A DNA stretch of 58,015 nt. Origin: Parvularcula lutaonensis (GTDB lineage Bacteria > Pseudomonadota > Alphaproteobacteria > Caulobacterales > Parvularculaceae). The position numbers and the translations under genes were made by a program. The stretch's first letter is position 1. Each line of letters begins with the position of its first letter. The notes under the pieces were generated by a model. It was given only the letters and a program-made list of their open reading frames with translations. It did no database searches and had not been told where the DNA came from. Below, piece after piece: positions 1 through 58,015 of the stretch. Location: the NCBI RefSeq assembly GCF_014651915.1, contig NZ_BMXU01000004.1:1-58015 (forward strand), in the 5' to 3' direction.

Positions 1-39
1 CGAGATGATTTCCTCGGGTTTGTAGCGCTTCGCGCCCAT
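1..39 (-). CDS. IS3-family transposase OrfA, N-terminal fragment
   Basis: Thirteen codons reading MGAKRYKPEEIIS, cut by the window edge. The same start is read for 30 codons at 57924-58015, where the context (PEEIISKLREAEVLLAEG) matches the N-terminal helix-turn-helix protein OrfA of IS3-family elements of the IS407/IS51 type. An AGGAGAAGAG ribosome binding site precedes the ATG. Nothing can be said about whether the full gene is intact. Confidence 0.75.
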   Translation of the reverse strand, partial: MGAKRYKPEEIIS

Positions 40-104
40 CGCTCTTCTCCTGCAGACAAGCCATTCTTTCACTCAGACTGGCTGCGTTCAAAGGGGACGG
101 GTCA
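1..104 (-). mobile_element. IS3-family insertion sequence, 5' end only
   Basis: On the minus strand this segment starts with TGACCCGTCCCC at 104, a typical IS3-family terminus, and carries the leader and first 13 codons of OrfA before the window ends. The right end of the window (57859 onward) repeats it in opposite orientation with one difference: a C in this copy and an A in the other, in the leader just before the ribosome binding site. The element therefore extends outward to the left. The target-site duplication cannot be judged because the far end of the element is missing. Confidence 0.85.
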
Positions 105-277
105 AAGCTGCCAAATCCTGGCGCCGTCTTCCAAGGAAAAACCGGGAAAAAAACCTGAAAAAACCGCTCAGAGCACAATACCCGAAGTGGCCCCCGTAGA
201 ACGACAAGTCAAAGCGAGGACGCGTCATAGATGGAAATAAATGACGGGGGCGTCCTTCGTTCAGCGTGTACCTGGCG

Positions 278-2683
278 CTACTGAGCAGATACCTGAAATA
301 GTAACCCGGGCTGGGGGCATCCAATTTCGGCTTGCGTGGGCGGCTTTGCTGGGAGCGCGTACTGCCAGCTGCTCGGTTCTATGTTCTCCTTTGCCCACGG
401 GAGCAGAACATATTCCGCTTCGAGGGGATGGAACATGAAGCGTAAGACTCCGCTGCGATCATAGATCCCCGCCACGACTCCATCAGAAAATCTGGTCCCA
501 GGGAGGTCTGGTCGTCGGATGAATCCAACTCTGTAAGTCGTGGACGGCTTGAGGGTGAAAAGATCCCAAGGCAACGGCGCATCTTCCCACCCGTTCTCTG
601 CCCGTTTCTTAGTGGCTAAGGCCTCAACTTGCTCTTTGGGCGGAACGGCTAAGGTGAAACTGGCTGCATTGAATTGCTCTACGCGCTTCTGCATTTCGTC
701 GCTGAAACCCGACGCGACCATCACGAGGTCTCTCGCTCTGGATGTCCGATAGTTGTTGTCCCAGACGGCCGTCGCTTTCCACGAGAAGGGTACGTCAGAA
801 TAACTTTGCAGGACCGACGGGTATTCGCCTTCGTCAAGCCCATCATCAGAGACTGGGTTCTTGTCGGTGCGCATGAAGGCAATTGGTCTCGATATAACAC
901 GTGTACCGACAAATCGATCGCCTTGATAGAAATTGAAGACGACAAGCATCTCATCATAGCCCGCGTTAGCGCCGGCAAATCTGAGCATGGGAACAGCGAA
1001 TTCGAGAGAGATGCCCTGGCCTGGATCGTAAGGTAGGCGCCTCTCGCTCCCCCTCAGCCCCTCTTCGAAAAGGGGAACATCATTCAGATAGGTTTGATAT
1101 GTAAATGTGGTAGGGGCAACAATGTCGGTGAGCGGTGATAGTTCGATGGACATCAGCATGAAGGGCTCGCTCTTCTGCGTCAGAAGGCGACAGCTCGTCG
1201 AGAAGGAAGGAACGATCCACCCTGAACGCTGCTCACTTAAGTCTTTTGAGGTGGTTTGAACTCCCGAATAGAGCTCTCTCTCGTCAAGATCTGTTCGCCT
1301 CGTAGATGTCCACCACTCGATCTGAGAGCTCGTTTCGATTCTGCCTCGAAACCCTTGTGCTCGGCTCGGGTAACAGTCTGCATCTCGGTCGATAAGCAGG
1401 TATCCAGGAATTCGGTCAATCGATTCACACCACCGGGGCTCTGTGCAGGAGAAGGTTGCTTTTTCAGCTATCCGCCTTTCAGTCCGTAGTAGACAGAGTT
1501 TCGTCGCGGTTCGCTCAAGGGCTACGGGGCCGTTGGTTGCAAAGCCTGCAACGTCATCAAAATTGGGTTGTATCCGTGCGCTGAGAACTCCTCCGACCTG
1601 AGGCGCACGAAGTCTTATTTTCCCACCGCTAATATGAGCAGTATTCGGACTGCTCAGGGTAAAGACGTTGTCGGCAACCCATGGATGATCTTGAACAAGG
1701 CGGAAGGGCGGGTTGCGATCATCCGGAATGAGATTTGCTAGTTCGGGGCTAAAATACTGTAAGACGGACCGGCGTTCGGCCGGAGAGGTAGGTCGGAAGC
1801 GGAACTCTGCTTCTAGCCACTCTTCAGGAAGCGCCTCGTCTCCTAACTTCAGCTGCGAGCATTTCTTAGCCTCTGCTTGCGTCGCATCTAGGAGCGATTT
1901 TACCCTCGCCAGTGGCGTCATATACTTAAACGAACCGAAATGGGCATCTTGGCTTCGCGCGTAGCCGACAATGCCAGCGACGCCATCGTCGTTGATTACG
2001 ATGACCGGTGCGCCGCTCAAGCCTTCGGTAAGATCACCCTCCAGCAGCGTCATTTCTTGCAGATAACGACCTGCAACATTCCGGTCACTCCCAGCCGTTC
2101 CACGAAAAATTTCCCGCTCACCTCTTCGAGGGTATCCGTACACGAATAGTTCAGTGGATGAATTGAGCTTATCGATACAGATCGGGGACGTCCCGTCTCC
2201 GAGCTGATCGATCTTCCAATCTTCGCGATCGATTTCTAGTATGGCGAGATCTGATGCTTTGGCGCGTGCTTCCTCGGCATCGATTAAATCGCTTCTCTCA
2301 GCTGCGAACTCCTTTTTATCCGCTCCCTTCGCCTGCGGATTCTTCACGCCGATTCTCGCTTTAATCTCGATAGCGTCCAGGTATTCATTTTTCGGAGGTG
2401 GAAGCTCGATAATCGAGTCTTGTCGGCGGGCGCATTTTAGGTCAGTCAGTAGGTGGCGGGCTGTAATGATAAATTGGGAATTCAGAATAAAGCCGCTGCC
2501 ATAGATGGGCTCGCATCGAACTGTTCCTTCGGGCGTCCTCACCGTGCCATTTACCTCAAGGGCAACCAGGTTTGCTTGGAGCTGCTTTTCTATGAGCAAG
2601 CGCTTTTCATCTTGCTGCTGGGCTTCTGCTACGGAGACAGAATACAGCAAGAATGCGACAGTCCAAAGGGCGCGTACAGCCAT
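278..2683 (-). CDS. secreted trypsin-like serine protease with large unknown C-terminal region
   Basis: 801 residues. Residues 1-21 form a signal peptide ending AEA-Q. Residues about 30-270 resemble a chymotrypsin-fold protease: His77 in ITARHLL, Asp145 in SDLAILEID and Ser223 in EGLSGAPV make a plausible triad (family knowledge: TAAHC, DIAL, GNSGGP). The remaining ~530 residues match nothing I recognise and may be beta-rich. The ATG at 2683 has GGAG six bases upstream; the in-frame upstream start would be TTG. It is the last gene of a tight operon, one base after the metalloprotease gene. The cognate substrate is unknown. It could be a processing protease for the operon's other products or an effector. 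Base composition is clearly lower in GC than the rest of the window. Confidence 0.8.
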   Translation of the reverse strand: MAVRALWTVAFLLYSVSVAEAQQQDEKRLLIEKQLQANLVALEVNGTVRTPEGTVRCEPIYGSGFILNSQFIITARHLLTDLKCARRQDSIIELPPPKNEYLDAIEIKARIGVKNPQAKGADKKEFAAERSDLIDAEEARAKASDLAILEIDREDWKIDQLGDGTSPICIDKLNSSTELFVYGYPRRGEREIFRGTAGSDRNVAGRYLQEMTLLEGDLTEGLSGAPVIVINDDGVAGIVGYARSQDAHFGSFKYMTPLARVKSLLDATQAEAKKCSQLKLGDEALPEEWLEAEFRFRPTSPAERRSVLQYFSPELANLIPDDRNPPFRLVQDHPWVADNVFTLSSPNTAHISGGKIRLRAPQVGGVLSARIQPNFDDVAGFATNGPVALERTATKLCLLRTERRIAEKATFSCTEPRWCESIDRIPGYLLIDRDADCYPSRAQGFRGRIETSSQIEWWTSTRRTDLDERELYSGVQTTSKDLSEQRSGWIVPSFSTSCRLLTQKSEPFMLMSIELSPLTDIVAPTTFTYQTYLNDVPLFEEGLRGSERRLPYDPGQGISLEFAVPMLRFAGANAGYDEMLVVFNFYQGDRFVGTRVISRPIAFMRTDKNPVSDDGLDEGEYPSVLQSYSDVPFSWKATAVWDNNYRTSRARDLVMVASGFSDEMQKRVEQFNAASFTLAVPPKEQVEALATKKRAENGWEDAPLPWDLFTLKPSTTYRVGFIRRPDLPGTRFSDGVVAGIYDRSGVLRFMFHPLEAEYVLLPWAKENIEPSSWQYALPAKPPTQAEIGCPQPGLLFQVSAQ

Positions 2684-2684
2684 T

Positions 2685-3602
2685 TTACTCTCCAAATCTC
2701 GTACACGGAGTGTTCCCGGGCGGACAATAGAGCTGTCTTAAAGTACTTTTGTCGAGATCGCTTAGGGTACAGTCAGGCACACCATCCTGAATAGTACACA
2801 TCTGAAAACGCCCTGGCCGACAGTAGTTCATGAATGAATCAGGGTCGTACTCAGTGAGTGCCTCGATCTCTTCGGCGCTGAACCCGGAAGCGAAAGTTCC
2901 ACAGGATTGCCCGCCACTTTTCGCACAGAAGGTTTTCTGTAATAGCTGAAGGCATTCGGCCTCTGCAGTCTCGGAGTTTTCGCCTCTTTCTAAACTTGGA
3001 TGCCCCATCTCATGAAGGAGTCCCACGACGTGTCCGAATTCATGAAGTGCGGAGGATGCTATACACTGGTCAACGTTGGCGTCGTCACGGCAGTTGATAA
3101 AGGGCCAGTCCTCGAGCTCGAGCCCAGATTTTCTTTGTAGAGAACGTTGCCAGGCATGGAATGAGAACGCGAGGCGTACGTCAGTTGGGCCGTCTAACTG
3201 GCGTCCAACCTCGGCGGTCAGAGTTGATTCCGAGTCGATCACGGCAATGCGCACATCGTACTCAGCATCCGTCTCACAAGGCGGCCAAACAGAATCGAAC
3301 TTTAGTCGCGTCTCGGCCTCAATAGTCGAGCGAACAACATCCCTAACGATTTTCCGCTTACGGAGTACCTCCGCCCGTTCTTTCCGCGGGCGAGGAAGTG
3401 GATCCGCCCAACAGACATCCAGTTCACCGAGCCTGGTGGGCCAAATTGCAGACGATAGCACGACTCCGCGTGGATCCTCTATGATATCATAGCGAGTGTC
3501 TCGCTCGTCCGTCTCGCGGGCTGGTGACTGCGCCGAAGCAAAAGCTCCTACGAAGATGCAAAAAGTCGTCTGGACTAACGCGAAAGCGAAGATCTGTTTC
3601 AT
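2685..3602 (-). CDS. secreted astacin-like (metzincin) zinc metalloprotease
   Basis: 305 residues with an N-terminal signal sequence (about 1-24). The zinc site HEFGHVVGLLHE supplies His187, Glu188, His191 and His197 in the metzincin spacing HExxHxxGxxH, followed by Glu as in astacins. A Met-turn is visible at Met259 in YDPDSFMNYC, close to the astacin form YDxxSIMxY. Many cysteines (171, 180, 217, 227, 235, 262, 270 and C-terminal ones) suggest disulfides and an exported location. The ATG overlaps the stop of the preceding lipoprotein gene by 4 bp, and the trypsin-like gene follows directly. No classical astacin prodomain switch is obvious. The substrate is not inferable. Confidence 0.82.
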   Translation of the reverse strand: MKQIFAFALVQTTFCIFVGAFASAQSPARETDERDTRYDIIEDPRGVVLSSAIWPTRLGELDVCWADPLPRPRKERAEVLRKRKIVRDVVRSTIEAETRLKFDSVWPPCETDAEYDVRIAVIDSESTLTAEVGRQLDGPTDVRLAFSFHAWQRSLQRKSGLELEDWPFINCRDDANVDQCIASSALHEFGHVVGLLHEMGHPSLERGENSETAEAECLQLLQKTFCAKSGGQSCGTFASGFSAEEIEALTEYDPDSFMNYCRPGRFQMCTIQDGVPDCTLSDLDKSTLRQLYCPPGNTPCTRFGE

Positions 3603-4789
3603 ATCCAACCACACCCTGTCTGTGCGTGAGGTACCACCAGCCACCAATCTAGTCCTGCGGCCGTGTAAGGTGCCTTGGCCTCATCAATTGCGTCATTCAG
3701 CAATGCAGAAACGGTCGCGCGCTCTGGTGCGGACAGATCTGACTGAAGTGATGACCTGACCTTCGCCACCTTTTCGCAGGCCTGGCGAGCGTTACTTCGT
3801 CGCTGGACCCATTGGGGGTCGGTCGGATCATAGGCTCCTTCACCGAAAGTTGCGGCAGCGAGACCCGCCTCGATTTGCGGTCTCGAGACGTCCCTCAGCG
3901 TACTGGCTAGCTCCACCGCAGACTGCAGTGCCACGGAGGCATTCGAGGTTTCGGCAACTGTAACTGCGAGTGTGAACGGTTGAGCTTTGCAGGTCCGTAG
4001 CGAACACATGGAAAGCAGGCGTTGCTGATCGCCGCCCGATGGGGTGAATATAGGGAGCCAAGGTGCCTTTTCAGAGGCTAAGGCCAGCTTGTCCCGCTCT
4101 TCGCCTGGCCTCATTTGATCGATGACCAGTCGGGTTTGTCGTGCTGTGGGATCGGCAGCAGAGTCGAACGAGAAATCAACTATCAGGTCCCGCCGGTTCG
4201 CGCGCATCCAGCCGGAGCCTAATGACTTGCGATAATAAATGTACTCAGGCTCCAGGGCGAACACATCCATTGTTTCGCCGGCCACGATCCGCGCTTCGAT
4301 GTAAACTTTTGGCAGGGAGCCCGAAGGGAGACCGCTAACGTCGAACGCGCCCTCCAATCCAGATAGCGCTGAGCCTGCGAACGCATCGCTCGCCGGGTTC
4401 GACGAAGTCTCTCCGCCGACCGCAATTAGTACACAACCAAGCCCATCATTGATTGAGTAAGTGAAAGAGCCATCCACTTCGGTTAGAAAGTAGTCATTGG
4501 CCGAGCCCCTTGCTGTGACCTCTGAGGGTCCTGAGATCGCATCGAGCTTCTTGTCGACAAAATTAAAGCCTGAGTCGACGAGCTGAGGGATCAAGATCGG
4601 CGCGAGAACTGCCCCCCAGCCAGCGAATTTTTCAGAATCTTCGCTTGCACGGGGAGACTTTAGACAGTCAGACCTGAAAGCGACACTGACAGCGCCAGGA
4701 GAGGTGTCCCGCTGGTTTAAGGAGCTACAACTCGAACAGAAAAGTGTCAGGGCCAAGATTAAGAGGACAGATTTGTTTGCTGGGATCAT
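3599..4789 (-). CDS. probable lipoprotein of unknown function
   Basis: 396 residues. The N-terminus MIPANKSVLLILALTLFCSSC is a hydrophobic leader ending at Cys21 in a lipobox-like context (the -3 residue is Cys, so the box is imperfect), suggesting a membrane-anchored lipoprotein. The body has no motif I recognise and includes several Cys in pairs (for example CSLRTCKAQ). It starts inside the stop of the NlpC/P60-like gene (ATGA overlap) and its stop overlaps the metalloprotease start, so it is translationally coupled on both sides. It may be an anchor, chaperone or inhibitor for the co-encoded proteases; this is inference from position only. Confidence 0.7.
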   Translation of the reverse strand: MIPANKSVLLILALTLFCSSCSSLNQRDTSPGAVSVAFRSDCLKSPRASEDSEKFAGWGAVLAPILIPQLVDSGFNFVDKKLDAISGPSEVTARGSANDYFLTEVDGSFTYSINDGLGCVLIAVGGETSSNPASDAFAGSALSGLEGAFDVSGLPSGSLPKVYIEARIVAGETMDVFALEPEYIYYRKSLGSGWMRANRRDLIVDFSFDSAADPTARQTRLVIDQMRPGEERDKLALASEKAPWLPIFTPSGGDQQRLLSMCSLRTCKAQPFTLAVTVAETSNASVALQSAVELASTLRDVSRPQIEAGLAAATFGEGAYDPTDPQWVQRRSNARQACEKVAKVRSSLQSDLSAPERATVSALLNDAIDEAKAPYTAAGLDWWLVVPHAQTGCGWI

Positions 4790-6759
4790 CGATTCGACTC
4801 CGCAAATTCTCTGAACATGGCTGCGGGAGCGCTACATAGCTCATCAACTTCTCCGGAAGTGATCGCTTCGTCTGGTATGAGGTGTCGAGGACGCATCGGG
4901 ATGTATCCGTCGAAGGTATCCCAGGGCAGAGTTCTGCGGCAGATGCCACCACAGAAGGTCGATGATTCTATGAACTCGATCGTGGATGGAGATGTCCAGC
5001 GAAGAAACATTCGCACGTGACTCCCCGGCTTGTTCAAAACATCACCGGGTCGCAGCGCCTCTTTGTCGATTGGATCGGCAATTGACCCCAAACTTCTCGT
5101 CGAATAGCGCACTCCCTCCCAACCCCAAGCGCGTTGAACGAATCCTGAGCAATCGAGTCCAGCGGAGTAAACGTCGTTGATGGAATTCGTTCGTTCCCGG
5201 ATTATCATCTCGGTACAAACATCGCCTGCAGGTCGACCAGCCTCGATCTTATCAATGAACTCCCACGGCCAGTCGGCGCCGGCCCACGCGTAAGGAAGCG
5301 AGACGAGCAGCTCGTCAGTATAAGACTTAAATCGCTTGGGTCGTGACCAATAAGGTAGCGAACATCTGTCGCTATCCTCACATTTATCTGAAAAAGCCCT
5401 CGAGTCGAAACAGAAGTCTGTAGATGGCGAGTAGCTACGCTCAGGCATTTTCCAGGGGAGGTGGAGGTATGTGCACGCGTTCGCTATCACATCCCTGCGG
5501 GTGACCCCTTGCTGGGTTGACTGCCGTACGAAACTCTCACGGAGAAGGCTTTTCATCGCTGCAATACGCCTTCGGCTAGATTCCAACCGCTCCGTCTCCG
5601 GAACAGCTTGGATATCAGGAGCTATAGATCTTCCTTCGATCTCGGAGAATTCAGCGGGCGGTTCGGCTATCGATTGCGCCTGGCTTTCTGCCGTCGCCTG
5701 TTCAGCGACCTTCCGTGGGCTATGCGACCCCGAGCGTCCGAATCTGTTTGGTAGCCATCGCGCCCCCCATCGGATATTGGAGTACCAGGCGGGCTTTACG
5801 TGTAGTTTTGTGATGACGACTTCATCGCGGAGTAACTGTAGCGAAAAGACATCTCCGTCAGCAGAGATCGCCACGTTTTGAGTCGGAGTACATAACGGCG
5901 ACCTCGGAACAAAGAAAAAGGCTATGCCTTTATCAGAACTCTGATCGAGACGGATTACAGTTTGCTCGAGACGGATCTCTGTTGGATGTGGAACCGTTTC
6001 GGTAACAAGCAGGTAGGCTCGGCCCCTCGTGTCAAGGCCAAGTCCGCGGAGGCTCTCAATCTTGTGGTCTGAAACAAAGAATGACTGCCGAGAGGCATCA
6101 TCGTCGAACGTTGTCGTTAAAGCCAGTCCGTAGGCTGAATCACTCTCCCAATCAACGCTGACAAATCTGCCTCGCTCGTCGGAGATCGAAATGAAGCCGT
6201 TCGAGAGGATCTGACGTTCGATACTCGGCTCGAAGTCTGCGATCCGCAGGAAAGCACTACCGGTCGATCCGGTCGCTAGGGCGCCAGCGTCAACTCCGAG
6301 CAATTTGAATTTGGGCTCCGCCTGCGTCCAGCTTGGCTTCGGCGCACTGACGGCTCCGGCGTCCACATAAATGAGCCTGCCCGGTTGTCCCGTCTCGTAT
6401 TGTGTCGCCACGAACGCCCCCGAGCCAATGGCCGCAAAAGCGGTGGCGATCTCACCGTTTCTGAGTTCCAGCTCGCGCAACCCTACCGGAGTGCTCCTAT
6501 TCAACCCAAATGAAGCGACCCGATCGCCTGCACTGTCGAAGATTACCGACTGTCCGTTTCGGGCGATGTCTAAACCGAGCGGGCAGACCACCCCTTCGTC
6601 GGCCTTCAGAAGACCAACGTCCACGACAAGGAATGCATCTGTGGTGGAGTCCTGCGAGAGGTTTGTGGGAAAGCTGCGAACGTCTGAGAACTCATTGAAG
6701 AGAATGGTGAAATATGCAAGCGCAGCAATAACCGGTACGAAAAAACCCACAATGCGCAT
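4786..6759 (-). CDS. membrane-anchored NlpC/P60-like protein
   Basis: 657 residues. A hydrophobic segment (residues 4-20) acts as signal or anchor. Residues about 40-370 are beta-rich with recurrent short hydrophobic strands, possibly a propeller. The C-terminal third contains an NlpC/P60-type site: Cys537 in LDCSGFVQRAWGW and His581 in PGSHVRMFLRW, with DVLNKPGSH matching the family's GDLxxxxxxHVGI stretch. Such enzymes cleave peptidoglycan peptides or act as amidases/acyltransferases. I chose the ATG at 6759 (MRIVGFFV), which puts the hydrophobic segment at the N-terminus; an upstream start at 6813 is in frame. It is the first gene of the four-gene exported-protein operon. Confidence 0.72.
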   Translation of the reverse strand: MRIVGFFVPVIAALAYFTILFNEFSDVRSFPTNLSQDSTTDAFLVVDVGLLKADEGVVCPLGLDIARNGQSVIFDSAGDRVASFGLNRSTPVGLRELELRNGEIATAFAAIGSGAFVATQYETGQPGRLIYVDAGAVSAPKPSWTQAEPKFKLLGVDAGALATGSTGSAFLRIADFEPSIERQILSNGFISISDERGRFVSVDWESDSAYGLALTTTFDDDASRQSFFVSDHKIESLRGLGLDTRGRAYLLVTETVPHPTEIRLEQTVIRLDQSSDKGIAFFFVPRSPLCTPTQNVAISADGDVFSLQLLRDEVVITKLHVKPAWYSNIRWGARWLPNRFGRSGSHSPRKVAEQATAESQAQSIAEPPAEFSEIEGRSIAPDIQAVPETERLESSRRRIAAMKSLLRESFVRQSTQQGVTRRDVIANACTYLHLPWKMPERSYSPSTDFCFDSRAFSDKCEDSDRCSLPYWSRPKRFKSYTDELLVSLPYAWAGADWPWEFIDKIEAGRPAGDVCTEMIIRERTNSINDVYSAGLDCSGFVQRAWGWEGVRYSTRSLGSIADPIDKEALRPGDVLNKPGSHVRMFLRWTSPSTIEFIESSTFCGGICRRTLPWDTFDGYIPMRPRHLIPDEAITSGEVDELCSAPAAMFREFAESNR

Positions 6760-7108
6760 TGTCTCGCCCCCGCAAGTTTGCATCAGCACCTTACGAGTAC
6801 TGTCAGTCGACAAAAGCCCTGGGTGCAGTTAGCGTCTGGAGAAATCCGTTGAGTATCCCGATCAGACGTTAGAGCGCGGTTGTTTTCGATCGGCCGTCAC
6901 GTTCCATAACCGCGGAACTCGATACTAGAAACATGGGTACTGAGGCGGGTAACGTGTCGTAGAGGGTTAGAATATTTGTCGTATAATCAGAGGGTAGGCG
7001 TCGAAGTTAGAATCCGCCCTTGGCACCACTTTCTCGTTTTGTCGTTTCGTCCGATGCGCTGCGCTTGGGTTTTCTCCGCCGGGCCGGCGGGGCTCGGCGC
7101 ATGGCGGG
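6760..7108. other. intergenic region between the protease operon and the lysR gene
   Basis: About 350 bp without a convincing gene. It must hold the promoter of the minus-strand protease operon, but I see no clear -35/-10 pair for it. A TATAAT hexamer lies on the plus strand at 6982-6987 with no obvious downstream gene. The base composition changes within this stretch, from the lower-GC operon to the GC-rich chromosome beyond about 7030, so it may contain the junction of an acquired segment. Confidence 0.4.
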
Positions 7109-8017
7109 CTAGGCCTTTCCAAGGGCGTCCTTGTCCTGGTCTGCGGCCTTCTGCATGACCATGCGAAGGGCCGGGTTGGGGAACCTGCGTGACATGGTGA
7201 TCGCGTAGAAGGCCTCCGTGAGGCCGGGCAGGTCGAGAACGTCAATCAGGCGACCCGAAGCGAGTTCGTCCTTCACGACGATGGGCGGAACAACGGCGAG
7301 GGCGACCTCTTCACGCGCGAGGACCCGGAGCAGGGCCATGTCATCGACCTCTGCGAAGATGTTCGGCTTGATCCCCAAGCGCTCCACCAGCCCGTCGAAC
7401 CCGATCCTGATGCTGCTGTCCTTGGACGGAACGATCAGCCGCTCTTCTGAAAGGAGACGTTCGAGACTTCGCCTTCCCCGGCGAAAGCCGGCAGGAGCGA
7501 CGAGGCTGACCTGTTGCTCAGCAAGCGGATGGACAATCCACGGACTCTCCCCCGTCCGCGCGGGGATTTGATCCGTCAGCGCAACGTCCAGCTTCTGCGC
7601 GATCAGGAGAGAGACCAGCTCGTCAAGGCTCCCCGAACGGATCGAGAGAAAGATGTCCTCTTCGCCGATGAGAGGTCGCAGGAACTGCATCTGGAAGTTC
7701 CGTGACAGGGTGGAGAGCGCGCCCACACGGAGGATCTTCGCCTGTGATTCGTTGCGCTGCAGGAGCGTGTCGAGAAGCTCCTCTCCGGTGGAAAAGATCA
7801 CGTCCGCATGGTCAAGGGCTATCGCGCCTGCCTCGGTCAGGACCAGCTGTTTTCCTTTCCGCTCAAAGAGCTTCTGGCCGAGGCGTTCCTCAAGCTTCTT
7901 GATCTGGAAGGACAGCGCCGACTGGGAGACATTGAGCTTCTGTGCCGTCCGGGTGAGGTTGCCATCATGGGCGACGGCCCAGAAGTAACGCAGGTGGTGG
8001 TAGTTGAGCGTCGTCAT
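7109..8017 (-). CDS. LysR-family transcriptional regulator (NhaR-like)
   Basis: 302 residues, normal for LysR proteins. The N-terminal winged helix-turn-helix begins NYHHLRYFWAVAHDGNLT with SQSALSFQIKKLEERLG as recognition helix; this opening is characteristic of the NhaR subgroup. The C-terminal co-inducer domain follows from about residue 95. The ATG at 8017 gives the canonical start; an open frame continues upstream to 8845 but runs through dabB and has no LysR homology. It is divergent from dabB with a 96-bp spacer, the usual arrangement for a LysR activator of its neighbour. NhaR responds to sodium and alkalinity in enterics. Here the target is probably the dab operon, whose DabB belongs to the antiporter/NuoL superfamily. 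Confidence 0.88.
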   Translation of the reverse strand: MTTLNYHHLRYFWAVAHDGNLTRTAQKLNVSQSALSFQIKKLEERLGQKLFERKGKQLVLTEAGAIALDHADVIFSTGEELLDTLLQRNESQAKILRVGALSTLSRNFQMQFLRPLIGEEDIFLSIRSGSLDELVSLLIAQKLDVALTDQIPARTGESPWIVHPLAEQQVSLVAPAGFRRGRRSLERLLSEERLIVPSKDSSIRIGFDGLVERLGIKPNIFAEVDDMALLRVLAREEVALAVVPPIVVKDELASGRLIDVLDLPGLTEAFYAITMSRRFPNPALRMVMQKAADQDKDALGKA

Positions 8018-8037
8018 CGGCCTTCGCGAAAAAAGAA

Positions 8038-8066
8038 CAATATCATCGTCACATTGAATTATATTG
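8038..8066. promoter_or_regulatory. candidate LysR operator between lysR and dabB
   Basis: An AT-rich island in the 96-bp divergent spacer contains CAATAT (8038-8043) and its inverted copy ATATTG (8061-8066) with 17 bases between. It includes T-N11-A type spacing expected of LysR sites. It lies 48-76 bp upstream of the dabB ATG, suited to activation. This is a visual call only. Confidence 0.35.
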
Positions 8067-8113
8067 ATTGAGCAAGCGCAGGTAAATCCCTCCCCGCACT
8101 GAGCGGAGTGGAT

Positions 8114-9646
8114 ATGAACCAAGCGATACTGGAACTGGCCCCCGCATTCACCGGGGCCTGCTTTTTTCTTGCGGCCCTCGGGATCTGGAGGTTTGGCGGG
8201 AGTGGCCGGGACGCTCGCCTGGCTGTCGCGGCGTCGATAGCCGCGCTGGCCGGCGCTTTGCTGACAGGGTTCGCTGCCTTCTCCGGCCCACCGGGAGGGT
8301 CGACGGTGCTGGCAGGCCTCTATCTTGCCGACCCGTTGAGCGCAGGGCTCCTGCTGCTGGTCGGTGTGCTTGCCCTTGTCATCCTGCGTTTCTCGATAAA
8401 CTATCTCGATGGCGATCCGCGCAGGCGTTTGTTCCTCACACGGATGTCGCTTGCCCTCGCCGCGGTGGCTACCCTCGTCAGCACCAACCACTTGACGATT
8501 CTCGTCCTCGCATGGATTGGCGCGAGCGCCGCCCTGCACAGCCTCTTGCTGTTCCACAGGGACAGGCCGCGTGCGATCGTTGCAGCACGGAAGAAGATGT
8601 TCTTTGCCCGCCTTGGAGATCTCTGGCTCCTCTCCGGGGCAGCCCTGATTGCGTTGGAATTCGGCTCGTTCCGTATCAGCACGATCCTTTCTTCCGCTTC
8701 CGCTGCGCCGGACGGGTCGCTCATCACCGGTATCGCCTGCTTCTTCCTCGTCGGTGCTGCCGCACTCAAATGTGCCCAGTTTCCCAGTCATGGTTGGCTG
8801 ACAGAGGTGATGGAGACTCCGACGCCGGTCTCGGCGCTGCTTCATGCCGGGATCGTCAATGCCGGAGGGTTCCTGCTGATCCGGTTTGCCGATGTGCTGG
8901 TGCTCAACCCTGTTGCCATGAATGCCCTGGTTGTCATCGGAGGCTTTTCAGCCCTGTTCGGTACGATCTGTATGCTGACGCAAACCAGCGTGAAGGTGAG
9001 CCTTGGCTATTCTACGATAGCCCAAATGGGTTTCATGCTCCTGCAGATCGGGCTTGGGGTGTTCAGCGCCGCCGCGCTCCATCTTGTTGCGCATTCGCTT
9101 TACAAAGCGCATGCCTTCCTCTCTTCGGGCAGGGCAGTCCTGGCGGTCGCATCGCGCCAGCCCTCAAGCCCTGCGAGGCCGATCACCGTGCTTTTCGGAC
9201 TGGCTGCGGCCGGAGCGGTCTATGCCGGCATCGGGGCAGCGCTCGACGGAACCGTCGCCAAGACCCCGGCCATCATGGCGCTGGGTGCGATCTTCATGGC
9301 CGGGCTCTCCGTCTACCTCATTCGCAGCGCGCGGGGGCCCGGCACGTTCGTGGTCGGTCTCCTCATCAGCGCCGCAGCCTCGCTTTCCTATTTCCTGCTG
9401 CAGGTTGGCGCCGCCGCGCTTCTCGCCGGTGTCGTGCCCGCACCTCGGGAGCCGGGCCTCTTTGCGGGCATTCTGATGGCCCTTGTGGTGGCGTCCTTCG
9501 TGGCGGTCGCCCTCTTCCAGTCGGGCGCCTTCTCGGCAGCAAAGAGATTGAACGAGCGCGCTTATGTGCACCTCGCTCGCGGGCTCTACGCGAATGCCCT
9601 CAACGACCGCGCAATCGGTTCCCTTCGCCTCAAACGCGCCGCCTGA
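8114..9646 (+). CDS. dabB: DabB: proton-conducting membrane subunit of DAB inorganic carbon transporter
   Basis: 510 residues, a multi-pass membrane protein of the NuoL/MrpA (proton_antipo_M) superfamily. It has the family features PSHGWLTEVMETPTPVSALLHAG (a key Lys is replaced by His/Gly context) and HLVAHSLYKAHAFLSSG in the second half. In characterised DAB complexes the NuoL-like DabB couples ion movement to DabA, which hydrates CO2 vectorially to bicarbonate. I start at ATG 8114 after GGAG; an in-frame GTG lies 6 bp upstream. dabA follows after 18 bp. It is shorter than true NuoL, as expected for DabB. Confidence 0.9.
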   Translation: MNQAILELAPAFTGACFFLAALGIWRFGGSGRDARLAVAASIAALAGALLTGFAAFSGPPGGSTVLAGLYLADPLSAGLLLLVGVLALVILRFSINYLDGDPRRRLFLTRMSLALAAVATLVSTNHLTILVLAWIGASAALHSLLLFHRDRPRAIVAARKKMFFARLGDLWLLSGAALIALEFGSFRISTILSSASAAPDGSLITGIACFFLVGAAALKCAQFPSHGWLTEVMETPTPVSALLHAGIVNAGGFLLIRFADVLVLNPVAMNALVVIGGFSALFGTICMLTQTSVKVSLGYSTIAQMGFMLLQIGLGVFSAAALHLVAHSLYKAHAFLSSGRAVLAVASRQPSSPARPITVLFGLAAAGAVYAGIGAALDGTVAKTPAIMALGAIFMAGLSVYLIRSARGPGTFVVGLLISAAASLSYFLLQVGAAALLAGVVPAPREPGLFAGILMALVVASFVAVALFQSGAFSAAKRLNERAYVHLARGLYANALNDRAIGSLRLKRAA

Positions 9647-9664
9647 CGGCCTGGAGACCTCGTC

Positions 9665-12133
9665 ATGACCATCGTCGATTTTGCAGATCCCGGAGTATTG
9701 GCGAGCGACAAGGAGCTCCGCCAAGCTGCGCTATCCGCATGCGAACTGATCGCGCCGATATGGCCACTGAAGGATTTCGTGGCCGTCAACCCGATGCAGG
9801 GTATGTCCTCGACGGCCTTCTCCAAGGCGAACAGGGCGGTCCGCCGTGCAAATGGGCAGAGCCTGCTGATGCCGCGTTCCTATTACCGGGATGCGTTCGC
9901 CGAAGGCGTTTTCACGCTGGACGATATCGAAGCGGCAATCGGCGAGCTGGGCATGTCCGGCCGGATCAGCCCCGAAGAGGCTGTCGGGGAGCTATCCAAG
10001 GAACGGGCCGAGCGCGATGACCGGGTGCTGCCAAGCTTTGCTGACCTGATATCGGATCTGTCGGGACAAGACTGGGCGTCCTTCGTGGTCGACCAGATTT
10101 CCTTCTGGGCGGCCGGGTACTTCGATCAGGGACAGGCGCTATGGCGTTATCCGTGGGCTGATCGGACCCCTTACGCCGCGTGGCGCGCCCAGGCATCGAT
10201 TGACCGCTCACCGGAGCTGCTGGGTCTTCACGGGTTTCGTGCCGAGGTTGCGATCCTCCCGTCAGAACCCCTGGCAACACTGAAACTGGTGGTCACGATA
10301 CTGAATATTCCCGAGGAGAGCCGGGCGGCCTATTTCCATCGCCTGCTCTCGACTGTCGCTGGCTGGGCCGGGCATATGCGTTATCGAGGCTGGGGCGATG
10401 AGCTGAAGGGCGGGAAGCCCGACCAGCTCATGGATCTCCTCGCCATTCGCGCTGCCTTTGACCTGTGCCTTTTCAACTGCCTGCGTGCGAAAGAGCCCGA
10501 TGTGGAATGGGCGCAATCCATCAGCGAAGCCTATTCGGAGAAAGCCGACGAAAGGACCGAGGAGGTCGACCTTCTCGCCCACCGCGCGCTCGAGCGAGCC
10601 TACCAAAGGCGTCTCGTCAGGGATCTTCATGGAGCTTCACGCATTGCGTCGCTCAAACCCCAAAAAGAGCGGCCCTCGGCGCAGGCTGTGTTCTGCATCG
10701 ACGTGCGCTCCGAACGTTTCCGTAGGGCACTCGAGGCCGCCGACCCGACGATCGAGACCCTGGGGTTCGCGGGGTTCTTCGGCCTTCCACTGGCCGTTGA
10801 AGATCCGGTCTCCGGAGAGGTGCAGGCCCAGTGCCCCGTCCTGCTCGAGCCCCGCTACACGGTGGAAGTGGTGGAGGGCGGCAACGCCGCGCTCCTCCAG
10901 CTGCGCCGGTCTGCCCTTGGCGCGTGGAAGCATTTCAAGAACGCGGCGGTGGCGTCGTTCTCCTTCGTGGAGGCGATGGGTGTCGGTTTCGCCTCCGCCC
11001 TCGCACGGGACAGCATCCTTCTGCCGAGTGACCGGAAGAGGAAGCCGGCCAGTCTTTCCGTTGATCCGTATGGGGTGGATCCGGTGCATGGTATCCCGCT
11101 CGATGACCGGATTGCGCTTGCCGAAGCGATGATCTCAGGAATGGCGCTCGGCCCCGACCCTGCGCGTATCGTCCTGCTTGCTGGCCATGGTGCAACGGTA
11201 ACCAACAATCCGTATGCCGCTGGCCTCGATTGCGGGGCCTGCGGTGGCCATGCCGGCGATAGCAATGCGAGGGTCGCGGCTGCCGTGCTAAACGATGCCC
11301 GTGTCCGGCGTGCGCTGGCCGATCGGGACAGGGGCCTTCCCGAGGATACCGTCTTTGTCGCAGCGCTGCATGATACCGTCACCGATGACGTCACGATCCT
11401 CGACCTGGACGCTGTTCCGGAGAGCCACGCGCAGGATCTCGCCATGCTTCGCCGGAACCTTGTCGATGCCGGGCGGATGACACGCCGGGAGCGTGCCGCC
11501 GAGCTTGGCCTTCCGGTGGGGAAGGACACGGACCGGATGATGGCTGCAAGGAGCCGCGACTGGTCGCAGATACGCCCGGAATGGGGCCTAGCGGGCTGTG
11601 CCGCTTTCATCGCGGCGCCGCGCAAGAGAAGCAGGGGGATCGATCTCGAAGGCAGGGCATTCCTGCATTCCTATGAATGGCGGACGGATACGGACAATTC
11701 CGTGCTCGAGCTCATCATGACCGCGCCGCTGGTGGTCGCGAGCTGGATCAACCTGCAATACTATGCCTCGACCGTGAACAACGAGGCCTTCGGCAGCGGC
11801 GACAAGACATTGCATAATGTCGTCGGCGGAGTCGGCGTTCTTGAAGGCAATGCCGGTGATCTGCGCGGTGGCCTGCCGCTCCAGTCCGTCCACACCGGAA
11901 CGGCTTTCTACCACCAGCCCCTCCGGCTCACCGCGGTCATCGAGGCACCAATCGCGAGAATCGACGCTGTTCTGGCCAAGCACCAGCACGTGGCCGACCT
12001 GTTCGACAATCAGTGGCTGACCCTGATCGCCATCGAAGACGAGGGCTGGAGCTTCCGCCGATATGTTGGACATGGCTCATGGAGCGACGCCTCGCCCTTG
12101 GCCGAGGCCGGCACGGAGAGGGATGCGGCATGA
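9665..12133 (+). CDS. dabA: DabA: zinc-binding carbonic-anhydrase-like subunit (DUF2309)
   Basis: 822 residues, the normal DabA length. The zinc site described for Halothiobacillus DabA is preserved with the same spacing: Cys344 and Asp346 in VFCIDVRSERF, then His508 in LAGHGATV and Cys523 in GLDCGACGGHAG (2 and 15 residues apart). The protein is peripheral and partners with DabB at the inner membrane to trap CO2 as bicarbonate. No RuBisCO or carboxysome genes are present here, so in this organism it more likely feeds anaplerotic carboxylation, as in other heterotrophs carrying DAB; that is inference. Its last 4 bp (ATGA) overlap the cysD start. Confidence 0.93.
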   Translation: MTIVDFADPGVLASDKELRQAALSACELIAPIWPLKDFVAVNPMQGMSSTAFSKANRAVRRANGQSLLMPRSYYRDAFAEGVFTLDDIEAAIGELGMSGRISPEEAVGELSKERAERDDRVLPSFADLISDLSGQDWASFVVDQISFWAAGYFDQGQALWRYPWADRTPYAAWRAQASIDRSPELLGLHGFRAEVAILPSEPLATLKLVVTILNIPEESRAAYFHRLLSTVAGWAGHMRYRGWGDELKGGKPDQLMDLLAIRAAFDLCLFNCLRAKEPDVEWAQSISEAYSEKADERTEEVDLLAHRALERAYQRRLVRDLHGASRIASLKPQKERPSAQAVFCIDVRSERFRRALEAADPTIETLGFAGFFGLPLAVEDPVSGEVQAQCPVLLEPRYTVEVVEGGNAALLQLRRSALGAWKHFKNAAVASFSFVEAMGVGFASALARDSILLPSDRKRKPASLSVDPYGVDPVHGIPLDDRIALAEAMISGMALGPDPARIVLLAGHGATVTNNPYAAGLDCGACGGHAGDSNARVAAAVLNDARVRRALADRDRGLPEDTVFVAALHDTVTDDVTILDLDAVPESHAQDLAMLRRNLVDAGRMTRRERAAELGLPVGKDTDRMMAARSRDWSQIRPEWGLAGCAAFIAAPRKRSRGIDLEGRAFLHSYEWRTDTDNSVLELIMTAPLVVASWINLQYYASTVNNEAFGSGDKTLHNVVGGVGVLEGNAGDLRGGLPLQSVHTGTAFYHQPLRLTAVIEAPIARIDAVLAKHQHVADLFDNQWLTLIAIEDEGWSFRRYVGHGSWSDASPLAEAGTERDAA

Positions 12134-13023
12134 CACTGTCCCGACGCCTGCTCGAGCTGGAAAGCGAGGCGATCCACATCATCAGGGACGGCGTAGCGGA
12201 GGCCGAGAATCCGGTGGTCCTGTTCTCGGCAGGCAAGGACTCCACGGTCCTCGCGCACCTCGTTGTCCGGGCGTTCTGGCCCGCCCCGCCGCCGGTTCCG
12301 CTGCTTCATATCGACAGCACCTGGGAGTTCGGCGAGTTGCTCGCATTCCGAGACCGCTTCGCCTCGGAACACGGCTTCGAGCTGATTGTGCATCACAACC
12401 GGGACGGCCTGGCCAAGGGCCTCAATCCGTTCGATCACGGGGACGTCTATACGACCATGATGCGCACCGAGGCCCTCAAGCAGGCTCTCGATGACGGACG
12501 GTATGACGTGATCTTCGGCGGTGCCCGTCGCGACGAGGAGGCCTCGCGCGCGAAGGAGCGGATTGTCTCTGTCCGCAGCGAGGGCCATGGCTGGGAGCCT
12601 CGAAATCAGCGTCCGGAGCTTTGGTCGATCTTCAACTGGAAGCTCAGGCCCGGAGAAACGATCCGGGCCTTCCCGATCTCAAACTGGACCGAAGAGGACC
12701 TCTGGACCTACATCACGGCACGGAACATAGAGCTAGCACCGCTCTACTACGCCGCCGACCGTGCTGTCGTCGAGCGTGATGGTGCACTGATCGTCGTCGA
12801 TGATGACGCACGGATGCGTTGGTACGGTGGAGAGAAGCCGCGCAGCGAGACGGTGCGGTTCCGTTCGCTCGGGTGCTGGCCCGTGACGGGGGCGATCGCT
12901 TCGAAGGCGAAGACCAATGCCGAAATCGCCTATGAGACCCTGAGGGCCTCGGTATCGGAAAGGCGTGGGCGGGTCAGCGATTCAGGGTCGCTCGAGGCGC
13001 AGAAGCGCAACGGGTATTTCTAG
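12130..13023 (+). CDS. cysD: CysD-like sulfate adenylyltransferase subunit 2 (orphan)
   Basis: 297 residues, full length for CysD. The PP-loop SAGKDS (33-38), INPFxHG-like LNPFDHGD, FGGARRDEEASRAKERI, RAFPISNWTEEDLW, GCWPVTGA and the C-terminal KRNGYF are all conserved, so the fold and active site look intact. CysD makes adenosine phosphosulfate from ATP and sulfate, normally with the GTPase CysN. No cysN follows; the next gene is convergent. The start overlaps the dabA stop (ATGA), so it is co-translated with the carbon transporter. It may serve with a distant CysN, supply APS to sulfotransferase chemistry, or have an altered role. Confidence 0.88.
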   Translation: MTLSRRLLELESEAIHIIRDGVAEAENPVVLFSAGKDSTVLAHLVVRAFWPAPPPVPLLHIDSTWEFGELLAFRDRFASEHGFELIVHHNRDGLAKGLNPFDHGDVYTTMMRTEALKQALDDGRYDVIFGGARRDEEASRAKERIVSVRSEGHGWEPRNQRPELWSIFNWKLRPGETIRAFPISNWTEEDLWTYITARNIELAPLYYAADRAVVERDGALIVVDDDARMRWYGGEKPRSETVRFRSLGCWPVTGAIASKAKTNAEIAYETLRASVSERRGRVSDSGSLEAQKRNGYF

Positions 13024-13039
13024 GCGATGCCGGCCTTTC

Positions 13040-13942
13040 CTATCCGACGAGGGTCAATGCAGGACGAGCCTGCGCGTCTGTTTCCGCACCCTCATAGGCG
13101 CGAGGCTCGAGTTGGCGGGGGGCGTGACCGATCCGGTCAATCATCTCACTGATAAATCGCCGCTCGGAGACCTGAAGTGCGCAGGGCGATGCCGAGGGCA
13201 TGCCATCCGTACAAAAACGGTCCTCTAGGGTCTTGAGAAGGGCATTGTGCAGGAGACACGCCGCACGGACCTGCCCGAGGTGCAGCAGCGCGTCAATCAG
13301 TGCCCGCAGCGTCGCTCCGATGGACCCCTGGCCGTCATCGGTCAGGGCGCTGGCGAGGAAGCCATTCGCCGAGACGCCTGTTCGCGCGACGAACGGGCCG
13401 AGACCATAGCGGCCCACGATCATCGCGATGAGGACTTCGACGGTGGGCTCTTCGCCAATCACGATGCCCGCCGCGATGTCCTCGGAGGCCAGGAGCCTTG
13501 CGCAGTCAGCGGCTTGATGGTTGGCGATCGCTCTCTCGTCCGTGCACGATGATAGCCACGCGCGAGCCGCCGGATCCCGGAGGATCGTGTGAAGGCGCGC
13601 CTCCGGCTGGGCGACCAGGGCGAGTGACAATGCGCGCTCCAGCGCGTGCTCGTCGAATGACCGGAGGCTGATGAATGAAAGCTTGATGCCCCGGCCGGAC
13701 GCAGACGCGATGCCCGGCAGGCCTTCGGCCGTCGTGACCGAGACCTCGGCGCGCGCGTGCTGGGATGCGCTCCGCCAGACGCGCCCGGAACCTTCCGTCG
13801 TGAGATCGGCCGCTGGGGCACCGATCGCGCTCAGCAGGCGGGGAAGGGAGTCCTGGAGGTCGGCCGTTGCACCCTCGAGCTTCAGGACGGCAGCGCCGCT
13901 CCGACCACCATCGATGATACGGAAAGGACGGGGCTTGCGCAT
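13040..13942 (-). CDS. hypothetical protein, unknown function
   Basis: 300 residues that I do not recognise. It has no signal peptide or membrane segment and looks soluble, with an Ala/Leu-rich helical composition. The ATG at 13942 has GAGG seven bases upstream; a longer frame to 14005 lacks a good site. It lies 145 bp downstream of the TonB-receptor gene on the same strand and may be co-transcribed with it, which would place it under iron control. It ends 16 bp from the convergent cysD stop. Coding potential is supported by long open frame, codon use like its neighbours and a plausible ribosome binding site. Confidence 0.65.
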   Translation of the reverse strand: MRKPRPFRIIDGGRSGAAVLKLEGATADLQDSLPRLLSAIGAPAADLTTEGSGRVWRSASQHARAEVSVTTAEGLPGIASASGRGIKLSFISLRSFDEHALERALSLALVAQPEARLHTILRDPAARAWLSSCTDERAIANHQAADCARLLASEDIAAGIVIGEEPTVEVLIAMIVGRYGLGPFVARTGVSANGFLASALTDDGQGSIGATLRALIDALLHLGQVRAACLLHNALLKTLEDRFCTDGMPSASPCALQVSERRFISEMIDRIGHAPRQLEPRAYEGAETDAQARPALTLVG

Positions 13943-14087
13943 GTCTTGGCCTCGGTGCTGCTCAGCGAGCGGCATAGCGCCGGTAATCCGATCGAAAAAA
14001 TACAATGCAGCGAAGGAAACATTCGTTTGAGAAGAACGCCGTGGCGGGCATGTCCAACCTGGGCCCCCCCGCCTTCATCGGGACTCG

Positions 14088-16265
14088 TCAGAAACCCCTC
14101 CGCCAGCTGAGTGTAGCCTTGAGGTTGCGGCCGGGCTGGCTGACGCCAGCATTCACGACCTCATAGTTCGTGTCCGCAACGTTATCGACACCAAGGTCGA
14201 GGCGGACACCTTCGAGCGGGCCAGAGCTTGGTTGCCACACGGCGTAAATGTCGGCGACGGTGAAGCCGTCCCGTTCCTCGATCGGGTCATTGACGCGATC
14301 GAACTTTTCCGCGGCCGTCAGGCGGGTGCCTAGGCGGAGGTCTGCGGCCTGCCATTTCAGGCCGCCATCGAGGAACAGCGTATCGGGCGCAAGAACGCCT
14401 TCGAGGAATTCTCCGCTGTCTGCGTCAGCGCCTTCGATCATGGCCAAATTTCCCCGTAGATACGCCCACGGAGCGTCATAAGAGAACTCGAGCTCGAAGC
14501 CTTCTATCTCAGCGTTGCGGATATTGACGTTCTGGCTGGTATTCCCGAATGCCGGACCCGTGCCGCAGGGCGCGAAGGCAGCGAGTGCGGGGCTGAAGCA
14601 GCCCGCCGGGATCTCCACGTCCAGACCGATCAGGTCATCGACATTGGAGCGGTAGTAGGAGGCCTTCGCGGTCAGCCTGTCCGAACGAGAGAGGAGGTCG
14701 GACAAGTCGATCCCTGCACCGCCTTCCCATGTGCGCGAGGTCTCTGGCCGGAGATCGGGGTTGGGGATGAAGAGGTTGGCGACAAAGGACGGACCGAAGG
14801 GACCGGGAGGCGCTGACAGGTCGGGGATGTTGAAATGCGTGCCGTCGGCGAAAGCTTCGTTGAACGATGGCGCACGAAAACCTTCGGCATAGGTGCCGAA
14901 AACCATCAGCTGACTGATTGGTTTGTAGGTCAAGCCGGCTTTCGGGGACAGGCGTGACCGGTCGATGTCGAAGGCGCCGCCCGGCTCGCTGGTCCGGAAA
15001 TGGTCCCAACGGACACCGGGCACGAGGGAAATCTCGCCGGGGAGGGGTCCCGGCATTGCTGCCGTCAGGTCGGCCTGGAGGAAGGCGCCAAGGAACTCCG
15101 TGGTCGCATCGGGCACGCCGCCGCGCCGCCCGTCCATGCTGGCGCTGTCGGCGCCGGACTGCTCGTCCTCGAAATATTCCGCGCCATAAGTGAGCGTGAG
15201 GCCGGCCATCGGGCCGAGGGCGAACCGGGAGCGGTTGTCGAGGGAGAGGCCGACCGTCTCGACATGGCGGTCCGTGGTGCGCGGATTTGTGGCCTCGTCC
15301 TCCTCGACGCTGTTCTCGCTGCGGTAGACAGTCAGGTTGAGATCGACGAGTTCATTCCCGGACGGATCAAACCGCAGGCCGCCCTGCAGGGTGCTGCTTT
15401 CAGCGTCGCGGAAGACCAGCGCGTTGCCGGGGCCTGCGATATTGTTGCCTTGCGGGTTCTGGGGGTCGTTCGAGTCGGCGCCATAGCGGATCCAGGATCC
15501 GAAGAGCTCGAGGTGGTCGCTCGGTCGGAAGGCGGCCTTGAGCAGGGAGGAAAGGATCTCGTCTTCCGCCGGAAGGGCCAGCCCGCTGCCGAGCTCGATG
15601 TCGCCAGACTGGCGATAGGTGAGGTGGCCGACGAGATCGACCATGCCGTCGGCCGAGCGCCATGCGCCTGTCCCGCTGGCGCGGCTTTCTTCGTTGACGG
15701 ATTGATAGCCAGTAGCCAGCTCGACAAAAATGTTTTCTCCCTGGTCCAGCAGGTCGTCGGCCGATACTGTCCGTGCCGCGATGACACCGCCCAGGGCACC
15801 AGAGCCATAAAGGGAGGATGTCGGCCCCCTGACGACTTCGACGGTTTCTATCAGCGCCGGATCGACGAAGAACCGTCCATCATGGCCAGAGACGAAGCTT
15901 TGCCTTGCGCCGTCAAGAAAGATCAGCACACCGCTTCCCGAGAGACCCCGTATGGTTGGCGCGTCACCGGTCCTTCTGGGGCCCTGGTCGAACTGCGCGC
16001 CGGGAACCGCGGCAAAGACATCCGCGAGCGTCGACGGGTTGAAGTCTAGGATCTTGTCCTTCTCCACGACGGACACCTGACCGGGATAATCGAAAGCGGG
16101 GAGAGGATTGAGCGTAGCGTAGACAGAAATCACATCTTCGGGTTCTTCAGCCTGCTGATCCGAAACGGGGAGCTCGCCCGCATCCTGTGCGTGCGCGAGG
16201 CCGGGGGCAAGGAAGGTGGAGCCAAGCAGGGATATGCTCAGTAGGCGGCGGGAGAGGCTGGGCAC
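14088..16265 (-). CDS. TonB-dependent outer-membrane receptor, heme/siderophore type
   Basis: 725 residues. A signal peptide (1-26, ending AHAQ) is followed by a plug domain (about 40-165, with VVEKDKI, PTIRGLSGSGVLIFLDGARQ and VEVVRGPTSSLYGSGALGG) and a 22-strand barrel ending in an aromatic residue (SWRRGF). The NPDLRPETSRTWEGG block and overall layout are closest to the hemoglobin/transferrin/lactoferrin and heme receptor group. The start is GTG at 16265 with AAAGGA eight bases upstream. Two Fur-like boxes lie in the divergent region, one 22 bp upstream of the start. It probably imports heme or a ferric complex under iron limitation. The ligand cannot be decided. Confidence 0.9.
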   Translation of the reverse strand: MPSLSRRLLSISLLGSTFLAPGLAHAQDAGELPVSDQQAEEPEDVISVYATLNPLPAFDYPGQVSVVEKDKILDFNPSTLADVFAAVPGAQFDQGPRRTGDAPTIRGLSGSGVLIFLDGARQSFVSGHDGRFFVDPALIETVEVVRGPTSSLYGSGALGGVIAARTVSADDLLDQGENIFVELATGYQSVNEESRASGTGAWRSADGMVDLVGHLTYRQSGDIELGSGLALPAEDEILSSLLKAAFRPSDHLELFGSWIRYGADSNDPQNPQGNNIAGPGNALVFRDAESSTLQGGLRFDPSGNELVDLNLTVYRSENSVEEDEATNPRTTDRHVETVGLSLDNRSRFALGPMAGLTLTYGAEYFEDEQSGADSASMDGRRGGVPDATTEFLGAFLQADLTAAMPGPLPGEISLVPGVRWDHFRTSEPGGAFDIDRSRLSPKAGLTYKPISQLMVFGTYAEGFRAPSFNEAFADGTHFNIPDLSAPPGPFGPSFVANLFIPNPDLRPETSRTWEGGAGIDLSDLLSRSDRLTAKASYYRSNVDDLIGLDVEIPAGCFSPALAAFAPCGTGPAFGNTSQNVNIRNAEIEGFELEFSYDAPWAYLRGNLAMIEGADADSGEFLEGVLAPDTLFLDGGLKWQAADLRLGTRLTAAEKFDRVNDPIEERDGFTVADIYAVWQPSSGPLEGVRLDLGVDNVADTNYEVVNAGVSQPGRNLKATLSWRRGF

Positions 16266-16286
16266 GGCAGCGTCCTTTCCAGGAGA

Positions 16287-16301
16287 TGAGAATGATTCGC
16301 A
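16287..16301 (-). promoter_or_regulatory. Fur-like box upstream of TonB receptor
   Basis: On the minus strand this reads TGCGAATCATTCTCA, a 7-1-7 match to the Fur core TGATAATnATTATCA in the variant commonly seen before TonB receptors. It lies 22 bp before the receptor's GTG, suitable for repression by iron-loaded Fur. Confidence 0.7.
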
Positions 16302-16330
16302 GGAGCCCCTATGGCTGATGTGTTTTGCTA

Positions 16331-16347
16331 TTGCAAGTGAGTCGCAA
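16331..16347 (+). promoter_or_regulatory. second Fur-like inverted repeat
   Basis: TTGCAAGTGAGTCGCAA is an imperfect inverted repeat (TTGC..GCAA arms) of the same form as the neighbouring Fur box. It lies 45 bp before the DUF6607-like gene start. Together the two boxes could control both divergent genes. Confidence 0.5.
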
Positions 16348-16392
16348 GAGCAGTATCAGCCCACCCATTGACGAACTTTGGAGAGAAGGACG

Positions 16393-17436
16393 ATGAGCCG
16401 TCGTTTCCCCTGTGCCGCCATGGCTGCCCTGCTCGGTCTTTCGGCGCTTTCCGCCTGCACCACCGCTTCGGAGGCCGGCCCTTCCGGTGCCCTCCAGGTC
16501 GGTGCGGCCACCCAAGAGACCTTCGCCCGCGACCGGGAATCGATCCTGGCCATGGCGGGGAACTACAAGGTCACCTTCGACTTCGAGGAGACGGTGGCCT
16601 TCGATCCCGATTACGAGCTCAAGGAGCCCAAGCTTTCGGGCGGCTACGAGGTCGTCCGGGTCATCGAGGATGACGGCGACTTCATCAGCCTGCAGCATCT
16701 GCTGGTGGTCGGGCCCGAAGACCAGCCCTTTGTCGTGAAGCACTGGCGGCAGGACTGGCGTTACCAGCCTGAACGGGTACTGACCTTTATTGGCGGCAAT
16801 GCCTGGGAATGGCGTGACGTTCCGGAAGCGGAGCGAAAGGGCGCCTGGTCCCAGACTGTCTACCAGGTCGATGATGCTCCGCGCTATGGTGCCGTTGGTG
16901 CGTGGCGCTATGAGGGCGGGCTTGCCGAATGGATGCCGGATAAGGAATGGCGACCCCTGCCTCGCCGGGACATGACGACGCGTGACGACTATCACGCCAT
17001 CGACGCGGTGAACCGCCATGTCATCACCCAGTGGGGCTGGGTCCATGAGCAGGACAACGCCAAGCTCGTCCTGTCGGGCGATCCCATGGCGCTCGTCCGT
17101 GAGATCGGGGTGAACACCTATCGTCGGTATGACGACTTTCCTGTGTCGGTCGCGAACGAATACTGGGCTGCGACCGCCAATTACTGGGCCGGTGTACGCG
17201 ATATCTGGCAGGAAATAGAGGAAGCGAACGATCGCTTCGCGATCACGCTGAAGGGCGAGACGGAGGAACTCTACCGCCCGCTTCTCGGCCTCGCCGCAGC
17301 CGTGCAAGAGGGCGAGATGGACGAGGCCGAAGCGCTGGCGGAAGCCGAAAGGGTCATCGCCGGCTATGTGACGCCTGATGTCGGACGGCTTGCCGAACGC
17401 CTTCGGACGCGTACGGAACTCGCCTCATCCCACTGA
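16393..17436 (+). CDS. DUF6607-like lipoprotein divergent from the TonB receptor
   Basis: 347 residues. The leader MSRRFPCAAMAALLGLSALSAC ends in a good lipobox (LSAC), so it is probably membrane anchored. The body is rich in Trp and Tyr (WRQDWRYQPERVL, NAWEWRDVP, QWGWVHEQDNAKL) in a pattern I associate with DUF6607, a family found beside TonB receptors in alphaproteobacteria; the family name is from memory. The ATG is preceded by GAGAAGGA. The shared promoter region with two Fur-like boxes implies iron-responsive expression with the receptor. The molecular function is unknown. Confidence 0.75.
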   Translation: MSRRFPCAAMAALLGLSALSACTTASEAGPSGALQVGAATQETFARDRESILAMAGNYKVTFDFEETVAFDPDYELKEPKLSGGYEVVRVIEDDGDFISLQHLLVVGPEDQPFVVKHWRQDWRYQPERVLTFIGGNAWEWRDVPEAERKGAWSQTVYQVDDAPRYGAVGAWRYEGGLAEWMPDKEWRPLPRRDMTTRDDYHAIDAVNRHVITQWGWVHEQDNAKLVLSGDPMALVREIGVNTYRRYDDFPVSVANEYWAATANYWAGVRDIWQEIEEANDRFAITLKGETEELYRPLLGLAAAVQEGEMDEAEALAEAERVIAGYVTPDVGRLAERLRTRTELASSH

Positions 17437-17509
17437 CCGTTGTGTCCGGCGATTGACGGGCAGGGGCGGGAGGGCAAAGGTCGTCCCGGAAAGCTTCCGG
17501 GTAGCAGCC

Positions 17510-18016
17510 ATGATCCATCCCGTCCTCGCGCTGGCAGCGGCGCTGAGCCAAGCAGATGCCGCCGCCTGTCCCGTCACCGGCGACGCCTATGAAGGCCTCG
17601 GCGCGGCGGTGGAGGGCCTCTTTGCCGCCTATCCCGCGAACGAAGCGGTGACGCAGCCTCTGGCTGATGATGCGGCCGCGCTGCTGGGAGAGCTGGGCCG
17701 CGAACTGCCGGGTCCGGAGGCCGTGAATTTCGCTGGGGGCTACATCCTCGTCAGCTTCGGCTGCGGCACGGAGTGCCAGGCGCATGTCGTCGTCAATGGC
17801 GATGGCGGAAAGATGGTCAGTGGGCCAACGACCGGCCACGGCGGGGACTGGCGCGAAGACAGTGCGCTCTTCATCGCCAATCCGCCTGCGGAGCTGACCT
17901 ATTTCGGAAGCGATGCCGTCCCCTCCCACCTGACGCCATCATGCAGCGTCTTCGACGGCGAAACCTTCAGCGACATCCCCTGTGAGGGGTTCCCTGACGC
18001 GAACGCCTGCTCCTGA
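17510..18016 (+). CDS. small secreted hypothetical protein
   Basis: 168 residues with a short N-terminal signal (IHPVLALAAALSQADAAA) and Cys residues suited to disulfides (FGCGTECQAHV, TPSCSVFDG, IPCEGF, NACS). No family is recognised. I chose the ATG at 17510 because it puts the hydrophobic leader at the N-terminus; an open frame extends back to 17378, overlapping the preceding gene. It lies 73 bp after the DUF6607-like gene, possibly the same transcript, and converges on the tetR gene. Confidence 0.6.
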   Translation: MIHPVLALAAALSQADAAACPVTGDAYEGLGAAVEGLFAAYPANEAVTQPLADDAAALLGELGRELPGPEAVNFAGGYILVSFGCGTECQAHVVVNGDGGKMVSGPTTGHGGDWREDSALFIANPPAELTYFGSDAVPSHLTPSCSVFDGETFSDIPCEGFPDANACS

Positions 18017-18028
18017 TGTGGATCAGTT

Positions 18029-18664
18029 TCAAGTCTTGCGAGCAGCTTGCCTAGGCAGGGCGCTGTCGAGAAGCGCGCGCCAGTGTTCGAGATAGCGCTC
18101 GAAAAGGGCGTCGGGTGCGCCGAGGTGGAAATCCTGCGCCATCCCCCGCATCAGCCATTGGGTGAGAAGCGCGATCCGCTCCGGTGGGACGGTCCCCTGC
18201 CGGGTACGGACGTAGCGCGCCGAAACCCTGGAGGCGATGCGATAAATCCGTGTCCAGAGCGATGACATGATCGACTGGAGGTCGGGCTCGTGCCGGCTTG
18301 CATGGTTGAGTTCGGCGAGCATCGCGCCTTCGGGAGCGGTGAAGATGTCGCGCCAGAGCCGGGTAAGGAAGGCGCTGACGGGATCTTCGGCGCCCACGGC
18401 GTCCTCATAGGCCGAGGACACCTTGCGGGAGACGCGGCGGAAGAGGTGGTCGGCTGCCGCTTCGATGAGGGCCTGCTTGGACTGGAAATGGTGGAGCGGC
18501 GCGCCGCGCGAAACGCCAGCCCGCTCGACGATGCTGCTGATCGTAAGGCGGGCGTAACCATTCGTCGCAAGACAGTCGAGCGTCGCCTCGACCAGACGGG
18601 CGCGCATCGCCTCGCTTCGGTCGGCCTGCCGCCGCCGCGCGGGTCGCGCTGTGCTTGCGCTCAC
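18029..18664 (-). CDS. TetR-family transcriptional regulator
   Basis: 211 residues. The N-terminal helix-turn-helix (about 17-62) contains TNGYARLTISSIVERAGVS and HHFQSKQALIEAA, the usual TetR pattern with GVSRGAPLHHF as recognition helix. The C-terminal ligand domain is unassigned. The start overlaps the acyl-CoA dehydrogenase stop by 4 bp, so the two are one operon. A 20-bp near-palindrome upstream of that operon (19877-19896) is its likely operator. The ligand is probably an acyl-CoA or related acid, by analogy with FadR/PsrA-type TetR proteins linked to acyl-CoA dehydrogenases. Confidence 0.88.
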   Translation of the reverse strand: MSASTARPARRRQADRSEAMRARLVEATLDCLATNGYARLTISSIVERAGVSRGAPLHHFQSKQALIEAAADHLFRRVSRKVSSAYEDAVGAEDPVSAFLTRLWRDIFTAPEGAMLAELNHASRHEPDLQSIMSSLWTRIYRIASRVSARYVRTRQGTVPPERIALLTQWLMRGMAQDFHLGAPDALFERYLEHWRALLDSALPRQAARKT

Positions 18665-19854
18665 AGGCTGCGCGCGATCAGCTCACGCATGATGTCATTG
18701 GTTCCGCCGTAGATCTGGTGCACACGGTTATCCACAAAGGCGCGCGCCACGGGATACTCCCACATGAAGCCATAGCCGCCGTGAATCTGCACGCACTGAT
18801 CGATCACGCGGCTGCACATCTCCGACACCCAGCACTTGGCCGAAGCGGCCCCGGCAGGAGAGAGGCGGCCTTCGACCTCCGCGCGCAGGCATTCATCCGT
18901 GTAAACACGACCGAGACTGACCTCCGAGGCGAGCTGGGCGAGTTTGTGCCGCTGGACCTGGAAGCTCGCGATGGGGCGGCCGAACGCCTGGCGATTCTTG
19001 GCGTAGTCGAGGGTGTGCTCGAAGGCGAACTCGGCTGCGCCCTGGGCGAGGATCGCGATCAGGAGCCGCTCCCAGGCGAGTTCTTTCATCAGCATACCGA
19101 AGCCCGTGCCCGGTGCCCCGAGGATGGCGTCTTTCGGCAGCTTCACGTCGGAGAAGAAAAGCTCGCAGGTGTCCTGGCCCTTCATGCCGATCTTCTTGAG
19201 CGGCGTGCCCTTGGTGAAGCCGTCAAGGCCAGCCTCGACGATGAAGAGGCTGGTGTCGGCACTGCCCTGGCCGGAATTGCCGGTCTTCGCCGCGACAATG
19301 ACGATGTCGCAGAGATAGCCATTGGTAATGAAGATCTTGGAGCCGTTGAGAAGCCAGTGGTCGCCCTTGTCCTCGGCACGCGTCTTGATGCCCTGCAGGT
19401 CGGAGCCCGTGCCGGGCTCGGTCATGGCGATGGCGCCGACAAGCTCGCCGGAGGCCATTCTCGGAAGGTAGTTCTGCTTCTGCTCTTCCGTGCCGAAATT
19501 GAAAATATAGGGCGCAACGATGTCGGAGTGGAGGGAGAAGCCCACCGCGGAAGCACCGACTCGCGCCTGCTCCTCCATGATCACGGCACTGACGATCCGG
19601 TCGCCGCCAAGGCCGCCATACTCCTCCGGGATGGCGGTCAGGAGAAGCCCCGCCTCACCGGCCTTGTTCCACAGATCGCGGTCGACATGCCCCTGTTCCT
19701 CGTAGCGGCTGTGATTGGGGGCCACCTCGCGCTCGAAGAAGCGGCGCGCGGTCTCGCGGAACGCCTCATGGGTCTCGTTGAACAGGGTCCGCCCGATCAG
19801 CGGCTGGACCTCCGGGACAGGGTTGAAGGCCTCTTTTTTCTCGCTGGCGGACAT
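18661..19854 (-). CDS. acyl-CoA dehydrogenase, long-chain (LCAD)-like
   Basis: 397 residues, full length, with MTEPGTGSDLQGI (FAD/acyl binding) and AKNRQAFGRPIASFQ. The C-terminal motif reads QIYGGTNDIMRELIARSL: the position that is the catalytic Glu in MCAD (YEGT) is Gly. In long-chain and isovaleryl-CoA dehydrogenases this is normal and the base comes from an earlier helix; here ELAWERLLIAI supplies a candidate Glu. It removes two hydrogens from an acyl-CoA, passing electrons to ETF. It is co-transcribed with tetR and divergent from a CoA-transferase-like gene across a palindromic operator. Confidence 0.9.
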   Translation of the reverse strand: MSASEKKEAFNPVPEVQPLIGRTLFNETHEAFRETARRFFEREVAPNHSRYEEQGHVDRDLWNKAGEAGLLLTAIPEEYGGLGGDRIVSAVIMEEQARVGASAVGFSLHSDIVAPYIFNFGTEEQKQNYLPRMASGELVGAIAMTEPGTGSDLQGIKTRAEDKGDHWLLNGSKIFITNGYLCDIVIVAAKTGNSGQGSADTSLFIVEAGLDGFTKGTPLKKIGMKGQDTCELFFSDVKLPKDAILGAPGTGFGMLMKELAWERLLIAILAQGAAEFAFEHTLDYAKNRQAFGRPIASFQVQRHKLAQLASEVSLGRVYTDECLRAEVEGRLSPAGAASAKCWVSEMCSRVIDQCVQIHGGYGFMWEYPVARAFVDNRVHQIYGGTNDIMRELIARSL

Positions 19855-19876
19855 GGCGTGATCCCTGCTGCAATTA

Positions 19877-19896
19877 CATGATGAACGTTCAACATG
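19877..19896. promoter_or_regulatory. palindromic operator, probably for the TetR regulator
   Basis: CATGATGAACGTTCAACATG is symmetric at 18 of 20 positions around a perfect TGAACGTTCA core. It sits 22 bp before the acyl-CoA dehydrogenase start and between the divergent genes, the expected place for TetR autorepression and control of both transcripts. Confidence 0.65.
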
Positions 19897-19953
19897 TTGA
19901 CGGGAGGCCGGGCGGACGTCAAGCTCAGGGCAGGTTTGTCGAGAGGTTTCGGG

Positions 19954-20778
19954 GTGCCCCAGTCAGAGGATTTGCCGCTGTCCGGCTTCCGCGCGGTGTC
20001 AATTGCCACCAACCTTCCAGGCCCGGTCGCCACCGTTCGGCTGGCTGCGCTCGGCATGGATGTGCTCAAGATCGAGCCGCCGTCGGGGGACCTTCTCTCC
20101 ATGGGCGCGAAGGCGTGGTATGACGAAGTGTGCGGAGCATCCGCAGCGGTTGAATCACTGGACCTGCGCGCATCCGAAGACCGGGAGCGCTTCGACGCCC
20201 ATCTTCGCGATGCCGATCTCCTCATCACGAGCCACAGGCGAAGCGGGTTGCAGCGCCTCGGCATTACGGAGGAGGCGCTGGCAAGCCTCAATCCGGGCCT
20301 CTGCTGGGTCGAGATCGTGGGGGACACGGAGAATCCCGATGTGCCCGGCCACGACCTGACCTACCAGGCGGAGGTCGGGTTGGTGGACGGGACGGCCATG
20401 CCGCGCACGGTCATTGCAGATATGGCCGGAGCGGATGATGCGGTGGCCGCGAGCCTGTCGCTGCTCCTGGCGCGGGAGCGCGGGAAAGCCGCCCGGCACG
20501 CGGTGGTCGGCCTCAAGCAGGCTGCCGAGCGCTTCGCCCAGCCAGTGCGCCACGGCCTGACGGTGGACGGCGGCGTTCTCTCCGGCGCGCTCAACGCCTA
20601 TGCGATCTATCCGCTCAAAGACGGTTTTGTCGCCTGTGCCGCGATCGAGCCGCATTTCGCGATGCGTTTCGCAGCGTTGGCAGGGGACGATCCGAGGCAG
20701 TTTTTCTCGGGCAAGACGGTGGCCGAAGTCGACGCGCTTGCGGCGGACAACGACCTGCCCCTCAAGAGCTTTCGCTAG
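19954..20778 (+). CDS. CaiB/BaiF family III CoA-transferase / 2-methylacyl-CoA racemase-like
   Basis: 274 residues from GTG 19954 (GAGAGG upstream), or 294 from an ATG at 19894 that lies inside the operator palindrome and has no ribosome site. The opening LSGFRAVSIATNLPGPVATVRLAALGMDVLKIEPPSGD is typical, and GHDLTYQAEVG carries the catalytic-Asp region of alpha-methylacyl-CoA racemases. It is shorter than the usual 360-400 residues, and its C-terminus is compact. A racemase would make 2-methyl-branched acyl-CoAs accessible to the divergent dehydrogenase. Transferase versus racemase cannot be settled. Confidence 0.8.
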   Translation: MPQSEDLPLSGFRAVSIATNLPGPVATVRLAALGMDVLKIEPPSGDLLSMGAKAWYDEVCGASAAVESLDLRASEDRERFDAHLRDADLLITSHRRSGLQRLGITEEALASLNPGLCWVEIVGDTENPDVPGHDLTYQAEVGLVDGTAMPRTVIADMAGADDAVAASLSLLLARERGKAARHAVVGLKQAAERFAQPVRHGLTVDGGVLSGALNAYAIYPLKDGFVACAAIEPHFAMRFAALAGDDPRQFFSGKTVAEVDALAADNDLPLKSFR

Positions 20779-20827
20779 CGCTGCCGCCTTTTTGGACTTC
20801 CCGGTGCGTCGCGGCTAACTCTTCCCG

Positions 20828-22042
20828 ATGGGCGACCAAGGACAAACAGCGAGGCAGGGGTTCGGTCCCGGCGTGCTCGTCGCAGCGGCCTTCATCGGGC
20901 CGGGCACCGTCACGACCTGCGTGCTGGCCGGGCAGGGTTTCGGCACGGTGCTCCTGTGGGTGTTGGTCTTCGCGACGGTCGCGACGATCGTGCTGCAGGA
21001 GATGGCGGCAAGGCTGGGCGCCGGCGCGCGCAGCGGGCTGGGCGAGGCGCTGGCCTCGGCCTCGGGCAAGGGCCGCCTGCGCTTTGCCGCGCTCGGGCTC
21101 GTCCTGACGGCAATCGTCATCGGCAACATCGCCTATGAAGGAGGCAACCTTGTCGGGGCATCCTTAGGCGCGGAAAGCCTTCTGGGCGAGCTGGACCGGA
21201 GGGTCGTGGTTCCGGCCCTGGCGCTGGTGGCGGCGGGGATCCTGCTGCCGGGGAAATACAAGCTCGTCGAGGGCGTGCTGATCGTCTTTGTCATGATCAT
21301 GGCGACGGCTTTCCTGATCGCTGCGCTGTTTTCAGGGGTGGGGCCGACCGCGATTGCAAAGGGCCTCGTGCCGCGGGTGCCGGATGGAGCATTGCTGCCG
21401 CTGATCGCGCTGCTTGGGACGACAATCGTTCCGTATAACCTTTTTCTCCACGCGGCTGCAGCGAAGCGCCGGTTCGAGGGAGCGGGTGCCGTCCGGGCCG
21501 CACGCCGCGACACCGTGCTGGCGGTGGGACTTGGCGGGCTGGTATCCGCCGCGATCCTTGTCAGTGGGGCGGCGTCGAGCGGTTCCGATGGGGGCATTCC
21601 AGGACTTGCATCGGCTCTCGAGCCTGCCTTCGGGGCGGCGGGCCGCTGGGTAATCGGGACAGGTCTTCTCGCCGCCGGGCTCAGCTCGGCGATCACAGCA
21701 CCGATGGCGGCGGGCTATGTGGCCGGGGAGCTGTTCGGCGGTGGCATCCACGCGCGGACACGGACGATCTTCCGGGTGACTGCCCTTGTGGTCCTGACCG
21801 CGGGCGCGGTGACCGGCTCCCTCGGCGTCAGGCCGGAGACGCTGATCTTGCTGGCGCAGGCGGCGAACGGTCTCCTGTTGCCCATCGTCGGGGTGTTCCT
21901 CCTTGTGATGATGAACAGGCGCACGCTCCTGGGCGAACACGCCAACGGGGCCTTGAGCAATGTCCTTGGCGGTGGCGTGGTCCTCATCACGCTGTTCTTC
22001 GGGCTCAGGGGCGTCGCGCGCGCTTTCGGGGTCTGGCCATGA
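20828..22042 (+). CDS. Nramp-superfamily transporter lacking metal-site residues (Pxp-linked)
   Basis: 404 residues with about 11 membrane segments and the Nramp fold pattern. The metal-coordinating motifs are gone: the TM1 DPGN motif reads GPGT (IGPGTVTTCVLAG), and the TM6 motif A-x-x-M-P-H-N reads TTIVPYN (TTIVPYNLFLH), so the aspartate, asparagine and methionine that bind Mn/Fe are absent. Its stop overlaps the pxpA start (ATGA). In Bacillus subtilis the Nramp homologue YcsG is likewise next to the pxp (ycsF-kipI-kipA) genes. The likely substrate is therefore 5-oxoproline or a related small molecule, not a transition metal; this is inference. Confidence 0.82.
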   Translation: MGDQGQTARQGFGPGVLVAAAFIGPGTVTTCVLAGQGFGTVLLWVLVFATVATIVLQEMAARLGAGARSGLGEALASASGKGRLRFAALGLVLTAIVIGNIAYEGGNLVGASLGAESLLGELDRRVVVPALALVAAGILLPGKYKLVEGVLIVFVMIMATAFLIAALFSGVGPTAIAKGLVPRVPDGALLPLIALLGTTIVPYNLFLHAAAAKRRFEGAGAVRAARRDTVLAVGLGGLVSAAILVSGAASSGSDGGIPGLASALEPAFGAAGRWVIGTGLLAAGLSSAITAPMAAGYVAGELFGGGIHARTRTIFRVTALVVLTAGAVTGSLGVRPETLILLAQAANGLLLPIVGVFLLVMMNRRTLLGEHANGALSNVLGGGVVLITLFFGLRGVARAFGVWP

Positions 22043-22785
22043 CGACGATCGACCTGAACGCGGACCTTGGGGAGGGGGTGCCGAGCGACGCGGCGATGAT
22101 GCGGTATCTTTCAAGCTGCAACATCGCCTGTGGCGGCCATGCAGGCGACGAGGACAGCATGCGGACAACCCTGCGCGCGGCGAAACAGGCGGGTGTTTGC
22201 GCAGGAGCGCACCCGTCCTATCCCGATCGCGACGGCTTTGGTCGCAGGAGCCTCGACATCGGGATCCGTGAGCTGACGGACAGCCTGGCGGAGCAGGTGA
22301 GGGCGCTGGCGCGTGTTGCCTCGGAGGAAGGCGTGACGCTGACCCATCTCAAGCCCCACGGCGCGCTATACAATGACGCGGCCAAAAGGGCGCAGCTTGC
22401 CGCTGTTCTCGCTTCGGTGGCCGCAGGCGACCTTGAGGGGGCCGCGCTGGTCGGCCCTCCGTCGTCAGAGCTTGCGCGTGCGGCGGCGGAGGCCGGGATC
22501 CGTTTCGTTGCCGAGGGTTTCTGCGACCGGAGCTACCGGCCGGATGGCAGTCTCACTCCGCGGAGCGAGCAGGGAGCGGTGATCGCGGACCAGGCCCGGC
22601 GCGCGGAGCAAGCGCTCCGCCTTGCCAAGGGGCTGCCGATGGAGCTGCCCGGCGGAGGGACCCTCGCCCTCAGGGTCCAGACGATCTGCCTGCATGGGGA
22701 TGCGGACGGCGCCCTGGAGACGGCCCGTGCGGTCCGTTCGCTGCTTGAGGAGGAGGGCGTCGAGGTGAGGGCGCCCTATGGCTGA
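22039..22785 (+). CDS. pxpA: 5-oxoprolinase subunit PxpA (LamB/YcsF family)
   Basis: 248 residues, standard length. It has the family motifs IDLNADLGEG at the start, NIACGGHAGD, AHPSYPDRDGFGRR, HLKPHGALYND and a C-terminal ICLHGD. PxpA with PxpB and PxpC hydrolyses 5-oxoproline (pyroglutamate) to glutamate using ATP, clearing a damage metabolite of glutamine and glutathione. It overlaps the transporter gene by 4 bp and pxpB by 8 bp. Confidence 0.95.
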   Translation: MTTIDLNADLGEGVPSDAAMMRYLSSCNIACGGHAGDEDSMRTTLRAAKQAGVCAGAHPSYPDRDGFGRRSLDIGIRELTDSLAEQVRALARVASEEGVTLTHLKPHGALYNDAAKRAQLAAVLASVAAGDLEGAALVGPPSSELARAAAEAGIRFVAEGFCDRSYRPDGSLTPRSEQGAVIADQARRAEQALRLAKGLPMELPGGGTLALRVQTICLHGDADGALETARAVRSLLEEEGVEVRAPYG

Positions 22786-23404
22786 TCGCCGCGTTACCAT
22801 CCTTTCGGACCGGGCCCTGACGATTGGCGTCGCGAGCGCTGCCGAGGCGCGGGGGATTGCCGAACGCCTGCGGCAGGAGGTCATGTTCGAGGAGGTCGTG
22901 CCCGGCCTCGACAGCGTGTCGGTTCTCGTCAATCCCCTGCGAAAGACCTTGCAGGAAGCCGGGCGGGTTCTCGAAGAGTTCGCAGGCCGGAGCACGCCGA
23001 TCGACGAGCGCGCAGCGCCGCTCGTGGAGATCCCGGTGCGCTATGGCGGCGAGGACGGCCCTGACCTTGGCCGGGTGGCGAGGGCGTGCGACCTTTCGCC
23101 GGACGAGGTGATCGCGCTTCATTCAGGTGCCCAGTACACGGTCGAAATTCTCGGATTCCTTCCCGGTTTTGCCTATCTCGGCGGTCTTGACCCGAGGCTT
23201 GCCACCGAGAGGCTGGCCGAGCCGAGGCTGCGGGTCCCGGCGGGATCGGTGGGGATCGGCGGCAGTTTTTCCGGAATCTACTCGCTGGATGGCTCGGGCG
23301 GTTGGCCGCTGGTTGGACGGACGGGCATGGCGCTCTTCGATGCCGACGCCGAACAGCCTTTCGTGCTCGAACCTGGCAGGCGGGTGAGGTTCGTGCCGCA
23401 ATGA
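22778..23404 (+). CDS. pxpB: 5-oxoprolinase subunit PxpB (KipI-like)
   Basis: 208 residues. The family signature ILGFLPGFAYLGGLDPRLATERLAEPR with VPAGSVGIGGSFSGIY is intact, the core of the allophanate-hydrolase subunit 1 fold. It forms a complex with PxpC. It is coupled to both neighbours by overlaps. KipI in Bacillus was first described as a kinase inhibitor, but the conserved role across bacteria is 5-oxoprolinase. Confidence 0.93.
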   Translation: MADRRVTILSDRALTIGVASAAEARGIAERLRQEVMFEEVVPGLDSVSVLVNPLRKTLQEAGRVLEEFAGRSTPIDERAAPLVEIPVRYGGEDGPDLGRVARACDLSPDEVIALHSGAQYTVEILGFLPGFAYLGGLDPRLATERLAEPRLRVPAGSVGIGGSFSGIYSLDGSGGWPLVGRTGMALFDADAEQPFVLEPGRRVRFVPQ

Positions 23405-24360
23405 CCCTCAATGTTCTCAAACCCGGCGTCCAGACCACGGTTCAGGGCTCGCCGCGCACCGGCCTCAGGCATTTCGGCATGCCCTGGTCGGGGCCTGCGG
23501 ACCCCCTCTCCCTTGCGATGGCGAACCGTCTGTGCGGGAATGACCTTCGTGCTCCGGGCTTGGAAGTGACTTTTGGGAACTTTGAATGCCTGTTCACGGA
23601 GGAGAGGCTGGTCGCCGTGACCGGTGCTGATGCCTCGGTCACGATCGACGGACGTCCGCAGGCTATGCATCGCGCCCTCCGGGTGGGGGCTGGTGAGCGT
23701 GTCGCGATCGGGCCTGCCCAGCGCGGTATGCGGATCTATCTTGCCACAGGCGGCGGGATTGATGTGAAAACTGCTTTCGGCTCGCCTTCGACCTACCTGC
23801 CTGGCGGTTTCGGAGGCCATGAAGGCCGCGCCCTGCGTGAGGGGGACCGACTGGCGCTTGGCCGACAAGGGCCAGCGCATGAGGGGGACGCGACCCCGGC
23901 CGAGCTGCGTTCCGTGTTTGGAACGAGCACGATCCTGCGTGTCGTTCCGTCTGCGGAGTTCGAGCGCCTCACGGCGAAATCGCGGAGGGAGATCTTCGAA
24001 AAGCCCTTCATGGCGGGGACCCAGATCGATCGCATGGGCATCAGGCTCAAGGACAACCCTGTCTCCCTTCGCCCAGCCCCGCCAATGAATAGCGCGGCAG
24101 TCTTTCCCGGAACCATTCAGTGCCCTGAGGGTGGTGAGCCGATCATCCTCGGCCCGGACGCGCAAACCACGGGCGGCTACGCACGCATCCTCTCGGTCGC
24201 GACGGTGGACACCTATTTGCTGGGCCAGATCACGCCGCGTTCGCAGGTCCGTTTCTTCCTCAAGACGCCGGAGGCGGCAGTGGCGGATCTCGTGCTGAGG
24301 GAGCGGCTGTTGGAGAGCTGGCTTGGCGGTCAGAGCGCCCGGTCGTTCAGCTCGGCATAG
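23401..24360 (+). CDS. pxpC: 5-oxoprolinase subunit PxpC (KipA-like, biotin-dependent carboxylase-like domain)
   Basis: 319 residues from ATG 23401, which overlaps the pxpB stop. Motifs include VLKPGVQTTVQG, RHFGMPWSGPADPLSLAMANRLCGN, GGGIDVKTAFGSPSTYLPGGFGGHEGR and TGGYARILSV near the end, all typical of allophanate hydrolase subunit 2 proteins. It completes the PxpABC enzyme. Its last 31 bp overlap the 3' end of the convergent sulfotransferase gene, so both transcripts may interfere. Confidence 0.93.
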   Translation: MTLNVLKPGVQTTVQGSPRTGLRHFGMPWSGPADPLSLAMANRLCGNDLRAPGLEVTFGNFECLFTEERLVAVTGADASVTIDGRPQAMHRALRVGAGERVAIGPAQRGMRIYLATGGGIDVKTAFGSPSTYLPGGFGGHEGRALREGDRLALGRQGPAHEGDATPAELRSVFGTSTILRVVPSAEFERLTAKSRREIFEKPFMAGTQIDRMGIRLKDNPVSLRPAPPMNSAAVFPGTIQCPEGGEPIILGPDAQTTGGYARILSVATVDTYLLGQITPRSQVRFFLKTPEAAVADLVLRERLLESWLGGQSARSFSSA

Positions 24361-25373
24361 GTCGCCTGCGCCGCTGGAAGGTGCGGGGGACTGCCGTCCA
24401 CCACGACCGGCGCAGGCTTTCGGACTTCCATGGGCTGCGACGGCGCGAGGAGGCCGAGGAGGTCGAAGAGCCTGTCCCTTACCCCTCCCGGATCGTCTGT
24501 GAACCGCTCGTAGGAGAAGAACCGGACCCTGCCGGGAAGGCCCTCTGCCTGGCTGAGAAGGAAACGGTAGGCTTCGTTCCACCGTGCCAGCCAGTAATCA
24601 AGGCTCTCGGCTTCGTCCGTAGGCGGCGGAGGGGCAGTCGCAGAGAAGACGAACGGCCTGTGATCGCTGCCGAACTCATGGTGCGCGAGCCAGCCCATAT
24701 AGTCCCGCGAGAAGCGGTCTGCTGCGTGGGTTTCGAGGAAACGCCGGTGCTGGGTCAGCAGCGACCGGGCCTGGGCGACGGGGTCGCGGAAGGGGACGAG
24801 GATCGTCGCTTCCGGGAAAGCGGCGGCGATCACGGGCAGGCGGAGGATCGCGTTGTTGTTCTTGGCGAGATAGCGCTGGCGCCCGTAGCGCCGGAGAATG
24901 AGCGCGACATAGACGCGGAAGTCCGAAATCGTCTCGCCACTGACGGTCACGGGCCGCAGCGCTTCGCCGCCGATATAGGACGGACGAACCTGGCTGCGCC
25001 AGAAGACCTCTTCGAGAGCCTCGGGACTGTCGAAATCCACCAGCATACCGTCGCCATGGGCGCGCTCGGCTTCCTCGCCTTCCTTTTGTGCGCGTCCTGA
25101 AAGCCGCTGCCAGAGATTGGGCGCGGTCACGAGGGGCATGTCGCGGTAGGTCAGGGAGGCAAAGGCGCCGGTCTCGTAAAGCGTCCGCATAAGGAGCGTC
25201 GTGCCTGCGCGCGCAAGGCCTGCGACGAAGACATGGTGCCCGGACGTCACGTCGGGAAGGTCCTTGCCGAAAAGGGTCTTCTCCACGTCGAAGAGCGCGC
25301 TCGGCGCGGCGTTGCCCGCCAGCGTCAGCCTGTGGAACCACCTGTCGAGAAGGCTGTATTCAGTGGCGGACAA
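24330..25373 (-). CDS. sulfotransferase family protein
   Basis: 347 residues. The 5'-phosphosulfate loop is FVAGLARAGTTLLMRTLYETG near residue 48, and the 3'-phosphate motif is PFRDPVAQARSLL near residue 195, as in PAPS-dependent sulfotransferases. No signal peptide is seen, so it is cytoplasmic or membrane-peripheral. It is the last gene of a three-gene operon with two small membrane proteins: its start overlaps the preceding gene by 14 bp. The acceptor is unknown; a lipid or surface glycan is plausible given the membrane partners. Confidence 0.87.
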   Translation of the reverse strand: MSATEYSLLDRWFHRLTLAGNAAPSALFDVEKTLFGKDLPDVTSGHHVFVAGLARAGTTLLMRTLYETGAFASLTYRDMPLVTAPNLWQRLSGRAQKEGEEAERAHGDGMLVDFDSPEALEEVFWRSQVRPSYIGGEALRPVTVSGETISDFRVYVALILRRYGRQRYLAKNNNAILRLPVIAAAFPEATILVPFRDPVAQARSLLTQHRRFLETHAADRFSRDYMGWLAHHEFGSDHRPFVFSATAPPPPTDEAESLDYWLARWNEAYRFLLSQAEGLPGRVRFFSYERFTDDPGGVRDRLFDLLGLLAPSQPMEVRKPAPVVVDGSPPHLPAAQATYAELNDRAL

Positions 25374-25734
25374 AACGCCTCCGCGCGAAACCGTAGACCA
25401 TCGCGACCACGACCGAGAGGGCGATGCCGGGAAGGCTCGTCATGAAGGCGTAAAGCTCACCACCGCCCAGCGAGGAAAGGATGCCAGCAAGGATGAACGG
25501 CGTGAACATCAGCACAAGGAGGACAGCGAGCCTGACAGTTCCCGCCATCATCCGGCCCGAATAGGCGGGCAGGACCTGCTCTTTCCAATGGTCGGAGATC
25601 GCCTTCGCCCGGATCACTTCGAAGGAGCGGCGGGCAGAACCCGACACCGTGCCGATGGTGGCGAGGATCGGCAGGCGGAGGAAAAGCTCGACAGAGATGA
25701 CCGTCAGGACGGCCACCACCAAGGAGGCCGGCAT
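25360..25734 (-). CDS. small integral membrane protein, unknown
   Basis: 124 residues with hydrophobic segments near 1-28, 68-90 and 97-116, separated by a basic loop. I recognise no family. Its ATG immediately abuts the stop of the upstream small gene, and it overlaps the sulfotransferase start. The arrangement suggests a membrane partner for the sulfotransferase or an exporter of its product, without direct evidence. Confidence 0.65.
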   Translation of the reverse strand: MPASLVVAVLTVISVELFLRLPILATIGTVSGSARRSFEVIRAKAISDHWKEQVLPAYSGRMMAGTVRLAVLLVLMFTPFILAGILSSLGGGELYAFMTSLPGIALSVVVAMVYGFARRRFVRH

Positions 25735-26031
25735 CTATTCGGCGGTGCCCGGAGCGGTCGCCTGGTCGCGCGGCGGCTCGTCCATCTTGGCAGGCTCGCC
25801 TGCGGCGAGGGGGCTCACGGCGGCCGGCTGGTCGGCGGAGGCGGTCTTCTTCTTCCGCAACATCCGTTTTATCGGATACCAGACGGCCGCGAAAATCGCG
25901 ACGAAGATGGAACCGATGAACCCGAGCACCACCATGATGGTGCCGAGGCCGAGCCCCGGGCCGGTATAGGCATGGGCTTGCCCAAGCAAGGCCAATGCGA
26001 CGACCGAAGCGGATAAGATTGCGCGCTTCAT
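25735..26031 (-). CDS. small membrane protein with signal peptide
   Basis: 98 residues from ATG 26031 (a longer frame to 26217 is not supported). A signal sequence ending AHA-Y (residue 22) is followed by TGPGLGLGTIMVVLGFIGSIFVAIFAAVWYPIKR, one membrane helix with a Gly-rich start, then a basic KRMLRKKK cluster and a polar tail. First gene of the sulfotransferase operon. The function is unknown. Confidence 0.65.
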   Translation of the reverse strand: MKRAILSASVVALALLGQAHAYTGPGLGLGTIMVVLGFIGSIFVAIFAAVWYPIKRMLRKKKTASADQPAAVSPLAAGEPAKMDEPPRDQATAPGTAE

Positions 26032-26175
26032 GGCAGATGTCTCCCCTGACCCTGCTTTTATGCACGAAAATGCAACCTGAGTCAGCGCCCTGCTGCAGGT
26101 GCACGATTGCATCGCGGTCATGGCGACAAGCCCCGGTGGTTGGTCTAGACGGCGGCCAAGACCGAAGGATGAGTG

Positions 26176-27402
26176 ATGGTGCGTTCTGCAGATGTCGTGA
26201 TCGTCGGGGCTGGCCATGCCGGCGCGTCCTGTGCCGCCAACCTGCGCAAGCTGGGGTTCGAGGGCTCTGTCCTCGTCATCGGGGCGGAGCCGGAGCTGCC
26301 CTATGAGCGCCCGCCCCTGTCAAAGGAGTACCTTGCGCGGGAGAAGAGTTTCGACCGTCTGCTGATCCGGCCCGAAACCTTCTGGGCCGAGCGCGAGGTC
26401 GAGTTTCTCCTCGGTGAAACAGTGAATTCCGTAAATCCGGAGGCGCGGGAGGTCACAACGGCGAACAGGCAAGTCATCGGCTACGGAAGGCTCGTCTGGG
26501 CCGCTGGCGGCAATCCACGCAGGCTGTCCTGCGATGGCGAGGCCCTGCCGGGGGTTCACACAGTCAGGACCCGCGCAGATGCGGACAGGATGATGTCCGA
26601 GATCGGCGCGCTCGATCAGGCGGTGGTCATCGGCGGCGGCTATATCGGGCTGGAAGCTGCGGCGGTGCTGCGCAAATTCGGCAAGAAGGTTGTGCTGCTC
26701 GAAGCCCAGGACCGGGTCCTTGCACGGGTTGCCGGAGAACCGCTCAGCCGTTTCTTCGAGAACGAGCACCGGCGGCAGGGGGTGGACCTGGGGCTCGCGG
26801 CGCAGGTGGACTGCATCCTCGGCGGGAAAGCGGTCGAGGGCGTTCGTATGGCCGACGGGTCCGTCATTCCGGCCCAGATGGTCATCGTCGGGATCGGCAT
26901 CACGCCCGCTGTCGAACCGCTTCTCGAGGCCGGCGCCGAAGGCGGGAACGGCGTCCGGGTGGACGCGTTCTGCCAGACCTCGCTGCCCGATGTCTTCGCG
27001 ATCGGCGACTGCGCGCTGCACCGGAACGCCTATGCCGGAGGCCGCGAGATCCGGCTCGAGAGCGTCCAGAACGCCAACGACATGGGCATGACCGTGGCCC
27101 GGGCGATCGCTGCCGAGAAAAAACCCTATGACCAGGTGCCCTGGTTCTGGTCCGACCAGTACGACCTCAAGTTGCAAACAGCCGGCCTCCTGCACGGCTA
27201 CGATAGCACGATCGTGCGCGGAGACCCTGGTACCCGCGCCTTCTCAGTCGTCTACCTGAAAGGCGCGCAGCTTCTTGCTGTGGATGCTGTCAACGCGCCT
27301 AGGGACTTCGTTATGGCCCGGAAACTCATCGGTGATCGCGCCTCGGTGGATCGCGACCGGATCGCTGATGCAGGGGTCGCGCTGACCGAGCTGGTGGCCT
27401 AA
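26176..27402 (+). CDS. FAD/NAD(P)-dependent oxidoreductase, ferredoxin-reductase type
   Basis: About 408 residues. Two Rossmann motifs are present: [17 protein letters not shown] for FAD and [16 protein letters not shown] for NAD(P)H, with [12 protein letters not shown] and [11 protein letters not shown], and a C-terminal ferredoxin-reductase domain ([18 protein letters not shown]). This is the class that reduces ferredoxins for P450s and dioxygenases (CamA/ThcD/RhlC-type). ATG 26176 follows AAGGATGA; a GTG lies one codon upstream. No ferredoxin or oxygenase is adjacent, so the partner is elsewhere. It lies 39 bp before mmsA, possibly sharing its transcript. Confidence 0.88.
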
Positions 27403-27441
27403 AGGCGCGCTCAGAAAACAAAAATACCAGGGAGAAACGCC

Positions 27442-28938
27442 ATGCGCGAGGTCACGCACTTCATCAACGGCGAACGGGTCGAGGGCCAGTCCGGCCGCTT
27501 CGGCGATATCTACGACCCCAACACGGGCCAGGTGCAGGGCCGTGTCGCCCTCGCCACCACGGACGAGGTCGGTCGCGCGGTCGAAGCCGCCAAGGCGGCT
27601 CTTCCCGGCTGGTCGGCCATGAACCCGCAGCGTCGCGCGCGGGTCCTGTTCAACTTCAAGCGCCTCGTCGAAGAGAACATGGACGAGCTGGCGGAGCTCC
27701 TGAGCTCCGAGCACGGCAAGGTCATCTCCGACTCCAAGGGAGACGTGCAGCGCGGCCTCGACGTGGTCGAGTTCGCCTGCGGTATCCCGCACCTCCTCAA
27801 AGGGGAGTACACGGAGGGTGCAGGTCCGGGCATCGATGTCTATTCCATGCGCCAGCCCCTTGGCGTGACGGCGGGCATCACGCCTTTCAATTTCCCGGCG
27901 ATGATCCCCTGCTGGATGTTTGCCGTATCGGTGGCGTGCGGGAACACCTTCATCCTCAAGCCATCCGAGAAGGACCCTTCGGTCCCGCTGAGGCTCTGCG
28001 AGCTGTTCATGGAAGCGGGGGCGCCGGGCGGGGTCCTCAACATGGTCAATGGCGACAAGGAGGCGGTCGATGCAATCCTTCAGCACCCTGATATCAAGGG
28101 CGTCAGCTTCGTCGGCTCTTCGGATATCGCGCATTATGTCTACAGGCAGGGTGCGGAGCACGGCAAGCGCGTCCAGGCCATGGGCGGCGCGAAGAACCAC
28201 GGCATCATCATGCCGGACGCCGATATGGACCAGGTCGTCAAGGACATCGTCGGTGCCGCCTATGGCTCGGCGGGCGAGCGCTGCATGGCCCTTCCCGTCG
28301 CCGTGCCCGTGGGACAGAAGACGGCCGACACCTTCGTCGAGGCGATGATGGAAGAAGCGCAGAAACTGCGCGTCGGCATCTCCACCGACCCCGACGCCCA
28401 TTACGGCCCCGTCGTTTCCGCCGCACACAGAGAAAGGGTCGAGAGCTACATCCAGATGGGTGTGGACGAGGGCGCCGATCTCAAGCTCGATGGCCGCGGT
28501 TTCAAACTGCAGGGCCATGAGGAAGGCTACTTCATCGGCCCGTCATTGTTCGATCACGTGAAGCCGGAAATGCGGTCCTACAAGGAGGAGATCTTCGGCC
28601 CGGTTCTGCAGGTCGTCCGTGCCGAGAGCCTCGAAGAAGCCGCCCGCCTTCCTTCCGAACATCAGTACGGAAACGGCGTGGCCATCTTCACCCGCTCGGG
28701 CGCTGCTGCCCGCGAGTTTGCCTCCAAGGTGCAGGTCGGCATGGTCGGCATCAACGTGCCGATCCCGGTGCCCGTCAGCTATCACACCTTTGGCGGCTGG
28801 AAGCGCTCGGCCTTCGGTGACGTGAACCAGCACGGGCCCGAGGGCGTCCGCTTCTGGACCAAGATCAAGACCGTCACCGAGCGCTGGCCCGAAGGGGATA
28901 TCGGCGACCAGAGCTTCATCATCCCGACGATGCAGTAG
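27442..28938 (+). CDS. mmsA: methylmalonate-semialdehyde dehydrogenase (CoA-acylating)
   Basis: 498 residues, full length. It has the MmsA-type opening THFINGERVEGQSGR, TPFNFPAMIPCWMF for cofactor binding and the catalytic Cys in GSAGERCMALPVAV; GERCMAL is characteristic of MmsA among aldehyde dehydrogenases. It converts methylmalonate semialdehyde to propionyl-CoA with NAD and CoA in valine (and thymine/inositol) breakdown. AGGGAGA precedes the ATG. The propionyl-CoA product is consumed by the prp genes directly downstream. Confidence 0.95.
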   Translation: MREVTHFINGERVEGQSGRFGDIYDPNTGQVQGRVALATTDEVGRAVEAAKAALPGWSAMNPQRRARVLFNFKRLVEENMDELAELLSSEHGKVISDSKGDVQRGLDVVEFACGIPHLLKGEYTEGAGPGIDVYSMRQPLGVTAGITPFNFPAMIPCWMFAVSVACGNTFILKPSEKDPSVPLRLCELFMEAGAPGGVLNMVNGDKEAVDAILQHPDIKGVSFVGSSDIAHYVYRQGAEHGKRVQAMGGAKNHGIIMPDADMDQVVKDIVGAAYGSAGERCMALPVAVPVGQKTADTFVEAMMEEAQKLRVGISTDPDAHYGPVVSAAHRERVESYIQMGVDEGADLKLDGRGFKLQGHEEGYFIGPSLFDHVKPEMRSYKEEIFGPVLQVVRAESLEEAARLPSEHQYGNGVAIFTRSGAAAREFASKVQVGMVGINVPIPVPVSYHTFGGWKRSAFGDVNQHGPEGVRFWTKIKTVTERWPEGDIGDQSFIIPTMQ

Positions 28939-28954
28939 CCGCGTTGCTCATTCG

Positions 28955-28974
28955 CCCCGCCAGTGATAGCGGGG
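28955..28974 (+). other. GC hairpin between mmsA and prpD
   Basis: CCCCGC and GCGGGG pair across an 8-base loop, 17 bp after the mmsA stop. There is no T-run, so it is more likely an RNA processing or stabilising element than a full terminator. Confidence 0.35.
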
Positions 28975-29048
28975 TATTGGCGCAAAAGATATATCATTTG
29001 AACAGGCGCTCAGGCGCCGCCCGCACGAAGACGAAAGACTGACTGATT

Positions 29049-30590
29049 ATGAAAATCCACGACGTTCGCGCCCATCCGTCCAAGGATAAGCTGCCGCGCG
29101 AAGACCAGCTCGCATGGAAGATGGCCGAAGTGGCCGCCGACCCGGTCGAGGTCGACGACGATGTTACCGAGATGATCATCAACCGGATCATCGATAACGC
29201 CTCGGTGGCCATCGCCTCGCTCAACCGCGGCCCGATCAAGACGGCGCGCGCCCAGGCCAAGGCGCATCTGCGCAATGGCGGCGCGACCCTCTTCGGCCTG
29301 CCCACCGACACCCGCGTGTGCGCCGAATGGGCAGCCTGGGCCAACGGCACGGCCGTGCGCGAGCTCGATTTCCACGACACATTCCTGGCGGCCGACTATT
29401 CGCACCCAGGCGACAACATCCCGCCGATCCTCGCCGTGGCCCAGCAGATGGGCAAGGGCGGCAAGGACCTCATCCGCGGCATCGCCACGGGCTACGAAAT
29501 CCAGGTCAACCTCGTCAAAGGCATCTGCCTGCACGAGCACAAGATCGACCATATTGCCCATATCGGCCCCTCGGCTTCGGCCGGCCTCGGCACGCTGCTC
29601 GGCCTCGACAAGGAAGTCATCTTCCAGTCGATCCAGCAGGCCCTTCATACGACCATCAGCACACGGCAATCGCGCAAGGGCGAAATTTCCTCATGGAAAG
29701 CCTTCGCCCCGGCCTATGCCGGCAAGCAGGCCATCGAGGCCGTCGACCGCTGCATGCGCGGCGAAGGTGCTCCGTCTCCGATCTATGAGGGCGAGGACTC
29801 GATCATCAGCTTCATCCTGAACGGCCGCACGGCGCGCGACCAGGGCAAGTCGCCCTACGAGCCGACCTACCACGTGCCTCTGCCCGGCGCCGGTGAGAGC
29901 AAACGCGCCATCCTCGAGACCTACACGAAGGAGCATTCGGCCGAGTACCAGTCCCAGGCGCTGATCGACCTCGCCTTCGACATGGGGCCGCGCATCCGCG
30001 ATGCTGGCGGCTTCGAGAATGTCGAGTCAATCGTTCTGCACACGTCGCACCATACCCACTACGTGATCGGCACCGGTTCGGGCGACCCGCAGAAGATGGA
30101 CCCCCACGCCTCGCGGGAGACGCTCGACCACTCGATCATGTATATCTTCGCCGTTGCCCTCCAGGACGGTGAGTGGCACCATGTCCGTTCGTATGCCCCC
30201 GAACGTGCCCAGCGCCCCGATACGGTGGAGCTGTGGCACAAGATCTCGACCACCGAGGACCCGGAGTGGACGCGCCGCTACCACAGCCAAGACCCGAAAG
30301 AGAAAGCCTTCGGCGCCAAGGTCGTGGTCACCATGAAGGACGGCACGGTGCTCGAGGATGAAAAAGCCCTTGCCAATGCCCACCCGGACGGCGCCCGCCC
30401 CTTCGGCCGCGAGGAGTATATCAGGAAGTTCGTGACGCTTACGGAAGATATTCTCGACAAGTCCGAGAGCGACCGCTTCCTCGAGTTGGTCCAGCGCCTG
30501 CCGGACCTGTCCCCGGAAGAGATCCTGACCCTCAACCCGGTCGCGCCGCAGGGCTATCTGGAGGAAAACCTCCGGAAAGGCATTTTCTGA
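29049..30590 (+). CDS. prpD: 2-methylcitrate dehydratase (MmgE/PrpD family)
   Basis: 513 residues, slightly longer than PrpD of enterics (about 483). It shows typical PrpD blocks: [51 protein letters not shown] and [16 protein letters not shown]. It dehydrates 2-methylcitrate to 2-methylaconitate/methylisocitrate in propionyl-CoA oxidation. It leads a run prpD, SnoaL-like gene, prpB, prpC with very short gaps. No prpR regulator is nearby. Confidence 0.93.
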
Positions 30591-31006
30591 TGAACGAGGC
30601 CGCCCGCGAGACGATCAAGCAATGGCACCGGATTGTCGCGACCCGTGACATGGAGGCGCTTGCCGATATCGTTCATCCGCAGGCGGTCTTTCGCTCTCCG
30701 GTGGCGCATACGCCTTATCCGGGGGCATTTGCCCTCTGCCTCGCGCTGTCCACGGTGATCGAGGTTTTCGAGGACTTCACCTATCACCGTGAGTTCGAGG
30801 ATGCGGAGAATGGCTCCGCCGTCCTCGAATTCTCCGCGAAGGTGGGCGATAAACAGGTCAAAGGCGTCGATATTATCCGTCTTGATGCGGACGGAAAGAT
30901 CATCGATTTTGAAGTGATGATCCGCCCGATGAGCGGCCTGCAGGCGCTGGCTGCCGAAATGGGTGCCCGTATCGGGGACCAGATGGCGGCGATGAAGAAA
31001 GGCTAG
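30590..31006 (+). CDS. SnoaL/NTF2-like fold small protein in the prp operon
   Basis: 138 residues. The opening RETIKQWHRIVATRDMEALADIVHPQAVFRSPV and the closing DGKIIDFEVMIRPMSGLQAL resemble the SnoaL-like/NTF2 cone fold. Its ATG shares one base with the prpD stop (TGATG) and prpB starts 4 bp after it, so it is embedded in the methylcitrate operon. Known prp operons do not usually contain such a gene. It could be an accessory isomerase, such as one acting on methylaconitate or a stereoisomer, or a binding protein; this is inference. Confidence 0.75.
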   Translation: MNEAARETIKQWHRIVATRDMEALADIVHPQAVFRSPVAHTPYPGAFALCLALSTVIEVFEDFTYHREFEDAENGSAVLEFSAKVGDKQVKGVDIIRLDADGKIIDFEVMIRPMSGLQALAAEMGARIGDQMAAMKKG

Positions 31007-31009
31007 AGA

Positions 31010-31921
31010 ATGCTCTTTACCAAGAAGAACGCGGCGGAAAAGCGCGAAGACTTCCGCAGGATCCTGAACGACGGCAAGCTGCACCAGGTGCCTGGCGCAT
31101 TCAGCCCCTATGTGGCGCGGATGATCGAGGACAAGGGCTATGACGCCGTCTATGTCGGCGGGGCCATGCTGACGGCGGATCTCTGCCTGCCCGATATCGG
31201 TATCGCGACACTCACCGAGTTTGCCGACCGCGCCGAGCAGATCGCCCGTGTCACCGACCTGCCGACCTTCATGGATGTCGATACAGGCTTCGGCGAGCCG
31301 ATGAGCGCAGCGCGGACTGTCCGTATGCTGGAAGAAAAGGGCATCGCCGGCTGTCACATCGAAGACCAGGTGATGCCGAAGCGCTGTGGCCACCTCGACG
31401 GCAAGGAGATCGTGCCGACCGACGTGATGCTGCAACGGGTGCGCGCCGCCGTCGATGCCAAGCGCGATCCCAATTTCGTCGTCATTGCACGGAGCGACGC
31501 GCGCGCTGTCGAGGGCCTCGACGCGGCGATCGACCGCATGAAAGCCTATGTCGATGCAGGCGCGGACATGATCTTCCCTGAGGCCATGAAGTCCGAGAAG
31601 GAATTCGAAGCCGTCCGTGAAGCGATCGATGTGCCGATCCTCGCCAACATGACCGAGTTCGGCAAGTCGCGCCTCCTGACGAGGAAAGAGCTTGAAGACC
31701 TCGGCTTCAACATCGTGATCTATCCGGTGACGACCTTCCGCCTCGCCATGGGCGAAGTGGAGCGCGGCCTCGACCATATCCTCGAGGCAGGCGACCAGAA
31801 CGCGATCCTCGACAAGATGCAGCACCGCAAGACGCTCTATGAATATCTTCGGTATGAAGAGTATTCGAAGTTTGACCAGAACATCTTCAATTTCGAGGTC
31901 GGCGACACGCCGACCGAATGA
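31010..31921 (+). CDS. prpB: 2-methylisocitrate lyase
   Basis: 303 residues. The isocitrate-lyase-superfamily catalytic motif is PKRCGHLDGKEIV, with the metal site DVDTGFGEP and IEDQVMPK, and VGGAMLTADLCLPDIG in the first third. It cleaves 2-methylisocitrate to pyruvate and succinate. It lies between the SnoaL-like gene and prpC with gaps of 3 and 18 bp. Confidence 0.94.
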   Translation: MLFTKKNAAEKREDFRRILNDGKLHQVPGAFSPYVARMIEDKGYDAVYVGGAMLTADLCLPDIGIATLTEFADRAEQIARVTDLPTFMDVDTGFGEPMSAARTVRMLEEKGIAGCHIEDQVMPKRCGHLDGKEIVPTDVMLQRVRAAVDAKRDPNFVVIARSDARAVEGLDAAIDRMKAYVDAGADMIFPEAMKSEKEFEAVREAIDVPILANMTEFGKSRLLTRKELEDLGFNIVIYPVTTFRLAMGEVERGLDHILEAGDQNAILDKMQHRKTLYEYLRYEEYSKFDQNIFNFEVGDTPTE

Positions 31922-31939
31922 CAGCAAGGGAAACGTTCG

Positions 31940-33097
<1,158 letters not shown>

Positions 33098-33121
33098 CCC
33101 GCAGCGGCAAAGAAAAAGAGA

Positions 33122-33148
33122 GGGCGGCCCGGAGGCCGCCCTTTTTTT
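33122..33148 (+). terminator. Rho-independent terminator after prpC
   Basis: A perfect 8-bp stem, GGGCGGCC / GGCCGCCC, with loop CGGA, followed by seven T. It ends the prp operon. On the other strand it may also serve the tricorn-like gene ending at 33177, though the A-run on that side is weaker. Confidence 0.9.
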
Positions 33149-33176
33149 GTGCTGGAGCTCTGGAAAGAGCGGGGCC

Positions 33177-36100
33177 TTACTGGCCAAGCTCGGTCGGATA
33201 GGCGGGCGCTTCGTCCGGGACCGGGTCGACCCAGCCTTCGAGGTCCTCCATGACCTTGTCGATGGCGGCGTTGAGCTGGCTGTCTTCGCCCTTGTTCGTG
33301 GCGACCGGGTCGAGCTTGACCTCGACGTCCGGGGCGACGCCTTCATTCTCCACCGACCACTCCCCGTCGGCGTCGAAGAACCGGAAATAGGGGACGGTGA
33401 GGAAGCCGCCGTCGATCAGCGACGGGTTGGCGGAGATGCCGATCAGGCCGCCCCAGGTGCGGGTACCCATCAGCGTGCCGAGTTCTTCCTCGCGGAAGGC
33501 GTAGGGTAGGAAATCCCCGCCCGAACCCGCGTCCTGGTCGATCAGCATCACCTTCGGCCCGTAATGCGCGCTGCCCGGTGTGTTGAAAACGGCGCCGACG
33601 CGGTCTTTCCAGCCGGCGAGATAGCTCCGGCCAAGGACATCAGTGATATAATTCGCAGCCTGGCCACCGCCATTGGAGCGTTCGTCGATAATCATGCCGT
33701 CGCGCCCCGACTGCGGAAAGAACATACGGTTGAAGAAGGTGTAGCCAGCACCCGCCGTGTTCGGAAGGTAGACATACCCGACCCGACCGTCGGTTTCCTC
33801 CTCGACCATCCGGCGGTTGTCCTCGACCCAGGACCACAGGCGCAGGAGCCCTTCGCCACCGACGGGCTTGACGGTCACAGGGCGGAGACCGCGGCCTTCA
33901 GGGTTGTCGGCAACGCCGAGCACCACCTGCTGGCCTGCCGTACCCTGAAGATGCATGAAGATGTTGCCGTCTTCGCCAATCGGCTTGCCGTTGACGGTGA
34001 GGATGAAGTCTCCCTCCTCGACATCGAGGCCGGGCTCGGCCAGCGGGCCTTGAAGGAACGGGTTCCATGCTTCGCCCGAATAGATGCGGTCGATCCTGAC
34101 GCCTTCGCCAGCCGGGGAAAGGTCAGCCCCGAGAAGGCCGACGCCGGGACCTTCGCCCCGCCAGACATCGCCGCCACCCACACGGTTATGTCCGACCTGC
34201 ATTTCGGCAATCATCTGGACAAGGACCGTGTTGAGGTCTTCGCGTCGGCCGACATGGTCCAGGAAGGGGCGGTATTTCTCGGCCATGGCCTGCCAGTCGA
34301 GGCCATGCATGTCGGGGTCGTAGAAATACTTCGCCTCCATGCGGACGACATCGTCGAAGATCTGTTCCCACTCCTGCCGCGGGTCGACCATGACGCGCAT
34401 GCTGGAACTGTCGAGCGGTTTGAGCTCGGCGCCCGGCTTGGTCTCGCCGACCAGCATTTGGCCACCGGGCTTCACGGCGATCATATGCTTGCCGTCATGG
34501 CTGACCTCGAAGCCGAAGACGCCGCTTGTCACTTCGGACGCCTTCTTGTCATCGAAGCTGAAGCGCATCATCTTCGTGCCGGCAGCAAAGGGCGTACCGG
34601 GAGGATTCACCGCGGCCCCCGGTTGCTCGGCCATCAGGTAGAGGAGGTCCCCGCCGTCAACAGTGCGGATGTTGTAGTAGCTCGCCTCGGGAACGGGGAG
34701 GGCGACGATCCTCGTTATGAGGTCATCCGTGTCAAGATCGGTCTTCACCTCCTCGCCAGTATCCTCCTCGCCATTTTCGCCGTTTTTTTCTTCGTCGTCT
34801 CTCCCAGGCTTCGCAGGCTCGTCGCCCTTTCCTTCAGCCATCGGGGACATGCCCTCGTCAGAGAGGACCGCGACATAGATGCCGGCGCGGTAGGGCTTCT
34901 CTTGCGAAGAGAGATCCAGGCCGACCTGGGCCGGGCCCGAGTTCGTCGAGGCGGTGAAGTAGAGATACTTCCCATCACGGCTGAACGCCGGAGCGCCCGT
35001 GTCGGCCATGCCGTCAGACACCGTGACCTGACGCCTGCGACCGCTTTCGAGGTCGATCAGGACGAGGTCCTGCATGAAGTTCTCCTTCTCGACCGACGTG
35101 GCAAGCCAGCGGCCGTCCGGGGAGATCGAGACCTCGAATCCCGCGCGGCGCTCATGGGTGGCGAGGGTGTCGCTGTCGCCGTCATCGAGGTCGATCCTCC
35201 GCAGGCGGAGCTGGTCGTCCTGGAGGATGATGCTCTCGCTGTCGGGCGTGAAGGCGAGAAGCTGGTGGAAGCCATCACCGAGGTCAAAGCTCTTCGCCTC
35301 GGCAGAGTCACCCTCAATCAGGGAACGGATAAAAGCGATGCCGTCGGACAGGCCGGGGCTTTCCGCCTCGCCGTCATAGACTTGGCTGCGCAGGACGAGC
35401 CTCTGGGTTTCGCCATCGTCGTGGACATAGGCCACGCGCTGGCCATCGGGGGACCAAAGGCCGGAATAGGCACGGTCGCCGCCTTCCGCGGTGAGATTGC
35501 GCGGTGAGCCGTCCTTGACCGGAAGGGTGAAGACATCCCCGCGCGCGGTCACGATGGCCCGCTTCCCGGTGGGAGAAATAGCGATCGTTTCGATGTTGCG
35601 GGTGGCGTCCTTGAAACCGGGCTGGAGCTGGGGGAGATCAGCGTTCAGCGTGATCTGGAGGGGGGTCTCTTCTCCGCTGTCGAGATCCATCAGGGCAAGG
35701 CGGCCGCCACGCTCGAAGATCAGCGTGTCGCCGTGGATGTCGGCGGCGATGATGTCCCAGTCGGTTTCATCCGTCAGCTGCTCGACCTCCTGGCTGGCTG
35801 CATCCCAGCGATAGACATTGAAGCGCTTGCTGTCGTCGCGGTCGGAGAGGAACACGATATCGTCGCCATGGAACATCGGGAAGATTTCGGTTGTCCTGTC
35901 GCCGGGAATTTCCGTCATTTCTTCAGTGTCGGGATTGAGAACGATGATCGACGGGCTGGCGCCGCCCCTGTAACCGGTCCAGCCGGAAGAGCCGCCGAAC
36001 AGGCCGTTGTAAGCCACACGGGTCGGGATATAGGCAATGACCTCGCCGTCCTCGTGCCAGTCGCCCATGACGAAGCGGGCATCCATCTGGCGGACCGGCA

Positions 36101-36533
36101 TCCCGCCTTCTGGGCTGACATGGTAGAGCTGGTCCGAGCGGCCATGATTGGTCTCACGCGGCGAGGAGAAGGCGACAGCCGATCCGTCTGCGGACCAACC
36201 CTGCACGATGTCGTCCTCGCCGTGCCAGGTCAGCCGCTTCGGCACGCCGCCATCGGCATCGACGACATAGACGTCCTGATTGCCGTCATAGTCACCGGTG
36301 AAGGCGATCATCGAGCCATCGGGGGAGAAATGGGGTGTATGCTCCGAACCCTGATGGGATGTCAGGCGCCGTGCGTTCTGCCCGTCCCGGTCTGCGACAT
36401 AGATATCCCCGGCATAGGTGAAGGCGATCCTGTCGCCGCTGATCGCCGGGTCACCGAGCAGCAGGGTCTCGGCATGGGCGGCGCCCGCCATAAGGGTCAG
36501 GGCCAGGGCGCTGGTTGTCAGGCGTTTCCTCAC
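33177..36533 (-). CDS. secreted tricorn-like protease (S41 family)
   Basis: 1118 residues. A signal peptide (1-22, AHA-E) is followed by a WD40/TolB-type beta-propeller (about 25-330, with repeats such as HTPHFSPDGSMIAFTGDYDG), a second propeller, an acidic Glu/Asp-rich linker near 590-620, a PDZ domain and a C-terminal S41 peptidase. The nucleophile is probably Ser1004 in QDAGSGGDFLPYAF, with MIIDERSNGGGQ and QVGHNRVGGG contributing the rest of the site. Unlike archaeal cytosolic tricorn it is exported. It is 74 bp downstream of the tolC-like gene on the same strand and may be in that operon. Its role is probably peptide degradation in the periplasm. Confidence 0.9.
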   Translation of the reverse strand: MRKRLTTSALALTLMAGAAHAETLLLGDPAISGDRIAFTYAGDIYVADRDGQNARRLTSHQGSEHTPHFSPDGSMIAFTGDYDGNQDVYVVDADGGVPKRLTWHGEDDIVQGWSADGSAVAFSSPRETNHGRSDQLYHVSPEGGMPVRQMDARFVMGDWHEDGEVIAYIPTRVAYNGLFGGSSGWTGYRGGASPSIIVLNPDTEEMTEIPGDRTTEIFPMFHGDDIVFLSDRDDSKRFNVYRWDAASQEVEQLTDETDWDIIAADIHGDTLIFERGGRLALMDLDSGEETPLQITLNADLPQLQPGFKDATRNIETIAISPTGKRAIVTARGDVFTLPVKDGSPRNLTAEGGDRAYSGLWSPDGQRVAYVHDDGETQRLVLRSQVYDGEAESPGLSDGIAFIRSLIEGDSAEAKSFDLGDGFHQLLAFTPDSESIILQDDQLRLRRIDLDDGDSDTLATHERRAGFEVSISPDGRWLATSVEKENFMQDLVLIDLESGRRRQVTVSDGMADTGAPAFSRDGKYLYFTASTNSGPAQVGLDLSSQEKPYRAGIYVAVLSDEGMSPMAEGKGDEPAKPGRDDEEKNGENGEEDTGEEVKTDLDTDDLITRIVALPVPEASYYNIRTVDGGDLLYLMAEQPGAAVNPPGTPFAAGTKMMRFSFDDKKASEVTSGVFGFEVSHDGKHMIAVKPGGQMLVGETKPGAELKPLDSSSMRVMVDPRQEWEQIFDDVVRMEAKYFYDPDMHGLDWQAMAEKYRPFLDHVGRREDLNTVLVQMIAEMQVGHNRVGGGDVWRGEGPGVGLLGADLSPAGEGVRIDRIYSGEAWNPFLQGPLAEPGLDVEEGDFILTVNGKPIGEDGNIFMHLQGTAGQQVVLGVADNPEGRGLRPVTVKPVGGEGLLRLWSWVEDNRRMVEEETDGRVGYVYLPNTAGAGYTFFNRMFFPQSGRDGMIIDERSNGGGQAANYITDVLGRSYLAGWKDRVGAVFNTPGSAHYGPKVMLIDQDAGSGGDFLPYAFREEELGTLMGTRTWGGLIGISANPSLIDGGFLTVPYFRFFDADGEWSVENEGVAPDVEVKLDPVATNKGEDSQLNAAIDKVMEDLEGWVDPVPDEAPAYPTELGQ

Positions 36534-36607
36534 GAGTGTTCTCCCTCGTCTGCTCTTGTTACCGAGAAACAGTAAGCCGGCGGGAGGGCAGCCCGCAACC
36601 GAACTGC

Positions 36608-38011
36608 TCAGCGCTCGCCGAGGCCGAGACTGTCAATGTCCAGCACCGCCGCCCGGTAGGTGACATCGGCTGACGCCAAGGCGAACTCGGCACGGGCGAG
36701 CCGGACGCGGGAGTCGGCAAGGGCCTCCTCGCGCAGATTGATGCGGAAGATGTCGCTGGCGCCGCCGCGGAAAAGCTCGTTCTCCGACCGCGCCATGATG
36801 CTGGCCTGCTCGACTTCCTGACGGGAAAGGGCGAGCACGTCACGGGCGGTGTTCAGCGTGATGATGATGTCGCTGAGTTCCTGTTCGATCCGGTCACGGA
36901 GGAGGCGGCGTTGCTGTTCGAGTGCCTCGATCTCGGCTTCTGCGGACCGAAGGCGGCCCCTGGCCTCGCGCCTTCCGATCGGGACGGAGAGGGTGACGCC
37001 TGCAACCAGCTCGGCCGGGTCACGGCTTGCGCCACCGGGTCCGATATCGCCGAAGTCGTTGAGGGCCTCGATCCGGGCATCAAGGCGCGGCTGCAGGTCG
37101 TTCCGGGCGAGGCGGCGTTCGTTTTCCGCCAGGTCGCGCTCGAGCGCGAGGGCACGAAGCTCGGGCCGCATGGCGAGGGTGGCATAGGCATCGGCGCTCG
37201 GCACGGCCGGGGTGAGCGGGAAGCTCTCCGGCAGGCGATCCGGGTCCGGAATGATCGGCGTGCCGTCGTCGCTGCGCAGGAAGAGTGACAGCCGGTTGGC
37301 GGCCAGCGCGAGGTCCCGCTCGGCCTGACGGACGAGTTCGCGACGGCGGGTCAGGTTCTGGGCGTTCTCGGTCAGGAAGATCTCCGCCCGGGCACCGGAT
37401 GCCACCTCGCGGCGCAGGGCCCGGTCGCGCTCCTCAGCGAGGGTGAGAAGCGAGCGATAGGCGGCAAGCTCGCGCCCGGCGGCGACCCAGCGCCAATAGG
37501 CAATGAGGGCCTCCCGCTGGACATTGATCCGCGTCAGGAGGAGGTCGAGCTCGGCAAGCTCGAGCCCCAGCTCCGCCTGCGCCACGCCGAAGCGCCGGGC
37601 GTCGATGCTGCGGTCGCGAAGGAGGGAGAAGAGGATGCCGATCTTTCCCTCTCCGGCCCGGTTGGTGAAATAATAGTCTTCGTAAGTTGGAAAATCGCCG
37701 TCGGAGATACGGTAGCCGCCATAAACTTCCGCGCCGAGGGGGCCGAGCGGACGCTTGACCGTCGTGGTCAGGATGTCGCCTGAATAGAACCCTTCGAGAC
37801 GGGCGCGCGCCTCGCTCTCCACGCGGGTGTCGAAAGAGCCGCGTGCGGAGAGGAGCGAACCCTCGGCAGACCTCCGCTCGGCTTCGGCTGCGAGCACGGC
37901 AGGATAGTGGGTGCGGGCGGACTGGCTGACCATGTACGGGAGCAGAGGCTCCTGCGCGAGGGAGGGCCCGAGCAGGAGCGACAGGAAAAGGACAAGACGC
38001 AGCGCCATCAT
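36608..38011 (-). CDS. TolC-family outer-membrane efflux protein
   Basis: 467 residues with a signal peptide (about 1-20) and two OEP repeats of long helices and barrel strands (for example ARLEGFYSGDILTTTVKRPLG; VSIGRREARGRLRSAEAEIEALEQQRR-like helix). I take the ATG at 38011, which overlaps the HlyD stop by 4 bp; the longer open frame to 38170 is a shadow. It forms the outer-membrane channel of a type I-like export system with the HlyD and ABC proteins upstream. It has the usual TolC length. Confidence 0.88.
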   Translation of the reverse strand: MMALRLVLFLSLLLGPSLAQEPLLPYMVSQSARTHYPAVLAAEAERRSAEGSLLSARGSFDTRVESEARARLEGFYSGDILTTTVKRPLGPLGAEVYGGYRISDGDFPTYEDYYFTNRAGEGKIGILFSLLRDRSIDARRFGVAQAELGLELAELDLLLTRINVQREALIAYWRWVAAGRELAAYRSLLTLAEERDRALRREVASGARAEIFLTENAQNLTRRRELVRQAERDLALAANRLSLFLRSDDGTPIIPDPDRLPESFPLTPAVPSADAYATLAMRPELRALALERDLAENERRLARNDLQPRLDARIEALNDFGDIGPGGASRDPAELVAGVTLSVPIGRREARGRLRSAEAEIEALEQQRRLLRDRIEQELSDIIITLNTARDVLALSRQEVEQASIMARSENELFRGGASDIFRINLREEALADSRVRLARAEFALASADVTYRAAVLDIDSLGLGER

Positions 38012-39051
38012 CTTGCCGAAGGCTCCGCCTGCTGACCGTTCACGCCTTGGGTGTAGCGCGGCGGGAAATTGTTGAGCTGCCGCCAGAGCTCGTAGCCGAG
38101 CGGCACGGTCTCCAGCAGCACCCAGCCGCGGGCGGTGGCGCCAAAGCGGACGAAGCTGGCGTCGGGCCAAGGGATCTCGGCATCAGGGGCCTGGCCCACG
38201 AGGACCCGGAACTGGCCATCGGGCTGCGCGGTGGGGTCGACGGAGATGACCTCCCCTTCAAAGGTCCCGCGGGCGATGGACGGCCAGCCGGAGAACTGGA
38301 CCGCTGGCCAGCCCTCGAAGAGAAGGGACACGGGCGCGCCGGGGTAGACAAGGGCGACGTCGCGGCCGTCGATGTAAAGCTCGACAGCGCGCTCGGCATT
38401 GTCCGGCTGGAAAGTCGCGACGGTCTGGCCAGCGGAGATGAAGGTCGACGTATCGCCAGCGTCGAGCCGGAGGATCGTCCCGTCCCTCGGTGCACGGATC
38501 AGGAACTGCGACTGGCGCGAGGCTTCGACCGCCTGGCGCGTCAGGGCTGCTTCGGCGGAGGCGAGGCGCGCGCGCAGGTCGTCGACCCTGATGCTCGCCT
38601 GCTCGAAGTCGCGGCGGGAGGCGAGACCCTCCCTGAAAAGGCTCTCGGTCCGCCTGAGGTCGATCTCGGCGGTGGCCAGAGCCGCCGCTGCGGCATCGCG
38701 CTGCTGGACGAGCTGCTGTTGCTCCGCATTGAGACGTTCGATCAGGTTCGGGTCGTTGTCGGCGAGGCGGAGGATCGGATCGCCAGCCTTCACATGGGAG
38801 CCGTCGCGAACATACCACTTGTCGATCCGGCCTGAGACGAGGGCGTTGATTTCCTGTACCCGGTCATTGGGATCGAGCGCGGTCACGACCCCCGGCCCGG
38901 ATGTCGTCTGGACCCAAGGGACAAATGCCAGGAACAGGACCAGGGCCAGGACGGCAGAAACCAGCATTCCCGCGACAACCCGCATGATGCGGGGCACGCG
39001 GATGGAATCCAGGGTCTTGAAGTGCCGGATATGGCGTTCACGGAAAGGCAT
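38008..39051 (-). CDS. HlyD-family membrane fusion protein
   Basis: 347 residues from ATG 39051. A cytoplasmic basic N-terminus is followed by one membrane helix (about 23-45, VAGMLVSAVLALVLFLAFV), a biotinyl-lipoyl half (SGRIDKWYVRDGSHVKAGDPIL), a coiled-coil hairpin (about 95-185), the second lipoyl half (FLIRAPRDGTILRL) and a beta-barrel domain. This is the type I secretion adaptor layout. It starts 2 bp after the ABC gene stop and overlaps the tolC-like start, so the three are one unit. Confidence 0.9.
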   Translation of the reverse strand: MPFRERHIRHFKTLDSIRVPRIMRVVAGMLVSAVLALVLFLAFVPWVQTTSGPGVVTALDPNDRVQEINALVSGRIDKWYVRDGSHVKAGDPILRLADNDPNLIERLNAEQQQLVQQRDAAAAALATAEIDLRRTESLFREGLASRRDFEQASIRVDDLRARLASAEAALTRQAVEASRQSQFLIRAPRDGTILRLDAGDTSTFISAGQTVATFQPDNAERAVELYIDGRDVALVYPGAPVSLLFEGWPAVQFSGWPSIARGTFEGEVISVDPTAQPDGQFRVLVGQAPDAEIPWPDASFVRFGATARGWVLLETVPLGYELWRQLNNFPPRYTQGVNGQQAEPSAR

Positions 39052-39053
39052 CG

Positions 39054-40796
39054 TCAGACCTCCCTGCTGACAGGCTCGAGCGGAACCGGCCGGGGCCTGC
39101 TGGAGATGGCATCGTAGAAGCTCCGGTGATCCTCGAAGACCCTCTGGCGTTCCGGCTCGAGATAGAGATAGCTGCCAATGCCGAGGTCCTCGCCACGGGA
39201 GGTGAAGACGATCACGGTGGAAGGGGTGCCGCCATCGGTCCTGACATTGGCGAGCGCGCGGCAAAGGACATCCTTCGGCATCGTGTCAAAGAGCTGGTTG
39301 AGGACAAGAACGGAAGGCCGGGAGAGAATCGCCGCAGCAAGCTTCAGGCGCATCGCCTCTGCCGTCGAAAGCGGCCATCCGGTAGCCGAGAGCTCCGTAT
39401 CGAGACCGTTGTCCAGATCCTCGATCGAATCGAGAAGGCCCACGTCGCGCAGGACCTGCAGCATCTCCGCCGAGGAGGCATCGGGGTTCGCAAGACGCAG
39501 GTACTCACGCATCGGCATCTCCACGAGGTTCGGGCGGTCAAGGACCACCACTTCGCGCCGCAGGGCATGGACTTCCATGGCGCGTATGTCGTCGCCACCA
39601 AGGGTGAGGACGCCCCCCTTCGGTTCGACAAAGCGCTTGAGGAGGTTGGTGAAGAGGCGCTGGGTCCCGTGGGTCGATGCGGCCGCCTGCAGCTTGGTGC
39701 CCGAGGCGATCTCGAGATTGAAGCAGGCTTCCCGGCCTCGCGCTTCACCGCGCACGCCATCGAAGACAAGGGACGCATCGGAGTGGCTCGGCTGCTCGAC
39801 GCCCGCGGGCTCCTCCTGGTCGATGGTCCAGAACAGGGACAGCTCCTCGCAGGCGGCGCAGAGGTCGTAGAAATAGGTGAGGTAGCTGCCAAGCTGGCTG
39901 ACGCCGAAGAAGGCCACCGACAGGACAAGCTCCGCCGCGACGAGCTGGCCGAGGGTGAGCTGGCCCTGGATCACGAGCCAGCCGCCGAGGCCGAGAAGCG
40001 CCGCGCTGGCGAGGGCGTAGAGAACGAGAAAGCTGACCGTCTGGGCAAAGTGCCGACGGAAATGCCGGCAATGCTTCTCGACATAGTCCCCGGTCATGCT
40101 GTCCGTACGCTGAAGGGCATAGGCAACGTGCTGGTCGGACTTGAAATAGCCATTCGAGCTCGCAAGCCCCTGTAGCCAAGATGCCGCTTGGTGCTTGGAA
40201 TGGGAGAGCTGCACCGCGCTTCGCACGGCAGACGCCCCCCAGACGAGCCAGATCAGCCAGATGAGCGCGATCACCACCACGTTGAAGGCGAGGAAGAGCG
40301 GATGGTAGAAGCTCGTCAGAACGAAGCCGACGCCGGCCTGCAGGATGACGGTGAAGCCGCCGATCATGAGCACCGGCACCGCTTTCTGCACCAGCATGAT
40401 GTCGAAATAGCGGTTGAAGAGGGCGCCGCGGCCCTCGTCCTGGAAGAAGGGGTTCTGGGCATAGAGCGCGCGCAGGGCGATCTCCGAGGTCATCCGCGCG
40501 TAGAACCGACGGGCGAAGATTTCCATCAGGTGGACGCGCAGCGCATTGAGGAGGCCTGAAGCGAGAAGGAGGCCGAAGAGCGTGCCTGAGAGGACGATCA
40601 GCGGGATCGTCAGGCCGGTGTAACCGACGGAGTTGATGAGCACCTGCACCGCGATCGGCGTCGCCAGAGACAGCAGCGAGATGCCGATCCCGTAGATCAC
40701 GGCAAGGGCGAGGAAACTGCGCTCTCCCTTCAGGATCTCGACAACAAGGGAAATGATGTGCCGGGCGGACGGCGGTGAACTATGCTCGATAGCCAA
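39054..40796 (-). CDS. ABC exporter protein with a degenerate, probably inactive, ATPase domain
   Basis: 580 residues. Residues about 25-300 form a type I exporter membrane domain with six helices. Residues about 340-565 align as an ABC nucleotide-binding domain, but every catalytic motif is lost. Walker A reads AASTHGTQR (Gln379 and Arg380 replace Lys-Ser). The Q-loop Gln is Asp (VVVLDRPNL), the signature reads LSTAE (476-480) instead of LSGGQ, Walker B ends LNQ (Asn500-Gln501) instead of LDE, and the switch His is Ser533. The frame is intact and length normal, so this is a maintained pseudo-ATPase, not a pseudogene. It heads the HlyD-TolC operon. Transport may use a separate ATPase partner or another energy source. 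Confidence 0.85.
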   Translation of the reverse strand: MAIEHSSPPSARHIISLVVEILKGERSFLALAVIYGIGISLLSLATPIAVQVLINSVGYTGLTIPLIVLSGTLFGLLLASGLLNALRVHLMEIFARRFYARMTSEIALRALYAQNPFFQDEGRGALFNRYFDIMLVQKAVPVLMIGGFTVILQAGVGFVLTSFYHPLFLAFNVVVIALIWLIWLVWGASAVRSAVQLSHSKHQAASWLQGLASSNGYFKSDQHVAYALQRTDSMTGDYVEKHCRHFRRHFAQTVSFLVLYALASAALLGLGGWLVIQGQLTLGQLVAAELVLSVAFFGVSQLGSYLTYFYDLCAACEELSLFWTIDQEEPAGVEQPSHSDASLVFDGVRGEARGREACFNLEIASGTKLQAAASTHGTQRLFTNLLKRFVEPKGGVLTLGGDDIRAMEVHALRREVVVLDRPNLVEMPMREYLRLANPDASSAEMLQVLRDVGLLDSIEDLDNGLDTELSATGWPLSTAEAMRLKLAAAILSRPSVLVLNQLFDTMPKDVLCRALANVRTDGGTPSTVIVFTSRGEDLGIGSYLYLEPERQRVFEDHRSFYDAISSRPRPVPLEPVSREV

Positions 40797-40911
40797 GCGG
40801 GATGCTCCTCAGCAAAAAAAGGCCCGGCCGCCCACCGCGGTCAAACCTATCGCCCAGAGAAGTAGCCCAAAGGTGTTTCCATACAATAGCCCCTAACGGT
40901 TCCCATGGTCG

Positions 40912-40930
40912 CGATAGGCGTTTCCTATCG
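40912..40930. promoter_or_regulatory. inverted repeat in the ABC/DUF3015 divergent region
   Basis: CGATAGG and CCTATCG are perfect 7-bp arms separated by five bases. The repeat is in the 285-bp divergent spacer, 116 bp before the ABC gene start and 152 bp before the DUF3015 start, and could be an operator for either. No regulator is encoded next to it. Confidence 0.4.
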
Positions 40931-41081
40931 GAATGGCGGTTCCGACATTCTGCACATCGAAATACAGAAAACCCATGGCGGAATATCCGGCTCATGTTAC
41001 GCCAGATGCGCGTGCGGGGGGAGGCCGGTTCCCGGTTCTGATGTCCTGTGCGTGTCATTGGCAGGAACAGAGGAAACACTG

Positions 41082-41540
41082 ATGAAAAGCCTTCTGACTA
41101 TCGCTTCGGCCGCTGCCGTTGCCCTGACGTTCAATGCAGCCCAAGCGCAGGAAATGCGCGACGCTCCAAATCCGTGGCTCGACTGCGGCATCGGCGCGAT
41201 GATCTTCCCGGATGACAATCTCGAGGTTGGCGCCGGCATCTCGAACATCATCTGGGATCTGGGCACCACCGCCGTGATCTCGGCCGCCTCGTCGCCGGAT
41301 ACCTGTGCAGGCACGTCGAACGTCGCCATGGCGGTGTTCATCGAGCGGACCTACCCGACCCTCGAAGCCGAGCTGGCCAAGGGGTATGGCGACAACATTG
41401 CAGCGCTTGCCACGATGGTCGGTGCCGAAGACGAAGCGGCCTTCACCGCGGCCCTGCGTGCCGAGATGGGCGCTGTCCTCGCTTCGGAAGAGAAATCCCA
41501 GGCGCTCTACTTCGCGGCCCTCGAAGCTGCGAAGTCGTAA
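41082..41540 (+). CDS. DUF3015-like periplasmic protein
   Basis: 152 residues from ATG 41082 (AGAGGAAAC upstream). A signal peptide (1-22, ending AQA-Q) precedes DCGIGAMIFPDDNLEVGAGISNIIWDLGTTAVISAASSPDTCAG, the pattern of DUF3015: a Cys pair around a Gly/Thr/Ser-rich segment. It is followed by a terminator and then a DUF4105 gene, a pairing that I recall from other proteobacteria. The function is unknown. Confidence 0.78.
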   Translation: MKSLLTIASAAAVALTFNAAQAQEMRDAPNPWLDCGIGAMIFPDDNLEVGAGISNIIWDLGTTAVISAASSPDTCAGTSNVAMAVFIERTYPTLEAELAKGYGDNIAALATMVGAEDEAAFTAALRAEMGAVLASEEKSQALYFAALEAAKS

Positions 41541-41570
41541 GCCTCGAGAAACTATCCGTGTAAGGATGCG

Positions 41571-41597
41571 GGGCGCGGCGTCGGCCGCGCCCTTTTT
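41571..41597 (+). terminator. Rho-independent terminator after DUF3015 gene
   Basis: A perfect 9-bp stem, GGGCGCGGC / GCCGCGCCC, loop GTCG, then five T. It lies 30 bp after the DUF3015 stop and 40 bp before the DUF4105 start, and may act as an attenuator between them. Confidence 0.85.
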
Positions 41598-41636
41598 CGA
41601 CTCCTCTTCAAGCACAACGCAGGGCAAGGTCGGCGA

Positions 41637-43490
41637 ATGGGTGGGCGCTTCGTTCTGATTCTCTTGCTGGCTCTGGCCATGTCCGGTGCCGCGCGTGCGG
41701 AACTCGCCGCCAGCGCGGCGGACATCACGCGGATTTCGGAGTCCGAAGAGTGGCGGATCCTGGGCCGCTGGAAGCGCGGCGCCTTTGGCGGCGTGAAGAG
41801 CGATATCATCTCTGATGGCTTCTTCCTTGCCGAGGACGGACGGAAGAACCCCGAAGCCGAGCTGCGGGCCACGCTCGCCGGGCTTGCGGCGCCGATGACC
41901 GAGCAGCCGGAGGCACACGTCCTCTGCCGCTACCCCGGCCGGGCGACGTTCCTGCGGCAACAGGGGCTGGCCGTTGCCGATCCTCTCGATCAGTGTCCGG
42001 CGTTCTCGGAGTTTCTAGACGGCGGTGCGACGGACAGCGTCTCGGTGCTGTTCATTTCAGGCTACCTGTCGAACCCAGGGTCTGCGTTCGGGCACCTTCT
42101 CATGCGCTTCCATAGCGCAGGGGATGACGAGCCCGTGGAGAATGTCCTCGACCGCGCCATCAACTATGGCGCCGCATCGTCCGAGGACGATGCTTTGCTG
42201 CCCTATCTCGTGAAGGGCCTGTTCGGCGGTTACCAGTCGACCTATTCGACGATCCAGTTCTACCACCAGGCGCAGCGCTACCGCGAGATCGAGCTCCGGA
42301 CCATATGGCAATACCGCCTCGATCTGACGCCGGAGGAAACGCGGCTGGTCACGGCCCATGTCTACGAGCTCCTGAAGAGCGAGAACCGCTATTACTTCAT
42401 GCGCCAGAACTGCGCCTACCGCATCGCGGAGACGCTGGAGCTTGTGGTCGATCGCGATCTCGTTCCGAATACGAAGCTCTGGGTGACGCCGATCGACGTG
42501 TTCCACCAGCTGACCGGCGATGAGGCGGATGGCGGAGACGAGATCGCGGACTTCAAGCGCCTCGCCTCGCGCGAGACGCTGTTCCTCGAAGGCTACCGCG
42601 CGCTGGAGGCCGACGGGCGGGCCTTTGTCGATCGTGTCATCGCTGCACCCGATGTCTCGGTGAGAGCGACACTGGCTCAGGCGCCGCTCGATGATCCGTC
42701 TGCGGCCTACAACGTCCTTCTCGACCACTACGCCTATGCTGCCGATACGCCGGAAGAAGATGCGCGTCTAGAAGAGGTGACGATCGAGCGTTTCAAGCTT
42801 CCGCCGTCCACTGCTCCTGTGCCGGAGCGCCAGGTCCCTCCGCATACGGGGCAGCGGCCATCCTTGGTGCAGGTATCCGCGCTTGCCAATGACACGCTGG
42901 GGGAGGGGACGGAGCTGCGGATCAGGCCGGCCTATTTCGACTTTCTCTCTGCCACGGTCGGCACGGTTCCCTATAGCGAGCTGGCGATGGCGGACACGCG
43001 GCTGGTGATCCGTGACGGCAAGGTGGATCTCAGGAGCCTCGAGGCTGTTCGGGTGACGAATCTCAGCCCACGGACTGCCGATGCCCCAGATGCGGGCGGC
43101 CTTGCCTGGCGGGTCCGCTTCGGTGCCGAGGACCGGGACCTTGCCTGTGACCAGTGCCTTTTGGGCTATGGCGAGTTCGGTGTGGGCAAGGCTTATGAGC
43201 TTGCCGAGGGCGTGGCCCTCTATGGTCTCGTCTCGGGGCGCATCGAGGCGGGGCGTCACTCCGAGAGCCTCGCCCATATCCGCCCCGCCGCAGGGTTCGT
43301 GATCAACCGCCGCGCGGCAGCGTTCCAGATCGAAGGCGGCATCCTGCAGGGGCTCGACGAAGATGACGAAAGCCGCCTGTTCGGCAAGGCGGAACTCCGC
43401 CTTGGAGCAGGGCAGCGATGGGACGTGCGGGTCTCGACCGCCTACGACGAGGCGCTGGAAACCGCGTTCTCGCTCGGTTTCTACTGGTAG
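41637..43490 (+). CDS. DUF4105-family exported protein (Lnb N-terminal-like domain)
   Basis: 617 residues. A signal peptide (1-20, ARA-E) is followed by the DUF4105/Lnb-type periplasmic domain: VLFISGYLSNPGSAFGHLLMRF with the conserved His, KGLFGGYQSTYSTIQFYHQAQRYREIELR and YYFMRQNCAYRIAETLE with the conserved Asn-Cys. This His/Cys arrangement resembles NlpC/P60-type chemistry. The C-terminal part is beta-rich and may form an outer-membrane barrel, ending in aromatic SLGFYW. In Vibrio and others DUF4105 proteins sit with DUF3015 proteins, as here. The activity is not established to my knowledge. Confidence 0.82.
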   Translation: MGGRFVLILLLALAMSGAARAELAASAADITRISESEEWRILGRWKRGAFGGVKSDIISDGFFLAEDGRKNPEAELRATLAGLAAPMTEQPEAHVLCRYPGRATFLRQQGLAVADPLDQCPAFSEFLDGGATDSVSVLFISGYLSNPGSAFGHLLMRFHSAGDDEPVENVLDRAINYGAASSEDDALLPYLVKGLFGGYQSTYSTIQFYHQAQRYREIELRTIWQYRLDLTPEETRLVTAHVYELLKSENRYYFMRQNCAYRIAETLELVVDRDLVPNTKLWVTPIDVFHQLTGDEADGGDEIADFKRLASRETLFLEGYRALEADGRAFVDRVIAAPDVSVRATLAQAPLDDPSAAYNVLLDHYAYAADTPEEDARLEEVTIERFKLPPSTAPVPERQVPPHTGQRPSLVQVSALANDTLGEGTELRIRPAYFDFLSATVGTVPYSELAMADTRLVIRDGKVDLRSLEAVRVTNLSPRTADAPDAGGLAWRVRFGAEDRDLACDQCLLGYGEFGVGKAYELAEGVALYGLVSGRIEAGRHSESLAHIRPAAGFVINRRAAAFQIEGGILQGLDEDDESRLFGKAELRLGAGQRWDVRVSTAYDEALETAFSLGFYW

Positions 43491-43567
43491 GCGGTCCACG
43501 ACGCCGCGCCTCGCGAACCTTGGCCCCCCCGCGCTGTTGTCGTCATTCGCGCAACGAAAGGCTTCGC

Positions 43568-44428
43568 GTGGCAGATTTCGAAGAGAGGCACCGCTGGTCC
43601 CCGCCGCGCTCGGAGCCGAGCAGGGTCTACGCCATCATCGCCGAGGAGGGTAGGACGGAGCTTCTCCGGCCCACTGTCTCCATTGTCTGGTCGGCGCTGG
43701 CGGCGGGGCTCGCGATTTCGTTCTCCATGATCGCCGAGGCGGCCCTGCGCGCCTACCTTCCCGATGCGCCCTGGCGCCCGACCGTCGAGAATTTCGGCTA
43801 TGTGGTCGGCTTCCTGATCGTCATCCAGAGCCGCCTGCAGCTCTTCACCGAGAACACGATCACCGCGGTGCTGCCGATGCTGAAGGACCCCTGCCGCAGG
43901 ACCATCCTCGGCACAACGAAGCTCTGGGGGCTCAGCCTTCTCTTCAACGTGGTCGGCGCAGGGATCGCGGCGCTCGTGATCCTCCATGGCAGGGTGGTTC
44001 CGCCGGAGATCCTCGAAGCGGCGCTGTCGATCGGGGCGCATGTGGCCGAGCTTTCCGCCCAGGAGAGCTTTGCCCGGGCGATCCCCGCGGGATTCCTCAT
44101 CGCGGCGCTGGTCTGGATGCTTCCGTCCTCGGAGGGTTCCGAGGTCGCTGTCATCACCATCATGATCTACATGATCGCTCTTGGAGACTTCACGCATGTC
44201 ATTGTCGGCACGGTGGAGCTGTTCCTTGTCGTCTTCGCCGGGGAGCATGACGCTTTGCAGATGGCGGTCTTCCGCTGGCTGCCAACCCTCCTTGGCAACA
44301 TTATCGGCGGCACGTTCCTGTTCGCGCTCCTGGCCTATGGGCAGGTGCAGCAGGAGCTGGAGGAAGAAGAAGCCGGCGAGCGCGGCCCCAACGAGCTGAG
44401 AGACGACGAGAAAAGCAAAGAAGCGTGA
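43568..44428 (+). CDS. formate/nitrite transporter (FNT) family protein, YfdC-like
   Basis: 286 residues from GTG 43568 (AAAGG upstream); the open frame continues upstream within the preceding gene without homology. It has six membrane helices and the FNT pattern VENFGYVVGFLIVIQSRLQLFTENTITAVLP and GDFTHVIVGTVELFLVVFAG; the extended C-terminus is Glu/Asp-rich. YfdC-like FNT members differ from FocA/NirC and have no assigned substrate. It ends 3 bp from the convergent radical SAM gene, next to the arsenic cluster. Confidence 0.82.
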   Translation: MADFEERHRWSPPRSEPSRVYAIIAEEGRTELLRPTVSIVWSALAAGLAISFSMIAEAALRAYLPDAPWRPTVENFGYVVGFLIVIQSRLQLFTENTITAVLPMLKDPCRRTILGTTKLWGLSLLFNVVGAGIAALVILHGRVVPPEILEAALSIGAHVAELSAQESFARAIPAGFLIAALVWMLPSSEGSEVAVITIMIYMIALGDFTHVIVGTVELFLVVFAGEHDALQMAVFRWLPTLLGNIIGGTFLFALLAYGQVQQELEEEEAGERGPNELRDDEKSKEA

Positions 44429-44431
44429 ACG

Positions 44432-45409
44432 TCAGGCGCTGCAGCTCGCCCCGCCGAGCACGCAGAAACGCGAGCAGTGCGGGTGATTGAGCCTGACGGG
44501 CCCGGAGGCTTCTGCCAGGGTCTCGCCAAGGTCGAATTCCTCGTCATACGGAAGGAGCGTGCAGGCGGCGACGCGCGGCGTCGCTTCGCCCTTGCGCTTC
44601 ACCACCATGCGCGAGGACGAGCACATCACGGCCGTCTTCGGCAGGTCGAGGATGCCCCAGCAGGCTTCGGACACTTCCGGCGTGTCCAGCGTCGCATCCA
44701 TTTCAGGGAAGACGACCAGACGCTCAGGATCGGAAAGGTCAAGCTCGATGCCGATTGCCTTGAGGAGCCGGTCATAGCCATCCCGCGCCTCCTCCATCGT
44801 CTCGGTGGCGAGCTGGCGCCCGGCAACGGCAAGGCGGAAGCCGTTGCGGTGCAGCCAGAGCAGGCCGTCAATAGTCTTGTCCCAGGTGTCCGCGCCGCGC
44901 TCGGCCTCATGGGCGTCCTTGGTATGGTGATCGAGGCTCACCCGCATCAGGAGACGATCGGAATGCTGCGCCGCGATCTCTTGCAGCTGCGCTTCGAACC
45001 GGCGCATCGGGCGCATGGCGTTGGTCAGTACAAGGACCTCGAACCCCCGCGCGAGGCAGCTCTTCATCATCGGGATCATGTCGCGGTTCATGAAGGGCTC
45101 GCCGCCGGTGAAGCCGATCTGGCGGGTGCCGAGCCGCTCCGTCTCGATCTCGTCGAGATAGCGGTCGACCTCCTGCGCGGTGAGGTAGACCAGCGCGTCA
45201 TTGGTCGGCGAGCTTTCGATGTAGCAGGTCGCGCAGGCGAGATTGCAGAGCGTGCCGGTGTTGAACCAGAGCGTATCGAGCCCGGCCAGGGGCACCACCG
45301 CGCGCTCCTTGCCATCCTTGGTCAGGAGGGGGTTGTCGAACTTGCCCCGTTCGAGGGACTGGCCACCACGGCGGAAGGGGGACTGAGCGGGATCGGGGAA
45401 CTGCACCAT
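44432..45409 (-). CDS. radical SAM protein, probable organoarsenical biosynthesis enzyme
   Basis: 325 residues from ATG 45409. The radical SAM cluster motif is CNLACATC (CxxxCxxC), with GFTGGEPFMNRD as the SAM-binding GGEP. A second set of Cys lies near the C-terminus (MCSSSRM, AACTLLPYDE, CSRFCVLGG, SCSA), compatible with an auxiliary cluster or thiol binding. It is divergent from arsM across 115 bp. In cyanobacterial arsenosugar synthesis the radical SAM enzyme ArsS adds adenosyl to dimethylarsenite. This protein lacks the C-terminal DUF3641-like region I associate with ArsS, so it may be an analogous but different enzyme. Assignment to arsenic rests on context. Confidence 0.72.
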   Translation of the reverse strand: MVQFPDPAQSPFRRGGQSLERGKFDNPLLTKDGKERAVVPLAGLDTLWFNTGTLCNLACATCYIESSPTNDALVYLTAQEVDRYLDEIETERLGTRQIGFTGGEPFMNRDMIPMMKSCLARGFEVLVLTNAMRPMRRFEAQLQEIAAQHSDRLLMRVSLDHHTKDAHEAERGADTWDKTIDGLLWLHRNGFRLAVAGRQLATETMEEARDGYDRLLKAIGIELDLSDPERLVVFPEMDATLDTPEVSEACWGILDLPKTAVMCSSSRMVVKRKGEATPRVAACTLLPYDEEFDLGETLAEASGPVRLNHPHCSRFCVLGGASCSA

Positions 45410-45524
45410 GGAGAACTCTTCGCCGCGCCTGCCCGCGGAGTTACTTTGCGGTGTAACCTTGAAGCCCACCTCGCGAAGCTGTCAAAGAACATCTTTTCGC
45501 AGCAAGGTCGCTGCCGGGGCTGAC

Positions 45525-46574
45525 ATGAATATCGAGAACTCGCAGAACTATTACGGAAAGGTCCTGCAGGGGTCGCAGGACTTGCTGACGGACGCCTGCT
45601 GCACCGCGGAGGCGCCGCCGCCGGCGATCCGGAAGGCGCTGGCGAATGTCCATGAGGAGGTCACGAGCCGCTACTATGGCTGCGGCCTCGTCGCGCCTGA
45701 ATGCCTCGCGGGTGCCTCGATCCTCGATCTCGGCTCGGGCTCGGGGCAGGACGCCTATGTGCTCGCGCAGCTCGTCGGGCCGCAGGGCCGGATCGTCGGT
45801 GTCGACGCCACGCCCGAGCAGCTCGAGGTCGCCAACCGGCACAAGGATTGGCATGCGGAGCGCTTCGGCTTCGCCAATGTCGAATTCCTGAAAGGCGATA
45901 TCGAAAGGCTCGACGAACTCGATCTCGAGCCCGGCAGCTTCGACATCATCGTATCGAACTGCGTCATCAATCTTGTCCAGGACAAGGCTGCGGTCTTCCG
46001 CCAGGCGCACCGCCTGCTGAAGAACGGCGGCGAGATCTATTTCTCCGACGTCTATGCCGACCGCCGGATCCCCAAGGCGCTGCAGGAGGACCCGGTCCTT
46101 CATGGCGAGTGCATCTCGGGCGCTCTTTACTGGGGCGACTTCGACCGGATTGCCAAGGAATGCGGTTTCCCGGACCCTCGGCTCGTGAAGGACCGCCCAC
46201 TGAACATCGGCGACCCGGTGCAGCTCGCCAAGGTGCAGGGCTTCCGTTTCTATTCGGCCACCTACCGCCTGTTCAAGCTCGAGGGCCTCGAGCCCCAATG
46301 CGAGGATTATGGACAGGCCGTGCGCTACAAGGGCACGATCCCCGGCTTCGAGGATGCCTTCGCTCTCGACAACCATCACTTCATCGAAACCGGCCGCGTC
46401 TTTCCGGTCTGCGGCAATACCTGGCTGATGCTGCACGACACGCGGTTTGCGGAGCATTTCGAGTTCATCGGCGACTTCTCGCGCCATTACGGCATCTTCC
46501 CCGGCTGCGGGACGTCGATCCCCTTCCAGGGCCCCGAAGCCGATCCCGCGGCGACGAGCGGCGCCTGCTGCTGA
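45525..46574 (+). CDS. arsM: arsenite S-adenosylmethionine methyltransferase ArsM
   Basis: 349 residues. The SAM fold is shown by ILDLGSGSGQDAYVLAQLVG and VDATPEQL. The arsenic-binding cysteines of ArsM are all present with the family's spacing: Cys25 (or 26), Cys53, Cys146 (SNCVINLV) and Cys196 (HGECISGALY). The gaps of 28 and 50 match CmArsM Cys44-72 and Cys174-224. The tail ends GACC. It methylates As(III) stepwise to mono- and dimethyl species. It leads a run of arsM, SDR and two glycosyltransferase genes with almost no gaps, which fits production of arsenosugars more than simple detoxification. The ATG at 45525 was chosen because upstream sequence lacks homology. Confidence 0.9.
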   Translation: MNIENSQNYYGKVLQGSQDLLTDACCTAEAPPPAIRKALANVHEEVTSRYYGCGLVAPECLAGASILDLGSGSGQDAYVLAQLVGPQGRIVGVDATPEQLEVANRHKDWHAERFGFANVEFLKGDIERLDELDLEPGSFDIIVSNCVINLVQDKAAVFRQAHRLLKNGGEIYFSDVYADRRIPKALQEDPVLHGECISGALYWGDFDRIAKECGFPDPRLVKDRPLNIGDPVQLAKVQGFRFYSATYRLFKLEGLEPQCEDYGQAVRYKGTIPGFEDAFALDNHHFIETGRVFPVCGNTWLMLHDTRFAEHFEFIGDFSRHYGIFPGCGTSIPFQGPEADPAATSGACC

Positions 46575-46577
46575 CCC

Positions 46578-47615
46578 ATGGGACGTGTCCTGATCACAGG
46601 CTCTGCGGGCCTTCTCGGTGGCGAGGTCACCGGCCGCATGAAGGATGCGGGGTGGGAGGTGATTGGCCTCGTCAACCGCAACCCCGACATCCGGCGCAAT
46701 GACAATGCACCTGTCGAGGGTATCGCGACGGTGAGGGGCAATATCACGCAAGAAAGGTTCGGTCTGTCCCAGGAGGAATGGGACGGTCTCTCCTCGCATA
46801 TCGACTTCATCGTCCATTCCGCCGCCGTCACGGACTTCACCGAGGAAACGGACCTCCACCGTGCCGTGAACGTCGAGGGCACAAAAAACGTCCTTGAGCT
46901 GACCAAGAAAGCTGGCGCGAAACTCCTTCACATCTCGACCGCCTATGTCGCTGGCGACCGGGAAGGGGAGATCCTCGAAACCGAATTCGACGAGGGCCAG
47001 GGCTTCACCAATGGCTATGAGGCGACGAAGTTCCGGGCTGAGAAGCTGGTCCGCGAAAGCGATGTTCGTTGGGCCATCGCGCGGCCCGGTATCGTGCTCG
47101 GCGACCATCCGAACGGACGCACCCGGAGCTTCGACACGATCTATCCGATCCTCAAGGTCTTTGCCGAGGGCTGGGTCAAGACGATGCCCGCGGCGGCGCA
47201 TGCGACCCTCGACCTCGTGCCCATCGACTATGTCTGCGAAGGTATCGTCCAGATGGCGGGGCGCTTCGACGAGGCAGAGGGAAAGGTCTTCCACCTGGTC
47301 TCGGGGCGACCGACGCCGCTGCGTGCTTTCCCCGAGACGCTGCTCAAGTTCGACGGCCTCTCGTCGCCTGCGTGGGTGGACCCCGAAAGCTTCGATATCG
47401 GGAGCCTGCCGCCCTCCGAACGGCGTTTCTTCCAGCGCGGCGCCGAGGTCTATGCCCGCTATTTTACGCGCAACCCGCAATTTGACGACAGGGCCTATCG
47501 CGCCTTTGCAGGGGAAGGCTGTCCGCCCACCAATGAAGAGTGGTGGGAAAGGATCGTTTCCTATGCCATTGCGGCCGGCTTCATCCGCGCACGAAAGAAG
47601 AAAGGCGCGGCATGA
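46578..47615 (+). CDS. extended SDR / thioester-reductase-like NAD(P)-binding protein
   Basis: 345 residues. The N-terminal Rossmann motif GSAGLLGGEV, HSAAVTDFTEETDLHRAVNVEGTKNVLEL and the active-site GYEATKFRAEKLV (YxxxK) define an extended short-chain dehydrogenase, closest in feel to the NAD_binding_4/thioester-reductase (male-sterility) group. It starts 3 bp after arsM and overlaps the next gene (ATGA). In an arsenosugar cluster it could reduce a sugar or acyl group on an intermediate; the reaction is not determined. Confidence 0.8.
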   Translation: MGRVLITGSAGLLGGEVTGRMKDAGWEVIGLVNRNPDIRRNDNAPVEGIATVRGNITQERFGLSQEEWDGLSSHIDFIVHSAAVTDFTEETDLHRAVNVEGTKNVLELTKKAGAKLLHISTAYVAGDREGEILETEFDEGQGFTNGYEATKFRAEKLVRESDVRWAIARPGIVLGDHPNGRTRSFDTIYPILKVFAEGWVKTMPAAAHATLDLVPIDYVCEGIVQMAGRFDEAEGKVFHLVSGRPTPLRAFPETLLKFDGLSSPAWVDPESFDIGSLPPSERRFFQRGAEVYARYFTRNPQFDDRAYRAFAGEGCPPTNEEWWERIVSYAIAAGFIRARKKKGAA

Positions 47616-48190
47616 CGGTCCGGGTCGCTATCCTCGCGCGGTACCCCGAACCGGGTAAATGCAAGACGCGCCTGATCCCGGCCCTCGGTGAAGAAGGCGC
47701 GGCGGAGTTGCACCGCAAGCTGACGGAAAGAACGCTCGACAAGGCGAGGGCTTCGGGCCTGATGGTCGAGCTCTGGGGCACGGGCGGCACGAAAAAGCAG
47801 TTCAAGAAATGGCTCGGGCCGGTCAGGTTCCGCGAGCAACCCGAGGGCGATCTCGGCGAGCGCCTTCTCGCCGCGGCGGATCCCTATCCCGTGATCTTTC
47901 TCGGTACGGACTGTCCCGACTTCAAGCCGAAGCATCTGCGCATGGCCGCGGCGCATCTCGAAGAGGACCGGTTCGTGATCGGCCCGGCCCATGACGGCGG
48001 CTACTGGACCATCGGCCTGCCCCATGCCTGCAAGGCGCTGTTCCGGGACATGCCCTGGGGGACGGAGAAGGTCTACAACACGACGCTCGCCCGGATGGCC
48101 GGCAAGGACATCAAGCCGAAGGTCCTGAAAACCCTCCACGACCTTGATCGCCCTGAAGACCTCGAACGGTGGCCCGAGCTTCTGTCGTGA
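47612..48190 (+). CDS. TIGR04282-family glycosyltransferase (DUF2064), arsenosugar-associated
   Basis: 192 residues. The family motifs are ILARYPEPGKCKTRL, VIFLGTDCPDFKPKHL, GPAHDGGYWTIGL and DMPWGTEKVYNTT. This nucleotide-sugar-dependent GT-A-like family was named from its frequent co-occurrence with arsenosugar genes. It overlaps both neighbours (ATGA with the SDR, GTGA with the next glycosyltransferase). It probably transfers or activates the sugar part of the product. Confidence 0.87.
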   Translation: MTVRVAILARYPEPGKCKTRLIPALGEEGAAELHRKLTERTLDKARASGLMVELWGTGGTKKQFKKWLGPVRFREQPEGDLGERLLAAADPYPVIFLGTDCPDFKPKHLRMAAAHLEEDRFVIGPAHDGGYWTIGLPHACKALFRDMPWGTEKVYNTTLARMAGKDIKPKVLKTLHDLDRPEDLERWPELLS

Positions 48191-48915
48191 CCGGTCTTTC
48201 CATCGTCATCCCCGCGCTGGACGAAGAGCGTGCGCTCCCCCGGCTCATCCGGTCGCTCGATGCGCTTGATCCGCAAGCCGATGAAGTCATCCTCGTCGAC
48301 GGCGGCAGCAAGGACGGCACTGTCGCTCTCGCGGAAGAAGCAGGCTTCCGTGTCATCCACCAAGACCCGAAAGGTCGTGCACGGCAGATCAACCGGGGGG
48401 TTGAGGAGGCGGCGCACCCTCTCGTCTGCATCCTTCACGCCGATACGATCCTGCCCGACGATGCGGTCAGCATCATCAGCCAGGTGATGGCCGACGAGAA
48501 AACCGTGCTTGCCGGCTTCACGGCGATCCTCGAAGGCGAGCAGCAGACGCGTTGGCTCACGTCGCTGCACAACTGGGCGAAGACCTGGTACGCGCCCGCG
48601 ATCTTCCGGCCCCATCTTTTCCTGAAAGGTTGCAGGCTCCTTTTCGGGGACCATGCCATGTTCTTCCGCAGGGAGGACTTTCTCGCCGTCGGCGGCTGCG
48701 ACCCGGAGATGATGGTGATGGAGGAGGCCGATCTGTGCGTGAAGATGACCTCCCGCGGCCGTGTCCGGCTGATCGACCGCATCGTGCGGACCGATGACCG
48801 GCGCGTGGCGGCCTGGGGTGGTCTGAAAGCGAATTGGGTGTATCTCAATGTCGGGATCCGATGGGGCCTCGGCGCGCGCAAGCGGCTGGGGGACCGTTAC
48901 CCGGACGTGCGCTGA
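48187..48915 (+). CDS. TIGR04283-family glycosyltransferase (GT2), arsenosugar-associated
   Basis: 242 residues from GTG 48187, which overlaps the previous stop (GTGA). The GT2 motifs are LSIVIPALDEERALP, EVILVDGGSKDGTVALAEEAG and CILHADTILPDD (the DxD-type site HADT). TIGR04283 proteins commonly pair with TIGR04282 beside arsenic methylation genes. It probably adds a sugar to the arsenic-containing riboside or to a lipid anchor. Confidence 0.87.
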   Translation: MTGLSIVIPALDEERALPRLIRSLDALDPQADEVILVDGGSKDGTVALAEEAGFRVIHQDPKGRARQINRGVEEAAHPLVCILHADTILPDDAVSIISQVMADEKTVLAGFTAILEGEQQTRWLTSLHNWAKTWYAPAIFRPHLFLKGCRLLFGDHAMFFRREDFLAVGGCDPEMMVMEEADLCVKMTSRGRVRLIDRIVRTDDRRVAAWGGLKANWVYLNVGIRWGLGARKRLGDRYPDVR

Positions 48916-48925
48916 AGGAGCGAGC

Positions 48926-50515
48926 ATGGCTGACCTGTGGTGGAAAGGCGCCGTGATCTACCAGATCTATCCGCGCAGCTATCGTGACACCAATGGTGAC
49001 GGGGTGGGCGATCTCAAGGGTGTCATCGAGAAGCTGCCTTACGTGGCCGACCTGGGGGTCGACGGGATCTGGCTCTCGCCTTTCTTTACCTCGCCCATGC
49101 ATGATTTCGGCTATGACGTCGCCGATTATTGCGATGTCGATCCCGTCTTCGGCACCCTGCAGGATTTTGATACGCTGCTCTCAGAGGCGCATGACCGCGG
49201 CCTGAAGCTCATTATCGACCAGGTCTATTCGCATACCTCGGACCGGCATCCGTGGTTCAGGGACAGCCGCCAGCGCCGGAATGGCCGGGACGACTGGTAT
49301 GTCTGGGCGGATGCGAAAGAGGACGGCACGCCTCCGAACAACTGGTTGTCCGTTTTCGGAGGACCGGCCTGGTCATGGGATACCGGGCGTCGGCAATATT
49401 ACCTCCATAATTTCCTGCGCGAGCAGCCGGACCTCAATTTCCATAACGAGGAGGTGCAGGAAGAGATCCTCGAGACAGCGAAATTCTGGCTGGAGAGGGG
49501 CGTCGATGGCTTTCGCCTCGATGTCGCGAACTACTATCTCCACGACGACCAGCTCAGGGACAACCCCCCGTCGAAGGCAGAAGCGCCCAAGCGGCCTTAC
49601 GACTTCCAGAGGCATGTCTATAACCGCTCGCGCCCGGAGAACCTCGAGTTCATCGAGCGGTTCCGGACGCTTCTCGATAGCCATGACGCGAAGATGGCTG
49701 TCGCTGAAGTCTTCAGCGACAAACCGATCGAGCGGAGCACGGAGTATACGGAAGGGCCGAAGCGCCTGCATACGGCCTATAGCTTCAGTTTCCTCCATGC
49801 CGAAGAGATGTCGGCCGGGCTCATCCGCTCTGCCCTCGAAGCATGGACGAGCCCCGAGGCGTGGCCGAGCTGGTCGTTTTCCAACCATGATGTCGCTCGG
49901 GTCCTGACCCGGTGGGGCGGAGAGGACGCGCCGCCTGAATGCGCGAGGATGCTGATCGCGCTCCTGACCTGCCTCCGGGGAACGGCGTTCATCTACCAAG
50001 GCGAGGAGCTTGGCCTTCCGCAGGCGGACGTTCCCTATGAAATGCTGAAGGATCCCGAGGCCATTCGTTTCTGGCCGGATAATCTAGGCCGCGACGGCTG
50101 CCGCACTCCCATGCCCTGGGTTTCGGAGGCGGAGAATGTCGGCTTCGGGCTAGGCGTGCCCTGGTTGCCGATCGACCCCCGGCACAAGCTCCTTGCCGTG
50201 GACCTCCAGGAGGCGGACCCGGACTCCGTCCTCCATTTCACGCGCAATTTCCTGGAGCTGCGGAAGGGCCAACCGGCCTTGCAGTCGGGGAGCATCACTT
50301 TCCACGATGCCCCGGAGCCCGTGCTGGCCTTCACCCGTAAATCCGGTGAGGACGCGATCCTGTGCGTTTTCAACCTGTCGTCGGTAGAGGCGGCCCTGCC
50401 CGATGGCATCGCTGTGCGAGCCGGCAAGCCGCTCGAAACCGGGCTTCTGGCCTATCGCGAGGACGGGGGCATCATCCTTCCGCCCTATGGCGGGCTTCTG
50501 AGCTACAGGCTCTAA
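48926..50515 (+). CDS. alpha-glucosidase, GH13 family
   Basis: 529 residues. It has the GH13 catalytic set: nucleophile Asp in [10 protein letters not shown] (near 198), acid/base Glu in [11 protein letters not shown] (near 260), and [13 protein letters not shown] (near 320). The opening [28 protein letters not shown] is typical of oligo-1,6-glucosidase/alpha-glucosidase. It has no signal peptide, so it is cytoplasmic. It starts 10 bp after the second arsenosugar glycosyltransferase gene and may be co-transcribed, an unexpected partner. Its stop overlaps the convergent glpK stop by 4 bp. Confidence 0.92.
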
Positions 50516-52005
50516 CCGGCCTTCGCAACCATCAGCACGGCTTCCACGCAGGCGCGCCAGCGGCGGAGCCGGCGCTCACGATCCTCCGCCTCCATCTTCG
50601 GCGCGAAACTGCGGTCCCGAACGGCGTTCTGCGCCACCTCGTCCAGCGAGCCGAACGTGCCCGCCTGCAGGAAGGCGAGATAGGCGGCGCCGAGCGCTGT
50701 CGTCTCCAGCACTTTCGGGCGATCCACCGGCAGGTCGAGAATGTCAGACAGTCTTTGCACGAACCAGTCATTGGCCGCCATGCCTCCATCGACGCTGAGC
50801 GCCGCCACCGGCAGGCCGTCAGCAGCCATGGCATCGACGAGATCGCGGGTCTGGTAGATCACGCCTTCGAGGGCCGCGCGCGCCAGCTCGTCTGGCCCGG
50901 TCGAACGGGTCATGCCGAAGACGGCCGCTCTGGCATCAGGCGACCAGTAGGGCGCGCCCATGCCCGTGAAGGCGGGGACCATCACGACCTCGGCGTCAGC
51001 CTGCGCGCGCTCGGCCCGTTCGGCCGTCTCGGCAGCATTCTTCAGTAGGCGGAGTTCGTCACGCAGCCACTGCACCGCCGCGCCTGCGATGAAGATCGAC
51101 CCCTCCACCGCGTAGGTCGGCTTGCCACCAATGCGATAGGCCACGGTCGAGAGCAGCCGGTTCTTGGATTGCTTGATCTCCTCGCCCGTGTTCACGAGGA
51201 CGAAGCAGCCCGTGCCATAGGTCGATTTGATGTCGCCGGGCCGGAAGCAGGCCTGGCCGACGGTCGCCCCCTGCTGGTCGCCCACCATGGACAGGATCGG
51301 CAGGGGAGTGCCGAAAAGCTCCGGCGATGCAAAGCCGAAATCGGCTGCGGAGTCCTCGACCTGCGGCAGAAGTGCCTTCGGCACGCCGAACAGCTTGAGA
51401 AGCTCGTCGTCCCAGTCCTGCGCGGCCAGGTTGAAGAGGCAGGTCCGGCAGGCATTGGTCGCATCGGTCTTGTGGTGCCGGCCTCCCGTCAGCTTCCAGA
51501 GCAGCCATGTGTCCACCGTGCCCGCCGCCAGCTCGCCGGCCTCGGCCCGTTGCCGCGCCCCTTCGACATTGTCGAGAAGCCAGGCCAGTTTGGACGCGGA
51601 AAAGTATGGGTCCAGCAGGAGGCCCGCCCGTTGCTGCACCATCGGTTCATGGCCGGCCTCGACGAGCTTCCGGCAAAAGGCGCTCGTCCTGCGGTCCTGC
51701 CAGACGATGGCGTTGTGGATCGGCTCACCGGTCTTCCGGTCCCAGACAATGATCGTCTCGCGCTGGTTGGTGATGCCTATGCCGAGCACCGTGTGCCCTG
51801 CCGCGTGTGCCTCCTTGAAGGCGGCCTGCGCAGTCCTCAGCACACTGCTCCAGATAGCCTCGGGATCGTGCTCGACCATGCCTTCACCGGGATAGAGCTG
51901 TTCGAACTCCTCCTGCGCGGTGGCGAGGATGTCCCCCTTCGGAGAGAAGATGATGGCGCGGGACGAGGTGGTGCCCTGGTCGATGGCGAGGATGGCGTCG
52001 GTCAT
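50512..52005 (-). CDS. glpK: glycerol kinase
   Basis: 497 residues, full length. It opens [17 protein letters not shown] and contains [55 protein letters not shown] and [19 protein letters not shown], all diagnostic of GlpK. It phosphorylates glycerol to glycerol-3-phosphate for oxidation by GlpD, encoded divergently about 500 bp away. It is convergent with the alpha-glucosidase gene. No glpF or glpR is present in the window. Confidence 0.96.
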
Positions 52006-52062
52006 GGCCTGACAATAGGCATCTCGCGCCGCGCTGAAACCCTCGTCAGCAGGGAATGCCGT

Positions 52063-52425
52063 CTAGGCGCCCTTGCCCGCGATCCGCTGGAGGGCGGGAC
52101 GCAGCTTCAGGAAGAGGGCGTAGAGGGCATCGAGCGCCACGCGGCTCGGACCCCAGCGGCCGAAGTGACGCACCCAGGCGAGCCCCGGAACACGGGCATA
52201 GGCCTCGGTAAACGCACGGGCCCCGTCCACGATCTCGCCCTGGGGCAGCTTCACATGGAAACGCGCCAGGAGCTTCTCCCGGTCGACCGGGCAGGACACG
52301 GGCGCATCAGGCTCCGCGACATTCTCGAAAGCTATCCGGTTCCGCCGGTCGAGGCGGCGGAGGAGCGCGATTTCCCTCACGCAGAGGGGGCAGGCGCCGT
52401 CATAGTAAACCGTCAGTTCGGACAT
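52063..52425 (-). CDS. DCC-family thiol-disulfide oxidoreductase-like protein (DUF393)
   Basis: 120 residues, typical length. The N-terminal VYYDGACPLCVREIALLRRLD carries the DxxCPLC motif that names the family, with a single CxxC pair. It has a thioredoxin-like fold by family assignment. It lies between glpK and glpD, oriented with glpK, 57 bp upstream of it. The substrate is unknown. Confidence 0.88.
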   Translation of the reverse strand: MSELTVYYDGACPLCVREIALLRRLDRRNRIAFENVAEPDAPVSCPVDREKLLARFHVKLPQGEIVDGARAFTEAYARVPGLAWVRHFGRWGPSRVALDALYALFLKLRPALQRIAGKGA

Positions 52426-52500
52426 ATGCTGTAACTAGGCGTTTGCGGCCGGGTGAGAATGCGGCATCCCTGCGCAGCGGTTTGCCGCTAGGGTGAAAGC

Positions 52501-53973
52501 ATGACTTACGACCTTCTTGTCATCGGCGGCGGCATCAATGGCGTCGGCATCGCGCGCGACGCGGCGGGCCGGGGCCTGCGTGTTCTCCTGGTGGAGAAAG
52601 ACGACCTCGCCAGCCACACCTCGAGCTGGTCGACCAAGCTCATCCATGGCGGGCTCCGCTATCTCGAGCATTACGAGTTCCGGCTCGTCTCCGAGAGTCT
52701 CCGGGAGCGCGAGGTCCTGCTGCGCGCGGCGCCGCACATGGTCCGCCCGCTGCGCTTCGTGCTGCCCCATGACCGGAACCAGAGGCCGGTCTGGCTGATC
52801 CGTACGGGCCTTTTCCTCTATGACCACATCGGCGGGCGGGGCACGATGGAGCGCTCCCGCGCGCTCGACCTGACCAAGGCGAAGGAGGGAAGGGCGCTCA
52901 AAGAACAGTTCACCCGCGGTTTCGCCTATTCCGATGCCCAGGTCGATGACAGCCGGCTCGTCGTCATCAATGCCATCGACGCAAGAGAGCACGGCGCGGA
53001 CATCCGTGTCCGGACCCGGTTCATTTCGGCCGAGCGTAAAGGCGACTGCTGGGAGGCGATGATCGAAGGCGAGGTCAAGCCTGTCCGGGCCAGGGCCTTG
53101 GTCAATGCGGCCGGACCGTGGGTCACTGACCTGTTTGCCGGCATCAAGGGCGCCGAGCCGAAGAAACGCCTGCGCCTCGTCAAGGGCAGCCATCTCGTCA
53201 CCCGCCGGGTCTATGACGGGGATCACGCCTATATCTTCCAGAACCCGGACAAGCGGATCGTCTTCACCATCCCCTGGGTCAATGACAGCACACTGATCGG
53301 GACCACCGACGAGCCCTATGAGGGGCCGCCGGCCAAGGCGGCGATCAGCGAGGAGGAAACCGACTACCTTCTCGACAGCGTCAATGCCTATCTCCGGCGT
53401 CCGGTGACCAGGAGCGACATCACCAGCACTTTCTCGGGCGTTCGTCCGCTCTATGATGATCTTTCAGCGAAGAGTGCTTCGGCGGTGACACGGGATTATG
53501 CGTTCGACATTGACGGGGAAGAAGGCGAGGCGCCACTTCTTTCCGTTTACGGAGGCAAGCTCACGACCTATCGCAAACTGGCCGAGCATGCGCTGGAGAA
53601 GCTTTCGGACAGGATCGAGATGGGCGAAGCCTGGACCGAGGAGGCGCGCCTGCCCGGCGGGGATGTCGCGCTGGAGGACTGGCCACGCTTCGAAGAAGAG
53701 ATGCGGCAACGCTTCGGCTTCCTGCCGGATGCCGTGATGAAGCGTATGCTGATGGCTTACGGCACGCGCCTGCCCGATCTGCTGGGCGATGCGGAGAGCA
53801 TGGCCGACCTGGGCGAGGACTTCGGCCATGGCCTGACGGAGCGGGAAGTGGCGTGGCTGCGCGAGCATGAATGGGCGCGCACCGTGAACGACATCCTCAC
53901 CCGGCGGACCAAGCTGGGCCTCGTCTTCACCGAGCCGGAGCGCGAGCGTCTCGCGGCTTATCTCAACGCCTGA
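52501..53973 (+). CDS. glpD: aerobic glycerol-3-phosphate dehydrogenase
   Basis: 490 residues. The FAD motif YDLLVIGGGINGVGIARDAAGRGL is followed by SSWSTKLIHGGLRYLEHYEF and VNAAGPWVTDL, with LRLVKGSHLVTRRVY and SVYGGKLTTYRKLAEHALEKL in the C-terminal half. It oxidises glycerol-3-phosphate to dihydroxyacetone phosphate, passing electrons to quinone at the inner membrane. AGGGTGAAAGC precedes the ATG. It is divergent from the DCC gene across 75 bp. Confidence 0.95.
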   Translation: MTYDLLVIGGGINGVGIARDAAGRGLRVLLVEKDDLASHTSSWSTKLIHGGLRYLEHYEFRLVSESLREREVLLRAAPHMVRPLRFVLPHDRNQRPVWLIRTGLFLYDHIGGRGTMERSRALDLTKAKEGRALKEQFTRGFAYSDAQVDDSRLVVINAIDAREHGADIRVRTRFISAERKGDCWEAMIEGEVKPVRARALVNAAGPWVTDLFAGIKGAEPKKRLRLVKGSHLVTRRVYDGDHAYIFQNPDKRIVFTIPWVNDSTLIGTTDEPYEGPPAKAAISEEETDYLLDSVNAYLRRPVTRSDITSTFSGVRPLYDDLSAKSASAVTRDYAFDIDGEEGEAPLLSVYGGKLTTYRKLAEHALEKLSDRIEMGEAWTEEARLPGGDVALEDWPRFEEEMRQRFGFLPDAVMKRMLMAYGTRLPDLLGDAESMADLGEDFGHGLTEREVAWLREHEWARTVNDILTRRTKLGLVFTEPERERLAAYLNA

Positions 53974-54067
53974 AGCCCGCAGGGTCTTTGCCCTTTCGGT
54001 GTGTTTAGCCTATCAGTCCCTGACGGGCAGCGCGGTTATTTTGCGGCGCAATAATAATGGGATGAGA

Positions 54068-55213
54068 ATGGCTACCCTGACCGAAGAACAGCAGATGATT
54101 GTCGAAACGGCGGCGCAATATGCGAGCGACCGCCTTCGTCCGAATGCGGCCCAATGGGAACAAGCGAAAGAGATGTCGCGCGAGGTCCTGAAGGAGCTGG
54201 GCGAGCTTGGATTCGGCGGGATTTACGCCCGCGAGGACATCGGCGGCTCGGGCCTCTCCCGCCTCGATGCCGTCCTGATCTTCGAGGAGCTTTCCAAGGG
54301 CGATATTAGTCACGCCACCTTCCTGTCGATCCACAACATGTGCACTTGGATGGTGGACAGTTTTGGTTCGGATTATCTGCGTCAGGAATATGGTACACGC
54401 ATGACGTCCTGCGACCTGATAGGCAGCTACTGTCTGACCGAGCCGGGGTCGGGTTCTGACGCGGCGAGCCTGAAGACGACCGCGAAGCGCGACGGCGACG
54501 AATATGTCCTCAATGGCTCGAAAGTCTTCATCTCCGGCGCCGGGTTCTCGGACGTCTACATCGTCATGGCACGGACGGGGGACGCAGGCCCGAAAGGCAT
54601 CAGCTGTTTCCTCGTAGAGAAGGGAACCCCCGGCCTCGAGTTTGGCAAGAACGAGCGCAAGATGGGGTGGAATGCCCAGCCGACCCGGATGGTGATGTTC
54701 GACGACTGCCGCATCCCCGTGAAGAACCGCCTCGGCGAAGAGGGCGAGGGTTTCACCTTCGCCATGAAGGGCCTCGACGGCGGGCGCCTCAACATCGCGG
54801 CGGCCTCGCTCGGCGGGGCCGAGGAGGCGATGAGCCGCGCCATCGCCTATGCCCAGGACCGCACCCAGTTCGGCACGGCCATTGCCGACTTCCAGGCGAC
54901 CCAGTTCAAGCTCGCCGACATGGCCACGGAGATCGAGGCTGCGCGAGAGCTGCTCTACGCTGCCGCCCGCAAGCTCGATGCAGGGGATCCCGGCGCGACA
55001 TCGGCCTGCGCGATGGCCAAGCGCTTCGTCACCGATATGGGCTCGAAAGTCGCGAACGACGCCCTCCAGATCCATGGTGGCTACGGCTATCTTTCCGAAT
55101 ACGAAGTGGAACGGATCGTCCGTGACCTGCGGGTTCACCAGATCCTCGAAGGCACCAACGAGATCATGCGGGTCATCATCTCCCGCAAGCTGATGAGCGA
55201 CAACAGGCGGTAA
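54068..55213 (+). CDS. acyl-CoA dehydrogenase, isobutyryl-CoA dehydrogenase-like
   Basis: 381 residues. It has CLTEPGSGSDAASLKTTAKRDG, SGAGFSDVYIVMARTG, ERKMGWNAQPTRMV and the C-terminal HQILEGTNEIMRVIISRKL, with the classic catalytic Glu in LEGT. Direct linkage to mmsB five bases downstream points to isobutyryl-CoA (valine pathway). I chose ATG 54068 because GGGA lies 6 bp upstream; an ATG at 54062 is also possible. It yields methacrylyl-CoA and passes electrons to ETF. The hydratase and hydrolase steps are not in the window. Confidence 0.88.
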   Translation: MATLTEEQQMIVETAAQYASDRLRPNAAQWEQAKEMSREVLKELGELGFGGIYAREDIGGSGLSRLDAVLIFEELSKGDISHATFLSIHNMCTWMVDSFGSDYLRQEYGTRMTSCDLIGSYCLTEPGSGSDAASLKTTAKRDGDEYVLNGSKVFISGAGFSDVYIVMARTGDAGPKGISCFLVEKGTPGLEFGKNERKMGWNAQPTRMVMFDDCRIPVKNRLGEEGEGFTFAMKGLDGGRLNIAAASLGGAEEAMSRAIAYAQDRTQFGTAIADFQATQFKLADMATEIEAARELLYAAARKLDAGDPGATSACAMAKRFVTDMGSKVANDALQIHGGYGYLSEYEVERIVRDLRVHQILEGTNEIMRVIISRKLMSDNRR

Positions 55214-55218
55214 CCATC

Positions 55219-56115
55219 ATGACCAAGACCATTCTCTTCATAGGCCTCGGCAATATGGGTTCGGGCATGTGCGCGAACCTCGTCAAGGCCGGTCACAAGG
55301 TCCACGCCTTCGACCTTTCCGACGCCGCGATGAAGGCAGCGGAAGAGGCGGGCGCACACCCTGTCAGCTCCCTCACCGACATGGACGCTTCAAAAGTCGA
55401 AGCCATCGTCACCATGCTTCCCGCCGGCAAGCATGTGAAACAGGTGTATACGGAAGGGCTACCTGAAACCCTGCCGCGAGGAACACTGATGATCGACTGC
55501 TCGACCATCGATGTCGAAACTGCGCGCGATCTTGCCAGGATTGCCCGCGAACGCGGTCATGCGGCCGTCGACGCACCCGTATCCGGCGGTGTTGCAGCGG
55601 CGCAGGCGGGCACGCTGACCTTCATGGTCGGCGGCGAGAAGCAGCACTTCGAGATGGCCAAGCCCATTCTCGAAGCCATGGGCAAGAACATCTTCCATGC
55701 GGGCGGCAATGGCAACGGACAGGCGGCGAAGATTGCCAACAACATGCTTCTCGCCATCTCGATGATCGGCACCTGCGAAGCCTTCAACCTCGCCGAGCGC
55801 TTGGGCCTTGACGCGCAGACCTTCTTCGATATCTCGTCCCGGGCGTCCGGCCAGTGCTGGTCGATGACGAGCTACTGCCCGGCGCCGGGACCGGTCGAGT
55901 CCGCGCCGTCGAACCGGGGCTACAAGCCGGGCTTCGCCGTGCCGATGATGCTCAAGGACCTTGGCCTCGCCCATGACGCGGCGGAGAGTTCCGGCTCGGC
56001 CATCCCGCTCGGGGAACATGCGAGGCGGATCTATGAGAGAGCGGCGGAGATGCATCCCGATATGGATTTCTCCGTCATCCTCCCCATGCTGAAGAAGGGC
56101 GAGCTGAAGGACTGA
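55219..56115 (+). CDS. mmsB: 3-hydroxyisobutyrate dehydrogenase
   Basis: 298 residues. The NAD motif FIGLGNMGSGMCANLVKAGH is followed by the signature DAPVSGGVAAAQAGTLTFMVGG and the catalytic Lys in GNGQAAKIANNMLLAISMIG, all typical of 3-hydroxyisobutyrate dehydrogenases. It oxidises 3-hydroxyisobutyrate to methylmalonate semialdehyde, the substrate of MmsA encoded at 27442. It is co-transcribed with the preceding dehydrogenase. Confidence 0.94.
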   Translation: MTKTILFIGLGNMGSGMCANLVKAGHKVHAFDLSDAAMKAAEEAGAHPVSSLTDMDASKVEAIVTMLPAGKHVKQVYTEGLPETLPRGTLMIDCSTIDVETARDLARIARERGHAAVDAPVSGGVAAAQAGTLTFMVGGEKQHFEMAKPILEAMGKNIFHAGGNGNGQAAKIANNMLLAISMIGTCEAFNLAERLGLDAQTFFDISSRASGQCWSMTSYCPAPGPVESAPSNRGYKPGFAVPMMLKDLGLAHDAAESSGSAIPLGEHARRIYERAAEMHPDMDFSVILPMLKKGELKD

Positions 56116-56140
56116 AGAGCGCCCGTAAGGAAGGTGCACC

Positions 56141-56314
56141 ATGAACTGGGACGCTTATGACTTCGCAGCGGCGGTTGTCCTTGTCGCCGTCGGCCTGTTG
56201 GGAGCGTCGCTGATCTTTCGCAGCGGCGGTGCCATCAGGAAGGTCAGCGGCATCGTGATCCTGCTCGCCGCCGTTCTGGTCTGGATCGAGCTGGCCGTCG
56301 GGATTGTCTCCTAG
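56141..56314 (+). CDS. 57-residue predicted membrane protein
   Basis: A short frame starting MNWDAYDFAAAV with GTAAGGAAGGT just upstream. Two hydrophobic stretches (about 8-26 and 37-54) are joined by a short RSGGAIRK loop, giving a likely helical hairpin in the inner membrane. It lies 25 bp after mmsB on the same strand, and its last 4 bp overlap the convergent egtB stop. No family is recognised. The clean ribosome binding site and membrane hairpin pattern argue for a real gene. Confidence 0.6.
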   Translation: MNWDAYDFAAAVVLVAVGLLGASLIFRSGGAIRKVSGIVILLAAVLVWIELAVGIVS

Positions 56315-57624
56315 AGGTCCCGCGCCAGCCTGATACCAGTGAACTGCCACCGCGCGTCCGGCGGGAAGAAATTCCTGTAGCTTGCGCGAACATGGCCCCT
56401 CGGCGTTGCGCAGCTCCCGCCCTTGAGGACGAGCTGCGACGACATGAACTTGCCATTGTATTCGCCGATCGCCCCCTCGGCGGGCTGGTAGCCCGGATAG
56501 GGGGTGTAGGGACTTTGAGTCCAGTCCCACACCGTCCCGAAAGCAGAGCCAAGGCCCTTGTCCCTTCCGGCGAGATGGGGATGGACGAAACCGCCGGGAT
56601 CAAGGAACTGCCCTTCGCCAGGATCGCTCTCGCGAAGCGCGATCTCAAGCTCCGCCTCCCGCGGTAGCCGGGCCTTGGCCCAGCTCGCGAAGGCCATGGC
56701 TTCATAGGCGTTGACGTGGCTGAGAATCCGGTCACGCCGCAGCGGGATCAATCCGTGTAGTGAGAACTCGAACCAGGCGCCGTCGATTTCGTGCCAGTAG
56801 AGCGGATGAGCGATGTTCCCTGCCTGCACCCAGGACCACCCGTCGGAAAGCCAGTGGGAGGCCGTCTGGTATCCGCCGTCCTCGATGAAGTCGAGGAACT
56901 GTCCGTTCGTAACGGGCGTTCCGTGCAGCGCAAAGTCTTCCAGGTACTGACGATGCCGCGGGCCCTCATTGTCGAAATGGAACCCCGCGCCCTCGAACCC
57001 GACCTCGTGCAGCCCCCCTTCGAAGGAAACCCAGCGCTCATTCGCAGCCGTGGTCGCCTCTGGTTCTTCGGGGTGATTTCCGGGCAGGGGAAAGGCGACC
57101 GGGAAGACGGGGTTGAGTCCGAACGCCGCCTTGATATCGGTACAGATCAACTCCTGGTGCTGCTGTTCGTGGTGCAGGCCCAGCTCGATCAGGGGTGCAG
57201 CCTCAGCGAACCTTGCCGCGTCCAGCGTGCTGATGAGGGCGTCCATTCGCTGGTCCACCGCTTCGCGGTAACGGACGATCTCGCTCACCCGCGGTCGGGA
57301 GAGGAGCCCCCGGTTCATGCGCGGCCAGCGCGCGCCAACAGCCTCGTAATAGCTGTTGAAAAGATACCGGTACTGATCGTCAAAGGGTGTGAAGTGGTCC
57401 TCGAAGCGCTGCAGGAGGAATTCTTCGAAGAACCAGCTCGTGTGCGCGAGGTGCCAGCGCGTCGGGCTCGCGTCCTCCATCGCCTGAAGGAGCATGTCTT
57501 CAGGATGAAGGTGCGCAGCGAGAGCCATCGTCTCGTCACGGACAGCACGGAAGCGAGCCAGCAGGGCATCACGGTCGGTCTCGGCAGGGCGCGCCGCCCT
57601 TGCAGCCACCTGGCCCTTCGCCAT
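56311..57624 (-). CDS. egtB: ergothioneine biosynthesis protein EgtB
   Basis: 437 residues from ATG 57624, with GAGAAGG seven bases upstream; a GTG lies six codons earlier. The N-terminal DinB-type domain has the iron-ligand motifs HLAHTSWFFEEF and LGLHHEQQHQELI (HxxxH). The C-terminal FGE-sulfatase domain has WVSFEGG, NGQFLDFIEDGGY, WDWTQSPYTPYPGY and GGSCATPRGHVRASYRNFFPP. EgtB is the iron enzyme that joins a thiol (gamma-glutamylcysteine or cysteine) to hercynine as a sulfoxide. The partner methyltransferase gene egtD, often adjacent, is not in this window. Confidence 0.93.
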   Translation of the reverse strand: MAKGQVAARAARPAETDRDALLARFRAVRDETMALAAHLHPEDMLLQAMEDASPTRWHLAHTSWFFEEFLLQRFEDHFTPFDDQYRYLFNSYYEAVGARWPRMNRGLLSRPRVSEIVRYREAVDQRMDALISTLDAARFAEAAPLIELGLHHEQQHQELICTDIKAAFGLNPVFPVAFPLPGNHPEEPEATTAANERWVSFEGGLHEVGFEGAGFHFDNEGPRHRQYLEDFALHGTPVTNGQFLDFIEDGGYQTASHWLSDGWSWVQAGNIAHPLYWHEIDGAWFEFSLHGLIPLRRDRILSHVNAYEAMAFASWAKARLPREAELEIALRESDPGEGQFLDPGGFVHPHLAGRDKGLGSAFGTVWDWTQSPYTPYPGYQPAEGAIGEYNGKFMSSQLVLKGGSCATPRGHVRASYRNFFPPDARWQFTGIRLARDL

Positions 57625-57858
57625 ATCGAGCCTTCTCGCCACGGCCAGAACCGGGCGCCTCTCTCCTCACAAGGACGGAGTCTGACACGCTGCGCAGGCA
57701 GGGCGCAAGCTGTTCGTCAGGCCCGTGAACACCCGCTAGGCTGGGACCTCATCGGCCAAGACGGCCATACCGGCAGGGGAAAGCAGGCTGGGACTGCTGT
57801 CGTGCCACCAAAAACCAGCGGGTCGGTTTCCGCGCGAACAATCTGAAGACTTTTCCGG

Positions 57859-58015
57859 TGACCCGTCCCCTTTGAACGCAGCCAGTCTGAGTGAAAGAAT
57901 GGCTTGTCTGAAGGAGAAGAGCGATGGGCGCGAAGCGCTACAAACCCGAGGAAATCATCTCGAAGCTGCGTGAGGCTGAAGTCCTGCTGGCTGAAGGGGT
58001 CAGTGTCGGCGAGGT
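57859..58015 (+). mobile_element. IS3-family insertion sequence, 5' end only
   Basis: Begins TGACCCGTCCCCTTTG at 57859 and continues beyond the window. It is the same element as at 1-104, in inverted orientation, differing by one base in the leader (A here, C there). It lies about 235 bp upstream of the egtB start. Confidence 0.85.
57924..58015 (+). CDS. IS3-family transposase OrfA, N-terminal fragment
   Basis: Thirty complete codons, MGAKRYKPEEIISKL then REAEVLLAEGVSVGE, cut by the window end. This is the N-terminal helix-turn-helix region of IS3-family OrfA. AAGGAGAAGAGCG supplies the ribosome binding site. OrfB and the frameshift site lie outside the window. Confidence 0.8.
   Translation, partial: MGAKRYKPEEIISKLREAEVLLAEGVSVGE

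Follow-up and report, generated by a model that had tools for sequence, protein, structure and literature searches.

The window analysed here, 58,015 bp long, is the entire contig C4 of a genome of 2.95 Mb in 10 contigs, which from its gene content is taken for that of an alphaproteobacterium. It carries at its left end four genes, A to D, that are read from the same strand and joined by 4 bp ATGA overlaps at the A/B and B/C boundaries and by a 1 bp gap between C and D (Table 1). This coupling had been proposed in a first-pass annotation of the sequence and is confirmed by the coordinates, as is the integrity of the predicted active sites: the triad of D, the metal site and Met-turn of C, and a cysteine-histidine pair in A all lie at the positions assigned to them.

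Table 1. Genes and sequence features at the left end of the window.
Feature	Position	Strand	Description
Gene A	6759-4786	minus	657 aa; N-terminal membrane anchor (read by eye), beta-rich region, C-terminal NlpC/P60-like cysteine peptidase
Gene B	4789-3599	minus	396 aa; probable lipoprotein, non-canonical lipobox
Gene C	3602-2685	minus	305 aa; exported astacin-like metzincin
Gene D	2683-278	minus	801 aa; exported chymotrypsin-fold serine protease with a long C-terminal part
Upper border of low-GC segment	6760..7100		GC of about 0.48-0.54, climbing to 0.63 close to 7000
Repeat end	1..104		also the contig end; read as the end of a putative insertion sequence

The designation of D as a trypsin-like protease holds, since the Trypsin_2 family of Pfam matches above its cut-off (34.7 against 27.6 bits) and the triad, His77/Asp145/Ser223, is conserved, being invariant in 15 of 15 aligned proteins. 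The catalytic domain spans approximately residues 38-270. In a structure model, residues 1-270 are fairly modelled, with pLDDT below 50 only at 86-95, 131-141 and 247-250, and a Foldseek search retrieves Deg, HtrA and V8 proteases (best E 1.3e-10); from residue 271 to 801 pLDDT lies below 50 nearly throughout, and this C-terminal part of approximately 530 residues yielded no convincing relatives. Since Deg/HtrA and V8 proteases are the nearest to the catalytic domain by fold, a function in envelope quality control or maturation would suit, with D acting like HtrA or Deg and with envelope proteins and the wall being processed or remodelled by C and A; we return to this explanation with the distribution of D.

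Gene C has a zinc site, HEFGHVVGLLHE, of the HExxHxxGxxH type from residue 187 and a Met-turn, SFMNYC, from residue 256, both invariant in six aligned sequences that include C itself. Pfam gives no Astacin match up to E = 1, and its best model, Peptidase_M10, reaches 18 bits against a cut-off of 24; a six-row profile that includes C nevertheless finds myroilysin (M12A) in the PDB at E 9e-9. The term astacin-like, used in the first-pass annotation, is kept here because of this profile match, and not because of the Pfam astacin family. According to a review of astacins (PMC9848320), these enzymes carry prosegments that keep them latent, and myroilysin employs a cysteine switch.

Gene A retains the catalytic pair Cys537 and His581, with Glu595 or Glu598 as a possible third residue, but its NlpC/P60 score in Pfam is below the cut-off (14.9 against 23 bits). 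The Cys and His are invariant in an alignment with one Rhizobium and one Neorhizobium relative, and a three-row profile of the domain reaches MepS/Spr (E 0.0059). The Rhizobium relative aligns to residues 420-627 of A at about 35% identity; when only the two sequences were compared, a second, weak alignment appeared in the N-terminal half (E 0.003), and there are NHL matches below threshold. A propeller-plus-NlpC architecture is likely to be common to the two proteins, and the beta-rich region of A is possibly an NHL-like propeller. The N-terminal part of A has no usable relatives, and a single-sequence structure model of A was unusable (mean pLDDT 33).

Gene B found no relatives in Pfam and no match among plasmids. 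Its N-terminus, read by eye, places FCSS before Cys21 and therefore Cys18 at the -3 position. A cysteine at -3 departs from the canonical lipobox pattern; B is nonetheless probably a lipoprotein. Genes that look by eye like lipoprotein genes lie directly upstream of a metzincin in nine other loci (L005, L022, L024, L026, L018, L027, L047, L058 and L097). When B and 13 proteins encoded upstream of metzincins were compared by hhalign, the one pair above 40% probability consisted of two Bradyrhizobium copies, and none of the 13 was detectably related to B. Export signals had been claimed for all four products: export-type N-termini can indeed be recognized by eye in each, but that of A resembles an uncleaved anchor rather than a clear signal peptide, and the lipobox of B is the non-canonical one just described.

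The operon differs in composition from its surroundings, as the first-pass annotation had noticed for GC content. Genes A-D have GC contents of 0.53-0.56 each, whereas the 40 other ORFs of the window, which were called mechanically and comprise some spurious frames, have a median of 0.64; GC3 is 0.54-0.58 against 0.77, and codon adaptation is 0.46-0.49, the median for other ORFs of at least 200 aa being 0.70. All four genes thus fall below the window-ORF medians in all three measures; an ORF at 8512-10020, in another frame over the Dab genes, is equally low in GC3 and codon adaptation. Adjoining the operon, at 7112-12133, are genes for a LysR regulator and the inorganic carbon transporter DabB/DabA, with matching segments in relatives. 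Beside the syntenic LysR gene, tblastn found no match to genes A-D in either of two relatives examined, one of the same genus and one of the same family (L128 and L129). This result and the foreign composition support horizontal acquisition of the quartet, in agreement with the earlier reading of an acquired module of exported proteases. Promoter and terminator scans of positions 1-7200 gave 4 and 7 sites, against 3.0 and 6.7 in shuffles, and Rfam and tRNA scans of the window gave no match.

Beyond the stop of D, 173 bp away, begins the 104 bp repeat end. As the contig stops there, no transposase gene can be read beside it. Stretches of 103-108 bp of this repeat are found again near the right end of C4 and at either end of contigs C2 and C6, and several breaks in the assembly therefore probably fall within copies of one element. 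Within the window the repeat stands at 1-104 and, in inverted orientation, at 57859-57962, that is, at or near both ends of C4. Because the contig ends 277 bp past the last base of D, further operon genes are possible.

The quartet is real and intact, and is so far unique among the genomes searched: the earlier description of it as conserved is not supported by searches of family, class and plasmid sequences, which found no second copy of all four genes. In the class, the proteins encoded by A and B matched 1 of 240 and 1 of 289 genomes, respectively, and a profile of the NlpC domain of A 1 of 385, in every case the window's own. At E 0.001 the metzincin profile gave matches in 12 of the 62 family genomes, strong ones in the window's genome and two others, and in the 3.0-3.4 kb around the metzincin of these two the other quartet genes were not found; at 1e-15 it matched 3 of 385 class genomes, with the window's own counted, and no trypsin was found in the 15.5 kb analysed for each of the other two. 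In a family relative (G246), locus L102 (3-2156) encodes a single metzincin, approximately 717 residues long, in which repeats resembling FG-GAP can be made out by eye; the other three quartet genes were not found in the surrounding 3 kb. Among viral contigs, the protein encoded by C alone gave no match, and the metzincin alignment gave three loci. A search of 62 family genomes found gene D in its own and in none of the other 61; in the class it has no convincing match outside its own genome, the second of the 2 matches in 385 genomes being at 5.4e-4, and in the 12 kb analysed around that match the metzincin, trypsin, caspase and NlpC profiles gave nothing. Housekeeping genes are generally not so sporadic in distribution. 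For this reason, and given the foreign composition of the operon, we regard the quality-control explanation as quite unlikely despite the Deg-like fold of D.

What does recur is the order of C and D. The metzincin alignment, run against named genomes of bacteria and archaea, gave at least 136 confirmed loci, of which 80 were kept; closer relatives may lie beyond the matches listed. With seven plasmid and three viral loci, and with nine stretches of the window's own genome left out, 90 loci were compared. A metzincin gene was called in 81, and the other nine were dropped, including two Rhizobiaceae plasmid loci (L003 and L004) that had been fetched by their NlpC match. A trypsin profile, seeded only by the domain of D and iterated on the genes of the metzincin loci, matches 29 genes among the matches listed there. 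In 19 of the 81 loci the trypsin lies at +1, directly downstream of the metzincin, while -1 and -2 occur twice each and four other offsets once each, again among the matches listed. After grouping of the metzincins at 70% identity into 71 groups, 68 of them with a gene at +1, the matches listed place a trypsin at +1 in 15 of 68 groups, at +2 in 0 of 63, and at a distance of three genes or more in 4 of 676 slots (Fisher p = 1.6e-13 for +1 against these distant slots). An independent Pfam scan of the same-strand genes within 200 bp after a metzincin found, among the matches listed, Trypsin_2 in 15 of 36 and a caspase in 2 of 36; by a caspase profile these two probably lie in L047 and L071. The neighbourhood of metzincin and trypsin is thus far above chance.

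The 15 paired groups comprise two viral contigs and, among the matches listed, isolates or plasmids of Bradyrhizobium, Peteryoungia and Sinorhizobium (the last a plasmid), uncultured Roseobacter, Rhodobacteraceae, Tropicimonas and Aurantimonas, and metagenome bins named Hyphomonadaceae, Hyphomicrobiales, Burkholderiales, Desulfobulbaceae, Acidobacteria and Marinimicrobia. The named isolates with the pair, among the matches listed, are alphaproteobacteria; spread beyond this class rests on binning, since the paired loci outside it (L019, L027, L036 and L077) are metagenome bins that may be misnamed. In a quick tree built from 72 metzincin rows, 56 of which lack a trypsin at +1, the pair label needs 10 changes, against a shuffle mean of 14.7 with 0 of 500 shuffles as low, and starred branches force only 2 changes. 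The pair therefore appears clustered on the tree, and a single origin with losses and repeated pairing would both fit. The recurrence of the C-D order also bears on the idea that the operon is a chance or decaying assembly, in which foreign genes without joint function were gathered beside a mobile repeat. Such an origin would accord with the repeat end at 1-104 and with the lack of a second complete quartet in the searches described; four intact frames, two ATGA couplings, a 1 bp gap and retained catalytic residues are hard to reconcile with it, and we consider it very unlikely.

Selected neighbours of the metzincin or of its trypsin were scanned for Pfam domains. PG_binding_1 occurs with a lactonase-type propeller in L009 (above cut-off) and L060 (below), with both propellers below cut-off; a GH25 domain is found near the metzincin in L051, a caspase in L006, and an M23 domain in 1 of 36 neighbours, by position probably in L006. 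Other companions are an M48 domain (below cut-off) and DUF1353 in L040, an amidohydrolase in L018 and a DUF900 hydrolase in L005. In L051, L006 and L040 the trypsin stands at offsets other than +1. In an IMG/VR contig (L097, 6-15508), genes for a lipoprotein, a metzincin and a trypsin lie amid phage genes, flanked by head genes (terminase, head/protease) and by tail terminator and tape-measure genes, and judging from this arrangement the trio occupies the position of phage cargo. A locus of Massilia sp. 9I (L047, 8827-15749) combines in one tight operon genes for a lipoprotein-like protein, a metzincin, an exported caspase-like protein and a 960-residue exported protein; by its gene content it follows the same plan, with a caspase replacing the trypsin.

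The Bradyrhizobium operons (L005, L022, L024 and L026) resemble the quartet in their order of lipoprotein, metzincin and trypsin-like protease and in their tight coupling. In contrast to the quartet, their lipoproteins are not detectably related to B, their serine protease is half as long as D, and after the protease gene they carry one for an alpha/beta hydrolase (DUF900, tested in L005 only) rather than having an NlpC protein. The closest relatives found of the NlpC domain of A come from plasmids: at 1e-5 it matches 90 plasmid records, 88 from Rhizobium and one each from Neorhizobium and Azospirillum, and at 0.01 seven more, from Streptomyces. In 3 of 3 Rhizobiaceae plasmid loci inspected (L003, L004 and L115), the NlpC gene lies in or beside a cluster of trypsin and caspase genes, which in L003 and L115 also contains serpin and kinase genes. 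These two loci, from plasmids of the Rhizobium leguminosarum complex (L003, 1-15396; L115, 1-13932), encode a kinase, a serpin, a trypsin-caspase-DUF4384 fusion (domains tested in L003), caspases, a DUF4384 protein, an NlpC-like protein and a protein with a tail-fibre domain, and proteases that come together with a serpin of their own resemble a regulated cascade. Unlike the quartet, the cluster has caspases and a serpin and no metzincin is listed for it; its NlpC gene is on the opposite strand from its neighbours. Neighbourhood of the four families in unrelated genomes, the check proposed in the first-pass annotation, is thus seen for metzincin and trypsin and, near trypsin and caspase, for NlpC, but in none of the genomes searched for all four. 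A caspase (Peptidase_C14) was not found in the window's genome, with a control search positive in 1 of 14 genomes, so the quartet is not a cluster of this Rhizobium type.

Among printed systems the closest comes from Kaur et al. 2020 (PMC7159879), the trypsin-NucA 'System 3', in which, according to the sections on it, trypsin-like peptidases are coupled to a NucA endonuclease, mostly in alphaproteobacteria. The same sections describe operons with several peptidases, trypsin-like and sometimes subtilisin, as well as EAD1-linked lysozyme-like and papain-like peptidoglycan enzymes and some trypsins fused to membrane segments, and its authors propose a proteolytic cascade. The quartet shares with System 3 the presence of several peptidases in one operon and the mostly alphaproteobacterial setting, but the core partner NucA (Endonuclease_NS, PF01223) was not found in the window's genome, where a control search was positive in 4 of 14 genomes, and section 32 of the same paper, which describes System 3, names no metzincin. 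Rare metallopeptidase effectors and a zincin-like peptide-processing enzyme appear in other parts of the paper, in other systems. We therefore reject membership in System 3 on the absence of NucA, and the earlier view that the operon is of no known type stands to that extent, although by analogy the quartet may work in a similar way. In PADLOC-DB 2023, A, B and C have no match and D has only generic protease-domain matches (LmuA, 2e-10; RT-Protease_XI, 8.5e-8), so that the quartet does not correspond to a known anti-phage defence system in that collection. The nearest solved relatives by profile or fold, myroilysin for C, HtrA/Deg/V8 for D and MepS/Spr for the NlpC domain of A, are single enzymes distant in sequence. 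Passages of the follow-up paper, PMC8195603, show no exported metzincin-trypsin pair, and no description of the pair or the quartet was found in the open-licence PMC literature among the matches listed, as judged from titles and the starts of abstracts. Gene order and homology point to the core pair as a recurring exported two-protease unit for which we found no earlier description. With cell-wall enzymes near some of the loci, this suggests a new kind of module that would either attack the envelope or guard it.

We propose that the operon was acquired horizontally and is a mobile two-protease module of the envelope, linked to a peptidase for peptidoglycan, and that it probably serves as a conflict or lysis device, a proposal that we would credit about as readily as doubt. 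All four products would leave the cytoplasm, as their N-termini suggest by eye. C and D would act as a unit, as the recurrence of the gene pair suggests, and most likely one protease would activate or license the other, because astacin-type enzymes are made as zymogens. The lipoprotein B may hold or sense at the membrane, and membrane-anchored A, with its NlpC domain in the periplasm, would cut peptidoglycan once released or activated. The output would be envelope damage to an invader, a rival or the cell itself, and it is this presumed output that places the module with conflict and lysis rather than with housekeeping. The first-pass annotation offered a cascade, weapon, defence or predation role, and we too infer a role of this order.

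The proposal is favoured by the recurrence of the pair, the invariant triad, the company of wall enzymes, the foreign composition and the phage cargo locus, and a role in conflict in particular by that locus and the patchy distribution. Against it we count that no second quartet was found, that most metzincins lack a trypsin at +1, that the paired loci outside alphaproteobacteria are bins, that the wall enzymes of L051 and L006 sit in loci without a trypsin at +1, that the NlpC match is below the Pfam cut-off, and that B, the N-terminus of A and the C-terminus of D have no usable relatives. No immunity gene, delivery system or target was found.

The prevalence of metzincins with no trypsin partner (the 56 of 72 above) is also what might be expected if C and D were ordinary secreted proteases for digestion or scavenging, kept in one operon for joint expression, with A recycling or remodelling the wall; and myroilysin, the nearest solved relative of C, is reported to be an elastase secreted by a deep-sea bacterium. 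The membrane anchor of the NlpC protein and the presence of a probable lipoprotein instead suggest the cell's own envelope, and the phage cargo locus, the patchy and plasmid-borne relatives, and the company of caspases and a serpin in Rhizobium are likewise at odds with digestion. Sporadic distribution makes a nutritional role, like one in quality control, less likely, and we think the digestive explanation doubtful.

The bacterial protease-based conflict systems treated in parts of PMC7159879 and PMC8195603 have NTPases, caspases, trypsins and nucleases at their core. A recurring exported metzincin-trypsin pair with varied wall enzymes and a ride in a phage would shift part of the logic of such systems to the envelope, and would provide an example of an extracytoplasmic protease cascade in bacteria that can be put to the test. 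We speculate, while thinking it rather unlikely, that these loci represent an undescribed class of exported proteolytic cascades, comprising a metzincin paired with a trypsin-like protease or caspase, a lipoprotein in the membrane and, in the role of executor, a cell-wall enzyme that can be exchanged, which would be spread by plasmids and phages and directed against phages or rivals, much like the extracellular cascades of animal immunity. A further variation on the downstream partner is seen in Peteryoungia aggregata (L023, 10591-12132), where the gene directly downstream of the metzincin encodes a trypsin-like domain fused to a VgrG3-like C-terminal domain.
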